From NCBI RefSeq assembly GCF_900070365.1, contig NZ_LN850107.1, positions 1,612,001-1,676,000 on the forward strand: a stretch of DNA of 64,000 bases. Reading direction: 5' to 3'. A program made the position numbers and the translations under genes. Source of the DNA: Alloactinosynnema sp. L-07. GTDB lineage: Bacteria; Actinomycetota; Actinomycetes; Mycobacteriales; Pseudonocardiaceae. Below are positions 1-64,000 of this stretch, piece after piece (within the stretch, counting starts at the first letter, position 1; every line of letters begins with the position of its first letter). Under the pieces are notes generated by a model. The model was not told the DNA's origin, made no database searches, and saw only the letters and a program-made list of their open reading frames with translations.

Positions 1-1
1 C

Positions 2-529
2 AGTCTCGCGAAGAAGCTCGCCGAGCGGCGCGCACCGGTCGACCCAGTCGAGGTGCGGGAATTTGACAGGTCCACGTGGGCCGACGAGCCGAAGTCCGTC
101 CTGGCGACCTTCCAGGGGCAGAGCACCGACGCGGTCCACCATCACATCGTCATCGCCGAGTTCAAACGGATCCGGCCGCCGGGATCGGCGGCGATCCCCC
201 TCGTTTCGGTGACCACGGCGGACACCATTGTGACCTTCCCGCTGCACAGTTCGAAGTGGCACTACCGGCCCGAATTGGAGACGACGAAACGCAACCCGAC
301 CTCGCTCAAGGTGCTGGGCATTCTTTCAGTTCCGCTGACCGCGGGCCTGAGCCTGTTCCTGCTGGGGATCAAGACGGAAACCGTCACCGGACATCTGGTG
401 CTCACCATCCGCGCCACCGACCGGGACCGTGACATCCGGTTTGAGGACATCTTCGTACCTGTCTATGGCCGGATTCACCGGATGATCAACGAGCACCTGC
501 TGGACGCACTGGTCGCCAGGAACAGTTGA
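2..529 (+). CDS. hypothetical protein, 5'-truncated by window edge
   Basis: The reading frame is open from base 2 with no stop, so the gene probably begins left of the window; an internal GTG at 53 is the first in-window start candidate but has no good ribosome binding site. The visible 175 residues hold one hydrophobic stretch near the middle (LKVLGILSVPLTAGLSLFLL) that could be a membrane segment, followed by a soluble C-terminal part. I do not recognise a family. It is followed by a TetR remnant in the same orientation. Confidence 0.5.
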   Translation, partial: SLAKKLAERRAPVDPVEVREFDRSTWADEPKSVLATFQGQSTDAVHHHIVIAEFKRIRPPGSAAIPLVSVTTADTIVTFPLHSSKWHYRPELETTKRNPTSLKVLGILSVPLTAGLSLFLLGIKTETVTGHLVLTIRATDRDRDIRFEDIFVPVYGRIHRMINEHLLDALVARNS

Positions 530-608
530 CACCTAGCGTTTGGTCAGCTCCTTGCCGCAGTGGACCCGACCGTCAGCGGATGCGCCACCCAGCGCAGGAA
601 GACCCTAG

Positions 609-809
609 TTCGCATACTTCGTCGAGCGGCTCGTGCCGGTGTGCGCACAATTGCTGGACGCCGCGGTCGACGCGGGTGAGATCAGTGTGGACATCAGCGC
701 CTACGAGTTGATGCGTGGTATCGGAAACCTTTGCGTCTCAGGGGATCGCGACCCCCGCTACGACGCACGCCGCCTGGTCCAACTCCTGATCGCAGGCCTG
801 CGGGGCTGA
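609..809 (+). pseudogene. TetR-family regulator remnant (C-terminal part only)
   Basis: Frame 3 from base 609 to the TGA at 807-809 encodes a stretch ending DARRLVQLLIAGLRG, the typical C-terminal helix of TetR-family ligand domains, preceded by AYELMRGIGNLC. The frame is closed upstream by TAG at 606-608 and no helix-turn-helix N-terminus is found in any frame between 530 and 608. I infer that the 5' part was lost by deletion. The fragment lacks a plausible start codon and signal. Confidence 0.6.
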
Positions 810-814
810 GGCGG

Positions 815-3331
815 TCAGCGGCGCAGCGCCTCCGCCGGTGGCTTGCGCAGTGCCAGTCGGGTCGGCACTTCGATGGTGACGAAGGCGAGGCAGACGATGA
901 CCGCCACCGTGACCGGAAGCAGCAGGACCGGCCCCGCGGGCCACGGCGTGCCGAGGAAGCCGATGCTGAGGAAGGCCAGCGGCAGCGCGGACACAGCCAG
1001 TCCCGCGATGGTCGCCGACCCGGCGACGGCGGCGGCCTCCCGCCGCACCATGGCCCGGATCTGGCGGTGCGTGGCACCGATGAGGCGCAGCGTCGCGATC
1101 TCGTGGGCTCGTTGTGCCGTCATCGCGACGATCTTGTTCGCGATGCTCAAGAGCAGATAGCCCAAGATCACGCTGATGGCCGCGAGGTTGAGCCAGAGCC
1201 CGGCCGGAGCCGCGGTGGGCGCCGCGTCCGTGTTTTCTAGGTCAATGCCGGGCCGTGCCTCGACCAAGGCTGTCAAAGCGTTCGCGGAAGCGGCGGTTCC
1301 GTCGGTCCGGACGAGGATGCTCTGATCGAGGCCGGACGTCGTGTGTCCCTTCACGAGGTCGTGGGACAGTGCGACCGGACCGAAGCCGAGGCCGCGCTCG
1401 TAGATCGCGACGACGCGCGCCTGGACGGGGGAGCCGTCCCCGAGCAACAGGTTCACCGTCTGGCCGAGTGGTGCGTCCCGTGCTTGGGAAACGTCGCCGC
1501 TGATGGCGATCGTGTCGCCCGTCAGCTGGTCCAGGTCACCGGCGCGCACGTCGAGATCGAGCACACCCGCCGCCCCCGGGCCGAGGACGATCGCCGACTC
1601 CGTCTCGGACTCCACGTCGCCGAACACCCTGTGCGGCCACACGATCGAGGTGCCGGAGACGGAGGCGGCGCCTTGGACACCGGGGGATGTCTTGGTCGCT
1701 GCCAGGAGATCGCGCGGCACGCCGCCGAGAGCGTCCGCGCCGATCCGGTGCTGCGCCAGCGTTGCGGCCCGCGCGTCCGCTGAGGTCGCGCTCAGCACGG
1801 TCGTCTGGGACAGCCCCCAGGTGATTGCGAAGGCCACCGCCATGGCCAGTGCCGTCATCACCCCGGCGAATCGCTGGGCGTGTCCCCGCAGGTTGGACGC
1901 GGCCAGCCACGTCGAGACGGCGGCGCGACGCGGCAGGCGCGCGACGAACACCCGCCCGACACGACTCACGGTCCACGGGCCCGCCATCGCCAGCCCGATC
2001 GCGGCGAGGATGCCCGCGGTCGATGTCGCGGCGGCACCGAGTTCCGTCGGGACAACGATGGGCGTCACTGAGAGCACGGTCGCGGCCACGATGACCAGCA
2101 GTCCCGCCAGCGCCCGCAAACGATTCGGTGTGCGCGGTTCACTCGTCGACTGGGCGACCGCCTCGGTGGCGGGCATGCGCGAGGTCCGCCACGCCGCCGC
2201 CCGCGTGGTCAGCTGGACCAAGGCGAGCATGAGGGCGGCGGCGGCGAGCCCAGGCAGCGCACTGACGGTCGACGGAAGCGCCGCGGGCAGGAGCCCGAGT
2301 TGGATCAGCAGGTCGCGCAACTGGCCTGCCAGCAGGTATCCGAGCGCCACCCCCGGCGCCATGACCAGCAACGCGACGACGGATGCCTGCCCCGCGACCA
2401 GGCGGCGCACCTGGAGGGGGGTCGCGCCGACGGCGCGGAGCAGGGCGAGCTCGCGTTGTTGCCCGCTGAGGGAGACCGCGCAGGCGCCTGCCACGACGAA
2501 GCCGATGATCATCAGGATCAAACCGGCCAGGGACGCGGCCAGCAGGAGCAGGAGGCCGCGCGCCGCGGTGGTCCCTGGTGCGCCGGAGTCACCCCGGTCG
2601 GCGCCGGTCGAGACCGAGAGGTTCGGAGTCCGGTCGCGGATGGCGGTGGCCACGCTCTCGACGGCTTCCGGTGCGGCCTTGATGCCGATGAGGTCGACGG
2701 CGGTGGACGAGCCCTGGGTCAAGGCGGCCATCCCGCTGGCGGCCGAGTCGGCGAAGAAAAGCTCGTCCGTGGCGCCCTGCACCACCGCCGACACCCGGAA
2801 CGAGGCCGCGGGCTCGCCCGCGACGGTGATCTGGACGTCGTCGCCCGGCTTCACGTCGGCGGCCTCGGCCGCGGTGCGACCGAGCGCCACCTCGTTCTGG
2901 CTACGAGGAGGCGAGCCGACCACACCTGGTTTCTCGATCAGGTCGACGGAGGCCCAACCGTGGCCTGCCGTGCGCGGGTCGGCCGAGGGCACCACGTCGC
3001 CCGCGGAACTTACGGCGGCGGCAGGGAAGCTGACGTCACCCACGGCGCGGGACACCCCAGGGAGGGCGGCCAGGTCGGTGACGAGGTCGGCGGGGAGCCT
3101 GCGCCGTTCGGCGAACGAGACGGGGAGACCCTCCTGGGTCGGCATGCTCTGCTCGGCCGAGACCACGATGTCGGCCCCGCCGAGCCTGCCGGTCGGTGCG
3201 TGGGAACTCAGCCCCGTCTCGACGATGACGCCGGTGGCCGTCACCAGGGTGAGACCGCCCAGGATCGCCAGCGCGACCGCGATCATCGAACTGATCCGGC
3301 GGCGCGCCATGCGCGCTGCGAGCGAGATCAT
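815..3331 (-). CDS. ABC transporter permease with two FtsX domains (MacB/LolC-like)
   Basis: This 838-residue membrane protein has an N-terminal anchor (about residues 15-38), a large extracytoplasmic region, a three-helix FtsX domain starting near residue 258, a middle group of helices, and a second C-terminal FtsX domain. Each FtsX domain carries the family signature after its first helix (RELALLRAVGAT and HEIATLRLIGAT). Such permeases work with a LolD/MacB-type ATPase to move lipophilic compounds, peptides or antibiotics out of the membrane. It overlaps the ATPase gene by 4 bp (ATGA), so the pair is one operon. The substrate is not apparent; a serine hydrolase gene is divergent and a two-component system lies nearby. 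Confidence 0.9.
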   Translation of the reverse strand: MISLAARMARRRISSMIAVALAILGGLTLVTATGVIVETGLSSHAPTGRLGGADIVVSAEQSMPTQEGLPVSFAERRRLPADLVTDLAALPGVSRAVGDVSFPAAAVSSAGDVVPSADPRTAGHGWASVDLIEKPGVVGSPPRSQNEVALGRTAAEAADVKPGDDVQITVAGEPAASFRVSAVVQGATDELFFADSAASGMAALTQGSSTAVDLIGIKAAPEAVESVATAIRDRTPNLSVSTGADRGDSGAPGTTAARGLLLLLAASLAGLILMIIGFVVAGACAVSLSGQQRELALLRAVGATPLQVRRLVAGQASVVALLVMAPGVALGYLLAGQLRDLLIQLGLLPAALPSTVSALPGLAAAALMLALVQLTTRAAAWRTSRMPATEAVAQSTSEPRTPNRLRALAGLLVIVAATVLSVTPIVVPTELGAAATSTAGILAAIGLAMAGPWTVSRVGRVFVARLPRRAAVSTWLAASNLRGHAQRFAGVMTALAMAVAFAITWGLSQTTVLSATSADARAATLAQHRIGADALGGVPRDLLAATKTSPGVQGAASVSGTSIVWPHRVFGDVESETESAIVLGPGAAGVLDLDVRAGDLDQLTGDTIAISGDVSQARDAPLGQTVNLLLGDGSPVQARVVAIYERGLGFGPVALSHDLVKGHTTSGLDQSILVRTDGTAASANALTALVEARPGIDLENTDAAPTAAPAGLWLNLAAISVILGYLLLSIANKIVAMTAQRAHEIATLRLIGATHRQIRAMVRREAAAVAGSATIAGLAVSALPLAFLSIGFLGTPWPAGPVLLLPVTVAVIVCLAFVTIEVPTRLALRKPPAEALRR

Positions 3332-4083
3332 CGCAAGCCCTTCGTGATGGTGACGAGGCGGTGGGCCAGATCGGTGGCGTCGGGACGCACGACGGTGGCG
3401 ATCACGCGACCGTCGGCCATGACCAGGGCCGTGTCCGCGCGGGCGGCCGCGGCCGGGTCGTGGGTGACCATCACGACCGTCTGCCGCAGTTCGGCGGAGA
3501 TCTCGCCGAGCAGGTTCAGCACGGCGTGCGCGGCCTGGAGGTCGAGGGCGCCGGTCGGTTCGTCGGCGAACACGACCGCGGGCCGCGCGACCAGGGCCCG
3601 AGCGATCGCCGCGCGTTGCTGCTGGCCCCCGGAGAGCTCGGCGGGCCGGTGGTGCAGGCGGTCGCCGAGCCCGACACGGTCGACGAGCTCACGCACCCAG
3701 CGCGAGTCGGGGGTGGTCCCGGCCAGCCGCAGGGGGAGGGTGATGTTGTCCTCGACACTGAGCGAGGGCAGCAGGTTGTAGGCCTGGAAGATGAACCCCA
3801 CGCGGTCCCGGCGCAGCTCCGATCGCCGGTTCTCGCTGAGCTGACCGGTGTCCTGGCCGTCGATCATGACCCGCCCGGTGGTCGGGATGTCGAGGCCCGC
3901 TGCGCAGTGCATGAGCGTGCTCTTGCCGGAGCCCGATGGCCCCATCACCGCCATGAATGTGCCGCGCTCGACGACGAGAGACACGTCGTCCAGTGCTCGC
4001 ACGCCCCCCGGATAGGTCTTGCTGGCGCGAGTGAGTTCGATCGCGGGGGCCTGCCGCCCGAGTTGGCGGTCCTGGGTGATCAT
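3328..4083 (-). CDS. ABC transporter ATP-binding protein (LolD/MacB type)
   Basis: This 251-residue protein has every ABC ATPase motif: Walker A GPSGSGKST, Q-loop FQAYNLL, signature LSGGQQQR, Walker B VVFADEPTGALD and the H-loop in MVTHDP. The GALD variant and the overall length are typical of LolD/MacB-class ATPases that pair with FtsX permeases, and the permease follows with a 4-bp overlap. The ATG at 4083 has a GAGGA ribosome binding site just upstream. The promoter should lie in the 191 bp shared with the divergent serine hydrolase gene. Confidence 0.93.
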   Translation of the reverse strand: MITQDRQLGRQAPAIELTRASKTYPGGVRALDDVSLVVERGTFMAVMGPSGSGKSTLMHCAAGLDIPTTGRVMIDGQDTGQLSENRRSELRRDRVGFIFQAYNLLPSLSVEDNITLPLRLAGTTPDSRWVRELVDRVGLGDRLHHRPAELSGGQQQRAAIARALVARPAVVFADEPTGALDLQAAHAVLNLLGEISAELRQTVVMVTHDPAAAARADTALVMADGRVIATVVRPDATDLAHRLVTITKGLR

Positions 4084-4274
4084 GGGTCCTCTTCGGTGGT
4101 GTCGTTGTTGGCTTCGACGCTACGAAGAACAGGCCGTGCGGACGATCCTGTGAGCGACCCGAAGGGCGGTATAGCCAGCACCACCACAGGTGGCCCGGCA
4201 GCGGGATGGGGCGCGACGCGGTCTCCGGACAGGCTGAGGTGGTCCGCGAATCCGCTTCACCGAGGAGGCACCGC

Positions 4275-5483
4275 ATGACCGACTCACGACCGCTCCCGAC
4301 CACGTCCCCCAACCGCGCTCAGCGGCGCCGATGGCCGTGGGTCGCCGCCACCGCGGTCGTGCTCGCGGGCGCGGCAACGGGTCTGGTCGTGCAGCCCGCA
4401 CTGGGCGGCGAGGCGGCTGCCACGATGAGCGGTTCGGCGGGCGGGCGTCCCATGCAGGTCCGGCTCAACGCCCTGGTGCGCGACGAGGGTTTCCCGGCGA
4501 GCCTTGCGGCGGTGCGTTCCGCGGATGGCCGGATTCGCAACTTCACCGCGGGGGTCGCGAGCCTGACCGAAGGCGGCAAGGTTCCGACCGACGGTCACGT
4601 CCGGATCGGCAGCAACACCAAGACCTTCGTCGCGACCGTCGTTCTGCAGCTCGTGGGGGAGGGCAAGGTCGGCCTTGACGACCCGATCGAGAAGTACCTG
4701 CCCGGACTCGTCCGCGGCGACGGGATCGACGGCCACCACATCACCGTCCGCCAACTGCTCCAGCACACCAGCGGGCTGCCGGACTACGACGAGGAGATCG
4801 GCGGCAACTTCGAGGCGCTGCAGCACAACTATCTCGACCCACGGGGAGTCCTCGACAAGGGTCTGAGCCATCCGGCGCTGTTCGCCCCTGGCACCGCGTG
4901 GTCCTACAGCAACACCAACTACCTGCTGGCAGGCCTGTTGATCGAGAAGGTCACCGGTCGGCCGGTCGGTGAGGAGATCACCCGCCGGGTGATCGACCGG
5001 ATCGGTCTGCGCGACACCTCCTGGCCAGGGGTAGGCGACCAAAGCATCCCCGGGAGGCATCCGCAGGGGTACTTCGCGGCCAAGGAAGGCGCGCCGTTGG
5101 TGAACGTGACCACAATGGACCCGTCGTGGGGCTGGGCGGCTGGGCAGCTGATCTCGACCCCCAGCGACGTCACGCGCTTCTTCACCGCACTCCTGGGCGG
5201 TCGGTTGCTCAAGCCTGAGCAGCTGGCTGAGATGAAGAAGACCGTGGCCGCACCGCATTCGAGCGTCCGGGGTGACGAGCGGTACGGACTGGGAATCCAG
5301 ACGTTCACCTTGAGCTGCGGGGGTTTCGCCTGGAGCCACGGTGGGGACATCCCGGGATTCGAGACCCGCAACGCGGCGACCGAGGACGGTCGCGTCGTGT
5401 CCCTGACGGTGACGTCCCTCCCCACCACAGAGAAGGCCGCCAGGCACGTCGAGGACGTCGTCGACGCCGCGATGTGTGACTGA
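4275..5483 (+). CDS. membrane-anchored or secreted serine hydrolase (class C beta-lactamase / DD-peptidase family)
   Basis: The start at 4275 was chosen because GAGGAGG lies 5-8 bases upstream; an in-frame ATG at 4206 has none. The 402-residue product has an arginine-rich N-terminus and one hydrophobic helix (about 20-40), either an uncleaved anchor or a signal peptide. The penicillin-binding fold follows, with SNTK (S113, K116; the SxxK nucleophile motif), YSN near residue 212 and HGG near residue 355. The family includes DD-carboxypeptidases, esterases and peptidases, so the substrate stays open. It is divergent from the ABC exporter and convergent with the response regulator gene, sharing a strong terminator with it. 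Confidence 0.88.
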   Translation: MTDSRPLPTTSPNRAQRRRWPWVAATAVVLAGAATGLVVQPALGGEAAATMSGSAGGRPMQVRLNALVRDEGFPASLAAVRSADGRIRNFTAGVASLTEGGKVPTDGHVRIGSNTKTFVATVVLQLVGEGKVGLDDPIEKYLPGLVRGDGIDGHHITVRQLLQHTSGLPDYDEEIGGNFEALQHNYLDPRGVLDKGLSHPALFAPGTAWSYSNTNYLLAGLLIEKVTGRPVGEEITRRVIDRIGLRDTSWPGVGDQSIPGRHPQGYFAAKEGAPLVNVTTMDPSWGWAAGQLISTPSDVTRFFTALLGGRLLKPEQLAEMKKTVAAPHSSVRGDERYGLGIQTFTLSCGGFAWSHGGDIPGFETRNAATEDGRVVSLTVTSLPTTEKAARHVEDVVDAAMCD

Positions 5484-5490
5484 CCCGCCC

Positions 5491-5520
5491 GGTCGCGGGG
5501 GCGCTGCCGCCCCCGCGACC
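5491..5520. terminator. bidirectional hairpin terminator
   Basis: A perfect 13-bp stem (5491-5503 with 5508-5520) closes a CTGC loop between two convergent genes. The right arm reaches the first base of the response-regulator stop codon. The symmetric GC stem without a U tract is typical of actinomycete terminators. Confidence 0.8.
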
Positions 5521-6182
5521 TAACGCGAGGACCGCTGCTCGTCGTCGAGATACCGCAGGACGGCACTGACCCGGCGGTCGGCTCGATCGCTCGGCGCCAG
5601 GTCGAGCTTGGCGAAGATGTTGCGGATGTGTTTGTGCACCGCCCCTTCGCTGACGACGAGACGCTCGGCCACCGCCAGGTTGCCCAGCCCTTCCGCCATC
5701 AGGGCCAACACCTCGCGCTCCCGGGCGGTGAGCCGGTCGAGCCGCTTGTCGGGACGGCTGCGCACCAGCAGTTGGGACACCGCCTCGGGGTCGAGCGCCG
5801 TGCCGCCCGCCGCGACGCGCCGCAGGGCGTCGAGGAACTCCTCGACCCGGCCGACCCGCTCCTTGAGCAGGTATCCCAGGCCCGCGGCGCCGCCTGCCAG
5901 GAGTTCCGTGGCGAAAGTCTGCTCGACATAGGCCGACAGGACCAGGATCGCCAGAGCGGGTTGGCGCCGTCGGGCCTCGACCGCCGCGCGGATGCCCTCG
6001 TCGGTGTGGGTCGGGGGCATCCGCACGTCCACGATCGCCACGTCGGGTCGGTGTTCGTCGAGCGCCGCCAGGAACTCGATCGGTGTGGCCGTCGTGGCGA
6101 CCACGTCCAGGGATTCGGCGCGCAGCAGCAGCGCGAGCCCTTCACGAAGCAGCGCGTCGTCCTCGGCGATCACGATCCGCAC
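5520..6182 (-). CDS. NarL/LuxR-type response regulator
   Basis: The GTG start at 6182 begins MRIVIAEDDALLREG and overlaps the end of the kinase gene by 13 bp; the open frame extends further upstream but that part is antisense to the kinase. The 220-residue product has a receiver domain with D8/D9, phospho-acceptor D52 (VAIVDVRMP) and a lysine in LLKERVG near 105. A LuxR-type helix-turn-helix (LTAREREVLALMAEG...VHKHIRNIF) lies at about 150-195. It is the partner of the upstream kinase. No target promoter could be recognised. Confidence 0.93.
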   Translation of the reverse strand: MRIVIAEDDALLREGLALLLRAESLDVVATTATPIEFLAALDEHRPDVAIVDVRMPPTHTDEGIRAAVEARRRQPALAILVLSAYVEQTFATELLAGGAAGLGYLLKERVGRVEEFLDALRRVAAGGTALDPEAVSQLLVRSRPDKRLDRLTAREREVLALMAEGLGNLAVAERLVVSEGAVHKHIRNIFAKLDLAPSDRADRRVSAVLRYLDDEQRSSR

Positions 6183-7399
6183 GGCAGGTCGACCTCCAGT
6201 GTCGTTGGCCCACCAAGGGGGCTGGTGAGCAGGAATGTGCCGTCGTGGGCCTCGACGCGTTGGCGAATGCCGGTCAGACCGGTGCCGCCGCCCTCCGCGG
6301 CACCCCCCGCGCCGTCGTCGGTGACACGGACGCGGAGGCGACCTCCGTGGTTGTTCACCGTGACGGTGGCGTGCCGGGCGCCGCTGTGTCGGGCCACGTT
6401 CGTCATGGCCTCGGAGACGGCGAAGTAGGCGCTGGACTCGACCGAGGCCGGGCAGCGGCCGATCAGGTCGATGTGGACAGTGGTTGGGATGACCGAGTGT
6501 GCGGCCAGGCTGGTCAGCGCGCCGTCGAGACCACGGTCGGCGAGCACCGGCGGCAGGATCCCACGGGCGACGGATCGCAGCTCGCTCAACGCCTTCTCGG
6601 CCGCTGTCTGCGCCTGTCCGAGCAACTCGTCGGTCTGGGACGGGTCGCGCTCGAGCGTGCGCCGCGCGGCACCGATCAGCACCGTCACGGCGACGAGCGT
6701 GTTCTGGGTGCTGTCGTGCAGGGCGCGTTCGATCCGGCGCAGCTCGACCGCGTGCGCGTCGAGCGCCGCGGCGCGGGTGGCGGTGAGCTCGGCGATCCGC
6801 TGCGGTATGTCGGTGCCCGGCAGCGGGCCCAGGAGCAGGCGGCCTCTGCGCATCTGGAGCCGCGCGAGTGATGGCGTCAGAAGGACCGTGAGGGCGAGCC
6901 ATACCAAGGCGGACAGAGTAACGAGCCAGGCACCTGTCCAGTCGCGTACCACCCAGAACCACAGCGTCGCGGACGCGACCTCATCCGCGGGCAACAGTGT
7001 CCACCATGCGGGGAAGGTCAGGTCTCGCACCGCCGACAGCGGCAGCATGACGCCGAGGACCCCGAGCAGGAATCCGCCCGTCGCGTGTCCGGCCAACCAC
7101 GCCAACTCACGTCGCACGTCGGTGTCGGCCAGGGCGGTGCGGACCCCAGTCGGCCACGGGGCGGGTTCCACGAGGTCGACGCCCCACTGCCGCAACCGTG
7201 CCCGCTCCCGTTGCGCGACACCGTGCGCGGTGCGGAGTGCGCCGGGTAGCAGAAGCAGCCCGACACCGATGAGTGAAGCCACGATGGTGACGGTGAGCCA
7301 GAGCAGCGCGAGCAGGGCCAGCGCCGAGGTCGCGAGCCCGCCGCACACCTGCAGGAAGGCCGTCGATGTCCTCCGCCACAGCGGTTCCAGCCGTCGCAT
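6170..7399 (-). CDS. sensor histidine kinase, NarL/DesK class
   Basis: The product has several N-terminal transmembrane helices (two hairpins with a charged cytoplasmic loop), a dimerisation helix with the phosphorylated histidine in RIERALHDSTQNTL near residue 224, and a C-terminal HATPase_c domain with the N-box MTNVARHSGA and G-boxes VTDDGAGG and GTGLTGIRQRV. This HisKA_3 arrangement always pairs with LuxR-type regulators, as here. The start at 7399 is preferred because GGAGAGG precedes it; an ATG at 7423 is possible. The integral-membrane sensor without a large outer domain suggests detection of membrane or cell-wall stress, which is inference. Confidence 0.9.
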   Translation of the reverse strand: MRRLEPLWRRTSTAFLQVCGGLATSALALLALLWLTVTIVASLIGVGLLLLPGALRTAHGVAQRERARLRQWGVDLVEPAPWPTGVRTALADTDVRRELAWLAGHATGGFLLGVLGVMLPLSAVRDLTFPAWWTLLPADEVASATLWFWVVRDWTGAWLVTLSALVWLALTVLLTPSLARLQMRRGRLLLGPLPGTDIPQRIAELTATRAAALDAHAVELRRIERALHDSTQNTLVAVTVLIGAARRTLERDPSQTDELLGQAQTAAEKALSELRSVARGILPPVLADRGLDGALTSLAAHSVIPTTVHIDLIGRCPASVESSAYFAVSEAMTNVARHSGARHATVTVNNHGGRLRVRVTDDGAGGAAEGGGTGLTGIRQRVEAHDGTFLLTSPLGGPTTLEVDLPCGS

Positions 7400-7494
7400 A
7401 CCCTCTCCGTCCCTAGGCGCCATCGCCTGCGGGCGACGTTGGGGCCTGATCCACAGTCTAGGTCTGTCCTGAGCGGACCCTGCGGCTCGGTGTC

Positions 7495-7985
7495 TCAGGT
7501 CAGTCCGGTCGCGGTCAGGGTGAGTTGCTGGATCAGTGCCTCGGCCGCGGTGTCGGCGTCGCGGGCCAGCGCCGCCGCCTCCAGCCCACGGTGCTCGGCG
7601 ACGTGGTCGCGGTCGGGGTGGCGGTCCGCCGACCAGCGGCTAGGGCATGTCCTGCGGATCATGGCGGGCGCTATCCGCGCCCGCTTGACCCCTGGCCGCA
7701 CCGCGGGAACGGCCACGGACAACCAGTACGCGACCGTCCCTGCGGCACGCCCAGGAACCAAGCGGATCACGGATCCCACCCACCATGATCCACAGGACAC
7801 GCCCTAGCCAGCTCGCTCGCGGTCCACATCCGGTCGAAGGTCTCCAGCAGGACCGGCGGTCGGAGAAGGCTGGGACGGCGAAGCCGCGGTTGGGCAGCCG
7901 GTCGGCTAGGCCCTCGCCGACCACCCGCACGAGCGCCTCACGAATGACGGCCAGGCTCACGCCCTGCAGATCACCGTGCTGCGAC
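7495..7985 (-). pseudogene. GntR-family (FCD) regulator, decayed and interrupted by a miniature transposon
   Basis: On the minus strand the remnant of a winged-helix domain (GVSLAVIREALVRVVGEGL, then NRGFAVPAFSDR) is followed by a frameshift and deletion. FCD-domain sequence resumes (PVLLETFDRMWTASELA), is interrupted by a 160-bp element with a CTAG duplication, and continues as RWSADRHPDRD to a TGA at 7495-7497. Removing the element and one CTAG restores the in-frame junction SELASRWSADR. The N-terminus and most of the FCD domain are missing, so the gene was dead apart from the insertion. Confidence 0.75.
7640..7807. mobile_element. MITE-like element with CTAG target duplication (IS5-type ends)
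   Basis: A 160-bp segment (7644-7803) is flanked by CTAG at 7640-7643 and 7804-7807. Its ends are inverted repeats starting GGGCATGTCCTG on the left and GGGCGTGTCCTG on the right (read inward), and similarity between the ends continues for about 45 bases with scattered mismatches. It has no coding capacity. Excising the element with one CTAG rejoins the flanking GntR remnant in frame, which fixes the boundaries. A four-base YTAR duplication fits the IS5 group of transposases, so it was probably mobilised in trans. Confidence 0.85.
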
Positions 7986-8196
7986 GGCGCGTCTGGTCGC
8001 GCGCGCCTGGCTAACGGCGACGGCACCGTGACCGCCGCGGGTATCGCGGCGCGAGCGGATCGAGGTCGAGACCGACGAGCACTGAGCTCCGCTGTGGACG
8101 CCGATCGGCGACGCGGGCGCCCGTCGCCTGGCCTCGCTCATCAGACCGGTCAACGACGCGTTCACAGTTGTCGGGACGTTCAGGCAACTGCGCTGA
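7984..8196 (+). pseudogene. SCO6745-family protein remnant (C-terminal part)
   Basis: Frame fragments read LANGDGTVTAAGIAAR, then after a one-base shift ERIEVETDE, an in-frame TGA, and LWTPIGDAGARRLASLIRPVNDAF up to TGA at 8194-8196. The order and spacing resemble the C-terminal winged-helix end of SCO6745-family proteins of actinomycetes (pattern DADG.LTAAG..LR..IE..TD......W..LG..G..RL..L..P). One frameshift, one internal stop and the missing N-terminus make it a pseudogene. The family call is from memory of the pattern and is tentative. Confidence 0.45.
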
Positions 8197-8205
8197 TCGG
8201 CCCGT

Positions 8206-8889
8206 TCAGGTCCGTGCTGAGTCGACTCGCTCGACGAGAACTCGCAGCTCCCTCTCGAAGAGGGCGTCGGCGTCGAGGTGCATGGCCGAGAAGCCGCCGC
8301 CCAGTTCGAGGCTGACGATTCCGTGCAGCCGGGACCACACCGAGACGGCGAGGTGGAACGGCTCGGTGCCCGCGCCCCGGGCGGCGAGGACGTCTTCGTG
8401 CTCGTAGGTCACCGGCCCGGCGGGCTTGGGGTCGTCGATGCCGTGCAAGGCGGCCAGCAAGATCGCCATGAGTGACCGGGCCGCGGCGGCGAGAGGTTCG
8501 GCGTGGGCGTCGTAGCCCGGTAGTGGCGGTTTGAACAGCAGCTCGTAGCGGTGCGGCTGAGCCAGCGCCCAGGCCCGATACGCGCCCGCCAATCCGCGGA
8601 CTCGCTCTTCCGGGTCGCGGCGGGGCGTTGTGGGGTCGAGCACGGGTGCCAGAGCGTCGCGCAGGTCGCAGTAGGCGTCGATGACCAGCGCGGTCAGCAG
8701 GTCGTCCCGGTTGGCGAAGTAGCGATAGAGCGCGGGCCCGGACACCCCCAACTGCTTGGCGATGGCGTTGATCGAGATCGCCTGCGGCCCACCCGAGGCC
8801 AGTTGATCCAGGGCCGCCGCCTTGACGTCTTCGCGAACCTGCTCACGGAACCGCTCCCGCATCGGATTGCGGGCGGCTGCTGGTTGCAT
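8206..8889 (-). CDS. TetR/AcrR-family transcriptional regulator
   Basis: This 227-residue protein has a TetR helix-turn-helix at about residues 20-65 (ISINAIAKQLGVSGPALYRYFANRDDLL) and a C-terminal ligand domain with the motif AQPHRYELLFKPPLPGY, typical of the TetR subgroup with a WHG-type C-terminal domain. The ATG at 8889 is preceded by GGGAGG. It is divergent from the DUF2306 gene, and a 17-bp palindrome in the shared intergenic region is the likely operator, so it probably represses itself and its neighbour. Confidence 0.9.
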   Translation of the reverse strand: MQPAAARNPMRERFREQVREDVKAAALDQLASGGPQAISINAIAKQLGVSGPALYRYFANRDDLLTALVIDAYCDLRDALAPVLDPTTPRRDPEERVRGLAGAYRAWALAQPHRYELLFKPPLPGYDAHAEPLAAAARSLMAILLAALHGIDDPKPAGPVTYEHEDVLAARGAGTEPFHLAVSVWSRLHGIVSLELGGGFSAMHLDADALFERELRVLVERVDSART

Positions 8890-8988
8890 CCCGGCCTCCC
8901 TCCACCTCGCAACTCTAACACCCGGTCTCTAGCGTAAGAAGTCCTAACAACACTTTATATGCAGATTGATTGCTTAGGGGTTATCCGC

Positions 8989-9005
8989 TGTTATAGCCTC
9001 TAACA
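8989..9005. promoter_or_regulatory. candidate TetR operator
   Basis: TGTTATA-GCC-TCTAACA is a 17-bp near-palindrome (arms differ at one position) 31 bases before the DUF2306 start codon. A second half site, TCTAACA, occurs at 8914-8920 near the TetR start. The surrounding 145 bp are unusually AT-rich for this window, consistent with divergent promoters. Confidence 0.55.
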
Positions 9006-9035
9006 AGCAGAACCGAGCGTAATTGGAGTCTTCCT

Positions 9036-9737
9036 ATGGTCACCGGATCGATGTCTCGAACCACTCGCCGCCGCTGGTGGTGGGCGTCGTGGGGGATGGT
9101 CGCCGTGTTCGCGATCGGCATCGCCGCCTACGCGGTCCCGCCGTATCTGAGCGGGAACCCGGCCGACAGCAAAGTGCCGATCAACCCGGATGTGGCGGTG
9201 CACTACCTGGTCCTCGCGCTGCACGCCGTTCCCGGCGGACTCGCGCTGATCATCGGCCCGTTCCAGTTCGTGGCCAAGCTGCGCACCCGCAAACCCCACC
9301 TGCACCGGCTGATGGGCCGGGTCTACCTGGTCTCGGTGGTGGTCGCCTCGGTCGTGTCGCTGTTCGCCGCCACGTTCTCCCTCGACGGCTTCTCGGCGCA
9401 GGTCGCGTTCTACCTGCTCGCGGCGGCCTGGCTGTACTCGCTGGCCAAGGCCATCCAGCACATCCGCCGCGGTGAGGTGGCGCTGCACCGGATCTGGATG
9501 ATCCGCAACTACGCGTTGACGTTCAGCGCGGTGACCTTGCGCATCTTCCTGGTCATCGGCTTGCCGCTGAAGCAGTCGTTCTCGTTGAGCTTCACCGACA
9601 TCTACTCCGCCAGCGTGTGGGGAGCCATCCTGATCAACGTGATCGTCGCCGAGTACTTCATCGTTCAGCGCACGCTGGCGCCGCTGGCCCGCGGCCGGAA
9701 CACCCCGGTCGCCGAGCGGGAACCAGTGGCGGGCTGA
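9036..9737 (+). CDS. DUF2306 integral membrane protein
   Basis: This 233-residue protein has about six predicted membrane helices. It carries the DUF2306 pattern: HRLMGRVYL at the start of one helix and, after AIQHIRRGEVALHRIWMIRNYALTFSAVTLR, conserved His and Arg residues at the membrane interface. Members are related in layout to heme- or quinone-associated membrane proteins, but no biochemical role is established. The divergent TetR gene suggests inducible expression. Confidence 0.88.
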   Translation: MVTGSMSRTTRRRWWWASWGMVAVFAIGIAAYAVPPYLSGNPADSKVPINPDVAVHYLVLALHAVPGGLALIIGPFQFVAKLRTRKPHLHRLMGRVYLVSVVVASVVSLFAATFSLDGFSAQVAFYLLAAAWLYSLAKAIQHIRRGEVALHRIWMIRNYALTFSAVTLRIFLVIGLPLKQSFSLSFTDIYSASVWGAILINVIVAEYFIVQRTLAPLARGRNTPVAEREPVAG

Positions 9738-9750
9738 GCCACGAGCTCAG
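9734..9750. terminator. small hairpin between convergent genes
   Basis: CTGAGC-CACGA-GCTCAG forms a 6-bp stem that overlaps the ends of both convergent genes and contains both stop codons. It is short, so its role as a terminator is uncertain. Confidence 0.35.
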
Positions 9751-10238
9751 TCCTGCGGAATCCTGATGACGTCGCCGGGATGGATCACGTTGGGATCGGT
9801 GATCGTGCCGGGATTGGCGGACACGAGCCGGTGATAGAGGTTGCCCGCCCCGTAGTGGTGGGTCGAGATGCCCCACAGCGTCTCGCCGGGCTGCACGACG
9901 TGTTCCAGGTAGACCCGGTATCCGGGGATGATCTTCGGCCCGTGCACCACGGGCACGATCACCTTGTCGAGCTCGGCGCCATCGTTGGGCGAGGTGTGGA
10001 ACACCTCGACGAACAGCCGGTCGAGTTGGAATGAGGCCCCTGACACGTCGACGGAGATCTGGAACTGCCCGTGCCCGCCGATGCCGTCGCCCGCCATGAA
10101 GGCGCCGACGACCTCGTCGTGTCCTTCATGGACGCGGTAGTTGAAGTTCGCCTCGAACGCACCGCCCGCGACACCGGCGATCAGGATGCTGTTGCTGACG
10201 ATGTCGTGCGTCCTGGGCTGCTGGACGTCGATCGACAT
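9747..10238 (-). CDS. Gmad2 immunoglobulin-like plus LysM domain protein
   Basis: The 163-residue product starts at ATG 10238, chosen over 10253 because GGGAGG lies 7 bases upstream of it. Residues about 3-95 match the Gmad2 (spore-germination-associated immunoglobulin-like) fold: IDVQQPR, VSNSILIAGVAGGAFEANFNYRV and a conserved GHGQF strand. A single LysM domain occupies the C-terminal 50 residues (VQPGETLWGISTHHYGAGNLY...DPNVIHPGDVIRIP). LysM binds N-acetylglucosamine polymers such as peptidoglycan. No signal peptide is visible, which is odd for a wall-binding protein, and no catalytic domain is present. Confidence 0.75.
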   Translation of the reverse strand: MSIDVQQPRTHDIVSNSILIAGVAGGAFEANFNYRVHEGHDEVVGAFMAGDGIGGHGQFQISVDVSGASFQLDRLFVEVFHTSPNDGAELDKVIVPVVHGPKIIPGYRVYLEHVVQPGETLWGISTHHYGAGNLYHRLVSANPGTITDPNVIHPGDVIRIPQD

Positions 10239-10327
10239 GGCTGCACCTCCCATGGTCCGTTTCGCAGCCTAACCGCCGGGCGGCTTCCAGCGCGCCCGGA
10301 CACGCGAGCGTCACCCGCTTGGTCGCC

Positions 10328-11368
10328 CTAGCTTGCCGTCGGCGCGGTCGAACGCCGGGCAGCGAGGTGGTCCATGAGATGGGTGGCGTCGTGACCGACC
10401 CAGCCGAGTAGCGCGGAGCCGCGGGTTCGCTGGTAGGGCAGACCCAGGTAGTACAAGCCAGGAATCGGGCTCACACCCGCGTTGTGCCGTGGTTCGCCGT
10501 TGGCGCCGACGGAATCAGGGACGGTGAGCCACGCGTAGTCGGGCCGATAACCCGTCGCCCACACGATGGTGGTGGCGTCGACCCGGCTGCCGTCGGCGGT
10601 GACCCGCCCGGTCAGCCGTACTCCTTGCCGTTCGAGGTCGCGCAGGCTGGTGCCGATCAGCGGGTCGCGCTCGCGCATCCGCCTGCCGAGCCTGCTCTGG
10701 GCCGGAACCCGCATGACGCCCAGCCGGTCGAGCCAGCTGAACAGGTCGCGGCCGAGAAAACGTTGGGGGAGAGCGGGTTGCCTGGTTCCGACAGCCAGGG
10801 TGACCGTCCGGGTGCGGGCGAGTTCCCCGGCGATCTGGACCCCGGAGTTCCCGGCGCCCACGACGAGGACCGGGCCATCGGGCAGTTGGTCGGGGTTGCG
10901 GTAGTGCGCGGTGTGCACCTGGAGGATCTCGGGCGGCAGTTGATTGGCGAATGCCGGGACAGCGGGCGTCTGGAATGGCCCGGTGGCCACCACGACCGAC
11001 TTCGCGGTGAGGATCCCTCGGTCGGTGACCGCCTCGAACCGCCCGCCGTCTGCCCTGCGGAGTTCGCGCACACCAGCGTCCAGACGCAGCGGGAGCGCGA
11101 AGTGGCGGGCGTAGTCGGCGAGGTAGGCGGCGACCTCGTCCTTGTCCGGCAGGTGGGTGGCGGGCGCGGGGAAGGCCAACCCGGGCAGGGAGCTGTAGCG
11201 GGCGGGGGTGAACAGCCGCAGCGAGTCCCAGCGCCGCCGCCAACTCTGTCCGACCTCGGCGGCGCCGTCGACGATCAGGAAGTCCAAGCCTGCCTGGGTC
11301 AGCTCGTAGCCCATGGCCAGACCCGCCTGCCCGGCCCCGACGACCAGGACGTCGATCTCAGCAGGCAT
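10328..11368 (-). CDS. flavin-dependent NAD(P)H oxidoreductase / monooxygenase (CzcO-like)
   Basis: This 346-residue flavoprotein has the FAD-binding GAGQAGLAMGYEL at its N-terminus, SWRRRWDSLRLFTP, ATGPFQTP and a second Rossmann motif VGAGNSGVQIA, as in the CzcO/Trk-like class of putative flavin monooxygenases. The final ATGYRPDYAWL is also typical. Its start overlaps the end of the P-type ATPase gene by 11 bp, so the two are co-transcribed with the ArsR-family regulator. CzcO-like proteins recur beside cation efflux genes but their reaction is unknown. Confidence 0.85.
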   Translation of the reverse strand: MPAEIDVLVVGAGQAGLAMGYELTQAGLDFLIVDGAAEVGQSWRRRWDSLRLFTPARYSSLPGLAFPAPATHLPDKDEVAAYLADYARHFALPLRLDAGVRELRRADGGRFEAVTDRGILTAKSVVVATGPFQTPAVPAFANQLPPEILQVHTAHYRNPDQLPDGPVLVVGAGNSGVQIAGELARTRTVTLAVGTRQPALPQRFLGRDLFSWLDRLGVMRVPAQSRLGRRMRERDPLIGTSLRDLERQGVRLTGRVTADGSRVDATTIVWATGYRPDYAWLTVPDSVGANGEPRHNAGVSPIPGLYYLGLPYQRTRGSALLGWVGHDATHLMDHLAARRSTAPTAS

Positions 11369-13355
11369 CGCAGCACCCGGTGTCGTCGCTCTTGCCCGCG
11401 ATCGACACGGCCAGGATCGGTGGGGTGGCCGGGCTGGTGGTAGTGACTCCGGGCAGGGCGGTGGTCTTGGCCGCCCGGATCGCGTTGAGGATGACCAGGA
11501 CCTCGGCCGACTCGTGCACGAGCACGACGGTGGCCAGGCCGAGTACGCCGAACGCGGCCAGCGGAATGAGCACGCCGATGATGGCCAGCGACAGGCCGAC
11601 GTTCTGCAGCATCACCGTCCGCGCGTGGCGGGCGTGGGCCAGCACCTGCGGCAGGTGGCGCAGGTCCTCGCCCATCAGCGCGACGTCGGCGGTCTCGATG
11701 GCCACGTCGGTGCCCATCGCGCCCATGGCTATCCCGACGTCGGCGGTGGCCAGGGCCGGGGCGTCGTTCACCCCGTCGCCAACCATGGCGATCTTGCGGC
11801 CGTCGCGCAGACCGGCGAGCAGGTTCGCCTTGTCCTCCGGCAGCAACTCGGCGTGGACGGTGCTGATCCCCGCCTGGGCGGCCAGCGCGGTGGCGGTGCG
11901 GATGTTGTCGCCGGTGAGCATCGCGGTGCGGATGCCCATCGCGTTCAGCCTGCTGATGACCTCCGGGGTCTCGTCGCGCAGGTCGTCGCGCACCGCGATC
12001 GCCCCGAGCAGTGTGTCGGCGCGTTCGATGAGCACGACGGTCGCGCCTGCTCGCTCAAGGCGCTCGACGTCATTGGCCAACTCGCCCGCAGGTACCCAGC
12101 CGGGCTTGCCCAGTCGCAGGGCAGTGCCGTCGACCCGGCCGCGCAGGCCGTGCCCGGGAACCGCGGTCACGTCGGCCGCGGCGGGAACGGAGTCCGCGGC
12201 GTCGAGGATGGCGCGGGCCAGCGGGTGCTCGCTGCGAGCCTCCAGCGCCGCGGCCGCGGCGAGCACGTCGGCGCGGGTCGCCTCGCCCACGGCGACGACG
12301 TCCACCACGCGCGGGGCGTTGCGGGTCAGCGTGCCGGTCTTGTCCAGCGCGACGACGCCGACGCGCCCCAGTTCCTCCAGCGCCGCCCCGCCCTTGACCA
12401 GCGCGCCGTGCCTGCTGGCCGCGCCGACGGCGGCGACCACGGTCAGCGGGATGGAGATGGCCAGCGCGCACGGCGACGCCGCGACCAACACCACCAGCGC
12501 CCGTTCCACCCAGACCAGCGGATCCCCCGCCACCGCGCCGACCGCGGCGATGATCACCGCCAGACCCATGATCGCGGGCACCAGCGGACGGGCGATCCGG
12601 TCGGCCAGCCGCTGCCCGCCGCCCTTGCGGTCCTGCGCCTCCTCCACGATGTGCACGATCCGGGCCAACGACGAGTCCGACGCACGCGCGGTGACCTCGA
12701 CCTCGATCGCGCCGCCACCGTTGATCGCCCCCGCGTGCACCCGGTCACCCGGCCCGGCCTCGACCGGCACCGACTCCCCGGTGATCGCCGAGAGATCCAG
12801 GCTGGTGCGGCCCGCGCGGATCACGCCGTCGGTGGCCGCGCGCCCGCCCGGCCGCAGCACCATCCGGTCGCCCAGGACGAGATCGTCCGGCGCGACCTGG
12901 ATCTCGGCACCGTCCCGCAGCACCGACGCCGTCGGCGGGACCAACCCGAGCAGGGCCCGCAGCCCGCGGCGGGTCCGGGCGATGGCGTAGTGCTCCAACC
13001 CCTCGGCGATCGAGAACAGCACTCCCAGCATCGCCGCCTCGGTGATCTGTCCTAACGCGACAGCCCCGATAGCGGCGATCGTCATGAGCGTGCCGACCCC
13101 GATCCGGCGCCGCAGCACATTCCGCAGCGCCCCGGGGACGAACGTCGCGGCCCCGACCACCGCTGCCGTCAACTGCACCCCGGTACCCACGCGACCCGGG
13201 ATCACGAGACCCGCGCCCAGCAGCACCGTGGCGACCGCCGCCAGCCTCAGCTCACGGACATCCCACAACCGCGCCGGACCGTGGTCCTGCTCCATGCCCG
13301 AGTCCGCATCCGGCGCCGGATGGCTGTCCCGCGGCCCGCAACACTCATCAGCCAC
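11358..13355 (-). CDS. P1B-type heavy-metal translocating ATPase (Zn/Cd/Pb type likely)
   Basis: The 665-residue protein contains the actuator motif TGESVP, the ion-binding SPC (ASPCALAIS, near 293), phosphorylation motif DKTGTLT (near 334), SEHPLA and GDGVNDAP, with about eight membrane helices. SPC without CPC fits the P1B-4 or related divergent group rather than classical CadA or CopA. It lacks a ferredoxin-like HMA domain; instead both ends are cysteine-rich (DECCGP near the N-terminus, GCCDAC at the C-terminus), which may bind the metal. It is directly downstream of a CadC-like ArsR gene, so it probably exports a soft divalent metal. Confidence 0.92.
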   Translation of the reverse strand: MADECCGPRDSHPAPDADSGMEQDHGPARLWDVRELRLAAVATVLLGAGLVIPGRVGTGVQLTAAVVGAATFVPGALRNVLRRRIGVGTLMTIAAIGAVALGQITEAAMLGVLFSIAEGLEHYAIARTRRGLRALLGLVPPTASVLRDGAEIQVAPDDLVLGDRMVLRPGGRAATDGVIRAGRTSLDLSAITGESVPVEAGPGDRVHAGAINGGGAIEVEVTARASDSSLARIVHIVEEAQDRKGGGQRLADRIARPLVPAIMGLAVIIAAVGAVAGDPLVWVERALVVLVAASPCALAISIPLTVVAAVGAASRHGALVKGGAALEELGRVGVVALDKTGTLTRNAPRVVDVVAVGEATRADVLAAAAALEARSEHPLARAILDAADSVPAAADVTAVPGHGLRGRVDGTALRLGKPGWVPAGELANDVERLERAGATVVLIERADTLLGAIAVRDDLRDETPEVISRLNAMGIRTAMLTGDNIRTATALAAQAGISTVHAELLPEDKANLLAGLRDGRKIAMVGDGVNDAPALATADVGIAMGAMGTDVAIETADVALMGEDLRHLPQVLAHARHARTVMLQNVGLSLAIIGVLIPLAAFGVLGLATVVLVHESAEVLVILNAIRAAKTTALPGVTTTSPATPPILAVSIAGKSDDTGCCDAC

Positions 13356-13358
13356 GAC

Positions 13359-13730
13359 TCAGCCCTCCACCACGGCCGCCGCGTCACCCAGGACCATCGG
13401 CAGCAGCACCCGAGCCCGCGGCGTCAGCGCGTACATCACCAATCGCCCGTCCCGCCGCGCCGACACCAACCCCGCGATCTTGAGCTGCCGCAGATGGTGT
13501 GACACGAGGTTCTGTGCCTGCCCCACCACCCACGACACGTCGCACACGCACAACTCGCCACCGGCGTAGAGGGCGGCGGCGATCGTCAACCGGGTCGGGT
13601 CACCCAACGCCCGCGCCGCCGCGGCAGCGGTCTCCACCGCGGGCAGGGCCGGAAGCCCGGCCCGGATCTCTTCCGCGTGCGGCAGATCCAGACAGAGCAG
13701 ATCGCACGCGTCTCCACGCCCAGCAGTCAT
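13359..13730 (-). CDS. ArsR/SmtB-family metal sensor, CadC-like
   Basis: This 123-residue winged-helix regulator has four cysteines arranged as C9, C13 and C61, C63 (ELCVCD in the recognition-helix region). This matches the alpha3N metal site of CadC (Cys7/Cys11 and Cys58/Cys60), which binds Cd, Pb and Zn. It lies 3 bp before the P-type ATPase gene, so it should repress that operon and release it on metal binding. A palindromic candidate operator covers the start codon, so the transcript may be leaderless or nearly so. Confidence 0.9.
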   Translation of the reverse strand: MTAGRGDACDLLCLDLPHAEEIRAGLPALPAVETAAAAARALGDPTRLTIAAALYAGGELCVCDVSWVVGQAQNLVSHHLRQLKIAGLVSARRDGRLVMYALTPRARVLLPMVLGDAAAVVEG

Positions 13731-13757
13731 ATCGATACCCTAACACTCATTGATATG
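13728..13757. promoter_or_regulatory. candidate ArsR-family operator of the metal-resistance operon
   Basis: CATATCGAT-N12-ATTGATATG forms an inverted repeat with one mismatch between 9-bp arms. It overlaps the ATG of the ArsR gene and sits where the promoter must be. AT-rich dyads with this spacing are typical of SmtB/ArsR operators. Confidence 0.55.
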
Positions 13758-13873
13758 GAATCCGCGGCCCGCGTCCGCACTGCACCTTGCCAGCGTTCTT
13801 GCGCAGCCGGGGGGCTTGAGCGGACCCCTGGACGCGGCGTCTCCGCAACCTGCTCACCGGCCGAGTCGCGCTC

Positions 13874-13903
13874 TTGACCACGTGATCGCGGACACCTTAG
13901 TCT
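13874..13903 (+). promoter_or_regulatory. predicted promoter of the sialidase gene
   Basis: TTGACC (13874-13879), an 18-base spacer and TAGTCT (13898-13903) fit a SigA/HrdB-type promoter. The GntR operator begins 8 bases after the -10 box. Two other operator-bearing promoters in this window have the same layout. Confidence 0.55.
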
Positions 13904-13911
13904 CCGACAAC

Positions 13912-13926
13912 GGACATCAGACGTCA
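13912..13926. promoter_or_regulatory. GntR (NanR-like) operator 1, sialidase
   Basis: GGACATCAGACGTCA matches the 15-bp dyad GGACRTC-N-GAYGTCC found at two other places (17501-17515 and 18336-18350), with one mismatch at the last base. It lies just downstream of the predicted -10 box, a position where a bound repressor would block transcription. Confidence 0.7.
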
Positions 13927-13965
13927 TGTGTCGGGTGTTCGCCCTGCGACTTGAAGGAGCTGCCA

Positions 13966-16233
13966 ATGCGTGGCGCTGCCGTGATTTCGCTGATCGTTGT
14001 CCTGTTGGCTGGGGGTGGGCCGCCCGCCGCTGTGGCCGGGCCCGCGGATCCGCCGGGTGTGTTCACCCAGCAGAACCTCGGCGCGACGATGGTGGCGCCG
14101 TTCGCCTCCTACCGGATCCCCGCGCTCGCGCACCTCGGTGGCGGCGTGCTCGTCGCCGCGTGGGATGGCAGGCCGGGCAGTGCCGCCGACGCGCCCAATC
14201 CGAATTCCATCGTGGTTCGCCGCAGCACTGACAACGGCGCCACCTGGACCGCCCAGGCCACCGCGCTCGCCGGGCACACCGGGACCGGGAAGTACGGCTA
14301 CAGCGACCCCAGCCTCGTGCATGACGCGGAGACCGGTGACCTGTTCATGTTCTCCGTGTACTCCAAGGACACCGGCGTGTTCGACAGCGCATGGGGCAAC
14401 GACGACGCGAACCGCTTGGTGCTCAGCGCGCAGGTCGCCAAGTCCAGCGACCAGGGTGTCACCTGGAGTGCCCCACGGCTGATCACGAACGTGGTCAAGC
14501 CGGGCGCGAACCCGGCCGCCCCGGTGCCAGGTGACGTGCGCGGCACCTTCGCCACCTCCGGCGAGGGCATCCAGCTCAAGTACGGGCCGCACAAGGGACG
14601 GCTCCTCCAGCAGTTCGCCGGGCACGTGCGGCAGGCCGACGGCTCAAACCAGTGGCAGGCCTACAGCGTGTACTCCGACGACCATGGCGCCACCTGGCGG
14701 ATGGGGACCCCGGTCGGCACCGCCATGGACGAGAACAAGGTCGTCGAACTGTCGAATGGCGATGTGCTCATGAACTCGCGGGACAACGCGGGCGGCGGGT
14801 ACCGCAAGACCGCTGTCTCCACCGATGGCGGCCAGAGCTACGGCCCGGTGAGCCAGGATCGCGAGCTGCCAGACCCGACCAACAACGCGTCCATCACCCG
14901 TCTCTTCCCGGACGCTCCCCAGGGCAGCGCGGACGCGCGGAAGCTGTTGTTCACCAACAGCAACAGCCAGACCAGCCGGGTCAACGGCTCGGCCAGGGTG
15001 TCGTGCGACGACGGCGCCAGTTGGACGTCGGTGCGCTCGTTCGCACCCGGCTTCGCGGCCTACTCCACCGCCACCCGGCTCGACAGCGGCCTGATCGGCG
15101 TGCTCTACGAGACCTCGTACACCACCGGCATCACCTTCGCCCGCTTCGACGACGCCTGGCTGAACCACCTGTGCGCGCCGATGACGATCGCGGACGCCAC
15201 CGTGCAGGCAGGCGCGTCGGTGTCGATCCCGGTCACCGTGGTCAACCAGACCGATGCCTCGCTGTCCGCCACCGCCGCGATCACCCCGCCCGCGGGCTGG
15301 ACCGCGTCCGCCCCGGTCCCGGTGACCGCCGCCGCGGGGGCGTCGACCATCGCGACGATCACGCTCACCGCGCCGAAGAACGCCACTGTCGGCGCGCATC
15401 GGGTCCTCGTCACTACTACCGCGGCGGACGGCCGCCAATCGCAGCGCGAGTTCACCGTCACCGCGCTGCCGTCGGCCGGGGTGGTCGTGATCGACGGGGT
15501 CCGGCTGTTCGGCCAGCGCACCGACACCGCGCGCGACCTGACCGCGAACCCATACACCGCGGGCGAGGTGGTGACCTATCGCTTCACCGGCACCAACACC
15601 GGCACGACGACCGTCTCGGTGTACCCGACGTCGGGCAACTTCGATGCCCCATTCGCCCCGCCGGGCACCGGTAATTGCCGCTACTCGGCACTGGCCGCGG
15701 GTGCCACCTACACCTGCTCCACCGCCAAGCACACGGTCACCGCGGCGGACGTGGCGGCCGGGTACTTCGTGCCGGACTCCGCGTGGCGCGTCGACCGGGG
15801 GACGGCGAACGCGACCGGGCGGATCGTCGGCGTCCCGGTGCCGCTGAGGGGTGGCGTGCTGACCGGCGTCGGTGACATCGCCGGGGTGACTGTCACCGGC
15901 GCGCGCACCGACACCCGGGACTACGTGGCCAACCCGTACACCGCGGGGGAGACCGTCGGCTACAACTGCCAGGTCCACAACACCGGCGCGGTCACGGTGT
16001 CGGTGGTGCCGACGGCGTCGAACATCGCCCGCACGGTGCCGCCGGGCGCGGGCAACTGCCGCCACACCGCCTTGGCCCCGGGAGCGGGATACACCAGCGC
16101 GACGCCGTACCGCGTGCTGACCGCCGCTGACGTGGCTCAGGGTTACTTCATCCCCGACACCACGTGGTCGGTCATCGCCGCATCAACCACCACGACGCGC
16201 CGCGTACTCGGTGACCCAGTGCTGGTCCGCTAA
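13966..16233 (+). CDS. secreted exo-alpha-sialidase (GH33) with C-terminal repeats
   Basis: The ATG at 13966 has AAGGAG upstream and opens a Sec signal peptide (about 25 residues, ending near AVAG). The mature part has YRIPALA near residue 48 (the FRIP-type arginine motif), then Asp-boxes STDNGATW, SSDQGVTW, SDDHGATW and STDGGQSY, which mark a six-bladed sialidase propeller; the Tyr of VLYETSY near 380 fits the nucleophile. A NEW3-type domain follows (IPVTVVNQTDASL..., about 410-505). Two homologous repeats of about 120 residues end the protein (each with ANPYTAGE and TAADVA.GYF.PD..W). It should release sialic acid from glycans outside the cell, feeding the transporter and Nan enzymes that share its operator. 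Confidence 0.92.
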   Translation: MRGAAVISLIVVLLAGGGPPAAVAGPADPPGVFTQQNLGATMVAPFASYRIPALAHLGGGVLVAAWDGRPGSAADAPNPNSIVVRRSTDNGATWTAQATALAGHTGTGKYGYSDPSLVHDAETGDLFMFSVYSKDTGVFDSAWGNDDANRLVLSAQVAKSSDQGVTWSAPRLITNVVKPGANPAAPVPGDVRGTFATSGEGIQLKYGPHKGRLLQQFAGHVRQADGSNQWQAYSVYSDDHGATWRMGTPVGTAMDENKVVELSNGDVLMNSRDNAGGGYRKTAVSTDGGQSYGPVSQDRELPDPTNNASITRLFPDAPQGSADARKLLFTNSNSQTSRVNGSARVSCDDGASWTSVRSFAPGFAAYSTATRLDSGLIGVLYETSYTTGITFARFDDAWLNHLCAPMTIADATVQAGASVSIPVTVVNQTDASLSATAAITPPAGWTASAPVPVTAAAGASTIATITLTAPKNATVGAHRVLVTTTAADGRQSQREFTVTALPSAGVVVIDGVRLFGQRTDTARDLTANPYTAGEVVTYRFTGTNTGTTTVSVYPTSGNFDAPFAPPGTGNCRYSALAAGATYTCSTAKHTVTAADVAAGYFVPDSAWRVDRGTANATGRIVGVPVPLRGGVLTGVGDIAGVTVTGARTDTRDYVANPYTAGETVGYNCQVHNTGAVTVSVVPTASNIARTVPPGAGNCRHTALAPGAGYTSATPYRVLTAADVAQGYFIPDTTWSVIAASTTTTRRVLGDPVLVR

Positions 16234-16247
16234 TCCAATGAACTGGC

Positions 16248-16286
16248 GGCGGGCCGGGAGCCGACGCACATCGCTCCCGGCCCGCC
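16248..16286. terminator. strong hairpin terminator after sialidase
   Basis: A perfect 14-bp GC-rich stem (16248-16261 with 16273-16286) closes an 11-base loop 14 bases after the sialidase stop codon. Confidence 0.8.
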
Positions 16287-16322
16287 ACTAGCACAACGGA
16301 ACGCCAGGGGCTAAACGAAACG

Positions 16323-16461
16323 GCCTGAATGGGTGGTTCGCCTTGATTTGGGGTGAATGGGCCTAAACTTTCGGCGCGGGTGGGCTTCACCTGGCCCACC
16401 TTTTAGACCCGCGCAGGCCCATTCGAGGGGCCCCAAATCAAGGCGAACCACCCATTCAGGC
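16323..16461. repeat. 139-bp nested palindromic element with 31-bp perfect arms
   Basis: Bases 16323-16353 are the exact reverse complement of 16431-16461. Inside them GAATGGGCCT pairs with AGGCCCATTC, GCGCGGGT with ACCCGCGC and GTGGGC with GCCCAC, so the whole element folds into one long hairpin. It sits between convergent genes, and its right arm supplies the TGA stop (16456-16458) of the esterase gene. It could be a miniature mobile repeat, a transcription barrier, or both. No target duplication is obvious. Confidence 0.85.
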
Positions 16462-17481
16462 ACCCACCCCGCGAGCCGCCGCGTGCGCAGTGCCCTGAAG
16501 CACGGCCCGAGCCCAAGCCAGTTCCTCAAGGCGATGGTGCTCACCGCCGCCTTCGTGGTCGTTGAACTCGTACACCCGCAGGTCCTTCGGACCCCCGTGG
16601 TTGTGGAACGCGGCGAAGCACGTCGACGCCGGGCACACCTGATCCATCATCGCGATGGCGAACAGCGCAGGCGCCGTGGCGCGGGCGGCGTGGACGGCGG
16701 CGTCGAAGTAAGACAAGGTGCGGAAGACGCGGTCCGGATCGGCGCGCGTGGCCGCCAGGTACGCGCCGATCTCGGTGTACGGCCTGCGAACCGTGGCGTC
16801 CAGGCCGGTGCCGCAGATCCGGACCGCGCGGCGGAAGTCGCACAGGAACGGCACGTTCGTCAGCACGCCGGCGAGGCCGTGGGCCAGCCCGGCCACAGCG
16901 AGAGCGAGCCCGCCGCCCTGGCTGTGCCCGGCCACGAAGACGCGGCCGGGGTCCACGTGGGGGAGTTGCCGCGTGGCGTCGGCGAACGCGACGGCGTCGG
17001 TGATCACGCGGCGGTAGTAGTGATCGTGCGGGTCGTCGATGCCTCGGGTGAGGAAGCCGGGCACGGCGGCCACGTGGGGTGGAGCGGGGTCGGGGGTGGC
17101 GCCGATCGCGGTGATCCACCCCTGTCCTCGGGTGTCCATCACCAGATGGGCGAACCCGGCGGCGGCCCAGAACAGGCTCTGGTGCGGCAGACCGCGCCCG
17201 CGACCGTAGCCGAGGAACTCCACGACGCACGGCAATGGCCCGTCGGCGTTGACGGGGACCTGTAGCCAGCCCTTGACCGGGTGCCCGCCGAAGCCCGGGA
17301 CGGTCACGTCATGCGTGATCACGCCGGTGAACCCGGTGTCGACAGGCCGAGCGACGACCGGGCCTGCCGAGGCTCGCGACTCGGCGAGGGTGGTGTCCCA
17401 GAACGCGTCGAAGTCGTCGGGTTCCTCGACGCGCGGCTGGAGCGCGAGGCACTCGTCGAGGGTGAGATCAGTCAGCGGCAT
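16456..17481 (-). CDS. acetylxylan esterase / cephalosporin-C deacetylase family (AXE1) hydrolase
   Basis: This 341-residue alpha/beta hydrolase has the AXE1 pattern: MPLTDLTLDECLALQP at the start, MDTRGQGW, nucleophile elbow GHSQGGG, the acid in MMDQVCPAST and the histidine in EGGGEHH. The start at 17481 is chosen for a GGAG site 8 bases upstream; an upstream GTG at 17499 is possible. Known members remove O-acetyl groups from sugars. Its promoter carries the same GntR operator as the sialidase and nan operon, so it may de-O-acetylate sialic acids or acetylated glycans, which is inference. No signal peptide is seen, so the protein is probably cytoplasmic. Confidence 0.85.
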   Translation of the reverse strand: MPLTDLTLDECLALQPRVEEPDDFDAFWDTTLAESRASAGPVVARPVDTGFTGVITHDVTVPGFGGHPVKGWLQVPVNADGPLPCVVEFLGYGRGRGLPHQSLFWAAAGFAHLVMDTRGQGWITAIGATPDPAPPHVAAVPGFLTRGIDDPHDHYYRRVITDAVAFADATRQLPHVDPGRVFVAGHSQGGGLALAVAGLAHGLAGVLTNVPFLCDFRRAVRICGTGLDATVRRPYTEIGAYLAATRADPDRVFRTLSYFDAAVHAARATAPALFAIAMMDQVCPASTCFAAFHNHGGPKDLRVYEFNDHEGGGEHHRLEELAWARAVLQGTAHAAARGVGA

Positions 17482-17500
17482 GAGCACTCCGAGTGACAAC

Positions 17501-17515
17501 GGACGTCAGATGTCC
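17501..17515. promoter_or_regulatory. GntR (NanR-like) operator 2, esterase
   Basis: GGACGTCAGATGTCC is a near-perfect dyad (7-bp arms around A) between the predicted -10 box and the esterase start codon. It matches the operators at 13912 and 18336. Confidence 0.75.
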
Positions 17516-17529
17516 GGTTTTCTGGCCGA

Positions 17530-17558
17530 ACGATAGGGACGTCTCGGGTACCCGTCAA
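17530..17558 (-). promoter_or_regulatory. predicted promoter of the esterase gene
   Basis: On the minus strand TTGACG (17558-17553), a 17-base spacer and TATCGT (17535-17530) form a good promoter. The -35 box overlaps the stop codon of the GntR gene, and the operator lies about 8 bases after the expected start point. Confidence 0.65.
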
Positions 17559-18283
17559 GCGAGCTTGGCGCGGGCGGTGCTGATGCGCTTGCGCACGGGG
17601 GCGTAGTGCTCGGCCACCGCGTCGCGGAAGGCGTCCGGGTCGCCTGCCCGCGCGGCCTCCGCGATCCTCCGGTGGACCTCGATCGTGTCGCGCTCGTCCT
17701 CGATGGTGGCCACCTGCAGGTGCGGGGCGACCACGCGGTAGACGTCCCAGAACACCGCCGACAGCTGGCTGATCAGCTGGTTGCCCATCGGCTGGACCAG
17801 CAGCCGGTGGAACTCGCGATCCGCCTCCACGAAACCGTCCACCTGGCCGGACCCGGCGCCCATCTGCTCCACCAGCCCGTCGAGTGAGTCCAGGTGGTCC
17901 GGGTCCAGGGCGCCGGTCCGGTCGGCCATGCCGCGCTCGAACAGCTCCCGCACGTCCACCAGATCGGACAGCACCTGGAAATCGTCCTCCGGGCTGAGCA
18001 GGCCGCGGAACTCCAGGCTTTCGACGAGCGCGGACAGGCTCAACCTGCCAACGTAGGTGCCGTGTCCATGGCGGACCTCGACGATGTCGAGGGCGTGCAA
18101 CGTCTTCACCGCCTCCCGGATGCTCGACCGGCTGACACCGAGGGCCGCGCACAGCTCGCCCTCCGTCGGCAGTGGATCGCCCGGCCGCAGGCGGTTGTCG
18201 AGGATGTAGCTCTTGATGCGCTGGGTGACCTCCTGGCGGCGCGGCGTGCGTTCCGGGACCTCTGCGAACTGAGAACCGACCAA
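17555..18283 (-). CDS. GntR/FadR-family regulator, probable NanR-type repressor of sialic acid genes
   Basis: The 242-residue protein has an N-terminal winged helix (LPTEGELCAALGVSRSSIREAVKTLHALDIV) and a C-terminal FCD ligand domain with candidate metal and ligand residues in DREFHRLL, VHRRI and EHYAPV. The start is a TTG at 18283 with GAAGGG upstream. The gene sits between the esterase gene and the divergent transporter-nan operon. A 15-bp dyad occurs at both flanking promoters and at the sialidase promoter, so this is the most likely binding protein. NanR proteins of Corynebacterium and E. coli are also GntR/FadR-type, using sialic-acid catabolites as effectors. Confidence 0.88.
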   Translation of the reverse strand: MVGSQFAEVPERTPRRQEVTQRIKSYILDNRLRPGDPLPTEGELCAALGVSRSSIREAVKTLHALDIVEVRHGHGTYVGRLSLSALVESLEFRGLLSPEDDFQVLSDLVDVRELFERGMADRTGALDPDHLDSLDGLVEQMGAGSGQVDGFVEADREFHRLLVQPMGNQLISQLSAVFWDVYRVVAPHLQVATIEDERDTIEVHRRIAEAARAGDPDAFRDAVAEHYAPVRKRISTARAKLA

Positions 18284-18287
18284 CGTC

Positions 18288-18316
18288 TTGACCCTTCTCG
18301 TGCGTCGGGCTACCTT
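18288..18316 (+). promoter_or_regulatory. predicted promoter of the sialic acid transport-catabolism operon
   Basis: TTGACC (18288-18293), a 17-base spacer and TACCTT (18311-18316) match the vegetative consensus. The operator at 18336-18350 lies about 14 bases downstream of the expected transcription start. Confidence 0.65.
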
Positions 18317-18335
18317 CTCACGCTATCAGGTCGTA

Positions 18336-18350
18336 GGACATCGGACGTCC
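18336..18350. promoter_or_regulatory. GntR (NanR-like) operator 3, transporter-nan operon
   Basis: GGACATCGGACGTCC has 7-bp arms with one mismatch around a central G, and is the third copy of the dyad at 13912 and 17501. It lies between the promoter and the GTG of the substrate-binding protein gene. Confidence 0.75.
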
Positions 18351-18384
18351 GATAACTCGACCCTCGAGTCCCAAGGAGGACAGC

Positions 18385-19965
18385 GTGTCGTTTCGGAACC
18401 GTGCGTGGTTCGGCATCCGCCGGACCACGCGGCTCACGGGGGTCGCGCTGGCCGCGGTCGTCGCGGTCAGTGCCTGCGGTGGTCCCAGCTCGACCGGCGC
18501 CGCCGCGCCGTCCGGGAAAGCCGACACCATCGAGGCAGGCATCTCGTACGGGCTGTCCACCGGGTTCGACCCGATGAACACCTCCGGTGCGACGCCGTTC
18601 GCCGCGAATCTGCACATCTTCGAGGCGCTGGTCGACCTCGACCCGGTCACCCGCAAGTCGTACCCGGCCCTCGCCGAGGCCATGCCGGAGAAGGTCAGCG
18701 ACACCAGCTACCGGGTGAAGCTGCGCTCCGGCGCCACCTTCCACAACGGCGACCCGGTCACCGCCGAGGACGTCGCCTTCACCTTCGGCCGCATCCTGGA
18801 CCCGGCGAACAAGTCGCTGATGCGCCAGTTCCTCCCCTTCCTCGCCTCGGTCACCGCCGTGGACGAGCGAACCGTTGAATTCACGCTGAGCACCCGCACC
18901 GCACTGTTCGCCGAGCGCCTCGCGGTGGCCCGGATCGTGCCCAAGAAGGTCGTCACCGCCGACCCGAAGGGCTTCGACGCCAAGCCGGTCGGCTCCGGCC
19001 CGTACGCGCTGGTCGAGGCGATCCAGCAGGACAAGATCGTGTTCAAGGGCTACGACCGCTACAACGGCCCGCGCCCGGCCAAGGTGCCGAACCTGGTTTG
19101 GCGGCTCACCGCCGACCCGGCGTCGCGGGTGAGCGCGATCGAGTCCGGGCAGGTGCACGCCATCGAGGACGTGCCTTACACCGACGTGCAGCGGCTGTCG
19201 CAGAAGATCAAGGTCGACTCGGTGCAGTCGTTCGGCATGTTGTTCCTGATGTTCAACACCTCGGCGGCGCCGTTCTCCGACAAGCGCGTCCGCCAGGCCC
19301 TGCACTACGCCATGGACACGCAGAAGATCATCGGCACCGCGATGGCGGGCAACGGCACCGCCGCGACCAGCTACGTCCAGAAGGGACACCCGGAGTACGT
19401 CGAGGCGTCCACCGTCTACACCCTGAACCAGGACAAGGCCAAGGCGCTGCTGGCCGAGGCGGGGGTCGGCGACCTGTCGATCACCCTGTCGCACACCGAC
19501 ACCGGCTGGGTCAAGGACATCGCGCCACTGGTGAAGGCGTCCTGGGACGCCATCGGCGTGAAGACCACCCTCGACGTCGCCGACTCCGCGGGCACCTATA
19601 AGAAGGTGGACGCGGGCCAGTTCCAGGTGCTGCTCGCCCCCGGCGACCCGTCGGTCTTCGGCAACGACCTCGACCTGCTGATGCGCTGGTTCTACGCCAA
19701 CGACACCTGGGTGAAGAAGCGTTTCCGCTGGGATGGCGCGCCGCAGAAGCAGGTCGTCGCGCTGCTCGACCAGGCCGCCGGGTCGGTCGACGCGGCCGAG
19801 CGGAAGAAGCTGTGGGGCCAGGCGATCGACATCGTCGCCGACGAGGTGCCGCTGTACCCGATCCTGCACCGCAAGCTGCCCACCGCCTGGAACGACAAGG
19901 CGCTGCCCGGGTTCGGCCCCTTGCCCACCACCGGCCTGGCGTTCCTGGACGTCGGCCGCGCCTGA
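18385..19965 (+). CDS. ABC importer substrate-binding lipoprotein (SBP_bac_5, probable sialic acid binding)
   Basis: The GTG start at 18385 follows AAGGAGG. The 526-residue product has a lipoprotein signal with lipobox VSAC (about residue 32) and the peptide/nickel-type binding fold (PF00496), including LRSGATFHNGDPVTAEDVAFTFGRI and a C-terminal DIVADEVPLYPILHR. Family members bind peptides, nickel or sugars. SatA of Haemophilus ducreyi is a precedent for sialic acid binding by this family, and the operon context (nanA, nanK, nanE, a shared operator with a sialidase) supports that substrate here. Confidence 0.85.
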   Translation: MSFRNRAWFGIRRTTRLTGVALAAVVAVSACGGPSSTGAAAPSGKADTIEAGISYGLSTGFDPMNTSGATPFAANLHIFEALVDLDPVTRKSYPALAEAMPEKVSDTSYRVKLRSGATFHNGDPVTAEDVAFTFGRILDPANKSLMRQFLPFLASVTAVDERTVEFTLSTRTALFAERLAVARIVPKKVVTADPKGFDAKPVGSGPYALVEAIQQDKIVFKGYDRYNGPRPAKVPNLVWRLTADPASRVSAIESGQVHAIEDVPYTDVQRLSQKIKVDSVQSFGMLFLMFNTSAAPFSDKRVRQALHYAMDTQKIIGTAMAGNGTAATSYVQKGHPEYVEASTVYTLNQDKAKALLAEAGVGDLSITLSHTDTGWVKDIAPLVKASWDAIGVKTTLDVADSAGTYKKVDAGQFQVLLAPGDPSVFGNDLDLLMRWFYANDTWVKKRFRWDGAPQKQVVALLDQAAGSVDAAERKKLWGQAIDIVADEVPLYPILHRKLPTAWNDKALPGFGPLPTTGLAFLDVGRA

Positions 19966-19972
19966 CCCTCGA

Positions 19973-20005
19973 CCGGGGCCCGCTCCCTGCCGGGGCGGGC
20001 CCCGG
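19973..20005 (+). terminator. intercistronic hairpin (attenuator or mRNA stabiliser)
   Basis: An 11-bp perfect GC stem (19973-19983 with 19995-20005) lies in the 70-bp gap between the binding-protein and first permease genes, the only sizeable gap in the operon. Such hairpins usually allow more binding protein than permease to be made. Confidence 0.6.
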
Positions 20006-20035
20006 CCCCGATCCGACTGACTGGACGGACTGACC

Positions 20036-20986
20036 ATGGTCGCGTTCCTCCGCCTGGCGCTCCGCCGTCTGGCGATGCTCCCCGTGATGATCCTGGGAAT
20101 CTCGTTCCTGGTTTTCGTGCTGCTCCGTCTGTCCAAGGTGGACCCCGCGTACAACGCTCTGGGCGAGGGCGCCTCCGAGGAGGCCCGCGCGGCGTTCACC
20201 GCCGAGAACGGCCTGGACGACCCGCTGATGGTGCGCTACTTCAGCTTCCTCGGCAGGCTGGTGCAGGGCGACCTGGGCGTGACCCTGCGCCCGGCGCACC
20301 CGGTGTCCGACCGGATCGCGTCCGCGTTCCCGCTCACCCTCCAGCTGACCGCACTCGGCCTGCTGCTGGCCGTGGTGCTCGCGCTCGTCCTCGGCGTCAC
20401 CGGAGCGTTGTACCGGGACCGCTGGCCGGACCACCTCACCCGCGTGCTGTCCATCGCCGGGATCGCGGTGCCGTCGTTCTGGCTGGGCATCGTGCTGATC
20501 CACAATCTCGCGGTCAAGCGGCCGCTGTTCCCGGTCGGCGGCTACATCAACCCGGCCGACTCGGTCGGCGGGTGGCTGGAGTCGATGACGCTGCCCGCGA
20601 TCGCGCTGGCCGTGCCGGTGGCCTGCTCGCTGGCCCGGCTGGTGCGAACCTCGATGGTCGCCGAACTGGACCGTGACTACGTGCGCACCGCCCGCGGCAA
20701 CGGCCTGCCCACCGCGCTGGTGCTGCGGTCGGTCCTGCGTAACGCCCTGGTCACCCCGCTGACCGTGCTCGGCCTGAGGGTCGGCTACCTGCTCAGCGGC
20801 GCTGTCGTGATCGAGATGCTGTTCCGCCTGCCGGGCATGGGCCAGCTCGTCGTCCAGGGCGTCGCGGGCGGCGACACCGCGATCGTGCAGGGCACCGTGA
20901 TCACCATCGCCGTCACCTTCCTCGTGGTCAACGTCGTCGTCGACCTCCTCTACCTGTTGGTCAACCCCCGCGTCAGGACGGTGTGA
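20036..20986 (+). CDS. ABC importer permease, DppB type
   Basis: This 316-residue protein has about six membrane helices. The N-terminus reads LRRLAMLPVMILGISFLVFVLLRL as in DppB/OppB permeases, and the EAA loop (RTARGNGLPTALVLRSVLRNALVTPLTVLG) contacts the ATPase. It is followed 1 bp later by the second permease gene. It forms the membrane channel of the putative sialic acid importer together with the permease half of the next protein. Confidence 0.9.
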   Translation: MVAFLRLALRRLAMLPVMILGISFLVFVLLRLSKVDPAYNALGEGASEEARAAFTAENGLDDPLMVRYFSFLGRLVQGDLGVTLRPAHPVSDRIASAFPLTLQLTALGLLLAVVLALVLGVTGALYRDRWPDHLTRVLSIAGIAVPSFWLGIVLIHNLAVKRPLFPVGGYINPADSVGGWLESMTLPAIALAVPVACSLARLVRTSMVAELDRDYVRTARGNGLPTALVLRSVLRNALVTPLTVLGLRVGYLLSGAVVIEMLFRLPGMGQLVVQGVAGGDTAIVQGTVITIAVTFLVVNVVVDLLYLLVNPRVRTV

Positions 20987-20987
20987 C

Positions 20988-22940
20988 ATGCGGACCCGAT
21001 TCCTCCGCTCGCTGGCCCGCCCGGGCATCGCGTTCCGCACGCTGCCACCGCGCTCGCGGGTGGCGCTCGGTGTGCTGATCACCGTGCTGCTGGGCGCCGT
21101 GCTCGCCCCGCTGATCACCGGCGACCCGCTGGTCACGCACACCCCGGCGGTGCCGCCGTCGGCTGAGCACTGGTTCGGCACCGACAAGATCGGCCGCGAC
21201 GTGTTCACCCGCGTCGTGCACGGCGCCCGCTACTCGCTGCTTATCGGCCTCGGCGCGACCTTGGTGGCGCTGCTCGCGGGCGCGGTGCTCGGCTCACTCG
21301 CCGCGACATCGCCGAAGTGGGGCGACGAGGCGCTGATGCGCATACTCGACGTGGTGATGGCGTTCCCGCCGATCGCGCTCGCGCTGGTCCTCGTGGTGTC
21401 GTTCGGCAAGAGCATCCCGGTGCTGATCCTGACCATCGCCTTCGTCTACACGCCGATGCTCGCCCGGGTCGTGCGAGCGAACGTCCTCGCGCAGTACGGC
21501 GAGGACTACGTGGCGGCGGAGAAGGTGATCGGCGCGCGGCGCGGGTACATCGTGGTCAAGCACATCGCCGTCAACTGCGCCGCTCCGGTCCTGGTATTCG
21601 CCACCGTGTTGGTCGCCGAGGCGATCATCTTCGAGGCCAGCCTGTCGTTCATCGGCGCGGGCGTGCAGGACCCGGAGCCGAGTTGGGGCAGCGTCCTCAA
21701 CTACGGCCGGGAGATCCTGCTCAACGGCGGCTGGTGGGCCACGATGTTTCCCGGCCTGGCCATCCTGGTCACGGTGCTGGCGTTGAACATCCTCGCCGAG
21801 GGGCTCACCGACGCCTCGGCGGCGCCCGCCGCGCGACGCCGCTCGTCCGGGGACGAGCCGGTGGCCGAGGCCGCCGAGGCGTCCGCTCCGGTCACCGCAC
21901 CGTCTACTGTGGATGACTCGCTGGCGGTGCTGGCGCGGGTCGCCCGCACCAGGGCCAGGTTCGCGTCGTCGGTCCGCGCTGACGCGCCAGTGCTGTTGTC
22001 AGTCGAGGACCTGTCGATCCGGTTCCCGGACCGCTACGGCGATGTGGCCGTCGTCGACGGCATCTCGTTCAGCGTGCGCGAGGGCGAGACGCTCGGTCTC
22101 GTCGGCGAGTCCGGCTGCGGCAAGAGCATCACCAGCCTGGCGATCACCGGGCTGCTGCCGCGCACCGCCGAGGTGTCCGGCCGCGTGACCTACCGGGGCG
22201 ACGACCTGCTCACGCTGCCGCCGAGGCAGCGCCGCGCGCTCGCCGGACCCGAGATCGCCATGGTGTACCAGGACGCGCTGTCGTCGCTGAACCCGTCGGT
22301 GCTCGTCGGCAGGCAGCTCGCGCAGCTCACCCGCCGCGGCGGCCGCAAGACCCCGGCCGAGCTGCTCGACCTGGTCGGGCTGTCCCCGAAGCGCACGCTG
22401 CGCAGCTACCCGCACGAGCTGTCCGGCGGGCAGCGGCAGCGGGTGCTGATCGCGATGGCGCTGTCGCGCGAACCGCGCCTGCTCATCGCCGACGAGCCGA
22501 CGACCGCGCTCGACGTCACCGTCCAGGCACAGGTGGTCGAGCTGCTCGTGCGGCTGCGCGACGAACTCGGCTTCGCGATGGTGCTCGTCTCCCACGACCT
22601 CGCGCTGGTCGGCGAGCTGGCGCACCGGGTCGCGGTGATGTACGCGGGCCAGGTCGCCGAGCTGGGCACCACGTCGTCGGTGCTGGCCGCCCCAACGCAC
22701 CACTACACCCGCGGCCTGCTCGGCTCGGTGGTGTCGCTGGAGGCCGGGGCTCCTCGCCTGCACCAAATCCGCGGCGTCGTCCCCGCCCCGTCCGGCTTCG
22801 GCGCGGGCTGCCGGTTCGCCTCCCGCTGCCCGGCGGCCACCGAGGTGTGCCGCACCGTCCACCCCGGACTCACCGGGCCCGGCGAGCACGCGTTCGCTTG
22901 CCACCACCCGGCCACCGTCCTCGAGGGGAGCACCCGATGA
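20988..22940 (+). CDS. fused DppC-type permease and DppD-type ATPase
   Basis: One 650-residue frame joins two proteins that are usually separate. Residues 1 to about 275 form a DppC permease (GTDKIGRDVFTRVVHGARYSL, EAA loop with GARRGYIVVKHIAVN, SFIGAGVQDPEPSWG). An alanine-rich linker of about 55 residues follows, then a DppD ATPase with Walker A GESGCGKS near 373, LSGGQRQR near 477 and DEPTTALD near 503, ending with the oligopeptide-transporter C-terminal cysteine region (GCRFASRCPAA). The reading frame is uninterrupted through the linker. The following ATPase gene starts in a 4-bp overlap. Confidence 0.9.
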   Translation: MRTRFLRSLARPGIAFRTLPPRSRVALGVLITVLLGAVLAPLITGDPLVTHTPAVPPSAEHWFGTDKIGRDVFTRVVHGARYSLLIGLGATLVALLAGAVLGSLAATSPKWGDEALMRILDVVMAFPPIALALVLVVSFGKSIPVLILTIAFVYTPMLARVVRANVLAQYGEDYVAAEKVIGARRGYIVVKHIAVNCAAPVLVFATVLVAEAIIFEASLSFIGAGVQDPEPSWGSVLNYGREILLNGGWWATMFPGLAILVTVLALNILAEGLTDASAAPAARRRSSGDEPVAEAAEASAPVTAPSTVDDSLAVLARVARTRARFASSVRADAPVLLSVEDLSIRFPDRYGDVAVVDGISFSVREGETLGLVGESGCGKSITSLAITGLLPRTAEVSGRVTYRGDDLLTLPPRQRRALAGPEIAMVYQDALSSLNPSVLVGRQLAQLTRRGGRKTPAELLDLVGLSPKRTLRSYPHELSGGQRQRVLIAMALSREPRLLIADEPTTALDVTVQAQVVELLVRLRDELGFAMVLVSHDLALVGELAHRVAVMYAGQVAELGTTSSVLAAPTHHYTRGLLGSVVSLEAGAPRLHQIRGVVPAPSGFGAGCRFASRCPAATEVCRTVHPGLTGPGEHAFACHHPATVLEGSTR

Positions 22941-23905
22941 TCCGCGTCGATGACGTGCACGTGCGCCACACCGCGCGCAGCGGCGGGGTGTTCCGCCGCG
23001 ACAAGGTCTACGCGCTGACCGGCGCGACGCTGGAGGTCGGCCGAGGCGAGGTGGTCGGCATCGTCGGCGAGTCCGGCTGCGGCAAGTCCACCCTCGCCCG
23101 CGTCCTCACCGGTCTCCAGCGTCCGACCGCGGGCACGGTGACCTTCCGGGGCGAGGACCTGTGGGCGATGCCCGCCGGGCGGCGCCGCGCCGAGTTCGGT
23201 TCGGCCGTCGGCGTGGTGTTCCAGGACCCGTCGACCGCGCTCAACCCGCGGCTGCCGGTCGGGCGGGTGTTGCGCGACCCGCTCGACGTGCACCGCCGGG
23301 GCACGCCGCGCCAGCGGGCCGGGCGCGTCGAGGAACTGCTGGACCTGGTCGGGCTCCCCGGGCACGTCGCCCGCGCATTGCCGTCGCAGCTGTCCGGCGG
23401 GCAGCGCCAGCGGGTGGCCGTGGCCAGGGCGCTGGCCCTGGAACCGGAACTGGTCGTGGCCGACGAGCCGACCAGCGCGCTGGACGTGTCGGTGCGGGCG
23501 CAGGTGTTGAACCTGCTGGTCGACCTGCGGGCCAGGCTCGGGCTGAGCCTGGTGTTCATCTCGCACGACATCCAGACCGTGCGGTACCTGGCCGATCGGC
23601 TCGCCGTCCTCTACCTCGGCCGCGTGGTCGAGGAGGGTCCGGCCGACACCATCGCCGCCGCGCCCGCCCACCCGTATACCCGGGCACTGTTCTCGGCGAC
23701 GCCCAGCCTGCTTGAGGACGTCGAGCGGATCGTGCTGCACGGTCCGGTGCCGTCCGCGACGCACCCGCCGTCGGGCTGCCCGTTCCGCACCCGCTGTTGG
23801 AAGGCCACCGACGAGTGCGCCGTCGCCTTCCCCGCGCCTTCCACTGTGGATGGTCACACCGTCCACTGTGTCCACCCGGAAACCCCCGCTAGGAGCCCGA
23901 AGTGA
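22937..23905 (+). CDS. ABC importer ATPase, DppF type
   Basis: The ATG at 22937 overlaps the preceding stop (ATGA). The 322-residue ATPase has GESGCGKST, VVFQDPSTALNPR, LSGGQRQRVAVARALALEPELVVADEPTSALD and a C-terminal FRTRCWKATDEC segment typical of DppF/OppF, where cysteines may hold an iron-sulfur cluster. It pairs with the ATPase half of the upstream fusion protein. The nanA gene starts in a GTGA overlap, tying import and catabolism into one transcript. Confidence 0.92.
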   Translation: MIRVDDVHVRHTARSGGVFRRDKVYALTGATLEVGRGEVVGIVGESGCGKSTLARVLTGLQRPTAGTVTFRGEDLWAMPAGRRRAEFGSAVGVVFQDPSTALNPRLPVGRVLRDPLDVHRRGTPRQRAGRVEELLDLVGLPGHVARALPSQLSGGQRQRVAVARALALEPELVVADEPTSALDVSVRAQVLNLLVDLRARLGLSLVFISHDIQTVRYLADRLAVLYLGRVVEEGPADTIAAAPAHPYTRALFSATPSLLEDVERIVLHGPVPSATHPPSGCPFRTRCWKATDECAVAFPAPSTVDGHTVHCVHPETPARSPK

Positions 23906-24810
23906 CCAGTCCCCGATTCACCGGCGTCGTCCCGCCGATCGTGACCCCGATGACCGCGGACGGCGCGGTGGACGTGGCGTCGTTGGAGCGGCTGGTCTCG
24001 TTCCTCCTGGACGCGGGCGTGACCGGGTTGTTCGTCCTGGGCAGCTCCGGTGAGACCGCGTACCTCACCGACGACCAGCGCACCCGCGTTCTGGAGGTGG
24101 TCATCGGCGCGACCGCCGGGCAGGTCCCGGTGATCGCGGGCGCCATCGAGACCACCACGAACCGGGTGGTGGAGCGCGCGGCCGTGGCGGCGAAACTGGG
24201 CGCGGACGCGGTGGTGGCAACCGCGCCGTTCTACGTGCGCACCCACGACACCGAGATCGACCGGCACTTCCGGGCGATCGCCGCGGCCGTCGACCTGCCG
24301 CTGCTCGCCTACGACGTCCCGGTCTGCGTGCACACCAAGCTGTCCACCGATCTGCTGCTCGACCTCGCCGCCGACGGCGTGCTGGCCGGGGTGAAGGACT
24401 CCAGCGGCGACGACGTGGCGTTCCGGCGGCTGTGCCTGCTCGCCCCGCCCGAGTTCGCGCTGCTCACCGGGCACGAGGTCGTGGTGGACGCGATGCTGCT
24501 CGGCGGCGCGCACGGCGCTGTGCCGGGCCTCGGCAACGTCGACCCGCACGGGTACGTCCGTCTGCACGCCGCGGCCTCGGCCGGGGACTGGACGGCCGCC
24601 CGAGCCGAGCAGGACCGCCTGGCCCGGCTGTTCTCCATCGTGTTCGCCGCGCAGGGCACCTCCGGCGGCGCGGCCGGGGTCGGTGCGTTCAAGACCGCGC
24701 TGGCACTGCGCGGGATCATCGCGGGCAACGCGGTGAGCGCGCCGATGCGGTCGCTCGACGCCGCCGAGACCGCGGCCGTGCGCGCGCTGCTCGACGAGGC
24801 CGGGCTGTGA
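23902..24810 (+). CDS. nanA: N-acetylneuraminate lyase (DapA/NanA family)
   Basis: This 302-residue class I aldolase has the family motifs GSSGE (47-51), Y137 in LLAYDVP and the Schiff-base K165 in LAGVKDSSGDD, and these Tyr and Lys positions match E. coli NanA. The predicted reaction cleaves N-acetylneuraminate to N-acetylmannosamine and pyruvate in the cytoplasm. Close paralogues act on other 2-keto-3-deoxy acids, but the order nanA-nanK-nanE with an importer and sialidase regulon makes sialic acid the best substrate. The GTG start at 23902 overlaps the transporter stop. Confidence 0.85.
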   Translation: MTSPRFTGVVPPIVTPMTADGAVDVASLERLVSFLLDAGVTGLFVLGSSGETAYLTDDQRTRVLEVVIGATAGQVPVIAGAIETTTNRVVERAAVAAKLGADAVVATAPFYVRTHDTEIDRHFRAIAAAVDLPLLAYDVPVCVHTKLSTDLLLDLAADGVLAGVKDSSGDDVAFRRLCLLAPPEFALLTGHEVVVDAMLLGGAHGAVPGLGNVDPHGYVRLHAAASAGDWTAARAEQDRLARLFSIVFAAQGTSGGAAGVGAFKTALALRGIIAGNAVSAPMRSLDAAETAAVRALLDEAGL

Positions 24811-25706
24811 CCCAGGCCGCCGCGAACCTGGTCGCGGGGGTCGACATCGGCGGCACCAAGATCGCCACGGGCCTGGTGGCCGAGGACGGGACACTCGTCC
24901 GCTCGGCCACCGTGCCCACCCCGCGCCGCCCGGACGCGGTGCTCGACGCGGTGGCCGCGCTGGTCGCCGATCTCGGGCCGGTCGTCGCCGCCGGGGTCGG
25001 CAGCGCGGGCGTGATCGACCCGGCCAGCGGGCGGGTGCTGTCGGCCACCGACGCTCTGCCCGGTTGGGGCGGCACCGACCTGCGCGGCGGGTTGACCGCG
25101 CGGCTGGGTGTCCCGGTCGCGGTGGACAACGACGTGCGCGCGCACGCGGTGGGGGAGTGCTGGCTGGGCGCCGCCGCCGGGCTGCGACATGTGCTCGTCG
25201 TCGCCGTCGGCACCGGGGTCGGTGCGTCCTATGTGGTGGATGGTGTGGTGGTGAACGGCGCGCACGCCGCCGCCGGGCATCTCGGGCACGTCCCGGTTCC
25301 CGCGGCGGCCGCCTCGACGTGCCCGTGCGGCGGAACCGGGCACGTCGAGGCGGTGGCCTCCGGCCCGGCGCTGCTCGCCGCCTATGGGGACGCGCCCGAC
25401 CTGGCCGCGGTCGCCCAGCGGGCGGCCGACGGCGATGGCCGCGCGCGAGAGGTCCTTGCGAGGGGCGCTGCCGCGCTCGGGCAGGCGATCGGGGGCGTGA
25501 TGAACATGCTCGACCCGGACTTGGTGCTGGTCACCGGCGGGGTCAGCCAGTGCGGCCCGGAGTGGTGGGAGCCGCTGCGCGCGGGCGTGGCCGCCGAGGT
25601 GCTGCCGCCGTTGCGCGACACCGTGGTGCGCGCGGGCGCCCTCGGCTCGGCGGCGGCCGTGCTCGGCGCGGCCCGCCTCGGCTGGGCGGTGGCCCGTGCG
25701 GCGTGA
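24807..25706 (+). CDS. nanK: ROK-family kinase, probable N-acetylmannosamine kinase
   Basis: The GTG at 24807 overlaps the nanA stop by 4 bp; the frame is open further upstream but that part is antisense-like shadow. The 299-residue product has the ROK phosphate motif DIGGTK (13-18), substrate motif VAVDNDVRAHAVGE and the zinc-loop segment CPCGGTGHVEA near 172-182. In classical ROK kinases the loop reads CxCGxxGC; here the third cysteine is histidine, which could still bind zinc. The expected reaction is ATP-dependent phosphorylation of N-acetylmannosamine at O6. Confidence 0.85.
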   Translation: MTQAAANLVAGVDIGGTKIATGLVAEDGTLVRSATVPTPRRPDAVLDAVAALVADLGPVVAAGVGSAGVIDPASGRVLSATDALPGWGGTDLRGGLTARLGVPVAVDNDVRAHAVGECWLGAAAGLRHVLVVAVGTGVGASYVVDGVVVNGAHAAAGHLGHVPVPAAAASTCPCGGTGHVEAVASGPALLAAYGDAPDLAAVAQRAADGDGRAREVLARGAAALGQAIGGVMNMLDPDLVLVTGGVSQCGPEWWEPLRAGVAAEVLPPLRDTVVRAGALGSAAAVLGAARLGWAVARAA

Positions 25707-26370
25707 CGTGCTCGCGGCCGTGCGCGGCGGGCTGATCGTGTCCTGCCAGGCGTACCCGGGAGAGCCGATGCGCGACGCCGACGTGATGCGGCGGGTGGCC
25801 GAGTCCGTGCTCGACGGGGGTGCGGTTGGCGTGCGGGCGCAGGGCCTTGACGACCTGCGCGCGATCCGCGCCGCCACAACTGCCCCGTTGATCGGCCTAT
25901 GGAAGGACGGCGACGCGGACGTCTACATCACGCCCACCGCCCGGCACGCCGCCGCCGTCGCGGAGACCGGCGCGGACGTCGTCGCGTTCGACGCCACCGA
26001 CCGGCCCCGCCCGGATGGTGGACGGATCGCCGACCTGATCGCGGTCGTGCACTCCGCCGGAGCCCTCGCCATGGCTGATGTGTCCACACTGGACGAAGCG
26101 CTGGCCGCGCGGGACCTCGGCGCAGACGTCGTCGGCACCACCCTCGCCGGGTACACCCCGGCCACCGCCCACCTCACCGGGCCCGCCCTCCTGCTCGTGG
26201 AACAGCTGGCAGAGCGCGGCGTTCCGGTCATCGCCGAGGGCCGCATCGGTACCCCGGAGCAGGCCGCGCGGGCACTGGACGCGGGCGCGCTCGCGGTCGT
26301 CGTCGGCAGCGCGATCACCCACCCCACCCGCATCACCCGCACCTTCGTCGCCGCCATCGACAACCGCTGA
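25696..26370 (+). CDS. nanE: N-acetylmannosamine-6-phosphate 2-epimerase
   Basis: This 224-residue TIM-barrel protein begins MRRDVLAAVRGGLIVSCQAYPGEPM, and has GAVGVRAQGLDDLRAIR, PLIGLWK and a C-terminal phosphate site (VIAEGRIGTPEQA...ALAVVVGSAI), all typical of NanE. It converts N-acetylmannosamine-6-phosphate to N-acetylglucosamine-6-phosphate. Its GTG start lies 11 bp inside nanK. NagA and NagB, needed for the next steps, are not in this window. Confidence 0.92.
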   Translation: MRRDVLAAVRGGLIVSCQAYPGEPMRDADVMRRVAESVLDGGAVGVRAQGLDDLRAIRAATTAPLIGLWKDGDADVYITPTARHAAAVAETGADVVAFDATDRPRPDGGRIADLIAVVHSAGALAMADVSTLDEALAARDLGADVVGTTLAGYTPATAHLTGPALLLVEQLAERGVPVIAEGRIGTPEQAARALDAGALAVVVGSAITHPTRITRTFVAAIDNR

Positions 26371-26387
26371 CCGCCTCCATCGGTTAG

Positions 26388-26434
26388 TTGACACGTGTCA
26401 ATATTCCCGGTCATAGTTGGCACGTGTCAACTAT
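26388..26434. promoter_or_regulatory. two palindromic operators over a promoter (TetR type)
   Basis: TTGACACGTGTCAA (26388-26401) is a perfect palindrome and a second one at 26413-26434 (core GTTGGCACGTGTCAAC, one mismatch) follows, with centres 29 bp apart. TTGACA in the first and CATAGT (26412-26417) 18 bases later give a possible promoter, so binding would cover both -35 and -10 boxes. A related site precedes the lipocalin gene at 31661. The TetR gene at 29931 is the likely source of the binding protein. Confidence 0.7.
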
Positions 26435-26450
26435 GCGAGGGGAGCGGGCA

Positions 26451-27401
26451 GTGATCAGCGCACAGGACGAGGAACTCCACGTTCCGGGCTCGGCGGCCCA
26501 CTGGCAGGAGAGTTACTACTTCAACTGGGCCGATCTCGACGGCAGTTCGTTCGGCTTGGCCCGCATCGGGTTCCAGGACGGTGGCACCCGCGCCGACGGC
26601 GTGTTGATCACCATGCGCGAAGGTAAGGCCGAGTATGTGTACCCGGCTATCGGCGTCAAGGCCGACCCGGACCAGACCGCGCGGACCGGCCTGCGCGCGG
26701 GCGGACTCGCATTCACCATGCGGGAGCCCCACCGTCGCTGGGACATCTCCCTCGACGCGGGCGCCCAGGTCGACCTCACGTGGGAGGCGACCACGCCGGT
26801 CCATGACTTCCACCAAGGCGGGCAGCTCGGCGACGTCGCCGCGGAGCACTTCGAGCAGGCGGGCGCGGTCTCCGGCACGTTCTCCCACAACGGAGTGGAC
26901 CGCGAAGTCTCCGGCTTCGGGCACCGGGACAAGTCCTGGGGCGTGCGCGACTGGGCCGGGATCCGCGGCTGGGAATGGATCTCCGCCCAGTTCGGCGCCG
27001 GGTTCGCCTTCAACGTCACCATCGGGGTCGTCGACGGCAAGCCAGTCCACAACGGTTTCGTCTCCCGTGACGGCGTCAATCGCGGGCTGGCGCGGGCCAC
27101 GGTCGACTACCGGTGGGGATCCAGGAAGCACGTGCCGGTAGCGGCCAGGATCGACTTCACCGACACCGAGGGCGAGACCTACCGGGTGACCAGCGCGGCC
27201 CTCGCGCAGGTGCCGTTGGTCAAGAAGGGCCTGTTCATCCAGGAAACGCACTCGTCGTTCGATGTCGTCGTCGATGGAGTGCCGCTACGCGGTATCGGCG
27301 TCATGGAACACGCCTGGCACGCGGGACTGGTCAAGTCGATGGCGCGGCTTCCGCGACTCGCGCCGGTCCTTGCCCTGTCCGTGCGCGGGAGGCGCGCATG
27401 A
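26451..27401 (+). CDS. DUF7064/DUF7065-like beta-barrel protein
   Basis: The GTG at 26451 has GGGGAG upstream; an ATG at 26433 lies inside the operator and lacks a site. The 316-residue soluble product has the motif SGFGHRDKSWGVRDWAGIRGWEWI, characteristic of DUF7064-type proteins that resemble the lipocalin-like AttH/CrtC fold, and YYFNWADLDG near the N-terminus. No signal peptide is present. No reaction is established for the family. It is translationally coupled (ATGA) to a PEP-utilising phosphotransferase, so the two probably act on the same compound. Confidence 0.65.
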   Translation: MISAQDEELHVPGSAAHWQESYYFNWADLDGSSFGLARIGFQDGGTRADGVLITMREGKAEYVYPAIGVKADPDQTARTGLRAGGLAFTMREPHRRWDISLDAGAQVDLTWEATTPVHDFHQGGQLGDVAAEHFEQAGAVSGTFSHNGVDREVSGFGHRDKSWGVRDWAGIRGWEWISAQFGAGFAFNVTIGVVDGKPVHNGFVSRDGVNRGLARATVDYRWGSRKHVPVAARIDFTDTEGETYRVTSAALAQVPLVKKGLFIQETHSSFDVVVDGVPLRGIGVMEHAWHAGLVKSMARLPRLAPVLALSVRGRRA

Positions 27402-29920
27402 TCGAGCGACTCTCCGCGTCGACGCCGTCCGATCCCGCTCGGATCGGTGGCAAGGGCGCCGGACTCGTCCGGCTGCTGTGCGCGCGACTCGATGTGCCCG
27501 AGGCGTGGGTCATCCCCGCGTCCGTCTCCCGCAACCCCGACATCCGCGCGGTCCTGCTCGACGGCCTGCTCGCCGACTGGTGGGAGGAGGTGAGCGCGGA
27601 ATACCCCGGGTCGCGCTGGGCGGTGCGCAGCTCCGCGGTCGCCGAGGACATGGCGGAAGCGTCGTTCGCGGGTGTCTACCAGACCGTCCTCGGCGTCGAC
27701 TCCTACGACGCGCTCAGTGCCGCGGTTCACCAGTGCTGGCAGGCACTCGACGACGACCGGGCCAAGGTGTACCGCGACGGCAAGGGCATCGACAGCCGTG
27801 GCGGAATCGCGCTGATCCTGCAGCGGCTGCTCGCGCCGACGACAGCGGGCGTGCTGCTGACCACCGACCCACGCAAGCCGTTCGCGCCGGAGATCGTGAT
27901 CGACGCGTCGTGGGGCCTGGGTGAGTCGGTGGTGTCCGGCAAGGCCGATCCGGACCAAATCGTGCTGAACCGTGCCACCGGGGTGATTCGCAATCTCCAT
28001 ATCGGAGCCAAACAGGTGGAGCTCACCTGGCACGGGGAGCGGGAGGTCGACGCGGACCGTCAGGCGGTGCGCTGCCTGAGCGATGACGACGTGGTGGGGC
28101 TGCACGCCATGGCCATGCGGGTCGAGTCGGCCATCGGGCCGCGCCGCGACCTGGAGTGGGCCATCGAGGACGGCCGGGTCTACGCGCTGCAGGACCGGCC
28201 CATCACCGGTCTGCCGAGCGCGACCCCGGACAACGTCTGGAGCAGGCGCTTCGGCGACGAGTACCTGTCGGAGTACGCGCTGCCGCTGTCGATCGACCTG
28301 CTGGTGAAATGGATCGAGGACGGCTTCGTCATCGAGATGGCGCGGCTGCAGAAGCGTCCGGACCTGTTGGAACGCAAGGCATTGCGCACCCACAACGGCT
28401 ACGCGTATTTCAGTGGCGACTACCTGATGCGGATGCTGGCGGCCTTCCCGGTCTCGCTGCGCGCCAACGCAGCCAGTGAGTGGTACACCCCGTTGTGGCG
28501 GGAGAAGATCGACGCTCAGGCGTTCAAGCCGATGATGTTGGTCAATGCCATGCTGGCGCCCTATCGCGACCGTGGGCGCGGCTCGATGGCCAAGAACCCC
28601 GAGGCGTTGCGCGCGCACTGCGAGAGGATCGACACCACCATCGTCCCGCTGCTTTGGCAGGACTACACCGCGCTCTCCGCGCAGGAGTGGCGGCGCCAGT
28701 ACGACGAGGTCAACGAGTTGGGCCTCAACCACTTCCGGGTGGTGCGCTGGGGGATGGGCCAGTACAACCCGATGCTGCACGGCGTGCTGGAGAAGCTGCT
28801 CGGCTCGTGGGCCGACGACGAGCACGGCGAGCTGTACCAGGCGATCATCGGCGGCCTCAGCGACACCAGGACCGCCGAACTCAACCGCGAGATCTGGGAC
28901 CTGGCCCGACTCGCCGCCTGCGACAAGGACCTCACCGAGGTCCTGCGCGGCGACAGTACTTACGCCGCCGCCCGAGCGCGAACCGTTGGCGCGACCGGGT
29001 TCTGGACGGCGTTCGTCGGCTTTCTCGACCGACACGGGCACCGGTCGTCGAGCCGCGAGATCTCCGCGCTTCGATGGAAGGAATCCCCGGAACTTGTGCT
29101 CGGGTTCGTGCAGGCCCAACTGCGTTGCGACCCGTTCCCGGAGGACCCACGCCGGACCTCGGCGCGAGCCAAGCAGCGGCAGGAGCAGGCGCTGGCGACG
29201 GCGCTGGAGCGGGCAGGCGGCGGCCTCGGCGGTGCGGCGCGCAAGTCGTTGCTGCGCAAGGTGAGCGCGCGGACGCAGCTGTTCACCAGCTACCGGGAGA
29301 ACCAGCGCTACCACCTCGACTACCTCACCGCGCACGTCCGGCAGCTGGTGTTGGAACAGGGCCGCAGACTCACGGAGCGAGGCATCCTGACCGAGCCGTT
29401 CGACGTCTTCTACCTCACCGGCGAGGAGTTCTTCCGCCTCGTGGACGACGAGACCATCATCGAGGCCGCGGACGTTTCGGCGCTGCTCGCCGAGCGGCGG
29501 CGCCACCATCAGGTGCACAAGGACCGCCGCCCGGCGACGTTCCTGTTCGACGACGTCGAGACCGAGGGTGAAGTCGATCAGCCGACCGAGGCCACCGGCG
29601 ACGGCCTGTCCGGGCTCGGCGCGTCGCGCGGGGTCGCGAAGGGACCGGCCAGGGCGGTCACCAGCCTGGCCGACCTGGCCATCGTCAAACCGGGCGATAT
29701 CCTGGTCGCGAACAACATCGACCCCGGGTGGACCAGCGTGTTCCCCCTGATCGCCGGACTGGTCACCGAGACCGGCGGGGTGCTCAGCCATGGCGCGATC
29801 CTCGCCAGGGAGTACGGCATCCCGACGGTGACCGGGGTCAAGGACGCGGTGGACAAACTCGAATCCGGCGGCATCGTCGAGGTCAACGGCTCCGCGGGCG
29901 TGGTCCGGGTGCTGGGATAA
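27398..29920 (+). CDS. PEP/pyruvate-binding phosphotransferase, rifampin-phosphotransferase-like architecture
   Basis: The ATG at 27398 overlaps the previous stop. The 840-residue protein has an N-terminal PPDK-type ATP-grasp domain (IGGKGAGLVRLL, SRWAVRSSAVAEDMAEASFAG, about 1-280 including LEWAIEDGRVYALQDRP). A long middle domain follows (about 290-740). A C-terminal swivelling domain has the phospho-acceptor histidine in GGVLSHGAILAREYGIP. This ATP-grasp / substrate / His-domain order is that of rifampin phosphotransferase (about 870 residues), which uses ATP and water to phosphorylate its substrate, rather than of PEP synthase, which has a PEP-binding TIM barrel. The substrate is unknown. 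Confidence 0.8.
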   Translation: MIERLSASTPSDPARIGGKGAGLVRLLCARLDVPEAWVIPASVSRNPDIRAVLLDGLLADWWEEVSAEYPGSRWAVRSSAVAEDMAEASFAGVYQTVLGVDSYDALSAAVHQCWQALDDDRAKVYRDGKGIDSRGGIALILQRLLAPTTAGVLLTTDPRKPFAPEIVIDASWGLGESVVSGKADPDQIVLNRATGVIRNLHIGAKQVELTWHGEREVDADRQAVRCLSDDDVVGLHAMAMRVESAIGPRRDLEWAIEDGRVYALQDRPITGLPSATPDNVWSRRFGDEYLSEYALPLSIDLLVKWIEDGFVIEMARLQKRPDLLERKALRTHNGYAYFSGDYLMRMLAAFPVSLRANAASEWYTPLWREKIDAQAFKPMMLVNAMLAPYRDRGRGSMAKNPEALRAHCERIDTTIVPLLWQDYTALSAQEWRRQYDEVNELGLNHFRVVRWGMGQYNPMLHGVLEKLLGSWADDEHGELYQAIIGGLSDTRTAELNREIWDLARLAACDKDLTEVLRGDSTYAAARARTVGATGFWTAFVGFLDRHGHRSSSREISALRWKESPELVLGFVQAQLRCDPFPEDPRRTSARAKQRQEQALATALERAGGGLGGAARKSLLRKVSARTQLFTSYRENQRYHLDYLTAHVRQLVLEQGRRLTERGILTEPFDVFYLTGEEFFRLVDDETIIEAADVSALLAERRRHHQVHKDRRPATFLFDDVETEGEVDQPTEATGDGLSGLGASRGVAKGPARAVTSLADLAIVKPGDILVANNIDPGWTSVFPLIAGLVTETGGVLSHGAILAREYGIPTVTGVKDAVDKLESGGIVEVNGSAGVVRVLG

Positions 29921-29930
29921 CATCACCTCG

Positions 29931-30533
29931 ATGCGACCACGCCTGGTGAGCGACGAGGTGCTCCTCGACGCCGCGCTGCTCGCCTTCGCCGAACTCGGCT
30001 ACGAAGGCGCGTCCGTGCGCGCCCTGTGCAGGCGCCTCGACATCAGCCACAACACCCTCAACCAGCGGTTCGGTTCCAAAGACCAACTCTGGCACGCGGC
30101 GGTCGACCATGGCTTCAAACACCTGGTCGGCGAGCTGCTCAGTGCCATCACCACGGCAGGCGACGACCCGTTCGACCAACTCCGCGCGTCGGCGTTGAGC
30201 TTCCTCGCCACGACGCGGGCGAACCCCGGGTTGATCCACATCATCAACCAGGAGTCCGCCCGCCCCGGCGGTTCACGCTATGAGTATCTGTTCCACCGCT
30301 ACATCGCGCCGATCAACGAACTCGGCTTGCGCCCATTGCGCCAGTTGCAAGCCGAAGGTGTGGTCCGACCGGGTCCGGTGTCGACCATCTTCTTCTACCT
30401 CACCACCTACGGCCTCGGCCTGATGGGCAGCCACCCGGAATCGTTCGATTCCCTGGGAGACAAGGATGTCGACCAGGAGCAGGCCGCGGCGCAGGCTGTC
30501 GAGATGGTGCTCGACAGCCTGCGCGCGCGCTGA
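29931..30533 (+). CDS. TetR-family regulator of the PEP-enzyme operon
   Basis: This 200-residue TetR protein follows the phosphotransferase by 10 bp and is probably co-transcribed. The helix-turn-helix is at about 22-50 (ASVRALCRRLDISHNTLNQRFGSKDQLW). The C-terminal ligand domain includes FLATTRANPGLIHIINQESARPGG, as in TetR proteins that respond to large hydrophobic ligands. Its likely targets are the TTGACA..TGTCAA palindromes at 26388, 26413 and 31661. Confidence 0.88.
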   Translation: MRPRLVSDEVLLDAALLAFAELGYEGASVRALCRRLDISHNTLNQRFGSKDQLWHAAVDHGFKHLVGELLSAITTAGDDPFDQLRASALSFLATTRANPGLIHIINQESARPGGSRYEYLFHRYIAPINELGLRPLRQLQAEGVVRPGPVSTIFFYLTTYGLGLMGSHPESFDSLGDKDVDQEQAAAQAVEMVLDSLRAR

Positions 30534-30537
30534 AGGA

Positions 30538-31611
30538 TCAGAAACCGCCGGGCTCGTACTGCACCGGGTTGATCTCGGTGTAGCTCTTGCCGGTGACGGC
30601 CGTGCCGTTGACCGTGCCGGTCACGGCCGACGCGCCCTCCCAGTAGTCGACGTCGGGAATCGTCGAGCGCACTTCCTGATCCAGGAGCTTGGGCGTGATC
30701 GTCAGCGAACCGCCGGGGACGGTGACGGTCCACCCGCTGGTGTAGGTACGGCCGCTGTGCGGGCTCGTCCAGTGGCCCAGTGGCGTCATCGTCAGCGCCG
30801 CGGGGTCGAGTTCGACCGTCTGGCCGTTGGGCTTGACCAGGGTGCCGACCTTCTGCACGTAGGCGCCGGACGCGCCCTTGATCAGGTAGATCATGTAGTC
30901 GTTGCCGTTGTCGAGCTGCACGCTGAACCAGTCCCAGCCGCCGTAGGCCGAGTCGCCGCCGAACCACTGGTGGTCCGACCATGCCTTGCCGCCGGTGATG
31001 GTGACGGGCACGCCGTGGTCGTAGAGGGTGCCGCCGACGTTGAGGTCGGTCCACGAGTAGTACGCCGAGTCCGCCCACGGGCCGTACTCGATGACACCGT
31101 CGCCGCCGTGCCAGGCGACCGGTTTGTTCGTGGTCGTGGTCAGGTCGAAGACGTAGTCGCCGTCCTCGAGGTTGCCCTTGATCGTGTGGTTGCCGTTCTT
31201 GCCGGTCAGGCGCCAACTGTCGATCCCGACGGCGAATCCACCGCCGGAGGGGTTGCTCGGGTAGCCGATCGTGTTCTTCGTGGAGAAGGTGAAGGTGTCC
31301 CTGGTCAAGTCGGTGACCGCGAGGTGGTGGGCGTAGCCGTCCGGCCAGCAGCACCAGGAGCCGACGCCGTTCTTGAAGAAGGTGGACTCGAATCCGTACT
31401 CGTGGACCCCGCCGGATGGGTCGACGCCGGTCAGGTGGCCGGTCACGTACCACCACTCGTAGCGGATGTGGTGGGCGCCTTCGTTGGCGGGCATCGCGAA
31501 GCCGACCTGCGCCGCGGCCGCCGTGGGCGGTATCGCCGCCAAGCCCGCGACCAGGGCCAATGATGCGCAGGCGGCGAGCAGACGCCTGCGGGTGACGAGA
31601 ATGACCTTCAT
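30538..31611 (-). CDS. secreted lipocalin-like protein (AttH/CrtC family)
   Basis: This 357-residue protein has a Sec signal peptide (TRRRLLAACASLALVAGLAAI..., cleavage likely after PTAAAAA) with an RRRLL patch that could also suit Tat export. The mature N-terminus ANEGAHHIRYEWWYVTGHL is the AttH/CrtC hallmark, followed by YSWTDLNVGG, WFGGDSAYGGWDWFSVQLD and further barrel strands. Family members include carotenoid hydratases and secreted hydrolases of unknown substrate. Its 3' end meets the TetR gene, and its upstream region has a palindrome related to that of the PEP-enzyme operon. Confidence 0.82.
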   Translation of the reverse strand: MKVILVTRRRLLAACASLALVAGLAAIPPTAAAAQVGFAMPANEGAHHIRYEWWYVTGHLTGVDPSGGVHEYGFESTFFKNGVGSWCCWPDGYAHHLAVTDLTRDTFTFSTKNTIGYPSNPSGGGFAVGIDSWRLTGKNGNHTIKGNLEDGDYVFDLTTTTNKPVAWHGGDGVIEYGPWADSAYYSWTDLNVGGTLYDHGVPVTITGGKAWSDHQWFGGDSAYGGWDWFSVQLDNGNDYMIYLIKGASGAYVQKVGTLVKPNGQTVELDPAALTMTPLGHWTSPHSGRTYTSGWTVTVPGGSLTITPKLLDQEVRSTIPDVDYWEGASAVTGTVNGTAVTGKSYTEINPVQYEPGGF

Positions 31612-31660
31612 TGGTCGTCCTTCCGTCCCGAGAGATGGTGACCCGGCGGACCGGTGTTAA

Positions 31661-31674
31661 TTGACAGTTGTCAA
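31661..31674. promoter_or_regulatory. candidate TetR operator upstream of the lipocalin gene
   Basis: TTGACAGTTGTCAA has the same arms (TTGACA and TGTCAA) and length as the perfect palindrome at 26388-26401, differing only in the two central bases. It lies 50 bases before the lipocalin start codon. Confidence 0.6.
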
Positions 31675-31717
31675 GCTATAGCGAGCGAAGGCTCGAGTTC
31701 AAGACGCGCCTGAAGCA

Positions 31718-31747
31718 TTGCAACGGAACACATTGCATTGTTACAGT
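31718..31747 (+). promoter_or_regulatory. promoter with embedded TTGCAACG-N7-TTGCAT operator
   Basis: TTGCAACG (31718-31725), seven bases and TTGCATTG (31733-31740) repeat the element found at 37676-37698. TTGCAA also serves as a -35 box with TACAGT (31742-31747) as -10 at 18 bases. The identical design at both promoters of the lipid-oxidation island points to one regulator, most likely the TetR protein encoded at 37013. Confidence 0.65.
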
Positions 31748-31777
31748 CCGGGGGGTCTTCACCCGGAGGTAGGAACC

Positions 31778-32665
31778 ATGGCCATCGAGCAACAGCAGGC
31801 ATACCAGGACGAGGCGCTCGCCATCCGTGCGCGCGACGTGTCCTTCGACTGGACCGGCGTGCCGACCGAGTACATCCCTGGTCACCCGTTCGCCACGCAC
31901 TTCTGGAATGTCATGCATCTCGTCCTGCCCGAGGGCGAGCGCGCCATGGCCGACGTCCTGGGTCGGGCTTTGCCGCGGATCGAGGACCCGCGACTCCGCG
32001 AGGAGTTGGTCGGCTTCATCGGCCAGGAAGAGACCCACGCCAGCTCGCACGAGTCCTTCCGGGTCAACCTGGAGACCAACGGCGTCGACACCCCGAAGAT
32101 CATGCGGCTGATGGCGTTCGTCATGGACAAGGTCTTCGGCGACCACGGCCTGACCGGCCGCGCGGGGGAGGCCTGGTTCCGCGAGCGGCTGGGCATCTAC
32201 GCCGCGGCCGAGCACTTCACCGCGACCGTCGGCGAGTGGCTGCTCGACAACCGCCGCTTCGACGAGCTCGGCGCGGACCCGACCATGCTCGACCTGCTCC
32301 GCTGGCACGGCGCCGAGGAGATGGAGCACCGCAATGTGGCCTACGACGTCTTCCAGTACGTCGACGGCAGCTATGCCCGCCGGGTGCGCACGGCGTTCCT
32401 CGCCTCGGCGGGCCTGCTGGTCCTCTGGCTCTACACGTCCAGCTGGTTGTATGCCAACGATCCGACGGTGACCAGGCACCGGTGGACCTGGCCGCTGGAG
32501 TTCGTCAAGGACACCCGCCGTGGTCTGATCCCGGGACTCAGGTTCATCTTCAAAGAGATCCCGCAGTACCTGCGCCCCAGGTTCCACCCCTCGGGGATGG
32601 GCCCCATCGACAAGGCGGTGCGCTACCTCGCGCAATCTCCGGCCGCCCAGGGCGGCACAGCGTGA
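31778..32665 (+). CDS. PF10118-type 'metal-dependent hydrolase', possible ferritin-like diiron oxygenase
   Basis: The ATG at 31778 follows GGAGGTAGGAACC. The 295-residue protein belongs to a family annotated as predicted metal-dependent hydrolases (COG3687). What is visible is a repeated carboxylate-histidine pattern: E52/E54, E84-xx-H87 (QEETHASSHE), E145-H146 and E181-xx-H184 (AEEMEHRNVAYD). The E, ExxH, E, ExxH order is that of ferritin-like diiron proteins. A hydrophobic helix lies at about 205-226. It is coupled by a 4-bp overlap to a reductase with a 2Fe-2S domain, which could supply its electrons; that assignment is inference. Confidence 0.75.
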   Translation: MAIEQQQAYQDEALAIRARDVSFDWTGVPTEYIPGHPFATHFWNVMHLVLPEGERAMADVLGRALPRIEDPRLREELVGFIGQEETHASSHESFRVNLETNGVDTPKIMRLMAFVMDKVFGDHGLTGRAGEAWFRERLGIYAAAEHFTATVGEWLLDNRRFDELGADPTMLDLLRWHGAEEMEHRNVAYDVFQYVDGSYARRVRTAFLASAGLLVLWLYTSSWLYANDPTVTRHRWTWPLEFVKDTRRGLIPGLRFIFKEIPQYLRPRFHPSGMGPIDKAVRYLAQSPAAQGGTA

Positions 32666-33723
32666 GCGCGACTCACACGCCGTCGCGCGCCCTGAGGATG
32701 GTGGCCGGGGGCGCGCGGGCGTACTCCAGGGTGTTCGCGGCGAGCTCCGCCGCGCCGTACCTGTCCAGGTCGAAACCTGTGCGCCGCAAGGGATTCGACC
32801 TGGACCTGGTCGTCTCCTCGATCACCCGCGAAGTCGAGGACGTCGTCAGCTTCACCCTGCGCCGTCCTGACGGCGGCGCCCTCCCGGCCTGGATCCCCGG
32901 CGCCCATCTCGATGTCTTTCTGCCCTCGGGGATTCAGCGGCAGTACTCCCTGTGCGGTGACCCCGCGGACCGCTCCTGCTATCGCGTCGCGGTGCGCCGC
33001 ATCGACGGTGGCGGCGGTGGATCGGTCGCCATGCACAGCGAGGTCGCCGAGGGCGACGTACTCACTTTCCGCGGCCCCCGCAATGCCTTCACCTTCATCG
33101 ACGTGGAGTCCTACCTGCTCATCGCGGGCGGAATCGGGATCACCCCCATCCTGCCGATGGTTCGCGAGGCCGCCCGCCGAGGCGCGGACTGGACGCTGGT
33201 CTACACCGGACGTTCCCGGGCCACGATGCCTTTCGTCGCGGAACTCGATGCGATCGGCGGGGGGCGGTTGGAGTTGCGCCCGGACGACGAATACGGCCCA
33301 CCCGAGGCGGCCGAACTGGTGCGGCGGGCCAAGCCGGGTGCGGCGATCTACGTCTGTGGTCCGCCCGCGCTCATCGACGCCGCACGCGCCGTCCAGCCTG
33401 GACTCAACCCGACCGGATCGCTGCACAGCGAGCGATTCTCGGCCCCGCCGGTCGTGGGCGGCCGACCATTCGACGTGCACCTCGCGCGCGCGGGCGTGAC
33501 CGTCACCGTTGGCGCGGACGAATCCGCGCTGGCCGCCATCCGCAGGGCGGTGCCCGCGGTTCGCTACTCCTGTCAGCAGGGCTTCTGCGGCAGTTGCAAG
33601 CACCGGGTGCTGGACGGCGGCGTGGAGCACCGCGACACCAAGCTGCGGCCCGCCGAGCGAGAGACCGACATGCTCATCTGCGTCTCCCGGGCAGCGGGCG
33701 ACAGCCTGACCCTCGACCTGTGA
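32662..33723 (+). CDS. phthalate-dioxygenase-reductase-type flavoprotein with C-terminal 2Fe-2S domain
   Basis: The GTG start at 32662 overlaps the preceding stop (GTGA). The 353-residue protein has a flavin domain with RQYSLCGDP, an NAD domain with GGIGITPILPM and YVCGPPALID, and a plant-type ferredoxin domain at the C-terminus with cysteines in YSCQQGFCGSCKHRV and LICVSR. This FMN-NAD-2Fe2S order is the VanB/PDR class, which passes electrons from NADH to an oxygenase. The neighbouring possible diiron protein is the natural partner. Confidence 0.9.
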   Translation: MSATHTPSRALRMVAGGARAYSRVFAASSAAPYLSRSKPVRRKGFDLDLVVSSITREVEDVVSFTLRRPDGGALPAWIPGAHLDVFLPSGIQRQYSLCGDPADRSCYRVAVRRIDGGGGGSVAMHSEVAEGDVLTFRGPRNAFTFIDVESYLLIAGGIGITPILPMVREAARRGADWTLVYTGRSRATMPFVAELDAIGGGRLELRPDDEYGPPEAAELVRRAKPGAAIYVCGPPALIDAARAVQPGLNPTGSLHSERFSAPPVVGGRPFDVHLARAGVTVTVGADESALAAIRRAVPAVRYSCQQGFCGSCKHRVLDGGVEHRDTKLRPAERETDMLICVSRAAGDSLTLDL

Positions 33724-33737
33724 GCCGGAGGACTTCC

Positions 33738-35225
33738 ATGACCCAGCATGTCCGCGTGGCCGTTGTCGGTGCCGGATTCGGCGGCTTGGGCACCGGCATC
33801 CGCCTCAAGCAGGAGGGCATCGATGATTTCGTCGTGCTCGAACGCGCGCCGGAGGTCGGCGGCACCTGGCAGATCAACAGCTATCCGGGTGCGCAGTGCG
33901 ACGTGCCATCGCTGATCTACTCCTACTCCTTCGCGCCCAACCCGAACTGGAGCAGGCTCTACCCGCTGCAGGGTGAGCTCAAGGAGTACATGCACCGCTG
34001 CGCCGTCGACTTCGGCGTGCTGCCCCACGTGCGGTTCTCCACCGAGGTCACCGACGCCTCGTGGGACGATGACGCCTGCGTGTGGCGGATCTCGACCAGC
34101 ACGGGGGACCTGACCGCGCAGGTGCTGGTCGGTGCCATCGGCCCGTTCAGCGCGCCATCGATCCCGGATCTCCCTGGACTCGAACGGTTCCGTGGCAAGG
34201 TGTTCCATTCGCAGGCGTGGGACCACGACCACGACCTCAGCGGTGAACGGGTCGGTGTGATCGGCACCGGCGCGTCGGCCGTGCAGTTCATTCCACGGGT
34301 GCAGCCGCGCGCAGGCCACCTGAGCGTCTTCCAGCGCACGCCCATCTGGGTGCTGCCGCACCCGGATCGCCCGGTGGGCGCGCTGACCCGTCGCCTCTAC
34401 AAGCGGGTACCGTGCGCGCAGGCCGCCGCCCGAAAAGCGTGGGCGCTCACCTTCGAGGCGCTGGTGCCGGGCTTCATTCACGAGCCGAGACTGCAGAAGC
34501 CCCTGGAGTGGCTGGCCAGGGCGCTGCTGAACCGGCAGGTCAAGGATCCGGACCTGCGGGCAAGACTCACCCCGTCGTACGCCGTGGGGTGCAAGAGGCC
34601 CACGTTCTCCAACGCGTACTACCCGGCGCTCACCGCGGCGAACACCACCGTGGTCACCGACGGGATCGTCGAGGTGACCGAGCGGGGAATCGTCACCGCG
34701 GACGGCGCCGAGCACCAACTCGACACGATCATCTTCGGCACCGGGTTCCGGATGACCGACCACCCTGGCTTCGAGCTGATCCACGGACGCGACGGCACCA
34801 GCCTCGCAGGCCAGTGGCGCTCGGGCGAGATGACGGCGTACTTGGGCACGGCCATCCACAACTTCCCTAATCTGTTCCTGATCCTGGGCCCCAACTCCGG
34901 CGTCTACACCTCGGCGGTGATCACCATCGAGGACCAGGTGCACTACATTCTCGACGCTCTGCGTGCGATGGAGCGGCGCGACCTGTCCTGGATCGAGGTC
35001 ACGGCCGAGGCAGAACGGTCCTTTGTGGAGTGGATCGACCGGGGCCTGAGCCGCTCGGTGTTCCTCACCGGGGGTTGCCACAGCTACTACCTGAGTCGCA
35101 GTGGGCGCAACTTCACCCATTACCCGGGTTTCTCGGCCGGCTTCCGGGCCCGCACGCGCGAGATCGACCTCGATCACTACGCCGCGCGCCGGGCGGAACC
35201 CTCCATTGTGGAGGTTCGGGCATGA
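33738..35225 (+). CDS. FAD-dependent Baeyer-Villiger-type monooxygenase
   Basis: The ATG at 33738 has GGAGGA upstream. The 495-residue protein has FAD motif VGAGFGGLGTGIRL, the EVGGTWQINSYPGAQCDVPS segment, the Baeyer-Villiger fingerprint FRGKVFHSQAWDH (about 151-163) and NADP motif VGVIGTGASAVQFIP. It should insert oxygen into ketones to give esters. MymA of Mycobacterium tuberculosis is a comparable protein beside SDR, LipR-like and FadD genes, and the same companions occur here. The next gene starts in an ATGA overlap. Confidence 0.9.
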   Translation: MTQHVRVAVVGAGFGGLGTGIRLKQEGIDDFVVLERAPEVGGTWQINSYPGAQCDVPSLIYSYSFAPNPNWSRLYPLQGELKEYMHRCAVDFGVLPHVRFSTEVTDASWDDDACVWRISTSTGDLTAQVLVGAIGPFSAPSIPDLPGLERFRGKVFHSQAWDHDHDLSGERVGVIGTGASAVQFIPRVQPRAGHLSVFQRTPIWVLPHPDRPVGALTRRLYKRVPCAQAAARKAWALTFEALVPGFIHEPRLQKPLEWLARALLNRQVKDPDLRARLTPSYAVGCKRPTFSNAYYPALTAANTTVVTDGIVEVTERGIVTADGAEHQLDTIIFGTGFRMTDHPGFELIHGRDGTSLAGQWRSGEMTAYLGTAIHNFPNLFLILGPNSGVYTSAVITIEDQVHYILDALRAMERRDLSWIEVTAEAERSFVEWIDRGLSRSVFLTGGCHSYYLSRSGRNFTHYPGFSAGFRARTREIDLDHYAARRAEPSIVEVRA

Positions 35226-36079
35226 GAAGGTCGACCTATGATGTGCGCGACAAGGTCGTGCTGATCACCGGCGCCGGGCAGGGCATCGGCCTGGCCCTCG
35301 CCAGGCGGCTGCACGCCCAGCACGCGCACGTGGCGCTCATCGATGTCAACGACGCGGCTCTCGCCCAGGCGTCACGGACTTTGGCAGGGGATCGGGTCTT
35401 CACCGCCACGGCGGACGTGACCGACCGGTCCGCGATGGCCGAAGTGGTGGCCAGGGTCATCGCCCATCACGGACGCCTTGACGTGGTGGTCGCCAACGCG
35501 GGGGTGACCCCGGCGCCCGCGACGATCCGGACCATGGACCTGGCCGACTACGACCGTGTCGTCGCCATCAACCAGACCGGTGTCCTGAACACGGTGCGTC
35601 CCGCTCTCGAGGCGGTCATCGACTCGGGCGGGCACGTCGTCGTGGTGGCGTCGTGCGCCGCGTTCTCCCCGGGGGTCGGCGGGGCGGCCTACATGTCGTC
35701 CAAGGCAGCCGCTGAGCAGATCGGCCGGGCACTGAAGTTGGAATTGGCCCCGCACGGTGCCACGGCCGGTGTGGCGTACTTCGGTTTCGTGGACACGCCG
35801 CTGGCGACCGCGACCCTCGATGACGACCCCACGGGCCGCCGCCTCAACGAGCTGCTTGGCTGGCCGCTGAACCACCGGATCTCCGCCGACGCCGCGGCCG
35901 CCTCCATCGCGAACGGGATCGCCGACCGGGCGGGCGCCACGATCGCCCCGGCCCGGTGGCTGCCCTACTCGCTGTTCCGCGGCGTCATCAACGCGGCGGT
36001 GGACCGGGTACTGGCCCGGGACCGGCGGGTGCACGAGATGATCCGCGACCTCGAAGCACGCCAGGAGTCCGCGCGGTGA
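35222..36079 (+). CDS. short-chain dehydrogenase/reductase (SadH-like)
   Basis: This 285-residue SDR has TGAGQGIG (16-23), NAG in VVVANAGVT and the catalytic Y157-xxx-K161 (AAYMSSK). The aspartate in ALIDVNDAAL suggests NAD(H) preference. In this operon it could oxidise an alcohol to the ketone used by the monooxygenase, or reduce a product. It overlaps both neighbours by 4 bp. Confidence 0.9.
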   Translation: MRRSTYDVRDKVVLITGAGQGIGLALARRLHAQHAHVALIDVNDAALAQASRTLAGDRVFTATADVTDRSAMAEVVARVIAHHGRLDVVVANAGVTPAPATIRTMDLADYDRVVAINQTGVLNTVRPALEAVIDSGGHVVVVASCAAFSPGVGGAAYMSSKAAAEQIGRALKLELAPHGATAGVAYFGFVDTPLATATLDDDPTGRRLNELLGWPLNHRISADAAAASIANGIADRAGATIAPARWLPYSLFRGVINAAVDRVLARDRRVHEMIRDLEARQESAR

Positions 36080-37038
36080 TCGGTCCTCGTAGGCCAAGCC
36101 TGACCAGCAGGGCGGTGGCGAGCTGTTGCCGCAGGTGGGTGCGGCCCCGGATCGACCGCGTCCGGCTCGAAGGCACCCAACTGCGTTCTCTGCGCGCCGC
36201 CGTCCGCGTCGGCGGGGTGGTGGCGGGATGGCCTGGCATGGCAACGATCGAGCCCGTCCGGACGTCGCGATTCTCCGGCGAGTGGGTGCGGACACGCCGC
36301 GCACGGCCCACTGGCGCCGTCCTCTACCTGCACGGCGGCGGCTATGTCGCCTCGTCGCCGCGCGCCTACCGTTGTGTGACCGAGCCGTATTCCAGGCTGA
36401 CCAGGCTCCCGGTGCTCGCGGTCGCTTATCGGCGCGCGCCAGAGCACCCGTATCCGGCGGCGCTCGACGACGCCCTCGCGGCGTATGAATGGCTGCTGGA
36501 CCAAGGCCATCGGCCGGAGCGCATCGCGCTCGCGGGTGACTCCGCCGGCGGACACCTGGCGATCGGGCTGCTGACGACCTTGGCCCAGCCCAACCGCCCG
36601 ATGCCTGCCGCGGCGACGCTGTTCTCCCCGTTGCTCGACCCCACCCTCACCGACGCGATCCGCCGTGACGCCGTGCGTCCTGACCCAGTGATGACGCCAA
36701 CCTTCGCCGCCCGGTGCGCCGCGGCGTTCCACCCCGCCGGGGACTTCGCCGACCCTCGACTCTCGCCGTTGACCGCGGATCTCGCACTGCTGCGCCGGTT
36801 CCCTCCGATCCAGACCCACGTCGGCGGCACCGAGTGCTTCGCAGGCGATTCCGAGCGCCTGCACGAGCGACTGGACCAGGCCGGCGTCGCCAACAGACTG
36901 TTTATGGCGCGTGGCCAGGTGCACTCCTACGTCACGCTCAACCGGGTGGTGCCCGAGGCACGCCTGGCAGTGCGTCGAGCCGCCATCTTCGTCCGCTCCG
37001 CCATGGGTGAGGTCAGGCCGGGGAGAGCCCTCCGGTGA
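36076..37038 (+). CDS. hormone-sensitive-lipase-family alpha/beta hydrolase (LipR-like)
   Basis: The GTG at 36076 overlaps the SDR stop. The 320-residue protein has the HSL oxyanion motif HGGGY (near 86), YRRAPEHPYPAALDDA, the nucleophile in GDSAGGH (near 155), and a late histidine in RGQVHSYVTL. It should cleave carboxylic esters, fitting the ester product expected from the Baeyer-Villiger enzyme two genes upstream. Its 3' end overlaps the convergent TetR gene by 26 bp. Confidence 0.9.
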   Translation: MIGPRRPSLTSRAVASCCRRWVRPRIDRVRLEGTQLRSLRAAVRVGGVVAGWPGMATIEPVRTSRFSGEWVRTRRARPTGAVLYLHGGGYVASSPRAYRCVTEPYSRLTRLPVLAVAYRRAPEHPYPAALDDALAAYEWLLDQGHRPERIALAGDSAGGHLAIGLLTTLAQPNRPMPAAATLFSPLLDPTLTDAIRRDAVRPDPVMTPTFAARCAAAFHPAGDFADPRLSPLTADLALLRRFPPIQTHVGGTECFAGDSERLHERLDQAGVANRLFMARGQVHSYVTLNRVVPEARLAVRRAAIFVRSAMGEVRPGRALR

Positions 37039-37621
37039 TGATCGGAACGACGTAGGCGCGGGCGAAGTCCAGCAGGTCGGCCTCGTCGGCGAGCGGAAGG
37101 TGGCCTTGGGGGGTCACGATGAACGAGTGCGCGAGCCGCACCATGATCTCCGCCCGGGCGGGGTAGTCGTCCGCCGGGGGCAGGAGGTCGTCTCGCACCG
37201 CCTGTTCGAGCATCTCCACGGTTCCCGCGACGGCGATCCGGATGAGTTCGGTCGCCTCGGTGGTCATCTTGGGCAGCGACGACTCCGGCTCCAGGCGCAG
37301 GAGGCGGTTGATCAGGGCGTGGGTCCACAGGCGGTGCACCACGGTGGCGAAACCGACCGCGATGCGGTCGGCGGCGGTGGCCGATTTGCTCGCCGTGTCG
37401 AACACCAACGCGAAGATCCGTCGCGCCTCGCGGGCGTTCACCGCTTCGACGACGTCGCTCTTGGAGCCGAGCCGCCGGTAGACGGTGACCCGGTCGACAC
37501 CCGCGCGGCGGGCGATGTCCTCCAGGGTCGTGCGCCGGATGCCCACGTCCTCGAACAGCGCGAGCGCTGCGTCGAGGATGCGTTCCGTGGAGTCAGTAGT
37601 ACTGGTCGTCACCTGCACCAC
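37013..37621 (-). CDS. TetR-family regulator of the lipid-oxidation island
   Basis: The 202-residue product starts at a GTG (37621, with alternatives at 37618 and 37612); no clear ribosome binding site is present. The helix-turn-helix reads TTLEDIARRAGVDRVTVYRRLGSKSDVV. It lies between the two oppositely reached operons of the island and is divergent from the acyl-CoA ligase gene. The intergenic region holds two nested TTGCA/TGCAA elements, and one recurs at the other operon's promoter, so this protein is the best candidate regulator of both. Confidence 0.88.
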   Translation of the reverse strand: MVQVTTSTTDSTERILDAALALFEDVGIRRTTLEDIARRAGVDRVTVYRRLGSKSDVVEAVNAREARRIFALVFDTASKSATAADRIAVGFATVVHRLWTHALINRLLRLEPESSLPKMTTEATELIRIAVAGTVEMLEQAVRDDLLPPADDYPARAEIMVRLAHSFIVTPQGHLPLADEADLLDFARAYVVPIITGGLSPA

Positions 37622-37652
37622 TCTACGGACCGGCCGCAACGATCCGCCAATT

Positions 37653-37704
37653 ATGTTGCAGTTCAGAATGCAACATTGCAACGCTAGAAGTTGCATCGTA
37701 CTGT
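37653..37704. promoter_or_regulatory. divergent promoter region with two TetR-type operators
   Basis: ATGTTGCA-N8-TGCAACAT (37653-37676) is a perfect inverted repeat. TTGCAACG-N7-TTGCATCG (37676-37698) follows and matches the element at 31718-31740 in both arms and spacing. TTGCAA (37676-37681), 17 bases and TACTGT (37699-37704) form the probable promoter of the acyl-CoA ligase operon, so the second operator spans -35 and spacer exactly. Confidence 0.7.
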
Positions 37705-37740
37705 TCACGGGTGGCAGTGCCGACTCCCGAGGAGCCCCCG

Positions 37741-39552
37741 ATGACCGACCGGCCAAGCACCCTTTGCGAAGCCTTTCAGCGCACCGCTGCCGTCGCCCCC
37801 GACGTTGTCGCCCTGCGCACCCCCGGCGATGTCGAGACGCTGACCTGGCGCGCGTACGCCGAGCAGGTGCGCCAGGTCGCCGCGGGCTTGGCGGCACTGG
37901 GAATCCGACGAGGTGACGCCGTCGCGCTGATGATGTCCAACCGGGTCGAGTTCTACCCGCTGGAGGTCGGGGCGCAGCACGTCGGCGCGACCTCGTTCTC
38001 GGTCTACAACACCCTCGCCGCGGACCAGTTGAAGTACGTCTTCGAGAACGCGGGCAACCGGCTGGTGTTCTGCGAGGCTCAGTACGTCGAGCGAATCCGC
38101 GAGAGTGGCGCGGAAATCGACTACATCGTCGTCATCGATGGCGACGCCCAAGGCGCGATGACAGTCGCGGATCTGGTCGCGCGCGGCGCGGCGGACTACG
38201 ACTTCGACGCGGGCTGGCAGGCCGTGCGGGCCGACGACGTCGCCACCTTGATCTACACCTCGGGCACCACCGGCAACCCCAAGGGTGTGGAGTCCACCCA
38301 CGCGAACCTGATCTACGAGGCGTACGCGTTCGCGGAGGTCCTCGACGTCGAGTTCGGCGACCGGATCACCTCCTTCATGCCGACCGCGCACATCGCCGAC
38401 CGGTTCACCGCCCTGTACCTGCAGGAGGTGTTCGGCACCCAGGTCACCACCGTCGCCGACCCGCGGCAGGTGGCCGCCGCGCTGCCCGACGTGCGCCCGA
38501 CGTTCTGGGGCGCGGTTCCGCGCGTGTGGGAGAAGCTGAAGATGGCCATCGAGTTCGGCGTGGCCGCCGAACCGGACGAGGCCCGCAAGCAGGGACTGCA
38601 ATGGGCGCTGTCGGTGGCGGCGAAGAAGGGCGCGGCCGAACTCGCGGGGGAGAAGCTGTCCGACGAGGCCGCCGCCGAGTGGGCCAAGGCCGACCGGCTG
38701 GTGCTTTCGCTGCTGCGTAAGAAGATCGGCCTGGACGAGGTTCGCTGGACGATGTCCGGCGCCGCCCCGATCGCGCCGGAGACCCTCGGGTTCTTCGCGG
38801 GTCTGGGCATTCCGATCGCCGAGATCTGGGGCATGTCGGAGCTGACCTGCGTGGCCAGCGGAACGCACCCGCGCGACGCGAAACTGGGCACGGTCGGCAA
38901 ACTGCTGCCCGGTATGGAAGGCAAACTGGCCGAGGACGGCGAACTCCTCATCCGTGGGCCACTGCTCATGAAGGGCTACCGCAAGGAGCCCGAGAAGACC
39001 GCCGAGGCGATCGACGCCGACGGCTGGCTGCACACCGGCGACATCATGACCATGGACGACGAGGGCTTCCTGCGGGTGGTCGACCGCAAGAAGGAACTGA
39101 TCATCAACTCCTCTGGCAAGAACATGTCGCCCGCGAACATCGAGAACACGATCAAGGCGGCGGCGCCGATGGTCGGCGCGCTCACCACGATCGGCGATGG
39201 CAGGCCGTACAACACGGCGCTGATCGTGCTCGACGTGGACGGCGCCGCGGCCTACGCGGCGCAACGCGGGCTGGCCGACGCCACCGCCGAGGCCCTGGCA
39301 GCCGACCCGGACGTGATCGCGCGGATCAGCTCAGGCGTCGCGGCGGGCAACGAGAAGCTCTCGCGCGTCGAGCAGGTCAAGCGGTTCACGATCCTGCCGA
39401 CGTTCTGGGAGCCCGGGGGAGACGAGCTCACCCTGACGATGAAACTGCGTCGCAAGCCGATCATCGCCAAGTACGGCACCGAGATCGATGCCCTCTACGC
39501 GGACGAACCAGGCCACGGCGTGCACGTGGCCGTCGCGCACCAGGAGGGGTAA
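37741..39552 (+). CDS. AMP-forming long-chain acyl-CoA ligase (FadD15-like)
   Basis: The ATG at 37741 follows GAGGAG; an upstream GTG at 37711 is less likely. The 603-residue enzyme has the P-loop-like LIYTSGTTGNPKG, the motif WGMSEL, DGWLHTGDI and the C-terminal catalytic region RKKELIINSSGKNMSP. It activates a fatty or similar carboxylic acid as the CoA thioester, the entry step for the acyl-CoA dehydrogenase and enoyl-CoA hydratase downstream. It heads a five-gene run (ligase, SRPBCC, aldehyde dehydrogenase, acyl-CoA dehydrogenase, hydratase). Confidence 0.92.
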   Translation: MTDRPSTLCEAFQRTAAVAPDVVALRTPGDVETLTWRAYAEQVRQVAAGLAALGIRRGDAVALMMSNRVEFYPLEVGAQHVGATSFSVYNTLAADQLKYVFENAGNRLVFCEAQYVERIRESGAEIDYIVVIDGDAQGAMTVADLVARGAADYDFDAGWQAVRADDVATLIYTSGTTGNPKGVESTHANLIYEAYAFAEVLDVEFGDRITSFMPTAHIADRFTALYLQEVFGTQVTTVADPRQVAAALPDVRPTFWGAVPRVWEKLKMAIEFGVAAEPDEARKQGLQWALSVAAKKGAAELAGEKLSDEAAAEWAKADRLVLSLLRKKIGLDEVRWTMSGAAPIAPETLGFFAGLGIPIAEIWGMSELTCVASGTHPRDAKLGTVGKLLPGMEGKLAEDGELLIRGPLLMKGYRKEPEKTAEAIDADGWLHTGDIMTMDDEGFLRVVDRKKELIINSSGKNMSPANIENTIKAAAPMVGALTTIGDGRPYNTALIVLDVDGAAAYAAQRGLADATAEALAADPDVIARISSGVAAGNEKLSRVEQVKRFTILPTFWEPGGDELTLTMKLRRKPIIAKYGTEIDALYADEPGHGVHVAVAHQEG

Positions 39553-40058
39553 TGCCTCGGTGGTACACCTTGAACGAAGCCGAAGGCGACGTGGTTTGGG
39601 CCGCGGCGACTCGACACGTGCACGTCGTCGAGCTCGCCGCGCCGCCCGCCGCGGTCTGGTCGGCACTGACCGCGAATGACGCGCTCGTGTCGTGGTCGCC
39701 CCTGATCACCTGCGTCGAATGGAGCACCCCACGCCCGTTCGGCGTCGGCACCATCCGTGAGGTGACGCTCGGGCCGGGGCTCGTCTCGCTGCGGGAACGC
39801 TTCTACCGCTGGGAAGAAGGCAAGCGGATGACGTTCTCCGTCGACGCCGCGACCCGGCCCCTGTTCACCATGTTCGGTGAGGATCTGCGCCTTGACGAGA
39901 CCTTCGACGGAACCCGGCTCACGTGGACATTCGCCTACACCGGGGCCCCGGCGGTGCGTCCGGCCTTGAAGCTCGGCGCCCCGCTGACCGGAAGGCTCAT
40001 GGGCGGCATCGCGAACGGCATCCGCAAAGTGGTCGAACCGAAGGGTGTTGACCGATGA
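39552..40058 (+). CDS. SRPBCC-fold lipid/hydrophobic-ligand protein
   Basis: The ATG overlaps the ligase stop by one base (TAATG). This 168-residue protein has the START-like fold pattern: VHVVELAAPPAAVWSALTAND near residue 20, a central beta sheet (FGVGTIREVTLGPGLVSLRERF) and a long C-terminal helix. Such proteins bind hydrophobic ligands in a helix-grip cavity. In this operon it may carry or sequester the acyl substrate; no catalytic residues are recognisable. Confidence 0.8.
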   Translation: MPRWYTLNEAEGDVVWAAATRHVHVVELAAPPAAVWSALTANDALVSWSPLITCVEWSTPRPFGVGTIREVTLGPGLVSLRERFYRWEEGKRMTFSVDAATRPLFTMFGEDLRLDETFDGTRLTWTFAYTGAPAVRPALKLGAPLTGRLMGGIANGIRKVVEPKGVDR

Positions 40059-41530
40059 CCGAGGTACAGGTTCGCGCCACCACATTCGAGGTGCGCGCCC
40101 CGGCGACCGGTGAGGTCATCGCGCGCTATCCCGAACACAATGCGGCCGAGGTCGCGGACGCCGTGGCCATGGCGAGGACGGCTGCACCCGCGTGGGCGGT
40201 GTTGAGCTTCGCCGAGCGTGGCAGGCTGCTCGACCGCTGGCGCGGCGAGATCGCCCGCGGCGCCGACACCCTCGCCGAGGTGATCAACGCCGAGGTCGGC
40301 AAGCCGGTGTCGGACGCCAGGCTGGAGATCGTGATGGCCCTGCAGCACTTGGCATGGGCGGCCAAGAACGCGGGAAGCGTGCTCGGCCGCAGGCGGATGC
40401 CCAGCGACCTGATGACCATCAACCAGGCGGCGACGCTGGAGTACTCACCGCTGGGCGTGGTCGGTGTCATCGGCCCGTGGAACTATCCGGTGTTCACCCC
40501 GCTCAGCTCGCTGTCTTTCGCGCTCGCCGCGGGCAACGCGGTCGTGTTCAAACCGAGCGAGTACTCCCCGGGTGTCGGGGAGTGGCTGGTCCGGGCGTTC
40601 GAGCGAGCCGTGCTGGAACACCCGGTGCTGCACCTGGTCACCGGGTCCGGCGCGACCGGGGCGGCGCTGTGTGAGTCCGGTGTGGACAAGATCGGCTTCA
40701 CCGGCTCGACCGCGACCGGCAAGAAGGTCATGGCGGCCTGCGCGCGATCCTTGACGCCCGTCCTGATGGAATGCGGCGGCAAGGACGCGCTCATCGTCGA
40801 CGCGGACGCCGACCTCCACGCCGCGGCGGACGCGGCGGTGTGGGGCGCGCTGTCCAACGCCGGGCAGACCTGCCTCGGTGTCGAGCGGGTCTACGTGCAC
40901 GAGTTGGTCTACGACCAGTTTCTCGACCGGGTTCTGGCCGCGGCCAAGGACGTGCGCGCGGGCGCGAAGATCGGCCCGATCACGATGCCCAGCCAGGTCG
41001 CCGTCATCCGCGCGCACATCCAGGACGCGCTCGACCGAGGTGGCCGGGCCGTGCTCGGCGGTCTCGACGCCATCGACGGCCAGTTCGTCCAGCCGACGAT
41101 CCTGGTCGACGTGCCGGAGGACGCGCTCGCGGTCACCGAGGAGACCTTCGGGCCGACCATGACCATCGCCAAGGTCGACGACATGGACCAGGCGGTCGAG
41201 CTGGTCAACGCCAGCCGCTACCACCTCGGCGTCACGATCTTCGCGCGCGGGCGCGGCGACGAGATCGCGCGCCGGATCCGTGCGGGCGGCGTCGCGATCA
41301 ACGCGTTCGTCGCCTACGCCACGGTCCCGACCCTGCCGCTCGGCGGCGTCGGCGACTCCGGCTTCGGCCGGGTGCACGGACCTGACGGACTGCGCGAGTT
41401 CACCTACCCGAAGGCCGTGACCAGGCAGCGGTTCCTGTCTCCGCTCGCGCTGACCACCTTCGCCCGCACCGAGTTCACCGATCGCGTTGTCAGGGTTCTG
41501 ACAACCCTGTTGCACGGGAGAAAACGGTGA
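40055..41530 (+). CDS. NAD(P)-dependent aldehyde dehydrogenase
   Basis: This 491-residue enzyme has the cofactor motif GVIGPWNYPVFTP, FTGSTATGKKVM, the general base E238 in MECGGKD and the catalytic cysteine about residue 272 in NAGQTCLGVERV. It oxidises an aldehyde to the acid that the upstream ligase would activate, consistent with degradation of a fatty alcohol, alkane or terpenoid chain. It overlaps both neighbours by 4 bp. Confidence 0.93.
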   Translation: MTEVQVRATTFEVRAPATGEVIARYPEHNAAEVADAVAMARTAAPAWAVLSFAERGRLLDRWRGEIARGADTLAEVINAEVGKPVSDARLEIVMALQHLAWAAKNAGSVLGRRRMPSDLMTINQAATLEYSPLGVVGVIGPWNYPVFTPLSSLSFALAAGNAVVFKPSEYSPGVGEWLVRAFERAVLEHPVLHLVTGSGATGAALCESGVDKIGFTGSTATGKKVMAACARSLTPVLMECGGKDALIVDADADLHAAADAAVWGALSNAGQTCLGVERVYVHELVYDQFLDRVLAAAKDVRAGAKIGPITMPSQVAVIRAHIQDALDRGGRAVLGGLDAIDGQFVQPTILVDVPEDALAVTEETFGPTMTIAKVDDMDQAVELVNASRYHLGVTIFARGRGDEIARRIRAGGVAINAFVAYATVPTLPLGGVGDSGFGRVHGPDGLREFTYPKAVTRQRFLSPLALTTFARTEFTDRVVRVLTTLLHGRKR

Positions 41531-42720
41531 CGGCTCGATCGATCGGAAAGGCAGGCATCGGCGTGTCGATGCAGAGTGTTCGGTCGCCCTGGATGGACGA
41601 CGACCTGGCCGCGGTCCGCGACCTCGCGCGCACCTACTTCACCAAGGAGGTGGCGCCGCTGCAGGAGCGGTTCATCGAGCAGGGCCACCCCGATCGCGAA
41701 CTGTACGCGCGTGCGGGTGAGTTGGGGCTGAGCTGCATGTCGATCCCCGAGGAGTACGGGGGCGGGGGCGGGACGTTCGCCAGCGAGATCGTGCTGATCG
41801 AGGAGCAGGTCCGCGCGGGCGACCAGGCGATGGGCTTCGTCGTGCACGCGGGCATCGTGGCGCACTACCTCAACGCCTACGCCTCGGAGGAACAGAAGCT
41901 GCGGTGGCTGCCGAAGCTGGCGAGCGGGGAGTGGGTCGGCTCCATCGCGATGACCGAGCCAGGCACCGGCTCGGACCTACAGGCCATCGCCACCCGCGCG
42001 GCCAAGGACGGCGACGACTACGTCATCAGCGGCGCGAAGACATTCATCACCAACGGCGCCCTGTGCGACTTGGTGATCATCGCCTGCAAGACCGGCGACG
42101 CCGCGGGTGCGGCCGGGCTGAGCCTGATCGTGGCCGAGGTCGGCGCCGACACTCCGGGCTTCCAGCGCGGGCGGATCCTGCACAAGATCGGCAACCAGGG
42201 CCAGGACACCGCCGAGCTGTTCTTCGACGGACTGCGGGTGCCGCGGGCGAACCTGCTCGGCCCGGCCGAGGGCAAGGGCTTCATCCAGCTCATGCAACAG
42301 CTCCCGCAGGAACGGCTGCTCACCGGCGCCCTGGCCGTGGCGTCGATGGAAGTCGCCGTCGACCTGACCGTCGAGTACACCAAGTCGCGCGAGCTGTTCG
42401 GCAAACCGCTGTTCGCCATGCAGAACACCAGATTCGAGCTCGCCGAGTGCGCCACGATCACCCGGATCGGCCGCACATTCCTCGACGACTGCGTCGTCAA
42501 GCACCTGCGCGGCGAGCTCGATGTGACGACCGCGGCGATGGTCAAGTACTGGCTCACCGACCGGCAGGGCGAGGTCGCCGACCGCTGCCTGCAACTCTTC
42601 GGCGGCTACGGCTACATGGACGAGTACCCGATCTCGCGCATCTACACCGGCGCCCGCGTCATGCGGATCCTCGCCGGGGCCAACGAGGTCATGAAGGACC
42701 TGATCGCCCGCTCACTCTGA
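41527..42720 (+). CDS. acyl-CoA dehydrogenase, long-chain type
   Basis: The GTG at 41527 overlaps the previous stop. The 397-residue flavoprotein has the FAD and substrate motifs MTEPGTGSDLQAI and FITNGALCD, and a C-terminal ISRIYTGARVMRILAGANEVMKDLI. The usual short-chain YEGT glutamate is absent, and the pattern resembles long-chain acyl-CoA dehydrogenases, where the catalytic glutamate lies in helix G (ASMEVAVDLTVEY here). It performs the first step of beta-oxidation on the ligase product. Confidence 0.92.
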   Translation: MTARSIGKAGIGVSMQSVRSPWMDDDLAAVRDLARTYFTKEVAPLQERFIEQGHPDRELYARAGELGLSCMSIPEEYGGGGGTFASEIVLIEEQVRAGDQAMGFVVHAGIVAHYLNAYASEEQKLRWLPKLASGEWVGSIAMTEPGTGSDLQAIATRAAKDGDDYVISGAKTFITNGALCDLVIIACKTGDAAGAAGLSLIVAEVGADTPGFQRGRILHKIGNQGQDTAELFFDGLRVPRANLLGPAEGKGFIQLMQQLPQERLLTGALAVASMEVAVDLTVEYTKSRELFGKPLFAMQNTRFELAECATITRIGRTFLDDCVVKHLRGELDVTTAAMVKYWLTDRQGEVADRCLQLFGGYGYMDEYPISRIYTGARVMRILAGANEVMKDLIARSL

Positions 42721-42790
42721 GTCGGGGAACAGAAGGCCGGTCGTGTCGCCGCCCCGCCGTCATCGGGGCGGCGACTTCCCAAGGAGCGCA

Positions 42791-43609
42791 ATGACTTTCG
42801 AGGCCATCACCTACGTGGTCGAGGACCGGATCGCCACGATCACCCTCAACCGCCCTGAGTCCCGCAACGGCTACACCATCACGATGGCGAACGAACTCGG
42901 CAACGCCTTCGCCGCGGCGGACGCCGACGCCGATGTCCGCGTGATCGTGATCAACGCCAACGGCAAGGACTTCTGCGTCGGCATGGACCTCACCGAAGGC
43001 GGCGACGACTTCACGGCCGCCGACTGGGTGGAACCCGCTACCCGCGCGACCCGGCCACTGTCACGGGTGAACAAACCCGTCATCGCCGCCATCCACGGCG
43101 CCGCGGTCGGGGTCGGGTCCACCCTGACCCTGCCCGCGGACATCCGCGTCGCCGCGTCCGACACCCGCTTCGGCTTCGTCTTCGCCCGCCGCGGCCTGTT
43201 CCCGGAGGGCGGCTCGACCTGGTACCTGCCCAGGATCGTCGGCCTGGCCCGTGCGCAGGAGTGGATGCTCACCGGCAGGCTCATCCCCGCGGCTGAGGCA
43301 CTCGCGGCGGGCCTGGTGTCGCAGGTCGTCGAACCTGACGCGCTGCTGGACACGGCACACGAGATCGCCCGCGACCTCATCACCAACACCGCCCCCGTCG
43401 CCACGGCGGTGATCCGGCGAACCCTGCTGCACATGCAGGGCGAGATCACTCCGGAGGCATCGTTCCAGCTCGACTCGAAGCTGATCGCGCACGCGTTCGC
43501 GAGTCCGGACTCGGTGGAGGGCATCACCGCGTTCCTGCAGAAGCGGGCACCGACGTTCCCCGGCACTGTGGTCGGCGACCTGCCTCCGTTCCTTCCTTGG
43601 CTGGACTGA
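42791..43609 (+). CDS. enoyl-CoA hydratase/isomerase family (crotonase)
   Basis: The ATG at 42791 has AAGGAG 5 bases upstream. The 272-residue protein has the oxyanion-hole segments GKDFCVGMDL and HGAAVGVGSTL, and a glutamate in LFPEGGSTWYLPRIVG at the position of a catalytic acid. It hydrates enoyl-CoA made by the preceding dehydrogenase. Thiolase and 3-hydroxyacyl-CoA dehydrogenase genes are not in the window and must be elsewhere. It ends 4 bp from a convergent methyltransferase gene. Confidence 0.92.
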   Translation: MTFEAITYVVEDRIATITLNRPESRNGYTITMANELGNAFAAADADADVRVIVINANGKDFCVGMDLTEGGDDFTAADWVEPATRATRPLSRVNKPVIAAIHGAAVGVGSTLTLPADIRVAASDTRFGFVFARRGLFPEGGSTWYLPRIVGLARAQEWMLTGRLIPAAEALAAGLVSQVVEPDALLDTAHEIARDLITNTAPVATAVIRRTLLHMQGEITPEASFQLDSKLIAHAFASPDSVEGITAFLQKRAPTFPGTVVGDLPPFLPWLD

Positions 43610-43613
43610 CCAC

Positions 43614-44636
43614 TCACGCGGCTTCCGCGACGATGACGCTCATCGGCCCAGCCAGCGGCCGGTGGTCGAGGTAGCGCCATCCGGTCTCGTGCAGCCAGGC
43701 GGTGCCTTCCTCGACGCTGTAGACGTCGCCGTCGTTGAGGTGGACGGCGAACTCGCCTGCCATCAGCGCGGCTGGGAGCGGCTTGGTGTGGGTCGGGTCG
43801 GTCCAGAAGTCGGCGAGCAGCAAGCGTGCGCCGGGTTCGGCCACCGCGCGGATCCGGCGCAGGATCGACCGGTTCGTCTCCGGCGTGAAGTAGTGCACCA
43901 GGTTGGCGACCAGGAAAGCGTCGAACCCGCGCGGCAAGTCGTCGACGCGGACGTCACCGACCTGGACGTCGACGCGGCCGGCGTGGGCCGTACTTTTCAG
44001 GTGGTCCCGGGCGACGCGGGCCACGTCGGCCAGCTCGAGCACCGTGGCCATGAGGTTCGGGTCGGCCGTCGCCAGGGCGATCGACCAGGACCCGGTGCCG
44101 CCGCCGATGTCCAGGACCCGGCTCGCGGGCGGCAGCCCGGCCACCTCGGGAAGGACGCGGCAGGCAGCGGCGGTGGCGGCCGCGATACCGGCCGACATGA
44201 TCGGCACCAACTCGTCGTCGATCTCGAAGATCTCGCGGGCGGGCCTGCCGCGGCCCAGCGCTCCGGCGAGATCCGCCCACACCGGGTAGCTCAGCCGGTC
44301 CCAGAACCTGAGCAGGGGCCGCAGGTCGGCCGGGGTCGCCCCGGACAGGAACGCGGCCGCCACGGGGCTGTTCGAGTAGTGGTCGCCGTGCCGTTCCAGC
44401 AGACCGATCGCGACCATCGCGTCCACGGTGATGCGCGCCGTACGGCGGGGGAGTCCGGTGCGGGCGGCGAGTCCGTCGAGGTCCGTCGGACCCTCGCCGA
44501 GGGCCTCGAACACGCCGAGCTCGCTCGCCGCGAACAGGTGCTTGCTGACCATGAAGCCCTGCGCGATCTCGAAGATCCGATCAGGCGTCACGACGTCATG
44601 GGCTGCCCCAGTGGGGGCTTTGTGTGTGGTTGTCAT
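43614..44636 (-). CDS. SAM-dependent O-methyltransferase (acetylserotonin O-methyltransferase-like)
   Basis: The ATG at 44636 is taken as start; an ATG at 44660 is an alternative and neither has a clear ribosome binding site. The 340-residue protein has an N-terminal dimerisation winged helix (LGVFEALGEGPTDLDGLAARTGLPRRTARI) and a Rossmann methyltransferase domain with VLDIGGGTGSWSIAL and VANLVHYFTPE. The histidine in VHYF is where plant-type O-methyltransferases have their base. The substrate is unknown. A LuxR-family gene is divergent, with a palindrome between them. Confidence 0.85.
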   Translation of the reverse strand: MTTTHKAPTGAAHDVVTPDRIFEIAQGFMVSKHLFAASELGVFEALGEGPTDLDGLAARTGLPRRTARITVDAMVAIGLLERHGDHYSNSPVAAAFLSGATPADLRPLLRFWDRLSYPVWADLAGALGRGRPAREIFEIDDELVPIMSAGIAAATAAACRVLPEVAGLPPASRVLDIGGGTGSWSIALATADPNLMATVLELADVARVARDHLKSTAHAGRVDVQVGDVRVDDLPRGFDAFLVANLVHYFTPETNRSILRRIRAVAEPGARLLLADFWTDPTHTKPLPAALMAGEFAVHLNDGDVYSVEEGTAWLHETGWRYLDHRPLAGPMSVIVAEAA

Positions 44637-44670
44637 ACCGTCAGCCTGAGCGGCGGCCACCCGCGGCCGC

Positions 44671-44692
44671 CACCCCCACGATTCTGGGGGTG
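44671..44692. promoter_or_regulatory. candidate LuxR-family operator
   Basis: CACCCCCA-CGATTC-TGGGGGTG is a perfect 8-bp inverted repeat in the 88-bp gap between the divergent methyltransferase and LuxR genes, 33 bases from the LuxR start codon. Confidence 0.6.
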
Positions 44693-44724
44693 CCGTCGCG
44701 CATCATCCGGCCGTAATCTCAGGT

Positions 44725-45873
44725 ATGCGCGCATTGGTTCCGCAAGTCCGCGACGAGATCGCGTCACTGCGCGCGCGGGGACTTACGTGGGTGGACTACA
44801 GCGCGGCGGTCGCGGATGCGCTCGCGACCGTCATCCCGTTCCACGCATGGTGCTGCCACACCGTCGACCCGGGCACGATCCTGTTCACCGGCAGCGTCAA
44901 CCGCGACGTCGGCTGCTCCGGATCGTGGCTGGCCCACCACGAGTACGTCATCGAGGACGTCAACAAGTGGTCCTTCCTCGCCCGCAGCGGTCGCATCGCT
45001 GGGGCCACCAGCATCGACACCCACGGCGACCTGTCCCGCTCGGCCAGGCACCGATCCCAGGAGACCCAAGGTTTCGGCGACGAACTGCGCGTGTCGTTGG
45101 TCGTCGACGACATCTACTGGGGAGCGGCGGCCTTCCTGCGCGCCGCCGACGAGCCCTGCTTCACCGAGACCGAGGTGCGGACGCTCGCCAGGCTGGCCCC
45201 CTCGATCGGCGCGGGCATCCGCCGTGCCCTCCTCGCGCAGCCGATGGCGCCGAACGCGGGCGCACCCGTCGACCACGGTCCCGGCGTCGTCGTCTTCGAC
45301 GAGCACGGTGCGCCGGAGTCGATCTCCGGCGCCGCGGAACGCTGGATCGGCGAGCTGATCGAAGACCCCCCGCCGAGCACGCCCAGCGAGTCGAAAACCG
45401 TCCAGGCGGTCGCAGCCCGAGCCCGCGCCATCGCACCCGGCACCGACCCCCTCGAACTCGCCGCGCGAGTCCGGGTCCGCACCCGCTCCGGCGTCTGGCT
45501 CCTGCTCTACGGCACCCGCCTCAACGGGGACAGCGGCGGGCGAACCGCGGTCATCATCCACCCCGCCACCCCGCAGGACGTCGCACCGGTAATCGCACTC
45601 TCCTACGGCCTGACCGAGCGGGAATGCCACGTCGCGATGCACTGCGTCCAGGGCCGCGTCACCAAAGAGATCGCCCGCGCGCTGTCCCTTTCGCCCTACA
45701 CCGTGCAGGACCACCTCAAGTCGATTTTCGACAAGACCGGGGTGCGCAGCCGGGGTGAACTCGTCGGACAGATCTTCCTCGACCACTACGCCACCCGATG
45801 GGAAGCCCCGACGACCGCCACACCCGGGCTGCTCGTCCGAGGCATCTCGCCGAACTCCGCGGTGACCAGATAG
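44725..45873 (+). CDS. GAF-like sensor with C-terminal LuxR DNA-binding domain
   Basis: This 382-residue regulator has an N-terminal GAF-like region (about 1-180; IPFHAWCCHTVDPGTILFTGS, VVDDIYWGAAAFLRA) and a C-terminal LuxR helix-turn-helix (LTEREC...VTKEIARALSLSPYTVQDHLKSIFDKTG). No receiver domain is present, so it probably senses a small molecule or redox state directly. It likely controls itself and the divergent methyltransferase gene through the palindrome at 44671. Confidence 0.88.
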   Translation: MRALVPQVRDEIASLRARGLTWVDYSAAVADALATVIPFHAWCCHTVDPGTILFTGSVNRDVGCSGSWLAHHEYVIEDVNKWSFLARSGRIAGATSIDTHGDLSRSARHRSQETQGFGDELRVSLVVDDIYWGAAAFLRAADEPCFTETEVRTLARLAPSIGAGIRRALLAQPMAPNAGAPVDHGPGVVVFDEHGAPESISGAAERWIGELIEDPPPSTPSESKTVQAVAARARAIAPGTDPLELAARVRVRTRSGVWLLLYGTRLNGDSGGRTAVIIHPATPQDVAPVIALSYGLTERECHVAMHCVQGRVTKEIARALSLSPYTVQDHLKSIFDKTGVRSRGELVGQIFLDHYATRWEAPTTATPGLLVRGISPNSAVTR

Positions 45874-45984
45874 CGCTCGGTCGGCCTAGCAGTGGTCCCG
45901 CCACACGATCGCAATATCGACGCCTGCGTCCCGCCTGTCGAGACGCGATCCGCATCGGCGTGATGATCTTCTACCATGTGAACG

Positions 45985-46050
45985 TCGGCGAGAGGCGCTG
46001 CGACGGGGTCACCCGCCACGCTCGCCGATGACGACCGCTGCAAGGGCGCC
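45985..46050 (+). ncRNA. S-adenosylhomocysteine (SAH) riboswitch
   Basis: The metH leader contains GGCGAGAGGCGCTGCGAC, close to the SAH-riboswitch core (CGAGGAGCGCTGCRAC). P1 pairs TCGGCGAG (45985-45992) with CTCGCCGA (46021-46028), an internal hairpin pairs CGGG with CCCG (about 46004-46015), and GGCGC (45994-45998) can form the pseudoknot with GCGCC (46046-46050). SAH riboswitches occur upstream of metH and ahcY and turn expression on when SAH accumulates. The ribosome binding site follows 10 bases after the pseudoknot. TACCAT at 45972-45977 is a plausible -10 box for the leader. Confidence 0.85.
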
Positions 46051-46073
46051 TTCCACTAGTGGGAGGTGCGCAC

Positions 46074-49670
<3,597 letters not shown>

Positions 49671-49760
49671 AACGCGTGGGGACATTCGCCCCTACTCACT
49701 GGACGCTCGTGGGTGTGTTGTCATGTCACGGCTTGTGTTTGCTTGCGAGGTGACCTTGAC

Positions 49761-50141
49761 ATGCAGGACATGAAAGCGACTCTCGACGCGTTGTTCGACT
49801 CGTTCGACCGCAAGGACTTCGCGGCGATGCGAGCGATGCTCACCGATGACGCGCAGGGCGTCGATGAGCTCTCACGGAACTGGCTACGCGACGCCGGTGC
49901 GATCAACTCCTACTTCGACCAGCTCGGCCTGATGGTCAGCGACATTCGGACCGAGGTATCGCAGGTCCACCATGCGCAGTGGGGGGACGTGGGACTGACG
50001 ACGTGCTGGCTGGAACAGGACTACGTGCTCCAGGGCGAGCCTCAACACATCTCCGCCCCGGCGAGCATTCTCATGCGTCGGGTCGACGACGACTGGCGGG
50101 TCGCGCTCGTCCACGCGATCCCGATGCCGCCAGAAGACTGA
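49761..50141 (+). CDS. SnoaL/NTF2-like protein
   Basis: The ATG at 49761 follows GAGGTGA; an upstream ATG at 49713 is unlikely. The 126-residue product fits the NTF2-like alpha+beta fold (DSFDRKDFAAMRAMLTDDAQGVDELS, then WGDVGLTTCWLEQDYVLQG and a final strand DDWRVALVHAIP). Proteins of this fold bind small hydrophobic molecules and include polyketide cyclases and many proteins of unknown role. Nothing in the surroundings points to a substrate. Confidence 0.75.
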   Translation: MQDMKATLDALFDSFDRKDFAAMRAMLTDDAQGVDELSRNWLRDAGAINSYFDQLGLMVSDIRTEVSQVHHAQWGDVGLTTCWLEQDYVLQGEPQHISAPASILMRRVDDDWRVALVHAIPMPPED

Positions 50142-50153
50142 GTTCTCCATGCC

Positions 50154-51140
50154 TCAACGGGAACGTTGCGCTGTATCAGCTTGGGACCCAGCCACTGTTC
50201 CTGTCCGTCGATCACCGCCGCTCCTGCGCGCGCTCTCGATGGTTTCGCGGAGCGCATTGTCGGTCGGAGTCGGTTCGATGCCGAAGGCCGTGATGGCGGC
50301 GGACGAGTCGAGTATGAACGGTCGTCGCAGCTGGTATTGGACTTCGAGCATCTCCCGCGCGGCGGGATTGAAGAGTCCGGCGAGGCGGAGCGCGAAATGG
50401 GGCATCGTGGCGACGCGGGCCGTCGGGGCTTCGGCCAGTTCGGCGGCGCGGGTCGCGAGGGCGCGGATGGATAGGGGAGCGGCTGTGGGTACGTGCCAGG
50501 GGCGGCCCCATGCGGTGTTGTCGGCGGCGACGGCGACCAGGGTGCGGGCGACGTCGCCGACGTAGGTCCAGCTGTGCGGCGCGTCGAGGTCGGCGGGAAT
50601 CGAACCGCGCCTGCCTGCGAGGAGTTTAGGTAGGACCATGGCGGTGAACGGGGTAAGTGTGCCCGCGCCGAGGTAGTCCGATCCGCGGACTTCGGCGGTG
50701 CGGATCCGACCGGCGTCGTGCATGGCCAGCGCGTCGGTCCACAGCTTCGACCGCACCTGCCCCTTGACGGAGTTGGGACGCAGCGGCAGTTCCTCGGTCA
50801 TGGCGCCGTCGACCTGGCCGTAGGCGTAGAGGTTTCCGGTGGTCACGAGCACCGCGCCGCTGGTCTCCGCCGCGTGGATGAGTGCCGCGCCGAGGGGTGG
50901 CCAGTCGGTGGACCAGCGGTGATAGGCCGGGCCCGCGCAGCAGTACAGGGCGACGGCGCCTTCGGTGTGCCGGATGAGGGCGGTGGCGTCGCTCGCGTCC
51001 GCGGCGATGCGCTGGATCCCGTGGTGTTCGGGGCCGTGGCCGCCGCGGGTGAGGAGGCGGACTTGCTCGCCTCGGTCGGCAAGCAGGCGTGCGGTGGCCG
51101 AGCCGACCGGGCCCGCACCGACTATGACGTGAAGGGGCAT
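50154..51140 (-). CDS. NAD-dependent epimerase/dehydratase-family protein
   Basis: The start at 51140 gives MPLHVIVGAGPVGSATARLLADRG, a Rossmann nucleotide-binding motif; a longer frame to 51191 runs through the operator region. The 328-residue protein belongs to the atypical extended SDR group (VLVTTGNLYAYG, RGSDYLGAG, SWTYVGDVARTLVA). The classical YxxxK pair is not obvious, which is usual for this subgroup of NmrA/epimerase-like proteins. It is divergent from a TetR gene, with two matching operators between them. Confidence 0.85.
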   Translation of the reverse strand: MPLHVIVGAGPVGSATARLLADRGEQVRLLTRGGHGPEHHGIQRIAADASDATALIRHTEGAVALYCCAGPAYHRWSTDWPPLGAALIHAAETSGAVLVTTGNLYAYGQVDGAMTEELPLRPNSVKGQVRSKLWTDALAMHDAGRIRTAEVRGSDYLGAGTLTPFTAMVLPKLLAGRRGSIPADLDAPHSWTYVGDVARTLVAVAADNTAWGRPWHVPTAAPLSIRALATRAAELAEAPTARVATMPHFALRLAGLFNPAAREMLEVQYQLRRPFILDSSAAITAFGIEPTPTDNALRETIESARRSGGDRRTGTVAGSQADTAQRSR

Positions 51141-51164
51141 ATGACCATCTCTTCCGGTGGCTTC

Positions 51165-51232
51165 GAGAACGATGTTCTCTGATAAGAACACCGTACTCCG
51201 GCTGTGGACGGCTGGTCAAGAACGCTGTTCTC
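51165..51232. promoter_or_regulatory. tandem TetR operators (GAGAAC-N3-GTTCTC)
   Basis: GAGAAC-GAT-GTTCTC (51165-51179) is a perfect inverted repeat and AAGAAC-GCT-GTTCTC (51218-51232) repeats it with one mismatch, 53 bp apart. Further half sites (AAGAACAC at 51184 and TGTTCTC near 51245) lie nearby. Both the epimerase and TetR genes are read outward from this region, so the TetR protein likely represses both. Confidence 0.75.
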
Positions 51233-51267
51233 GCCGAGTTCTGGTGTTCTCGGAGTTGTGCGACACT

Positions 51268-51957
51268 ATGGGCATGTCGGCACCTTCGTTGCGCGCCAGG
51301 GTCCGCTCCGAGATGAGCCAGGAGATCAAGGCGGTCGCCCGCACGCGCCTGGCCGCGGAAGGCGGGAACCTGTCCCTGCGCGCTGTGGCCAGGGACATGG
51401 GCATCGTCGCCTCAGCCCTGTACCGGTACTTCCCGAGCCGCGATGCCCTGCTCACCGCATTGATCATCGACGGCTACGAGGCGATGGGCAACGCGGCGAC
51501 CGAGGCCGACGCGAGCATGCCTCGCGACGACCTGCGTGGCCGGTGGCTCGCGGTCTGCCGTGCCGCGCGGACGTGGGCGCTCTCGCACCCGGCCGAATAC
51601 GGCCTGCTCTACGGCACCCCGGTGCCCGGTTACGCCGCGCCGCAGGAAACCGTCCCACTGGCGTCGAAGGTGGTATTCCTGCTCGTGGACATCGTCATCG
51701 ACGGCGCGGAACAACTGGAGTCGGTGCCGTCGACGATCCGCGAACCTGTCCGCGCCGACCTTCGTCGGCTGATCGACCAACGCCCTGGCGATTTGTCGGA
51801 GGAACGACTCGCCCGCGTGTTCGCCTGCTGGACCCACCTTTTCGGACTGATCAACTTCGAGGTGTTCGGCCGCCTGGACGACACCATCGAGGCGCGTGCC
51901 GACTATTTCGACCACAACATGGCTCTGATGGCCGACCTCGCCGGGATCCCGCGCTGA
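51268..51957 (+). CDS. TetR-family regulator
   Basis: The 229-residue frame from ATG 51268 (ATG 51274 also possible) has a helix-turn-helix (LSLRAVARDMGIVASALYRYFPSRDALLTALI) and a ligand domain with SHPAEYGLLYGTPVPGY, the same subgroup pattern as the TetR protein at 8206. No ribosome binding site is close to the ATG, so the mRNA may be leaderless. It is divergent from the epimerase gene and has two matching operators upstream. Confidence 0.9.
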   Translation: MGMSAPSLRARVRSEMSQEIKAVARTRLAAEGGNLSLRAVARDMGIVASALYRYFPSRDALLTALIIDGYEAMGNAATEADASMPRDDLRGRWLAVCRAARTWALSHPAEYGLLYGTPVPGYAAPQETVPLASKVVFLLVDIVIDGAEQLESVPSTIREPVRADLRRLIDQRPGDLSEERLARVFACWTHLFGLINFEVFGRLDDTIEARADYFDHNMALMADLAGIPR

Positions 51958-52056
51958 CACTGCCCGCGCGGTTGCTGGCCGGGATAGCGGTGCGCGGCAA
52001 GATCAAGAAGACGACCGGCGCCCTGCCATCGAGAACGCGTGACGACTACACGGCCG

Positions 52057-52887
52057 TCACATGTCGTTTCGACGTCGTTCCAACAGGACGGTGTCGCGCC
52101 ACTGTCCGTCCTGCTGGGCGATGCGTTCGCGGATGCCCAGCGTGCGGAAGCCCGCGGAGTGGTGCAGGTTCAGGCTGGCCCGGTTGGTCGGGAAGATCGA
52201 GGTCTGCAGCGTCCACAGGCCACCTTGGTCGGCCGCGGTGACCTGTTTGTGCAGCAGTGCTTTGCCGACGCCGCGCCCGCGGAAGTCGTCGCCGACGTAG
52301 ACCGAGGTCTCGGCGACTCCGGCGTAGCACTCGCGGTTGGACACCGGGGTCGCGGCGGCCCAACCCGCGACCTGGCCGTCGACCTCGGCGACCCAGCGGT
52401 GCTCGGCGGACCACTTCGCGGCCAACTCGGTGCGGGAGGGCACGGTGGTCTCGAAGGTGGCATCCCCGGTGGCGATGCCTTCGGCGTAGATCCGGCGCAC
52501 CACGGTCCAGTCGTCCTGCTCCAGCGACCGCACCGACACGTCGCCGGGCAGGTCCTCCGGGCAGCACGGCCGCGGCGCGAGCGCGCCCATGACGGCGTCG
52601 GCGGCGTGCGGCAGACCCGCGCAGCACGCGGCGTTGACCGTCAGCAGCGTGGCGGTGCCTTCCTTGCGCATCAACAGGAATCCGACGTCGGCGAGCTTCT
52701 TCACATGGTGTGAACAAGTCGACTGGCTGATCCCGAGCCGTTCGGCCAGCTCGCCCACGGTGATCGACGTCGACGTCGCCACCGCGTGCAGCAGCCGCAC
52801 CCGGGTCGGCTCGGCCAGACACGCGAACCACTCCGCGTAGGTCGCGGCGTCGTCGGGGGCGAGCAGGGGCGGGACTGTCGTCGTCAT
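52057..52887 (-). CDS. ArsR-family regulator fused to a GNAT acetyltransferase
   Basis: A single 276-residue frame joins an ArsR winged helix (about 15-90; LAEPTRVRLL, LGISQSTCSHHVKKLADVGF) to a GNAT domain (about 115-276) with the acetyl-CoA motif VYVGDDFRGRGVGKALL, close to the phosphinothricin/arsinothricin acetyltransferase (PAT/ArsN) group. Cysteine pairs C88-C89 and C108-C109 plus C58 could bind As(III) or another thiophilic ion. The gene is divergent from a flavoprotein and an exporter. It would couple arsenic sensing to acetylation of an arsenic-containing or other amine compound; the substrate is inference. Confidence 0.85.
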   Translation of the reverse strand: MTTTVPPLLAPDDAATYAEWFACLAEPTRVRLLHAVATSTSITVGELAERLGISQSTCSHHVKKLADVGFLLMRKEGTATLLTVNAACCAGLPHAADAVMGALAPRPCCPEDLPGDVSVRSLEQDDWTVVRRIYAEGIATGDATFETTVPSRTELAAKWSAEHRWVAEVDGQVAGWAAATPVSNRECYAGVAETSVYVGDDFRGRGVGKALLHKQVTAADQGGLWTLQTSIFPTNRASLNLHHSAGFRTLGIRERIAQQDGQWRDTVLLERRRNDM

Positions 52888-52895
52888 GAAGCAAG

Positions 52896-52967
52896 TATCG
52901 ACCAAAATCGATGGTTGCGTCAATCGATATCCGTCGATAGAGTCGCAAACATCGAACTTCGTCGATG
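52896..52967. promoter_or_regulatory. three tandem ArsR boxes
   Basis: Three copies of an 18-bp inverted repeat of the form WATCGA-N6-TCGATR occur at 52896-52913 (TATCGA/TCGATG), 52922-52939 (AATCGA/TCGATA) and 52950-52967 (CATCGA/TCGATG), with centres 26 and 28 bp apart. They fill the 93-bp gap between divergent genes. The ATCGA-N6-TCGAT design fits ArsR/SmtB-type operators. Confidence 0.8.
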
Positions 52968-52980
52968 AAGGAGTGTTCAG

Positions 52981-54306
52981 GTGAGCGAGTTGCCGGTGGT
53001 TGTGGTGGGAGCTGGGCCGGTCGGTCTCGCGGCGGCGGCGCAGGTCGTGGCCAGGGGACTGACGCCGTTGGTGCTGGAGTCGGGGGACTCGGCGGGCGCG
53101 GCGGTGGCGCAGTGGAACCATGTCCGTTTGTTCTCCGCGTGGTCGGAGCTGGTCGACCCGACCGCCGCTGAACTGCTGGCGGCGACGGGGTGGCAGCGTC
53201 CGGACCCGGCGGTCTATCCGACGGGGGAGGAGTGGGCGCGGCTGTACCTGCGCCCGCTGGCCGCCGCGCTGGGGGACAAGGTCCGCTTCGGCGCCCGGGT
53301 CGTCGGCGTGGCCCGCCGAGGCCGTGACCGGGTGGTGGACTCCGGCCGCGACACCGAGCCGCTGACCGTGCACGTCGCCACCGCCGACGGTGAGGAGCGC
53401 ATCGGCGCCCAGGCCGTGATCGACGCCTCCGGCACCTGGACCACCCCGAATCCGCTTGGTGGCGACGGTCTCCCCGCGCTCGGCGAGCAGGCGGCGGCCG
53501 ACCGGATCACCTACCGCGTCCCGAACCTCGCCGACCCGGCCGTGCGCGCCCGGTTCGCGGGCAAGCGCATCGCCGTCGCCGGTAGCGGCCACTCCGCGCT
53601 GACCGCGCTGGTCACCCTGGCCGGGCTCGCGGAGGGGAACCCGGGCACCGAGATCCTGTGGCTGTTGCGGCGCGGCGCGGTCGGCACGGTGTTCGGCGGG
53701 GGAGAAGCCGACCAGTTGCCCGCACGCGGAGCCCTCGGCCTGCGTGCGCAGGCGGCGGCCGAGGCCGGGCACGTCCGCACGGTCACCGGGTTCCGCACCG
53801 CGATCGTCGAACGCGTCGACGACACCCTGGTGCTTGAGTCCTTCGACGGGCACAAGCTCGACCCGGTCGACGAGGTCGTGGTCCTCACCGGCTTCCGTCC
53901 TGACCTGACCTGGCTCTCCGAAATCCGCCTGGACCTCGACCCTGTCCTACAGGCCCCGCGCGCGCTGGCCCCGCTGATCGACCCGAACGTCCACTCCTGC
54001 GGCACCGTCTACCCACACGGCGTCGCTGAGTTGGCCCAGCCCGAGGCGGGCGTGTTCCTGGCCGGGATGAAGAGCTACGGGCGTGCCCCGACGTTCCTCG
54101 CGATGACCGGCTACGAGCAGGTTCGCTCCATCGTCGCCGCCATCGCGGGCGACCACGAGAGCGCCGCGCGCGTCGAGCTGACGCTGCCCGAGACCGGCGT
54201 CTGCGGCGGCGCCGGGGTGTTCGACGAACCCGCCGAGGCCAGTTCGGGCGGGTGTTGCGCCCCGGTCGCGCCGGTCGAGATTTCTCTCGTGGCTCCCGGC
54301 CGATGA
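52981..54306 (+). CDS. FAD-dependent oxidoreductase of the arsenic-type cluster (ArsO-like)
   Basis: The GTG at 52981 follows AAGGAG. The 441-residue flavoprotein has VVVGAGPVGLAAAAQVVARG, WNHVRLFSAWSE, a second Rossmann motif IAVAGSGHSALTALVTLAG and TGFRPDL. The C-terminus is cysteine-bearing (TGVCGGAG, SGGCCAP), suitable for binding a thiophilic ion. ArsO-type flavoproteins occur in actinomycete ars operons but their reaction is not established. Its operator array is shared with the ArsR-GNAT gene, and the exporter gene starts in an ATGA overlap. Confidence 0.82.
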   Translation: MSELPVVVVGAGPVGLAAAAQVVARGLTPLVLESGDSAGAAVAQWNHVRLFSAWSELVDPTAAELLAATGWQRPDPAVYPTGEEWARLYLRPLAAALGDKVRFGARVVGVARRGRDRVVDSGRDTEPLTVHVATADGEERIGAQAVIDASGTWTTPNPLGGDGLPALGEQAAADRITYRVPNLADPAVRARFAGKRIAVAGSGHSALTALVTLAGLAEGNPGTEILWLLRRGAVGTVFGGGEADQLPARGALGLRAQAAAEAGHVRTVTGFRTAIVERVDDTLVLESFDGHKLDPVDEVVVLTGFRPDLTWLSEIRLDLDPVLQAPRALAPLIDPNVHSCGTVYPHGVAELAQPEAGVFLAGMKSYGRAPTFLAMTGYEQVRSIVAAIAGDHESAARVELTLPETGVCGGAGVFDEPAEASSGGCCAPVAPVEISLVAPGR

Positions 54307-55472
54307 TCACCACGTTGCCCGGCGCGCTACCCCGCGCCGGGCAACGGCGGGTCCTGGCCGTCCTGTGCGCCACCGAGATCACCAGCTGGGGCGTGCTCTA
54401 CTACGCCTTCGTCGTCCTCGCCCCCACCATCGCGACCACCACCGGATGGTCCCCTGCCGCGGTCACCGCCGCGTTCTCCGCCGGTCAGATCGTCGCCGCG
54501 CTCGCCGGGATCGTCATCGGCAAAGTCCTCGACCACCGCGGCCCCCGCGTCGTCATGACCACCGGCTCGATCCTGGCCGTGCTGTCGCTGCTCGGCATCG
54601 CCCACGCCCGCACCATCGCCGAGTTCACCGCCTGCTGGCTCGCCGCCGGGGTCGCGATGTCGGCGGTCCTGTACCAACCCGCCTTCGCCGCCCTGACCCG
54701 CTGGTCCGGCGACCGCCGCGTCACCGCCTTGACCACCCTCACCCTCGCGGGCGGCCTGGCCAGCACCGTCTTCGCCCCTATCACCGCCGCCCTGCTCACC
54801 CACCTCGGCTGGCGCCACACCTACCTCGCCCTGGCCGCGGTCCTCGCGTTCACCATCCCCGCCCACGCACTCGGCCTACGCGGCCCGTGGCATCCAGTCG
54901 CAGCCCGCCCGCACAGCGCCGCGCCGCCCGCCCGCACCCGGACCTTCCTGCTGCTCGCCCTGGCCATGAGCCTGTCCGCCTTCGCCGCGAGCGCCGTCAT
55001 CGTCGGCGTCGTTCCCCTGTTCACCGAACGTGGCCTCACCATCGAAACCGCCGCACTCGCCCTCGGCCTCGGCGGCATCGGCCAAGTCTGCGGCCGCCTG
55101 GCCTACCCACGCCTGGCCGCCGCCACCAGCGTCACCACCCGCACCGCCCTCGTCCTCACCACTGCCGCGACCACCATCACCCTCCTGGCGATCCTCCCCG
55201 GACCCGCTACCGCCCTCATCGCCATCGTGCTTGTTCTCGGCGGCGCCCGCGGCCTGACCACCCTGCTCAACGCCACCGCGATCAGCGACCGCTGGGATAC
55301 CCGCGACTACGCCCGCCTCAGCGGCATCCTCACCGCCCCCATCGCGATCACCGCCGCACTCGCCCCCTGGGCCGAAACCACCCTCGCGGAGAGTCTCGGC
55401 GGCCACGACACCGCCTTCCTCATCCTCGCCGCCGCCACCGCGACCGCCGCGCTGCTCGCCACCAAGACCTGA
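54303..55472 (+). CDS. MFS transporter, probable exporter of the arsenic-type cluster
   Basis: The ATG at 54303 overlaps the flavoprotein stop. The 389-residue protein has twelve predicted membrane helices with the MFS loop motif in GKVLDHRGPRVV. Export of an arsenical or of the flavoprotein product is the simplest role, since both genes are under the ArsR boxes. It is not related to ArsB or Acr3, which have different topologies. Confidence 0.85.
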   Translation: MITTLPGALPRAGQRRVLAVLCATEITSWGVLYYAFVVLAPTIATTTGWSPAAVTAAFSAGQIVAALAGIVIGKVLDHRGPRVVMTTGSILAVLSLLGIAHARTIAEFTACWLAAGVAMSAVLYQPAFAALTRWSGDRRVTALTTLTLAGGLASTVFAPITAALLTHLGWRHTYLALAAVLAFTIPAHALGLRGPWHPVAARPHSAAPPARTRTFLLLALAMSLSAFAASAVIVGVVPLFTERGLTIETAALALGLGGIGQVCGRLAYPRLAAATSVTTRTALVLTTAATTITLLAILPGPATALIAIVLVLGGARGLTTLLNATAISDRWDTRDYARLSGILTAPIAITAALAPWAETTLAESLGGHDTAFLILAAATATAALLATKT

Positions 55473-55494
55473 ACAGCGGCGCATACTCAGCTTC

Positions 55495-56010
55495 GTGGAC
55501 AAGGACGCCGTGCACGCCGACCTCGCCCGAGCCCGCGCCACCTTCCACCAACTTCTCGACAGCGCGAACCCGGACAGCCTCCGCCTGCCGACCAACGGCA
55601 CCCGGTGGAACAACCAGCAGCTGCTGTTCCACATGCTTCTCGGCTACCTGATCATCCCGGCCTTGCTCACCCTGGCCCGCCTACTCGGCCGCCTTCCCGC
55701 AGGCGTCAGTCGCACCTATGCCCGTCTGCTCAACGCGGCCACCGCACCGTTCGACGCCGTCAACTACACCGCGGCCCGGCTCGCGGGCAACGTCCTGACA
55801 CCGCACCGCATGGGCCGCATGTTCGACTGGATCACCGGGGTGCTCGACCGGATGATCGACCGAGCCACCGCCACCGACCTCGCCCGCGGCATGCACTACC
55901 CGACCAGGTGGGACCCGTTCTTCACCGACTTCATGACCGTGGCCGACATCTACCGGTTCCCCACCCAGCACTTCGACTTCCACCACCGGCAGCTGACCCT
56001 CGACCGATGA
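55495..56010 (+). CDS. DinB-like four-helix-bundle protein
   Basis: The 171-residue product starts at GTG 55495. NGTRWNNQQLLFHMLLGY near residue 40 and a late HFDFHHRQL provide histidines at positions where DinB-family proteins bind a metal ion, and helix lengths fit the bundle. A hydrophobic central section (IIPALLTLARLLGRL) is present. Many DinB proteins are thiol transferases using mycothiol or bacillithiol, but this member is divergent and its role cannot be assigned. Confidence 0.65.
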   Translation: MDKDAVHADLARARATFHQLLDSANPDSLRLPTNGTRWNNQQLLFHMLLGYLIIPALLTLARLLGRLPAGVSRTYARLLNAATAPFDAVNYTAARLAGNVLTPHRMGRMFDWITGVLDRMIDRATATDLARGMHYPTRWDPFFTDFMTVADIYRFPTQHFDFHHRQLTLDR

Positions 56011-56033
56011 CCACTGTGGACGGTCCCGCGCGC

Positions 56034-56843
56034 TCAGTGCCGGGCGAGCTTGACCGCCGAGATCAGCAGGATGGCGGCCAGCAGCGGGATCAGGACCAGG
56101 TCCGGGACGACGCCGAGCAGCAGCCCGCCGAGCAGTGCCCCGAAGACGGATCCGGCGGCCATAACCGCGGTGAAGCGCAGGTTGTGGCGCAGCACGACGA
56201 AGCTCTGGTCGCGGCTGTAGCGGGCGAAGGCGACGAGCATGGTGGGTAGGGAGACCAGCAGTGACAGGCTGCCCGCGAGCTTGATGTCCACGGCGTAGAG
56301 CAGGGTGATCGTGGGAATCAGCAGCTCACCCCCGGCCACTCCCATGATCGCGGCGACGACGCCGATGCCGAACCCGGCGGCGACCCCGGCCACCGCCCGA
56401 ACCCCACCGGGCAGGTCGAGGGCGCCCACTGTGGCGGTGTGGGTGAGGATCAGGGCGGCGGCCATGCCGACCATGAGCACCGCCAGCACACGGTAGAGGG
56501 TGCTGGTCCGCATCCGCACCGCCCACGAGGCGCCTGCCCAGGCGCCGAGCAGGCTGCCCGCGAGCAGGTTGGCCGCGACCATCCAGTGCGCGCCCAGTTC
56601 GGCGGCCGGGACCGCGGCCAGGCGCGCGGGCAGGGCGGTGAGAACCACGATCAGGCTCATCGCCTTGTTCAGGATCACCGCGGCCAACGCGGCGAACCCG
56701 AACAGCCCGATCAGCAGCGGCAGTCGGAACTCCGCGCCGCCCAGGCCGATCATCCCGCCCAGCACCCCGACCGCGGCACCCGCGCCGAACACCAGCGGCA
56801 CCGACGCCGATCCATGCGTGGCCCGCTCAATCGCGCCGGTCAT
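56034..56843 (-). CDS. TauE/SafE-family membrane transporter
   Basis: This 269-residue protein has about eight hydrophobic helices in two repeats. Each half has a glycine-rich motif (VLGGMIGLGGAEFRLPLLIG and IGVVAAIMGVAGGELLIPTI), the TauE/SafE signature. Members export sulfite, sulfoacetate or other small anions. The neighbours do not indicate a substrate. Confidence 0.9.
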   Translation of the reverse strand: MTGAIERATHGSASVPLVFGAGAAVGVLGGMIGLGGAEFRLPLLIGLFGFAALAAVILNKAMSLIVVLTALPARLAAVPAAELGAHWMVAANLLAGSLLGAWAGASWAVRMRTSTLYRVLAVLMVGMAAALILTHTATVGALDLPGGVRAVAGVAAGFGIGVVAAIMGVAGGELLIPTITLLYAVDIKLAGSLSLLVSLPTMLVAFARYSRDQSFVVLRHNLRFTAVMAAGSVFGALLGGLLLGVVPDLVLIPLLAAILLISAVKLARH

Positions 56844-57128
56844 CCGTCGACCACACCGTTACCTCCGCCTGCCGCTGTCCCTAGCGGACCGTACAGGGAG
56901 GGGTCGCGGCCTGGGAGCAACAAGCCCGCCGTCCAATTGGGTAACGCCGGGTCTTGTGATGCGGCGTAGCTGGCCGAGCGCGAGCCCAACCGCCCGCCCA
57001 AGATCGCGCGAGGTACCTCCGATAGCCGTCGCCGCGCGTCGTAGCCGGCCGCCGCCCGCCGCCGACCTCGGTGGCGACGACCCCCTACCGCACGTTCGCA
57101 GTCTGGACATGGCTGGACTGCGCATGGC
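56844..57128. other. intergenic region without recognisable feature
   Basis: The 285 bp between the TauE-like gene and the DUF488 pseudogene show no supported gene, strong hairpin or palindrome. A minus-strand frame across it (56859-57125) is arginine-rich without a ribosome binding site and resembles no family. A promoter for the TauE-like gene should lie at its left end. Confidence 0.5.
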
Positions 57129-57605
57129 TCAACCCGGGCGGAGGTCGGTGACCGCCAAGCCGAGTTCGGCGCGCAGGCGGTCGGCCACGAGCGAGCGGTG
57201 GCACGCCTCTGGATCGCGCTCGACGCAGAGTAGGGCGGTCACCGAGTCGCCCGGGAGCCGCGCCACGAGGGCGCCGAGGTCGAACGGGGCGAGGATCTCT
57301 CGGATGTAGCGCTTGGCGTACTCGGGCGCGAGCGTGACGCGGTTGCGCTTGCCCACCCCTTGCCGGTCGTCCTCGCGGTACTGGAGCAGGCGCAGTTCGG
57401 TCGTCGGCGCCAGCTCCTTCACGTGCCGGTAGCCGATGTCCGCTTCGGCCAGCGCGTGCTGGAGCCGCGCCGAGTTCGCCCAGGCGTACTCGGGTCCGCG
57501 GACGCCGCGGCGCTAGCGTAGGTCGAGTAGCAGGCGGACGTTCGCGCGCCGCAGTCGTTGCAGGAAGGACTCGCCGTCGAAGCCGTAGACGCCGATTGTC
57601 ACCAT
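57129..57605 (-). pseudogene. DUF488 protein with a single in-frame amber codon
   Basis: From ATG 57605 the frame reads VTIGVYGFDGESFLQRLRRANV...DLR, meets TAG at codon 31 (57513-57515) and continues without further damage as RRGVRGPEYAWANSARLQ to the TGA at 57129-57131 (158 codons in all). The downstream half keeps DUF488 motifs, including LLCVERDPEACHRSLVADRL with the usual cysteine and histidine. Functional homologues usually have glutamine at this position, so one C-to-T change (CAG to TAG) explains it. It could be a recent pseudogene or a sequencing error. Confidence 0.8.
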
Positions 57606-57669
57606 TCTGAGCACCGGAAATCACCCGCCTGCCTGCTACTCGTACCGTTTCAACCGTAGGCGTCGAGCG

Positions 57670-58092
57670 TCACGCCACGGCGGTTCCCTCTAGCTCGACC
57701 ATCAGGTCGGGGATCGCCAGCCGGGTCACCCCGAGCATCGTGGTGGCCGGTGCCACCCCGGCGGCACCCAGTCGCGACGCCAGCACGCCGTAGTGTTGGA
57801 AAAGCAGATCGACGTCGGTGGTGTAGACGTTGAGCCGGACGAGGTTCGCGAGGGACATACCGGCCTCGCCGAGCACGGCCTCCAGGTTGTCGAGGCTCAG
57901 CGCCAACTGCGCCGCCATGTCACCGGCGTGCTGGGGCTTGCCGTCGCCGCTCATCGCGGTCTGTCCGGCGCAGTACAGGGTCCTAGTGTGCCCGGAAACG
58001 ATCTCACCCTGGTTGTACCCCAGCTCCGCCGACCACGGCCACGGGTTGACCGCCGTTCGCTCCATCGCCACATCAGCTCCAGTCGATTCCAT
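57670..58092 (-). CDS. RidA-family protein (enamine/imine deaminase type)
   Basis: The ATG at 58092 has AAGGAG 6 bases upstream; several other in-frame ATG codons lie within 40 bases. The 140-residue product has the RidA pattern (YNQGEIVSGHTRTLYCAGQTAM, QLALSLDNLEAVLGEAGMSLANLVRLNVYTTDV). The arginine in VRLNVYTTD sits one turn before the usual position of the catalytic arginine near the C-terminus (normally in AxxRxxxE), where this protein has TRLAIPDLMVELEGTA. It probably hydrolyses reactive enamines or a related compound. It is divergent from a WYL regulator. Confidence 0.85.
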   Translation of the reverse strand: MESTGADVAMERTAVNPWPWSAELGYNQGEIVSGHTRTLYCAGQTAMSGDGKPQHAGDMAAQLALSLDNLEAVLGEAGMSLANLVRLNVYTTDVDLLFQHYGVLASRLGAAGVAPATTMLGVTRLAIPDLMVELEGTAVA

Positions 58093-58132
58093 CGGCATCT
58101 CCTTGGTCATGTTGGTGAGCCTCCCAGCCAAT

Positions 58133-58151
58133 CACGACATCTTGTGTCGTG
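58133..58151. promoter_or_regulatory. candidate WYL-regulator operator
   Basis: CACGACA-TCTTG-TGTCGTG is a perfect 7-bp inverted repeat in the gap between the divergent RidA and WYL genes. TAAAGT (58160-58165), 7 bases before the WYL start codon, is a plausible -10 box, which would make that transcript leaderless and put the palindrome on the -35 region. Confidence 0.6.
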
Positions 58152-58171
58152 TATTCCGGTAAAGTCTTCGT

Positions 58172-59146
58172 ATGCGCGCCGACCGGTTGGTCTCGCTGGT
58201 GCTGCTGCTGCGTCAGCACGGCAGGCTTTCCGCCGCCACGCTGGCCCGCGAGCTGGAGGTATCCACCCGCACCGTGCTGCGCGACATCGAGGCACTGTCC
58301 GCGGCAGGCGTCCCGGTCTACGCCGAACGCGGCAGGCACGGCGGGTTCGCGTTGTTGCCCGGCTTCCAGACCGAGCTCACCGGGCTGAACCACGACGAGG
58401 CACTCGCCCTGCTGGTCGCAGGCTCACGGCGCGGCGCGCAGGCGCTCGGCCTTGGCTCGGCGCTCGCTTCGGCCATGCGCAAGGTGGTTGACGCGCTACC
58501 CGAGAGCCATCGCAACACGGCGAGCGGCGCGGCCCAGCGTTTGCTCATCGACCCGGAGACCGACCTGCTCTCGCGCAGGCTGGTCACTGAGCAGGTGCCC
58601 GCGGGCCCATTGGCCGAGATCCGGCGCGCGGTGCTCGCCGGACACAAGCTGCGCATCCACTACGCGGCCGCGGACCAGACCCCGCAGTGGCGCACGGTGG
58701 ACCCGATCGGCCTGGTCACCGTCCGCGACCATGGCTACTTGCTGGCCACGAGATCCGGGGCGGACCGCACCTACCGGCTGTCCCGGGTGCTGGCCGCCGA
58801 GGAACTCCCCGAACCCGCGGAGCGACCGGACCGGGTCGATCTGGACCGGGCCTGGCAGGAACGCAGCACGCGGTTCCGGACCGGCGGCGACCAGGTCGCC
58901 GTGCTGGTCCGGGTGAACCCGGCGCGGCGGGAGGAGTTGGTGGGCACCGCGCTGGCCGTCCGCACCGAGGAAACCGACGCGGACGGCTGGCTGCGGCTGG
59001 AGGTGACCTTCCAAGATTCACGACACGCCGAGTGGGCGCTGTGGCAGCTCGCCACGAACGCGGAAGCCCTGGCCCCACAGTGGTTGCGCACCTCCCTGCG
59101 CGACCGCGCCGCCGCGGTCGTCACCTGCTACGAAGTGTCGTCCTGA
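58172..59146 (+). CDS. WYL-domain transcriptional regulator (YafY type)
   Basis: This 324-residue protein has an N-terminal helix-turn-helix (LVLLLRQHGRLSAATLARELEVSTRTVLRDIEALSAAGVP), a central WYL domain (about 140-220; LRIHYAAADQTPQWRTVDPIGLVTVRDHGYLLA) and a C-terminal WCX extension. WYL domains bind nucleic acids or nucleotides as effectors. Its likely target is itself and the divergent RidA gene. Confidence 0.92.
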   Translation: MRADRLVSLVLLLRQHGRLSAATLARELEVSTRTVLRDIEALSAAGVPVYAERGRHGGFALLPGFQTELTGLNHDEALALLVAGSRRGAQALGLGSALASAMRKVVDALPESHRNTASGAAQRLLIDPETDLLSRRLVTEQVPAGPLAEIRRAVLAGHKLRIHYAAADQTPQWRTVDPIGLVTVRDHGYLLATRSGADRTYRLSRVLAAEELPEPAERPDRVDLDRAWQERSTRFRTGGDQVAVLVRVNPARREELVGTALAVRTEETDADGWLRLEVTFQDSRHAEWALWQLATNAEALAPQWLRTSLRDRAAAVVTCYEVSS

Positions 59147-59180
59147 GCGGGCATTCAACCGGTTGGCATGCGGGACCTCA

Positions 59181-60473
59181 TCATCCACAAGCGACAGTCA
59201 GCCATTGTTCGGTCGGCAGTTCGCCGCGGATCTTGTCGAGGTGCTGCAGCAGCGTGTCCAGTCGAGACGGGTCGCTCAGGTACTCAAGCACCGCGCGGTA
59301 GAAGGCGCCGCGCATGGCGGTGGGCATCAGGTCGGACGCGTCGAAGCACAGCGGGGCGGGCCCGGTCAGCTCGGCGGCGATGCGCTGGGCGATCTGGTCG
59401 CCGTACTCGGCAGGCCGCACCGCCGTGCTCGCCGAGTAGGCGTTCGCGGCGACCCACTCCCGCTGGGCCTGCTCGGAGACCAGGAATCTGATCAGCGCGC
59501 GCGCCTGTGGAGTGTTCTTGAAGACACCCGCGAGGTCGGCCGACACCGCGCGTGAGGCCGCGTGTGCGTCCTCGAACGGCGGCAGCAGGAAGAAATCGAT
59601 GTCGGTGCCGCGGCGGGGCTTTGACTTGTGTCCGGCGTAGAAGCCGGGTATGAACGACGCTTGGTGCTCCATCATGCACCCTGGCCGGTCGCCGAACATC
59701 GGCTGGGCCGCGTCGCCGAACTCGGTCAGCAGTACGGCCTTCGGGCCGCCGCGAACGTGGCCAGGGGTGGTCACCACCGCGCCCCACGTCGTCCACGCCT
59801 GCCGGACCTGCGGCGATGTCCACGGCAGCCGCCCCGCCACCCATTTCTGGTAGACGTCCACACCGGACTGGTGCAGCAGAACGTCCTCGATCCAGTCCGT
59901 GCCGGGCCATCCTGACGTCGACTGTGCGGAAACACCCATGCACCACGGGCTTTCGCCTGCGGCCGCGAGGGCGGTGCTCAATGTCATCAGGTCTTGGAAG
60001 GTGTTGGGCCGCGGCCGCGGTGGGCGTTTGGTGTTGAACCAAACCAGGCCCTTGACGTTGGCTTGCACCGGAACCGCGTACAGCTTGTCCATTCCCGCCT
60101 TCGCCAACTGCTGCCACTGCGGGCTGTAGTCGGTGGTCCAGCTGTCGCCGACTATGTCGTCGAGCGGGGTCAGCTCGGCGCGATACCGAGCAAGGTCGCC
60201 GGGGCTGGGCAGCACGGCGATATCCGGCGGCGTGCCCTTCTGTACTTCGGACTCCAGCACCTGGCCGACCGCGGCCGTGCCGATGTATTCGACCTGGATG
60301 CCGGTCAGTTTCGTGAACGCTGCCAGCGCGCCGTCGAACCGCTCCTTCTCAGCGCCCGACCAGGACCCGAGGATCGTCACCTTGCCGTTGTCCGGTGCGG
60401 TCGCGCACCCGCCCAGCCCCGCGTTGGCCATCAGCACCAGCGTGAGGACGATCAGCGTAGGGATCCGGGTCAT
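59181..60473 (-). CDS. extracellular solute-binding lipoprotein (SBP_bac_1)
   Basis: This 430-residue protein has a lipoprotein signal with lipobox LGGC (about residue 23) and the family-1 binding fold (VTILGSWSGAEKERFDGALAAFTKLTGIQVEYIG, TPPDIAVLPSPGDLARY, WPGTDWIEDVLLHQSG). No ABC permease genes accompany it. Instead it is the last gene of an operon containing pknG, a vWA protein and a membrane protein, so it may act as a sensor input rather than a transport component, as GlnH does for PknG in mycobacteria. The family differs from the amino-acid-type GlnH, so the ligand may differ. Confidence 0.85.
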   Translation of the reverse strand: MTRIPTLIVLTLVLMANAGLGGCATAPDNGKVTILGSWSGAEKERFDGALAAFTKLTGIQVEYIGTAAVGQVLESEVQKGTPPDIAVLPSPGDLARYRAELTPLDDIVGDSWTTDYSPQWQQLAKAGMDKLYAVPVQANVKGLVWFNTKRPPRPRPNTFQDLMTLSTALAAAGESPWCMGVSAQSTSGWPGTDWIEDVLLHQSGVDVYQKWVAGRLPWTSPQVRQAWTTWGAVVTTPGHVRGGPKAVLLTEFGDAAQPMFGDRPGCMMEHQASFIPGFYAGHKSKPRRGTDIDFFLLPPFEDAHAASRAVSADLAGVFKNTPQARALIRFLVSEQAQREWVAANAYSASTAVRPAEYGDQIAQRIAAELTGPAPLCFDASDLMPTAMRGAFYRAVLEYLSDPSRLDTLLQHLDKIRGELPTEQWLTVACG

Positions 60474-61564
60474 CGTGACCGATACCGATACTCGTCCATG
60501 CGGACATAGAGACCGGCCGCGATGGCGACCGCCGCCAGCGCCGCGGTGAGCGGGATGAGGAACGCGTAGCCGTCGTTGCCGCTGGCGGTCGCCGCGTGGT
60601 CAACGATCCTAGCTGACCCGTCGGTCGGCTTGGCCTGCGACGAGTCTGGGTGGCTCGTATGCCGGATGTCGAGGACGATCCTCTGCACGGTGCTGCCGCA
60701 TTCTCCCGCCTCCGCAGCACATTGGGTGTCGATCAGGTCGGCGAGGACACGCTGGCCCCCGTTGTCGCGGGCGTCGGCCTGCTGCCGCCAGCTGTTGCTC
60801 AGTTCGCGTACGGTGTCACGGGTCGCGTCGAGGCGGCTGCCAGTGACGAGTGTGAGCGCCGCGACCACGCCCAAGCCGAGCACAAACAGGGTCGCCGCGA
60901 CGAGACCGGCGTTGAGGGTCCGGCGGAATCGGCGCCGCAGGGAGACCTGGGTGGCGAGAAGGACTACCAGCAATCCGGTTCCTGGCGCCGCCCACAACAG
61001 CCATTCCAGTGCGGTGCCCGAGTCCACTTGGTCGTCCAGTGTGTCTATTTGCTGGTCCCGCAGCCGGTCGAGCAGAGCCAGCACGCCGTGCTCGGCGTGC
61101 AGCAGCCGCGACGCCGTCCACAGGTCACTCGCCCATGGCGCGGTCCGCTCGCTCTGCCGGAAGCTGGCCGCGGCCTGCTCGATCGAACTGGTGTAGGACA
61201 CCAGCAGCCCGTCGACAAGCTCCAGCGTCGCGCTGTCGCCGTCGTCGCCGATGTCCTGCGCGGCCTGGGTCAGGTTCTGGCTGGCGATGGCGATCTGGCC
61301 GCGGTAGTCGTCGCCGGGGCCGGTGAGGTGCGCGGCGCCGGTGCTGAAGCTGGTGATCGCGGCCCGGTCGGCCTCGATCAGCGCGCCACGCGCGGCGGAC
61401 ACGGCGACGATCCCCGGTGCGGTGCTGGTGTTCACCGTGTTCGCGGTGTCCTGAGCACGGTTGAACGCCGCCATCGCGAACCACGCGGTCACCACGGTCA
61501 GCGCCAGCAGGGCATTGCGGAATCGGCGTAAGGACTGTCGCGTCGTGGTGGGCGGCGCTGTCAT
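60470..61564 (-). CDS. four-helix membrane protein with extracytoplasmic loops (GlnX-like sensor)
   Basis: The ATG at 61564 overlaps the vWA stop codon (ATGA), and the stop overlaps the next gene likewise. The 364-residue protein has hydrophobic helices at about 20-38, 190-212, 225-247 and 333-355, with two large loops; the first (about 40-185) is helical and polar like a sensor domain and the second contains a CAAEAGEC pair of cysteines. No enzymatic domain is visible. Its place between a binding lipoprotein and pknG parallels GlnX (Rv0412c) in mycobacteria; the relationship is inferred from position and topology. Confidence 0.7.
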   Translation of the reverse strand: MTAPPTTTRQSLRRFRNALLALTVVTAWFAMAAFNRAQDTANTVNTSTAPGIVAVSAARGALIEADRAAITSFSTGAAHLTGPGDDYRGQIAIASQNLTQAAQDIGDDGDSATLELVDGLLVSYTSSIEQAAASFRQSERTAPWASDLWTASRLLHAEHGVLALLDRLRDQQIDTLDDQVDSGTALEWLLWAAPGTGLLVVLLATQVSLRRRFRRTLNAGLVAATLFVLGLGVVAALTLVTGSRLDATRDTVRELSNSWRQQADARDNGGQRVLADLIDTQCAAEAGECGSTVQRIVLDIRHTSHPDSSQAKPTDGSARIVDHAATASGNDGYAFLIPLTAALAAVAIAAGLYVRMDEYRYRSR

Positions 61565-62979
61565 GGCGTGGCCAGCGGTTGGCCGCACTGAACGCACAGT
61601 GTGTCGGTGCCCGGCGAGATTCGTGCGCACACCGGGCAGGTGATATCCGGTGTGGGCGGGCCCTGCGCTGTGCCGGACTGGTGGTCGGGCCGCGGTGATT
61701 CGCTCCTGCTGGATTCATTCGACACAACCACCAGGGCGAGCACGTCGCCGTGCGAGAGGTTCGGCTTGACCCGCACGATTCCCTGCTCGACGTCGATCAC
61801 GTCGACCACCCGGTCGATGCGCCCGCGGATCTCCGTGTTGCCCGATTCGTCGGCCAGCCGAATGGCTCGTCCCCACTCGCGGGCCGCGTCGTCGTGCCGT
61901 CCGGCGTTGAAAGCGTCGGCACCGGCGTTCACCGCCCGGTCCAACTCCGCCTGCCTCCGGTAGTGCGCGACGTCCGGGTCGACCAGGCTGAAGCGCTCTG
62001 GGTCCCGGGTCCAGTGCACGAGCACCGGTCGCGGCGCGGCGCAGCGGTCGGTATCGCCCGTGACAAGGTCGACCACGGCGACCTGCAGGTCCTCGGCCAC
62101 TGGATCTGTGTCCTCGCGCGCTATCCGCAGCGTCACCTGGTAGTCGCGGCTCTCTCCACCCGCCCACGACCCGGTGGAGAACTCCCACACCAACCCCTCC
62201 TGGCGCGCGGGGCCCGCGGTGAAGTCCAACTCGCTGGGGTGCGTCTGTTTGAGCATGCTCAGTTCGGTCCCCGGCATCGCGGTCACCCTGATCCGCAGGT
62301 CCGGCACGGTCTTGGCCATCGCGGCCTCGGTCAGTGCGCTGAAGTCGGCGGCCAACTCGGCGTCGGAGCGCACCGCGTCGGCGGATCCCCGCAATGCGGT
62401 GACGATGCGCCGGAGCTCATGAGGGTCCCAACCCTCGCCGATTCCCCGTGCGTCGCAGACGAAGTTTCCAGCGCACGAGGTGAGAACCCGGTCGAGTTCG
62501 GCCGCGGTCTCGTGCTCGTTCCTGCCGTCGGTGAGGAGCAGGGCGTGCCGAACCGCGTCCGGGTAGGCGGTGAACAGGTCGCGCGCCATGGACAGCCATG
62601 ACCCCATCGCCGTGCCGCCGCTGGCGACGATGGCGGACACCTCGCGCTTGGCCTGCGCCTTGGTGATCTTGTCGGCTATCGCCATTCCCGTGGCGGGATA
62701 GCACATCCTGGCGTGCGACGTTCCCTCGATGATGGCGAAGTAGGTGCCGTCGCGCAGCACGTCGATCGCGGCCGCGGCCGCCCGCCGGGCCGCGGCGATC
62801 TTCGTCGGCGGCATGGACATGGAGTCGGAGCAGTCGAGCAGGATCGCCTGCGCCGCGACGGCGGAACGGTCCTCGATATCGACCGCGGTGACGCGGAGGA
62901 TCGCGTCCATCGTGGTGGTTTCCGCTGCCAGGTAGTGGTTCTGGCTCACGGTGAGTCCGAAGGCAGGCGGGGACGTCAT
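61561..62979 (-). CDS. von Willebrand factor A domain protein with zinc-ribbon tail
   Basis: The ATG at 62979 has GGGAG upstream; the longer frame to 63171 would run into pknG. The 472-residue product has a vWA domain at about 40-215 with the metal-ion site D49-x-S51-x-S53 (DCSDSMS), the threonine in SGGTAMGSWL and the aspartate in LLTDGRNEH. A beta-rich middle part follows, and a C-terminal zinc ribbon has CPVC and CVQC. vWA domains mediate metal-dependent protein contacts. It is 28 bp from pknG and may be an adaptor or substrate of the kinase, which is inference. Confidence 0.85.
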   Translation of the reverse strand: MTSPPAFGLTVSQNHYLAAETTTMDAILRVTAVDIEDRSAVAAQAILLDCSDSMSMPPTKIAAARRAAAAAIDVLRDGTYFAIIEGTSHARMCYPATGMAIADKITKAQAKREVSAIVASGGTAMGSWLSMARDLFTAYPDAVRHALLLTDGRNEHETAAELDRVLTSCAGNFVCDARGIGEGWDPHELRRIVTALRGSADAVRSDAELAADFSALTEAAMAKTVPDLRIRVTAMPGTELSMLKQTHPSELDFTAGPARQEGLVWEFSTGSWAGGESRDYQVTLRIAREDTDPVAEDLQVAVVDLVTGDTDRCAAPRPVLVHWTRDPERFSLVDPDVAHYRRQAELDRAVNAGADAFNAGRHDDAAREWGRAIRLADESGNTEIRGRIDRVVDVIDVEQGIVRVKPNLSHGDVLALVVVSNESSRSESPRPDHQSGTAQGPPTPDITCPVCARISPGTDTLCVQCGQPLATP

Positions 62980-63007
62980 CGGGTGCTCCCTGTCGTGTCG
63001 ATGGCGA

Positions 63008-64000
63008 TCACCACACCGTGTGCGGGCGCACGGAGTTCGCGTGGTCGACCAGCACGTCGTGGTCTCGACGGCTCTGGGCTTGGCTGGCCAGCCGCCGATA
63101 CGAGCTCTCCATGAGTTCTCGCAGTCCGCGCTCTGTCGCCGGTTCGCCGAGCACGACGCCACCCCGCACACCTGACAGCGGCCCGCTGTTCGCCCTGTGC
63201 AGCGCGGCCTCGCGCACCATCGCCGTCAGCCGGACCCGCACCGGGCCCTCCCGCTCGCCGCCGTCGAGCGAGCGCAGTTTGCCGAGTCGGGCGACGGCAT
63301 CGGTGAGGTCGGCGTCGCTCGGCAGCCCGCCGTCGTCCGAGAGCCGACCGCACAGCACAGTGATCGCGGCGATCCTGGCCGCCTCGGCGTGCGGGGAGGT
63401 GTCGATCACCCCGGCCAGCACCGCGACCGCGGCGGCCCGGTCCGCGCGGGCCAGGCTGATTCTGGCCAGGCCGAACGCCGCGCCCGCCTGCTGCTTGTTC
63501 CGCGCCCATACCGCTTGGTAGAACGCCTCGGCCTCGGCGCGGTCGCCGACCCGCTCGGCGCACAGCCCCAGCGCCAGTTTGGGTGCCTCCTCGCCGGGCA
63601 GATCCCGGTACACCTCGACGAACTCGGCCCTCGCAGCATCGACGGCGCCTCTGGCCAGCGCGATCAGGCCCCGGTGCCAGACGATGCGCCAGTCGAACTC
63701 AGGATGATCGAGCAGACAGCGGGCGTTGGCCAGTTGTTTGTCGGCGCCATCGAGGTCGTCGATGGCGATGGCGGCCCGGCTGGCACGGAGGTGAATCTCC
63801 ACGGATGCTCGGCCGCTGGTGACGATTCTGGTGACTGTCCCCGCCGGATTGGTGGCGCTGAGGGTGGCGAGGAACGCCGCGCCCGGATCGTCGGCCATGA
63901 CCAGTGGGACCGCCAACCCGGCCGCGATTGCCCCCGGTGTGGGAAGTCCGTGGGCGAGCACGTCGGCGACGTCGGGAGTCCCGCTGATCCAGCGCAAGAG
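63008..64000 (-). CDS. pknG: serine/threonine protein kinase PknG, C-terminal TPR part (cut by window edge)
   Basis: The frame runs to the right edge, so only the last 330 residues are visible; the kinase and rubredoxin-like domains would be beyond 64000. The visible part matches the PknG C-terminal tetratricopeptide domain: ASRAAIAIDDLDGADKQLANA, DWRIVWHRGLIALARGAVDAARAEF, DLPGEEAPKLALGLCAERVGD and AAFGLARISLARADRAAAVAVL. In mycobacteria PknG phosphorylates GarA/OdhI to control glutamate and 2-oxoglutarate metabolism. The neighbours (vWA, membrane protein, binding lipoprotein) suggest signal input from outside the cell. Confidence 0.85.
   Translation of the reverse strand, partial: LLRWISGTPDVADVLAHGLPTPGAIAAGLAVPLVMADDPGAAFLATLSATNPAGTVTRIVTSGRASVEIHLRASRAAIAIDDLDGADKQLANARCLLDHPEFDWRIVWHRGLIALARGAVDAARAEFVEVYRDLPGEEAPKLALGLCAERVGDRAEAEAFYQAVWARNKQQAGAAFGLARISLARADRAAAVAVLAGVIDTSPHAEAARIAAITVLCGRLSDDGGLPSDADLTDAVARLGKLRSLDGGEREGPVRVRLTAMVREAALHRANSGPLSGVRGGVVLGEPATERGLRELMESSYRRLASQAQSRRDHDVLVDHANSVRPHTVW

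Follow-up and report, generated by a model that had tools for sequence, protein, structure and literature searches.

A predicted sialic acid regulon with a common putative GntR operator at three promoters, including that of an AXE1-type esterase

The window, i.e., the whole 64-kb stretch of DNA analyzed here, contains a cluster of genes predicted to serve sialic acid release, import, and catabolism, together with an esterase gene, a regulator gene, and three predicted promoters, each followed by a predicted operator (Table 1). The sialidase shows a YRIP motif and five Asp-boxes (features of GH33 sialidases, as is the BNR domain), a likely signal peptide as judged by eye, and two DUF7507-type stretches in the C-terminal part. 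The binding protein resembles SatA, whose structure 5z99 has Neu5Ac bound (PMC11364026), and is accompanied by dipeptide-type ABC components, so the importer is of the SatABCD type; the SatABCD system of Haemophilus ducreyi, to which 5z99 belongs, differs from the cluster in host, genomic context, and regulator. The closest solved relative of the nanA candidate is 5c54, named dihydrodipicolinate synthase/N-acetylneuraminate lyase (302 bits). Its scores with two curated nanA models are 124.3 and 104.6 (cut-offs 281 and 382, respectively), and with the dapA model, 169.5 (cut-off 206.15); context supports its assignment as nanA. The nanK candidate also scores below the equivalog cut-offs (105.9 vs. 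283 and 92.2 vs. 450). The pathway from sialidase to GlcNAc-6-phosphate proposed in the sequence-only reading has its genes as described; for nanA and nanK, the genomic context is part of the basis for the assignment.

Table 1. Predicted features of the cluster (positions in the window)
Feature	Position	Strand	Basis and remarks
Sialidase promoter, TTGACC-18-TAGTCT	13874..13903	+	pattern match, consensus only
Operator 1, AACGGAC ATCAGAC GTCATGT	13909..13929	+	dyad core at 13912; matrix score 23.7; 0/200 shuffles as high
Sialidase, GH33-type by motifs	13966..16233	+	Pfam BNR_2 (81.9 bits), BNR_3, DUF7507
AXE1 (CE7-type) esterase, 341 aa	16456..17481	-	serine motif GHSQG; Pfam PF05448 306 bits, cut-off 21
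Operator 2, ACCGGAC ATCTGAC GTCCGTT	17498..17518	-	between gntR and esterase; matrix score 20.6; 0/200 shuffles as high
Esterase promoter, TTGACG-17-TATCGT	17530..17558	-	pattern match
FadR-type GntR regulator, predicted NanR-like repressor	17555..18283	-	GntR HTH (PF00392, 72.5 bits) + FCD (PF07729, 77.2 bits), both above cut-off; start codon uncertain
Importer operon promoter, TTGACC-17-TACCTT	18288..18316	+	pattern match
Operator 3, GTAGGAC ATCGGAC GTCCGAT	18333..18353	+	divergent gntR/importer region; matrix score 25.8 on +, 26.4 on -; 0/200 shuffles as high
Solute-binding protein, SatA type (SBP_bac_5)	18385..19965	+	Pfam; PDB 5z99, 586 bits
ABC importer permease	20036..20986	+	profile match
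Importer fused permease-ATPase, 650 aa	20988..22940	+	BPD_transp_1 + ABC_tran, one reading frame
ABC importer ATPase	22937..23905	+	profile match
N-acetylneuraminate lyase candidate nanA, DHDPS family	23902..24810	+	profile match, context
ROK-family kinase, nanK by context	24807..25706	+	Pfam ROK
NanE epimerase	25696..26370	+	NF002231 279 bits, cut-off 189

The esterase, in which a signal peptide is not evident by eye, aligns with 1vlq (acetyl xylan esterase, cephalosporin-C deacetylase; 308 bits) across the presumed Ser, Asp, and His regions; the CE7 label and the choice of catalytic residues are our assumptions. SASA, which we take to be the domain family name of the NanS sialate O-acetylesterase, is not among its Pfam matches.

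The regulator has the domain order of the FadR subfamily, a GntR HTH domain followed by FCD, which bears out the earlier assignment of a FadR-type GntR gene inside the cluster. Its best-scoring model is the NanR model NF003011, although the score of 106.5 bits is below the cut-off of 260. Residues D155, H159, H204, and H226 align with Asp172, His176, His222, and His244 of Escherichia coli NanR, named as its Zn ligands in PMC8012715, and R112 aligns with the identical Arg128. In an alignment of 11 sequences the metal-ligand histidines are invariant and the aspartate nearly so. Of the E. coli contacts with Neu5Ac, as read from the alignment, Asn165, Arg203, Asn215, and Gln221 are not conserved, and His214 is opposite a gap; an intermediate further along the pathway could therefore be the inducer.

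Across the genome, a single contig of 7,405,112 bases, the 14-base word GGACATCNGACGTC is matched without mismatch exactly three times: at the promoter of the sialidase, at that of the esterase, and in the divergent gntR/importer promoter region, always oriented in the sense of transcription. The sequence-only reading had placed one 15-bp operator at these three promoters: all the places are right, and the copies at 17501-17515 and 18336-18350 are exact GGACRTCNGAYGTCC, but the sialidase copy at 13912-13926 (GGACATCAGACGTCA) has one mismatch to the 15-mer consensus, at the last base. A genome scan with the dyad, proposed at the same time, indeed yields few matches: without mismatches, the 15-mer consensus is found at 17501 and 18336 only; if one mismatch is tolerated, the sialidase site appears as well, along with two other locations that are unrelated. 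With up to two mismatches the 15-mer says little (90 forward matches in the genome vs. 53 for the control; four in the window vs. 3.2 expected) and was rejected as a stand-alone scan.

At one mismatch, GGACATCNGACGTC occurs at six further genomic places, the reversed control with up to one mismatch giving zero and one match on the two strands. Five of the six are inside long reading frames resembling real genes (HflX-like, GuaB-like, S41 peptidase, GH18-like, and glycosyltransferase, from translations read without a family search); the sixth, at 3038358, is near a gene start and ambiguous. As far as the 3-kb loci show, there are no nan genes near any of them. A look for further copies upstream of nagA and nagB had been suggested; there is no operator-like site within 1.5 kb of nagA (at 5642438; best matrix score -0.1), and TIGR00502 finds no nagB in the genome. 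An additional three-unit match with one mismatch, at 4390377, falls into a gap between reading frames not resembling nan genes.

The promoter pattern TTGACS-N16-19-TAnnnT has four matches in the window, compared with 0.37 expected, and none of 100 shuffles has as many; three of the four are at the operator sites. The dyads had been described as lying downstream of such promoters, and they do, the gaps from the -10 hexamer being 8, 14, and 19 bases.

A description of the predicted operator as three 7-bp units directly adjoining each other, 21 bp in all, is preferable, the 15-bp dyad being its core. The unit, RTCNGAY, is of the FadR type (GTC-N-GAC) and fits the published palindromic consensus of the FadR subfamily, GTM-N(0-1)-KAC (PMC4494728); three units make up the usual 21-bp predicted operator elsewhere. 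Sites of three units with at most two mismatches in 18 defined positions were found in 31 of 39 other divergent gntR-importer regions, in each of which none of 100 shuffles was as good, while the remaining eight regions have three to six mismatches; these shuffle counts are not blind, because the unit was originally taken from some of the same loci. The sole test leaving the window out is a matrix trained on 21 importer promoters, all non-redundant and all from other genomes: its best twelve matches listed in the 64 kb are all registers of the three sites of the window.

Presence of the site goes with the regulator gene. Among the 80 NanE loci kept, the site is seen in 39 of the 50 whose gntR match spans 180 aa or more, and in 4 of the 30 that have no such match (Fisher p 2e-8); a clear site is absent in 11 of the 50. 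Sialidase promoters in other genomes (L048, L078, and L118, the last shared with the importer) carry sites equaled in 0 of 200 shuffles, while four of nine sialidases tested elsewhere are without a site, given extrapolated gene starts. Similar sites and regulators of Bifidobacteriaceae fall in the same comparison (L098, L100, L127). The predicted operator grammar is common to distant actinobacteria, including soil genera and Bifidobacteriaceae. This comparative evidence ties the putative operator to this regulator family and to these genes. The degenerate 21-bp pattern with at most one mismatch matches 33 of 396 genomes of the phylum, with 56 forward matches vs. 22 for the reversed control (hand count) and importer genes beside it in four of 30 fetched loci (L192, L194, which is the window, L198, and L212); as a stand-alone marker it was rejected as unspecific.

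Known systems resemble the cluster in part. E. coli NanR, a repressor, belongs like the cluster GntR to the FadR-type (FCD) proteins and shares its four metal ligands; its repeat operator is common to three operons and lies downstream of the polymerase site (PMC8012715), as predicted for the cluster. The E. coli sialoregulon, too, includes an esterase gene, nanS (PMC3658417). The differences are the operator, (GGTATA)3 repeats in E. coli vs. 7-bp GTC-N-GAC units here; the 32-residue N-terminal extension of E. coli NanR, absent from the cluster GntR, whose GntR domain starts at residue 17; the AXE1 type of the esterase; and the ABC type of the importer. In actinobacteria, a survey (PMC8754123) reports nanA-nanK-nanE with an SBP_bac_5 (ST3) importer and a fadR gene, i.e., the catabolic genes, importer, and regulator type seen here, with fadR in 226 of 234 nan clusters of the class Actinomycetia, and mentions a nanS-type accessory gene for Streptomyces clusters. 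FadR-type regulators and nanS-type accessories in actinobacterial nan clusters are thus already reported. The words esterase, operator, GntR, and NanR are absent from the main text of this survey. The NanR proteins of Bifidobacterium breve and Corynebacterium glutamicum, like the predicted cluster regulator, are GntR repressors of nan genes, and the Bifidobacterium one is called N-acetylneuraminate-responsive in PMC4746261. In the literature covered, which excludes the original B. breve and C. glutamicum NanR papers and those on Streptomyces nanS, we came across no account of this operator or of AXE1 genes within nan clusters of actinobacteria; we do not claim that none has been published.

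We consider it probable, at roughly three chances in four, that the cluster is a nan regulon in which the FadR-type GntR binds GGACATCNGACGTC downstream of the three predicted promoters and represses all three until sialic acid releases it. The protein would bind as dimers, each RTCNGAY unit providing a GTC-N-GAC palindrome; since the usual operator consists of three such abutting units, binding by neighboring dimers may be co-operative, as it is for E. coli NanR on its own repeats. With its sites on the predicted transcription start or immediately past it, bound GntR would block RNA polymerase. N-acetylneuraminate is the likeliest inducer; its carboxylate would contact the conserved metal site. 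The secreted sialidase would free sialic acid for uptake by the SatABCD-type importer; the AXE1 esterase, probably a cytoplasmic enzyme, would strip off O-acetyl groups hindering NanA or phosphorylation by NanK; and NanA, NanK, and NanE would yield GlcNAc-6-phosphate. In this form, an annotation guess becomes a testable regulon with a precise predicted site.

For the esterase there is another explanation, namely that AXE1 is a passenger: its substrates would be acetylated sugars of plants or antibiotics (acetyl-xylan, cephalosporin C), and its location alone would account for the shared regulator. The names of its solved relatives point that way, and pneumococcal Axe, which belongs to the same family with the same presumed catalytic regions, made no measurable contribution in growth, colonization, and virulence models (PMC5352144). 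The same source, however, reports that Axe releases acetate from bovine submaxillary mucin, potentiates NanA on it, and raises sialic acid release from mucin in vitro. AXE1 is also enriched near NanE: relatives occur in six of 80 NanE loci (one of them only 29% identical), and at E <= 1e-80 the count is five of 80 loci vs. about 0.02 expected. In a related genus, all 30 close matches examined (32 in all) adjoin gntR and the importer and have an operator-like site upstream of axe1, 18 of them with the exact 14-mer, these 30 loci coming from one genus and being related to each other. Further, nan-associated AXE1 proteins fall into two well-supported esterase groups. Of six nan-linked AXE1 genes tested elsewhere, three (L063, L064, L081) are without a site of their own, given extrapolated gene starts. 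We regard the passenger explanation as unlikely. The distribution, along with the nanS-type accessories of PMC8754123, makes the earlier statement that standard nan clusters lack AXE1 too strong. Predicted co-regulation with nan genes sets the cluster esterase apart from its AXE1/CE7 relatives, and this regulatory evidence suggests that sialic acid catabolism can include AXE1-type "acetyl xylan esterases", quite a few of which may thus carry the wrong name.

Other explanations concern the sites themselves. An orphan paralog at 7.385 Mb (G000:C1:7384847-7385536), 74% identical to the cluster GntR and nearly identical in the aligned DNA-binding helix region, might be the main protein bound there, or both proteins might bind, in which case regulation would not be due to the local GntR alone. 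However, the 20 kb around the paralog contain no nan gene match, no exact two-unit site, and no three-unit site, only a two-unit site with a mismatch about 4 kb from the gene, and relatives keep gntR physically beside the operator, which makes this improbable. Activation instead of repression is suggested by nan regulators that can be activators, e.g., the RpiR-type NanR of Streptococcus pneumoniae; it suits poorly the position of all three sites downstream of the predicted -10, which favors a block, and the repressors of E. coli, acting from downstream of the polymerase site (PMC8012715), and of Bifidobacterium (PMC4746261), and we hold it to be very unlikely. The palindromic dyad, which falls within or close to the 5' part of the predicted transcript, could also act as an mRNA-leader structure; but other loci show abutting 7-bp units and not a stem with a loop, site presence goes with the regulator gene, and a comparison of 13700-18500 with Rfam gave nothing at E <= 0.1, so we give this hardly any credence.

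Beyond repression of the cluster by its own GntR, we tentatively suggest, as a possibility somewhat short of an even chance, that actinobacterial NanR proteins use one operator code throughout the phylum. Its 21 bp would comprise three GTC-N-GAC palindromes, spaced 7 bp apart and directly adjoining, bound by co-operating neighboring dimers; this would be the GC-rich equivalent of the GGTATA repeats in E. coli. The code would also control a CE7 sialate O-acetylesterase of the cytoplasm that nan regulons have acquired repeatedly as a substitute for NanS.

Homologs of the cluster GntR with 66-71% identity are present in eight other genomes of the genus, the source genome having its second copy. 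The surroundings of these genes gave no matches to nanA, nanK, nanE, or the binding protein, nor any exact two-unit or three-unit site (the locus L052 spanning only 7.7 kb); they were treated as paralogs. Among 16 genomes of the genus, nanE is present in the source genome alone, so that gain or repeated loss of the cluster is likely.

The 14-mer GGACATCNGACGTC, common to all three operator sites when read in the sense of transcription, has three exact copies in the genome (7,405,112 bases in a single contig, with the window at 1,612,001–1,676,000), solely at the sialidase, esterase, and gntR/importer promoters. With one mismatch it is seen at six other places, five within long reading frames and one ambiguous. 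The sequence-only reading, which had proposed such a genome-wide scan, placed the 15-mer GGACRTC-N-GAYGTCC at these promoters; the site is indeed present at all three, perfect at the esterase and the importer, while the sialidase copy is one mismatch off. Four TTGACS–TAnnnT promoters are found in the window against 0.37 expected, and three of them precede the operator sites; the spacing from the −10 element to the dyad is 8, 14, and 19 bases, within the 8–20 bases originally described. The observation is thus correct and non-random, and the FadR-type GntR gene said to sit in the cluster is there. Its product would bind the three sites and repress the three units until sialic acid, the predicted inducer, is available.

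Features of the cluster and its surroundings (window coordinates)
Feature	Position	Strand	Remark
Operator site, sialidase	13912		
Sialidase	13966 (start)	+	GH33-type according to motifs; first gene of cluster
Inverted repeat	16323–16461		perfect 31-bp arms, 77 bases apart; between convergent sialidase and esterase
AXE1 esterase	17481 (start)	-	convergent to sialidase
Operator site, esterase	17501		
FadR-type GntR gene	18283 (start)	-	between esterase and importer operon
Operator site, importer	18336		
Divergent operon	18385–26370		SatA-type binding protein, permease, fused permease-ATPase, ATPase, nanA, nanK, nanE
Fused permease-ATPase	20988–22940		650-aa single reading frame
Palindrome TTGACACGTGTCAA	26388–26401		14 bp, just 3' of nanE
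Palindrome TTGGCACGTGTCAA	26417–26430		14 bp, near-identical to the preceding
TetR-like gene	29931		assigned by eye

The operator was compared among named genomes using a NanE-alignment scan; the best 80 of 574 loci were kept, hence, the set comprises the nearest in NanE and is no random sample. By tblastn, 52 of these loci have gntR, 54 the importer binding protein, 63 nanA, 71 nanK, and 11 a sialidase. Apart from the window's own, 39 divergent gntR–importer regions were cut out, 38 of them from the 80 loci and one from L048, a further comparison locus; the best site in this region consists of RTCNGAY units, 7 bp each, set end to end in a row. A three-unit row with at most two mismatches is seen in 31 of 39 regions, for each of which 0/100 region shuffles do equally well; the other eight (L076, L077, L082, L121, L132, L137, L138, and L139) have three to six mismatches. 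A logo drawn from 21 non-redundant sites is strongest across the 21 bp that the row spans and weaker on either side, where some of the signal comes from the promoter; the operator therefore appears to consist mainly of three units. The lag-7 identity amounts to 0.71 for the core and 0.31 for the flanks, the core value being partly built in, as the sites were chosen using the three-unit pattern. Since RTCNGAY is identical on both strands, the row is a palindrome and a direct repeat at once, and the 15-bp dyad is its central unit with half a unit on either side. The unit agrees with the FadR-subfamily consensus GTM-N(0–1)-KAC, for which additional half-sites at 7–12 nt from the centre are also described (PMC4494728). 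The site goes with the regulator gene: among the best 80 of 574, it is present in 39 of the 50 loci where gntR matches over 180 aa or more, vs. 4 of the 30 that lack such a match.

A matrix built from the 21 sites of other genomes, window excluded, was scanned over both window strands. The twelve best among the matches listed are all registers of the window's three sites (best register per site 26.4, 23.7, and 20.6; the twelve go down to 8.5, and the window averages −35.7). For promoters of other loci, the matrix was trained without the locus under test, and the alignment was used to extrapolate where genes start. Fourteen loci have a sialidase match, and the promoters of nine were tested: a site unequalled by shuffles (0/200) is present in L048, L078, and L118 (that of L118 is common to the importer), L057 has a weak one (4/200), and L062, L070, L072, and L104 have none by the matrix; in L101 the match is at 0/200, yet 398 bases off, and a two-mismatch site is closer to the promoter. 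Six of seven AXE1 promoters were tested; sites are seen in L069 and L144 (0/200) and L083 (1/200), and no own site by the matrix in L063, L064, and L081. As AXE1 follows nanE in L064 and gntR in L063, in the same direction, these two genes may be co-transcribed with their neighbours.

The claim of a complete pathway holds for the sialidase, the importer (586 bits between its binding protein and H. ducreyi SatA, 5z99), and nanE, which passes its curated cut-off, while nanA and nanK fall below theirs and rest on context; the order of reactions is predicted. We take CE7 (esterase) and GH33 (sialidase) as the family labels. The fused permease-ATPase has long matches in many related loci. The gene nagA is at 5642438 of the genome, and the NagB model TIGR00502 has no match anywhere in it, so the step past GlcN-6-P may be served by a different deaminase. 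O-acetyl groups would impede NanA or NanK, and the predicted role of the esterase would be to remove them.

AXE1 relatives (E ≤ 1e-50) are found in 20 of 396 phylum genomes (25 genes), and nan-type genes lie within 1.5 kb on either side, the fetched span, of only two, the window's and that of L144. At E ≤ 1e-80, AXE1 is present in 5 of the best 80 of 574 NanE loci vs. about 0.02 expected (phylum sample), a figure that assumes the nominal database size and a 5-Mb genome and would be slightly higher for smaller genomes. The view that standard nan clusters lack AXE1 is too strong: 6 of those 80 have it, and in one related genus a close relative (E ≤ 1e-105) is found in 32 of 392 genomes. At the 30 of these 32 loci examined, which share kinship and are not independent events, gntR and an importer gene adjoin in 30/30, the 200 bases upstream of axe1 hold an operator-like site (matrix >12, either strand) and promoter-like sequence in 30/30, and the exact 14-mer is present in 18/30. 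In the esterase tree, the window's protein and those of L064 (Micromonospora) and L144 form one group (100/100), Agromyces and Cryobacterium another (97/84). Nan linkage, with "not linked" judged from 1.5 kb alone, requires four changes in the best tree and three to four in bootstraps, and a single change in 0/200. Separate recruitment of AXE1 into nan clusters is therefore likely, although the well-supported branches by themselves are compatible with a single origin. A 2022 survey describes Streptomyces nan clusters that can hold nanS, and fadR in 226 of 234 Actinomycetia clusters (PMC8754123). Pneumococcal Axe is mucin-active and aids NanA in vitro, with no contribution measurable in the authors' models (PMC5352144). 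The cluster is a well-documented further case of an already known type of nan system; its recurrent AXE1 partner and the refined operator are worth a specialist's time.

The top curated model for the GntR protein is NanR (106.5 bits, cut-off 260). The metal ligands and Arg128 of E. coli NanR align with D155, H159, H204, H226, and R112 here, the three histidines and R112 being invariant among 11 aligned sequences, the window's included. Asn165, Arg203, Asn215, and Gln221 of the E. coli protein are not conserved in the alignment with it. In a quick tree of 69 regulators, the protein belongs to a set of 12 rows (SH-aLRT 99), the others being nine paralogues from its genus and two further nan-linked proteins. 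A second GntR gene of the same genome (L046, G000:C1:7384847-7385536), 74% identical to the cluster regulator, lies about 20 kb from the contig end, and no nan gene matches were found around it. In L050, L051, and L054, whose genomes have no nanE found, the nearest regulator relative adjoins apparent Entner–Doudoroff and SIS-domain sugar genes: from the translations, a neighbour resembles 6-phosphogluconate dehydratase, followed in L051 and L054 by an aldolase and a SIS-domain gene. In these other members of the genus, the regulator type seems redeployed.

The hairpin formed by the 31-bp inverted repeat is highly stable (−107 kcal/mol, z −11.7) and has no match in Rfam. Its arm occurs genome-wide 44 times forward and 43 reverse (up to three mismatches), mostly in pairs about 104 bases apart; hence, it is one of about 44 dispersed hairpin elements. 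The two palindromes precede a DUF7065/DUF7064 gene and are perhaps the operator of another regulator, e.g., the TetR-like gene.
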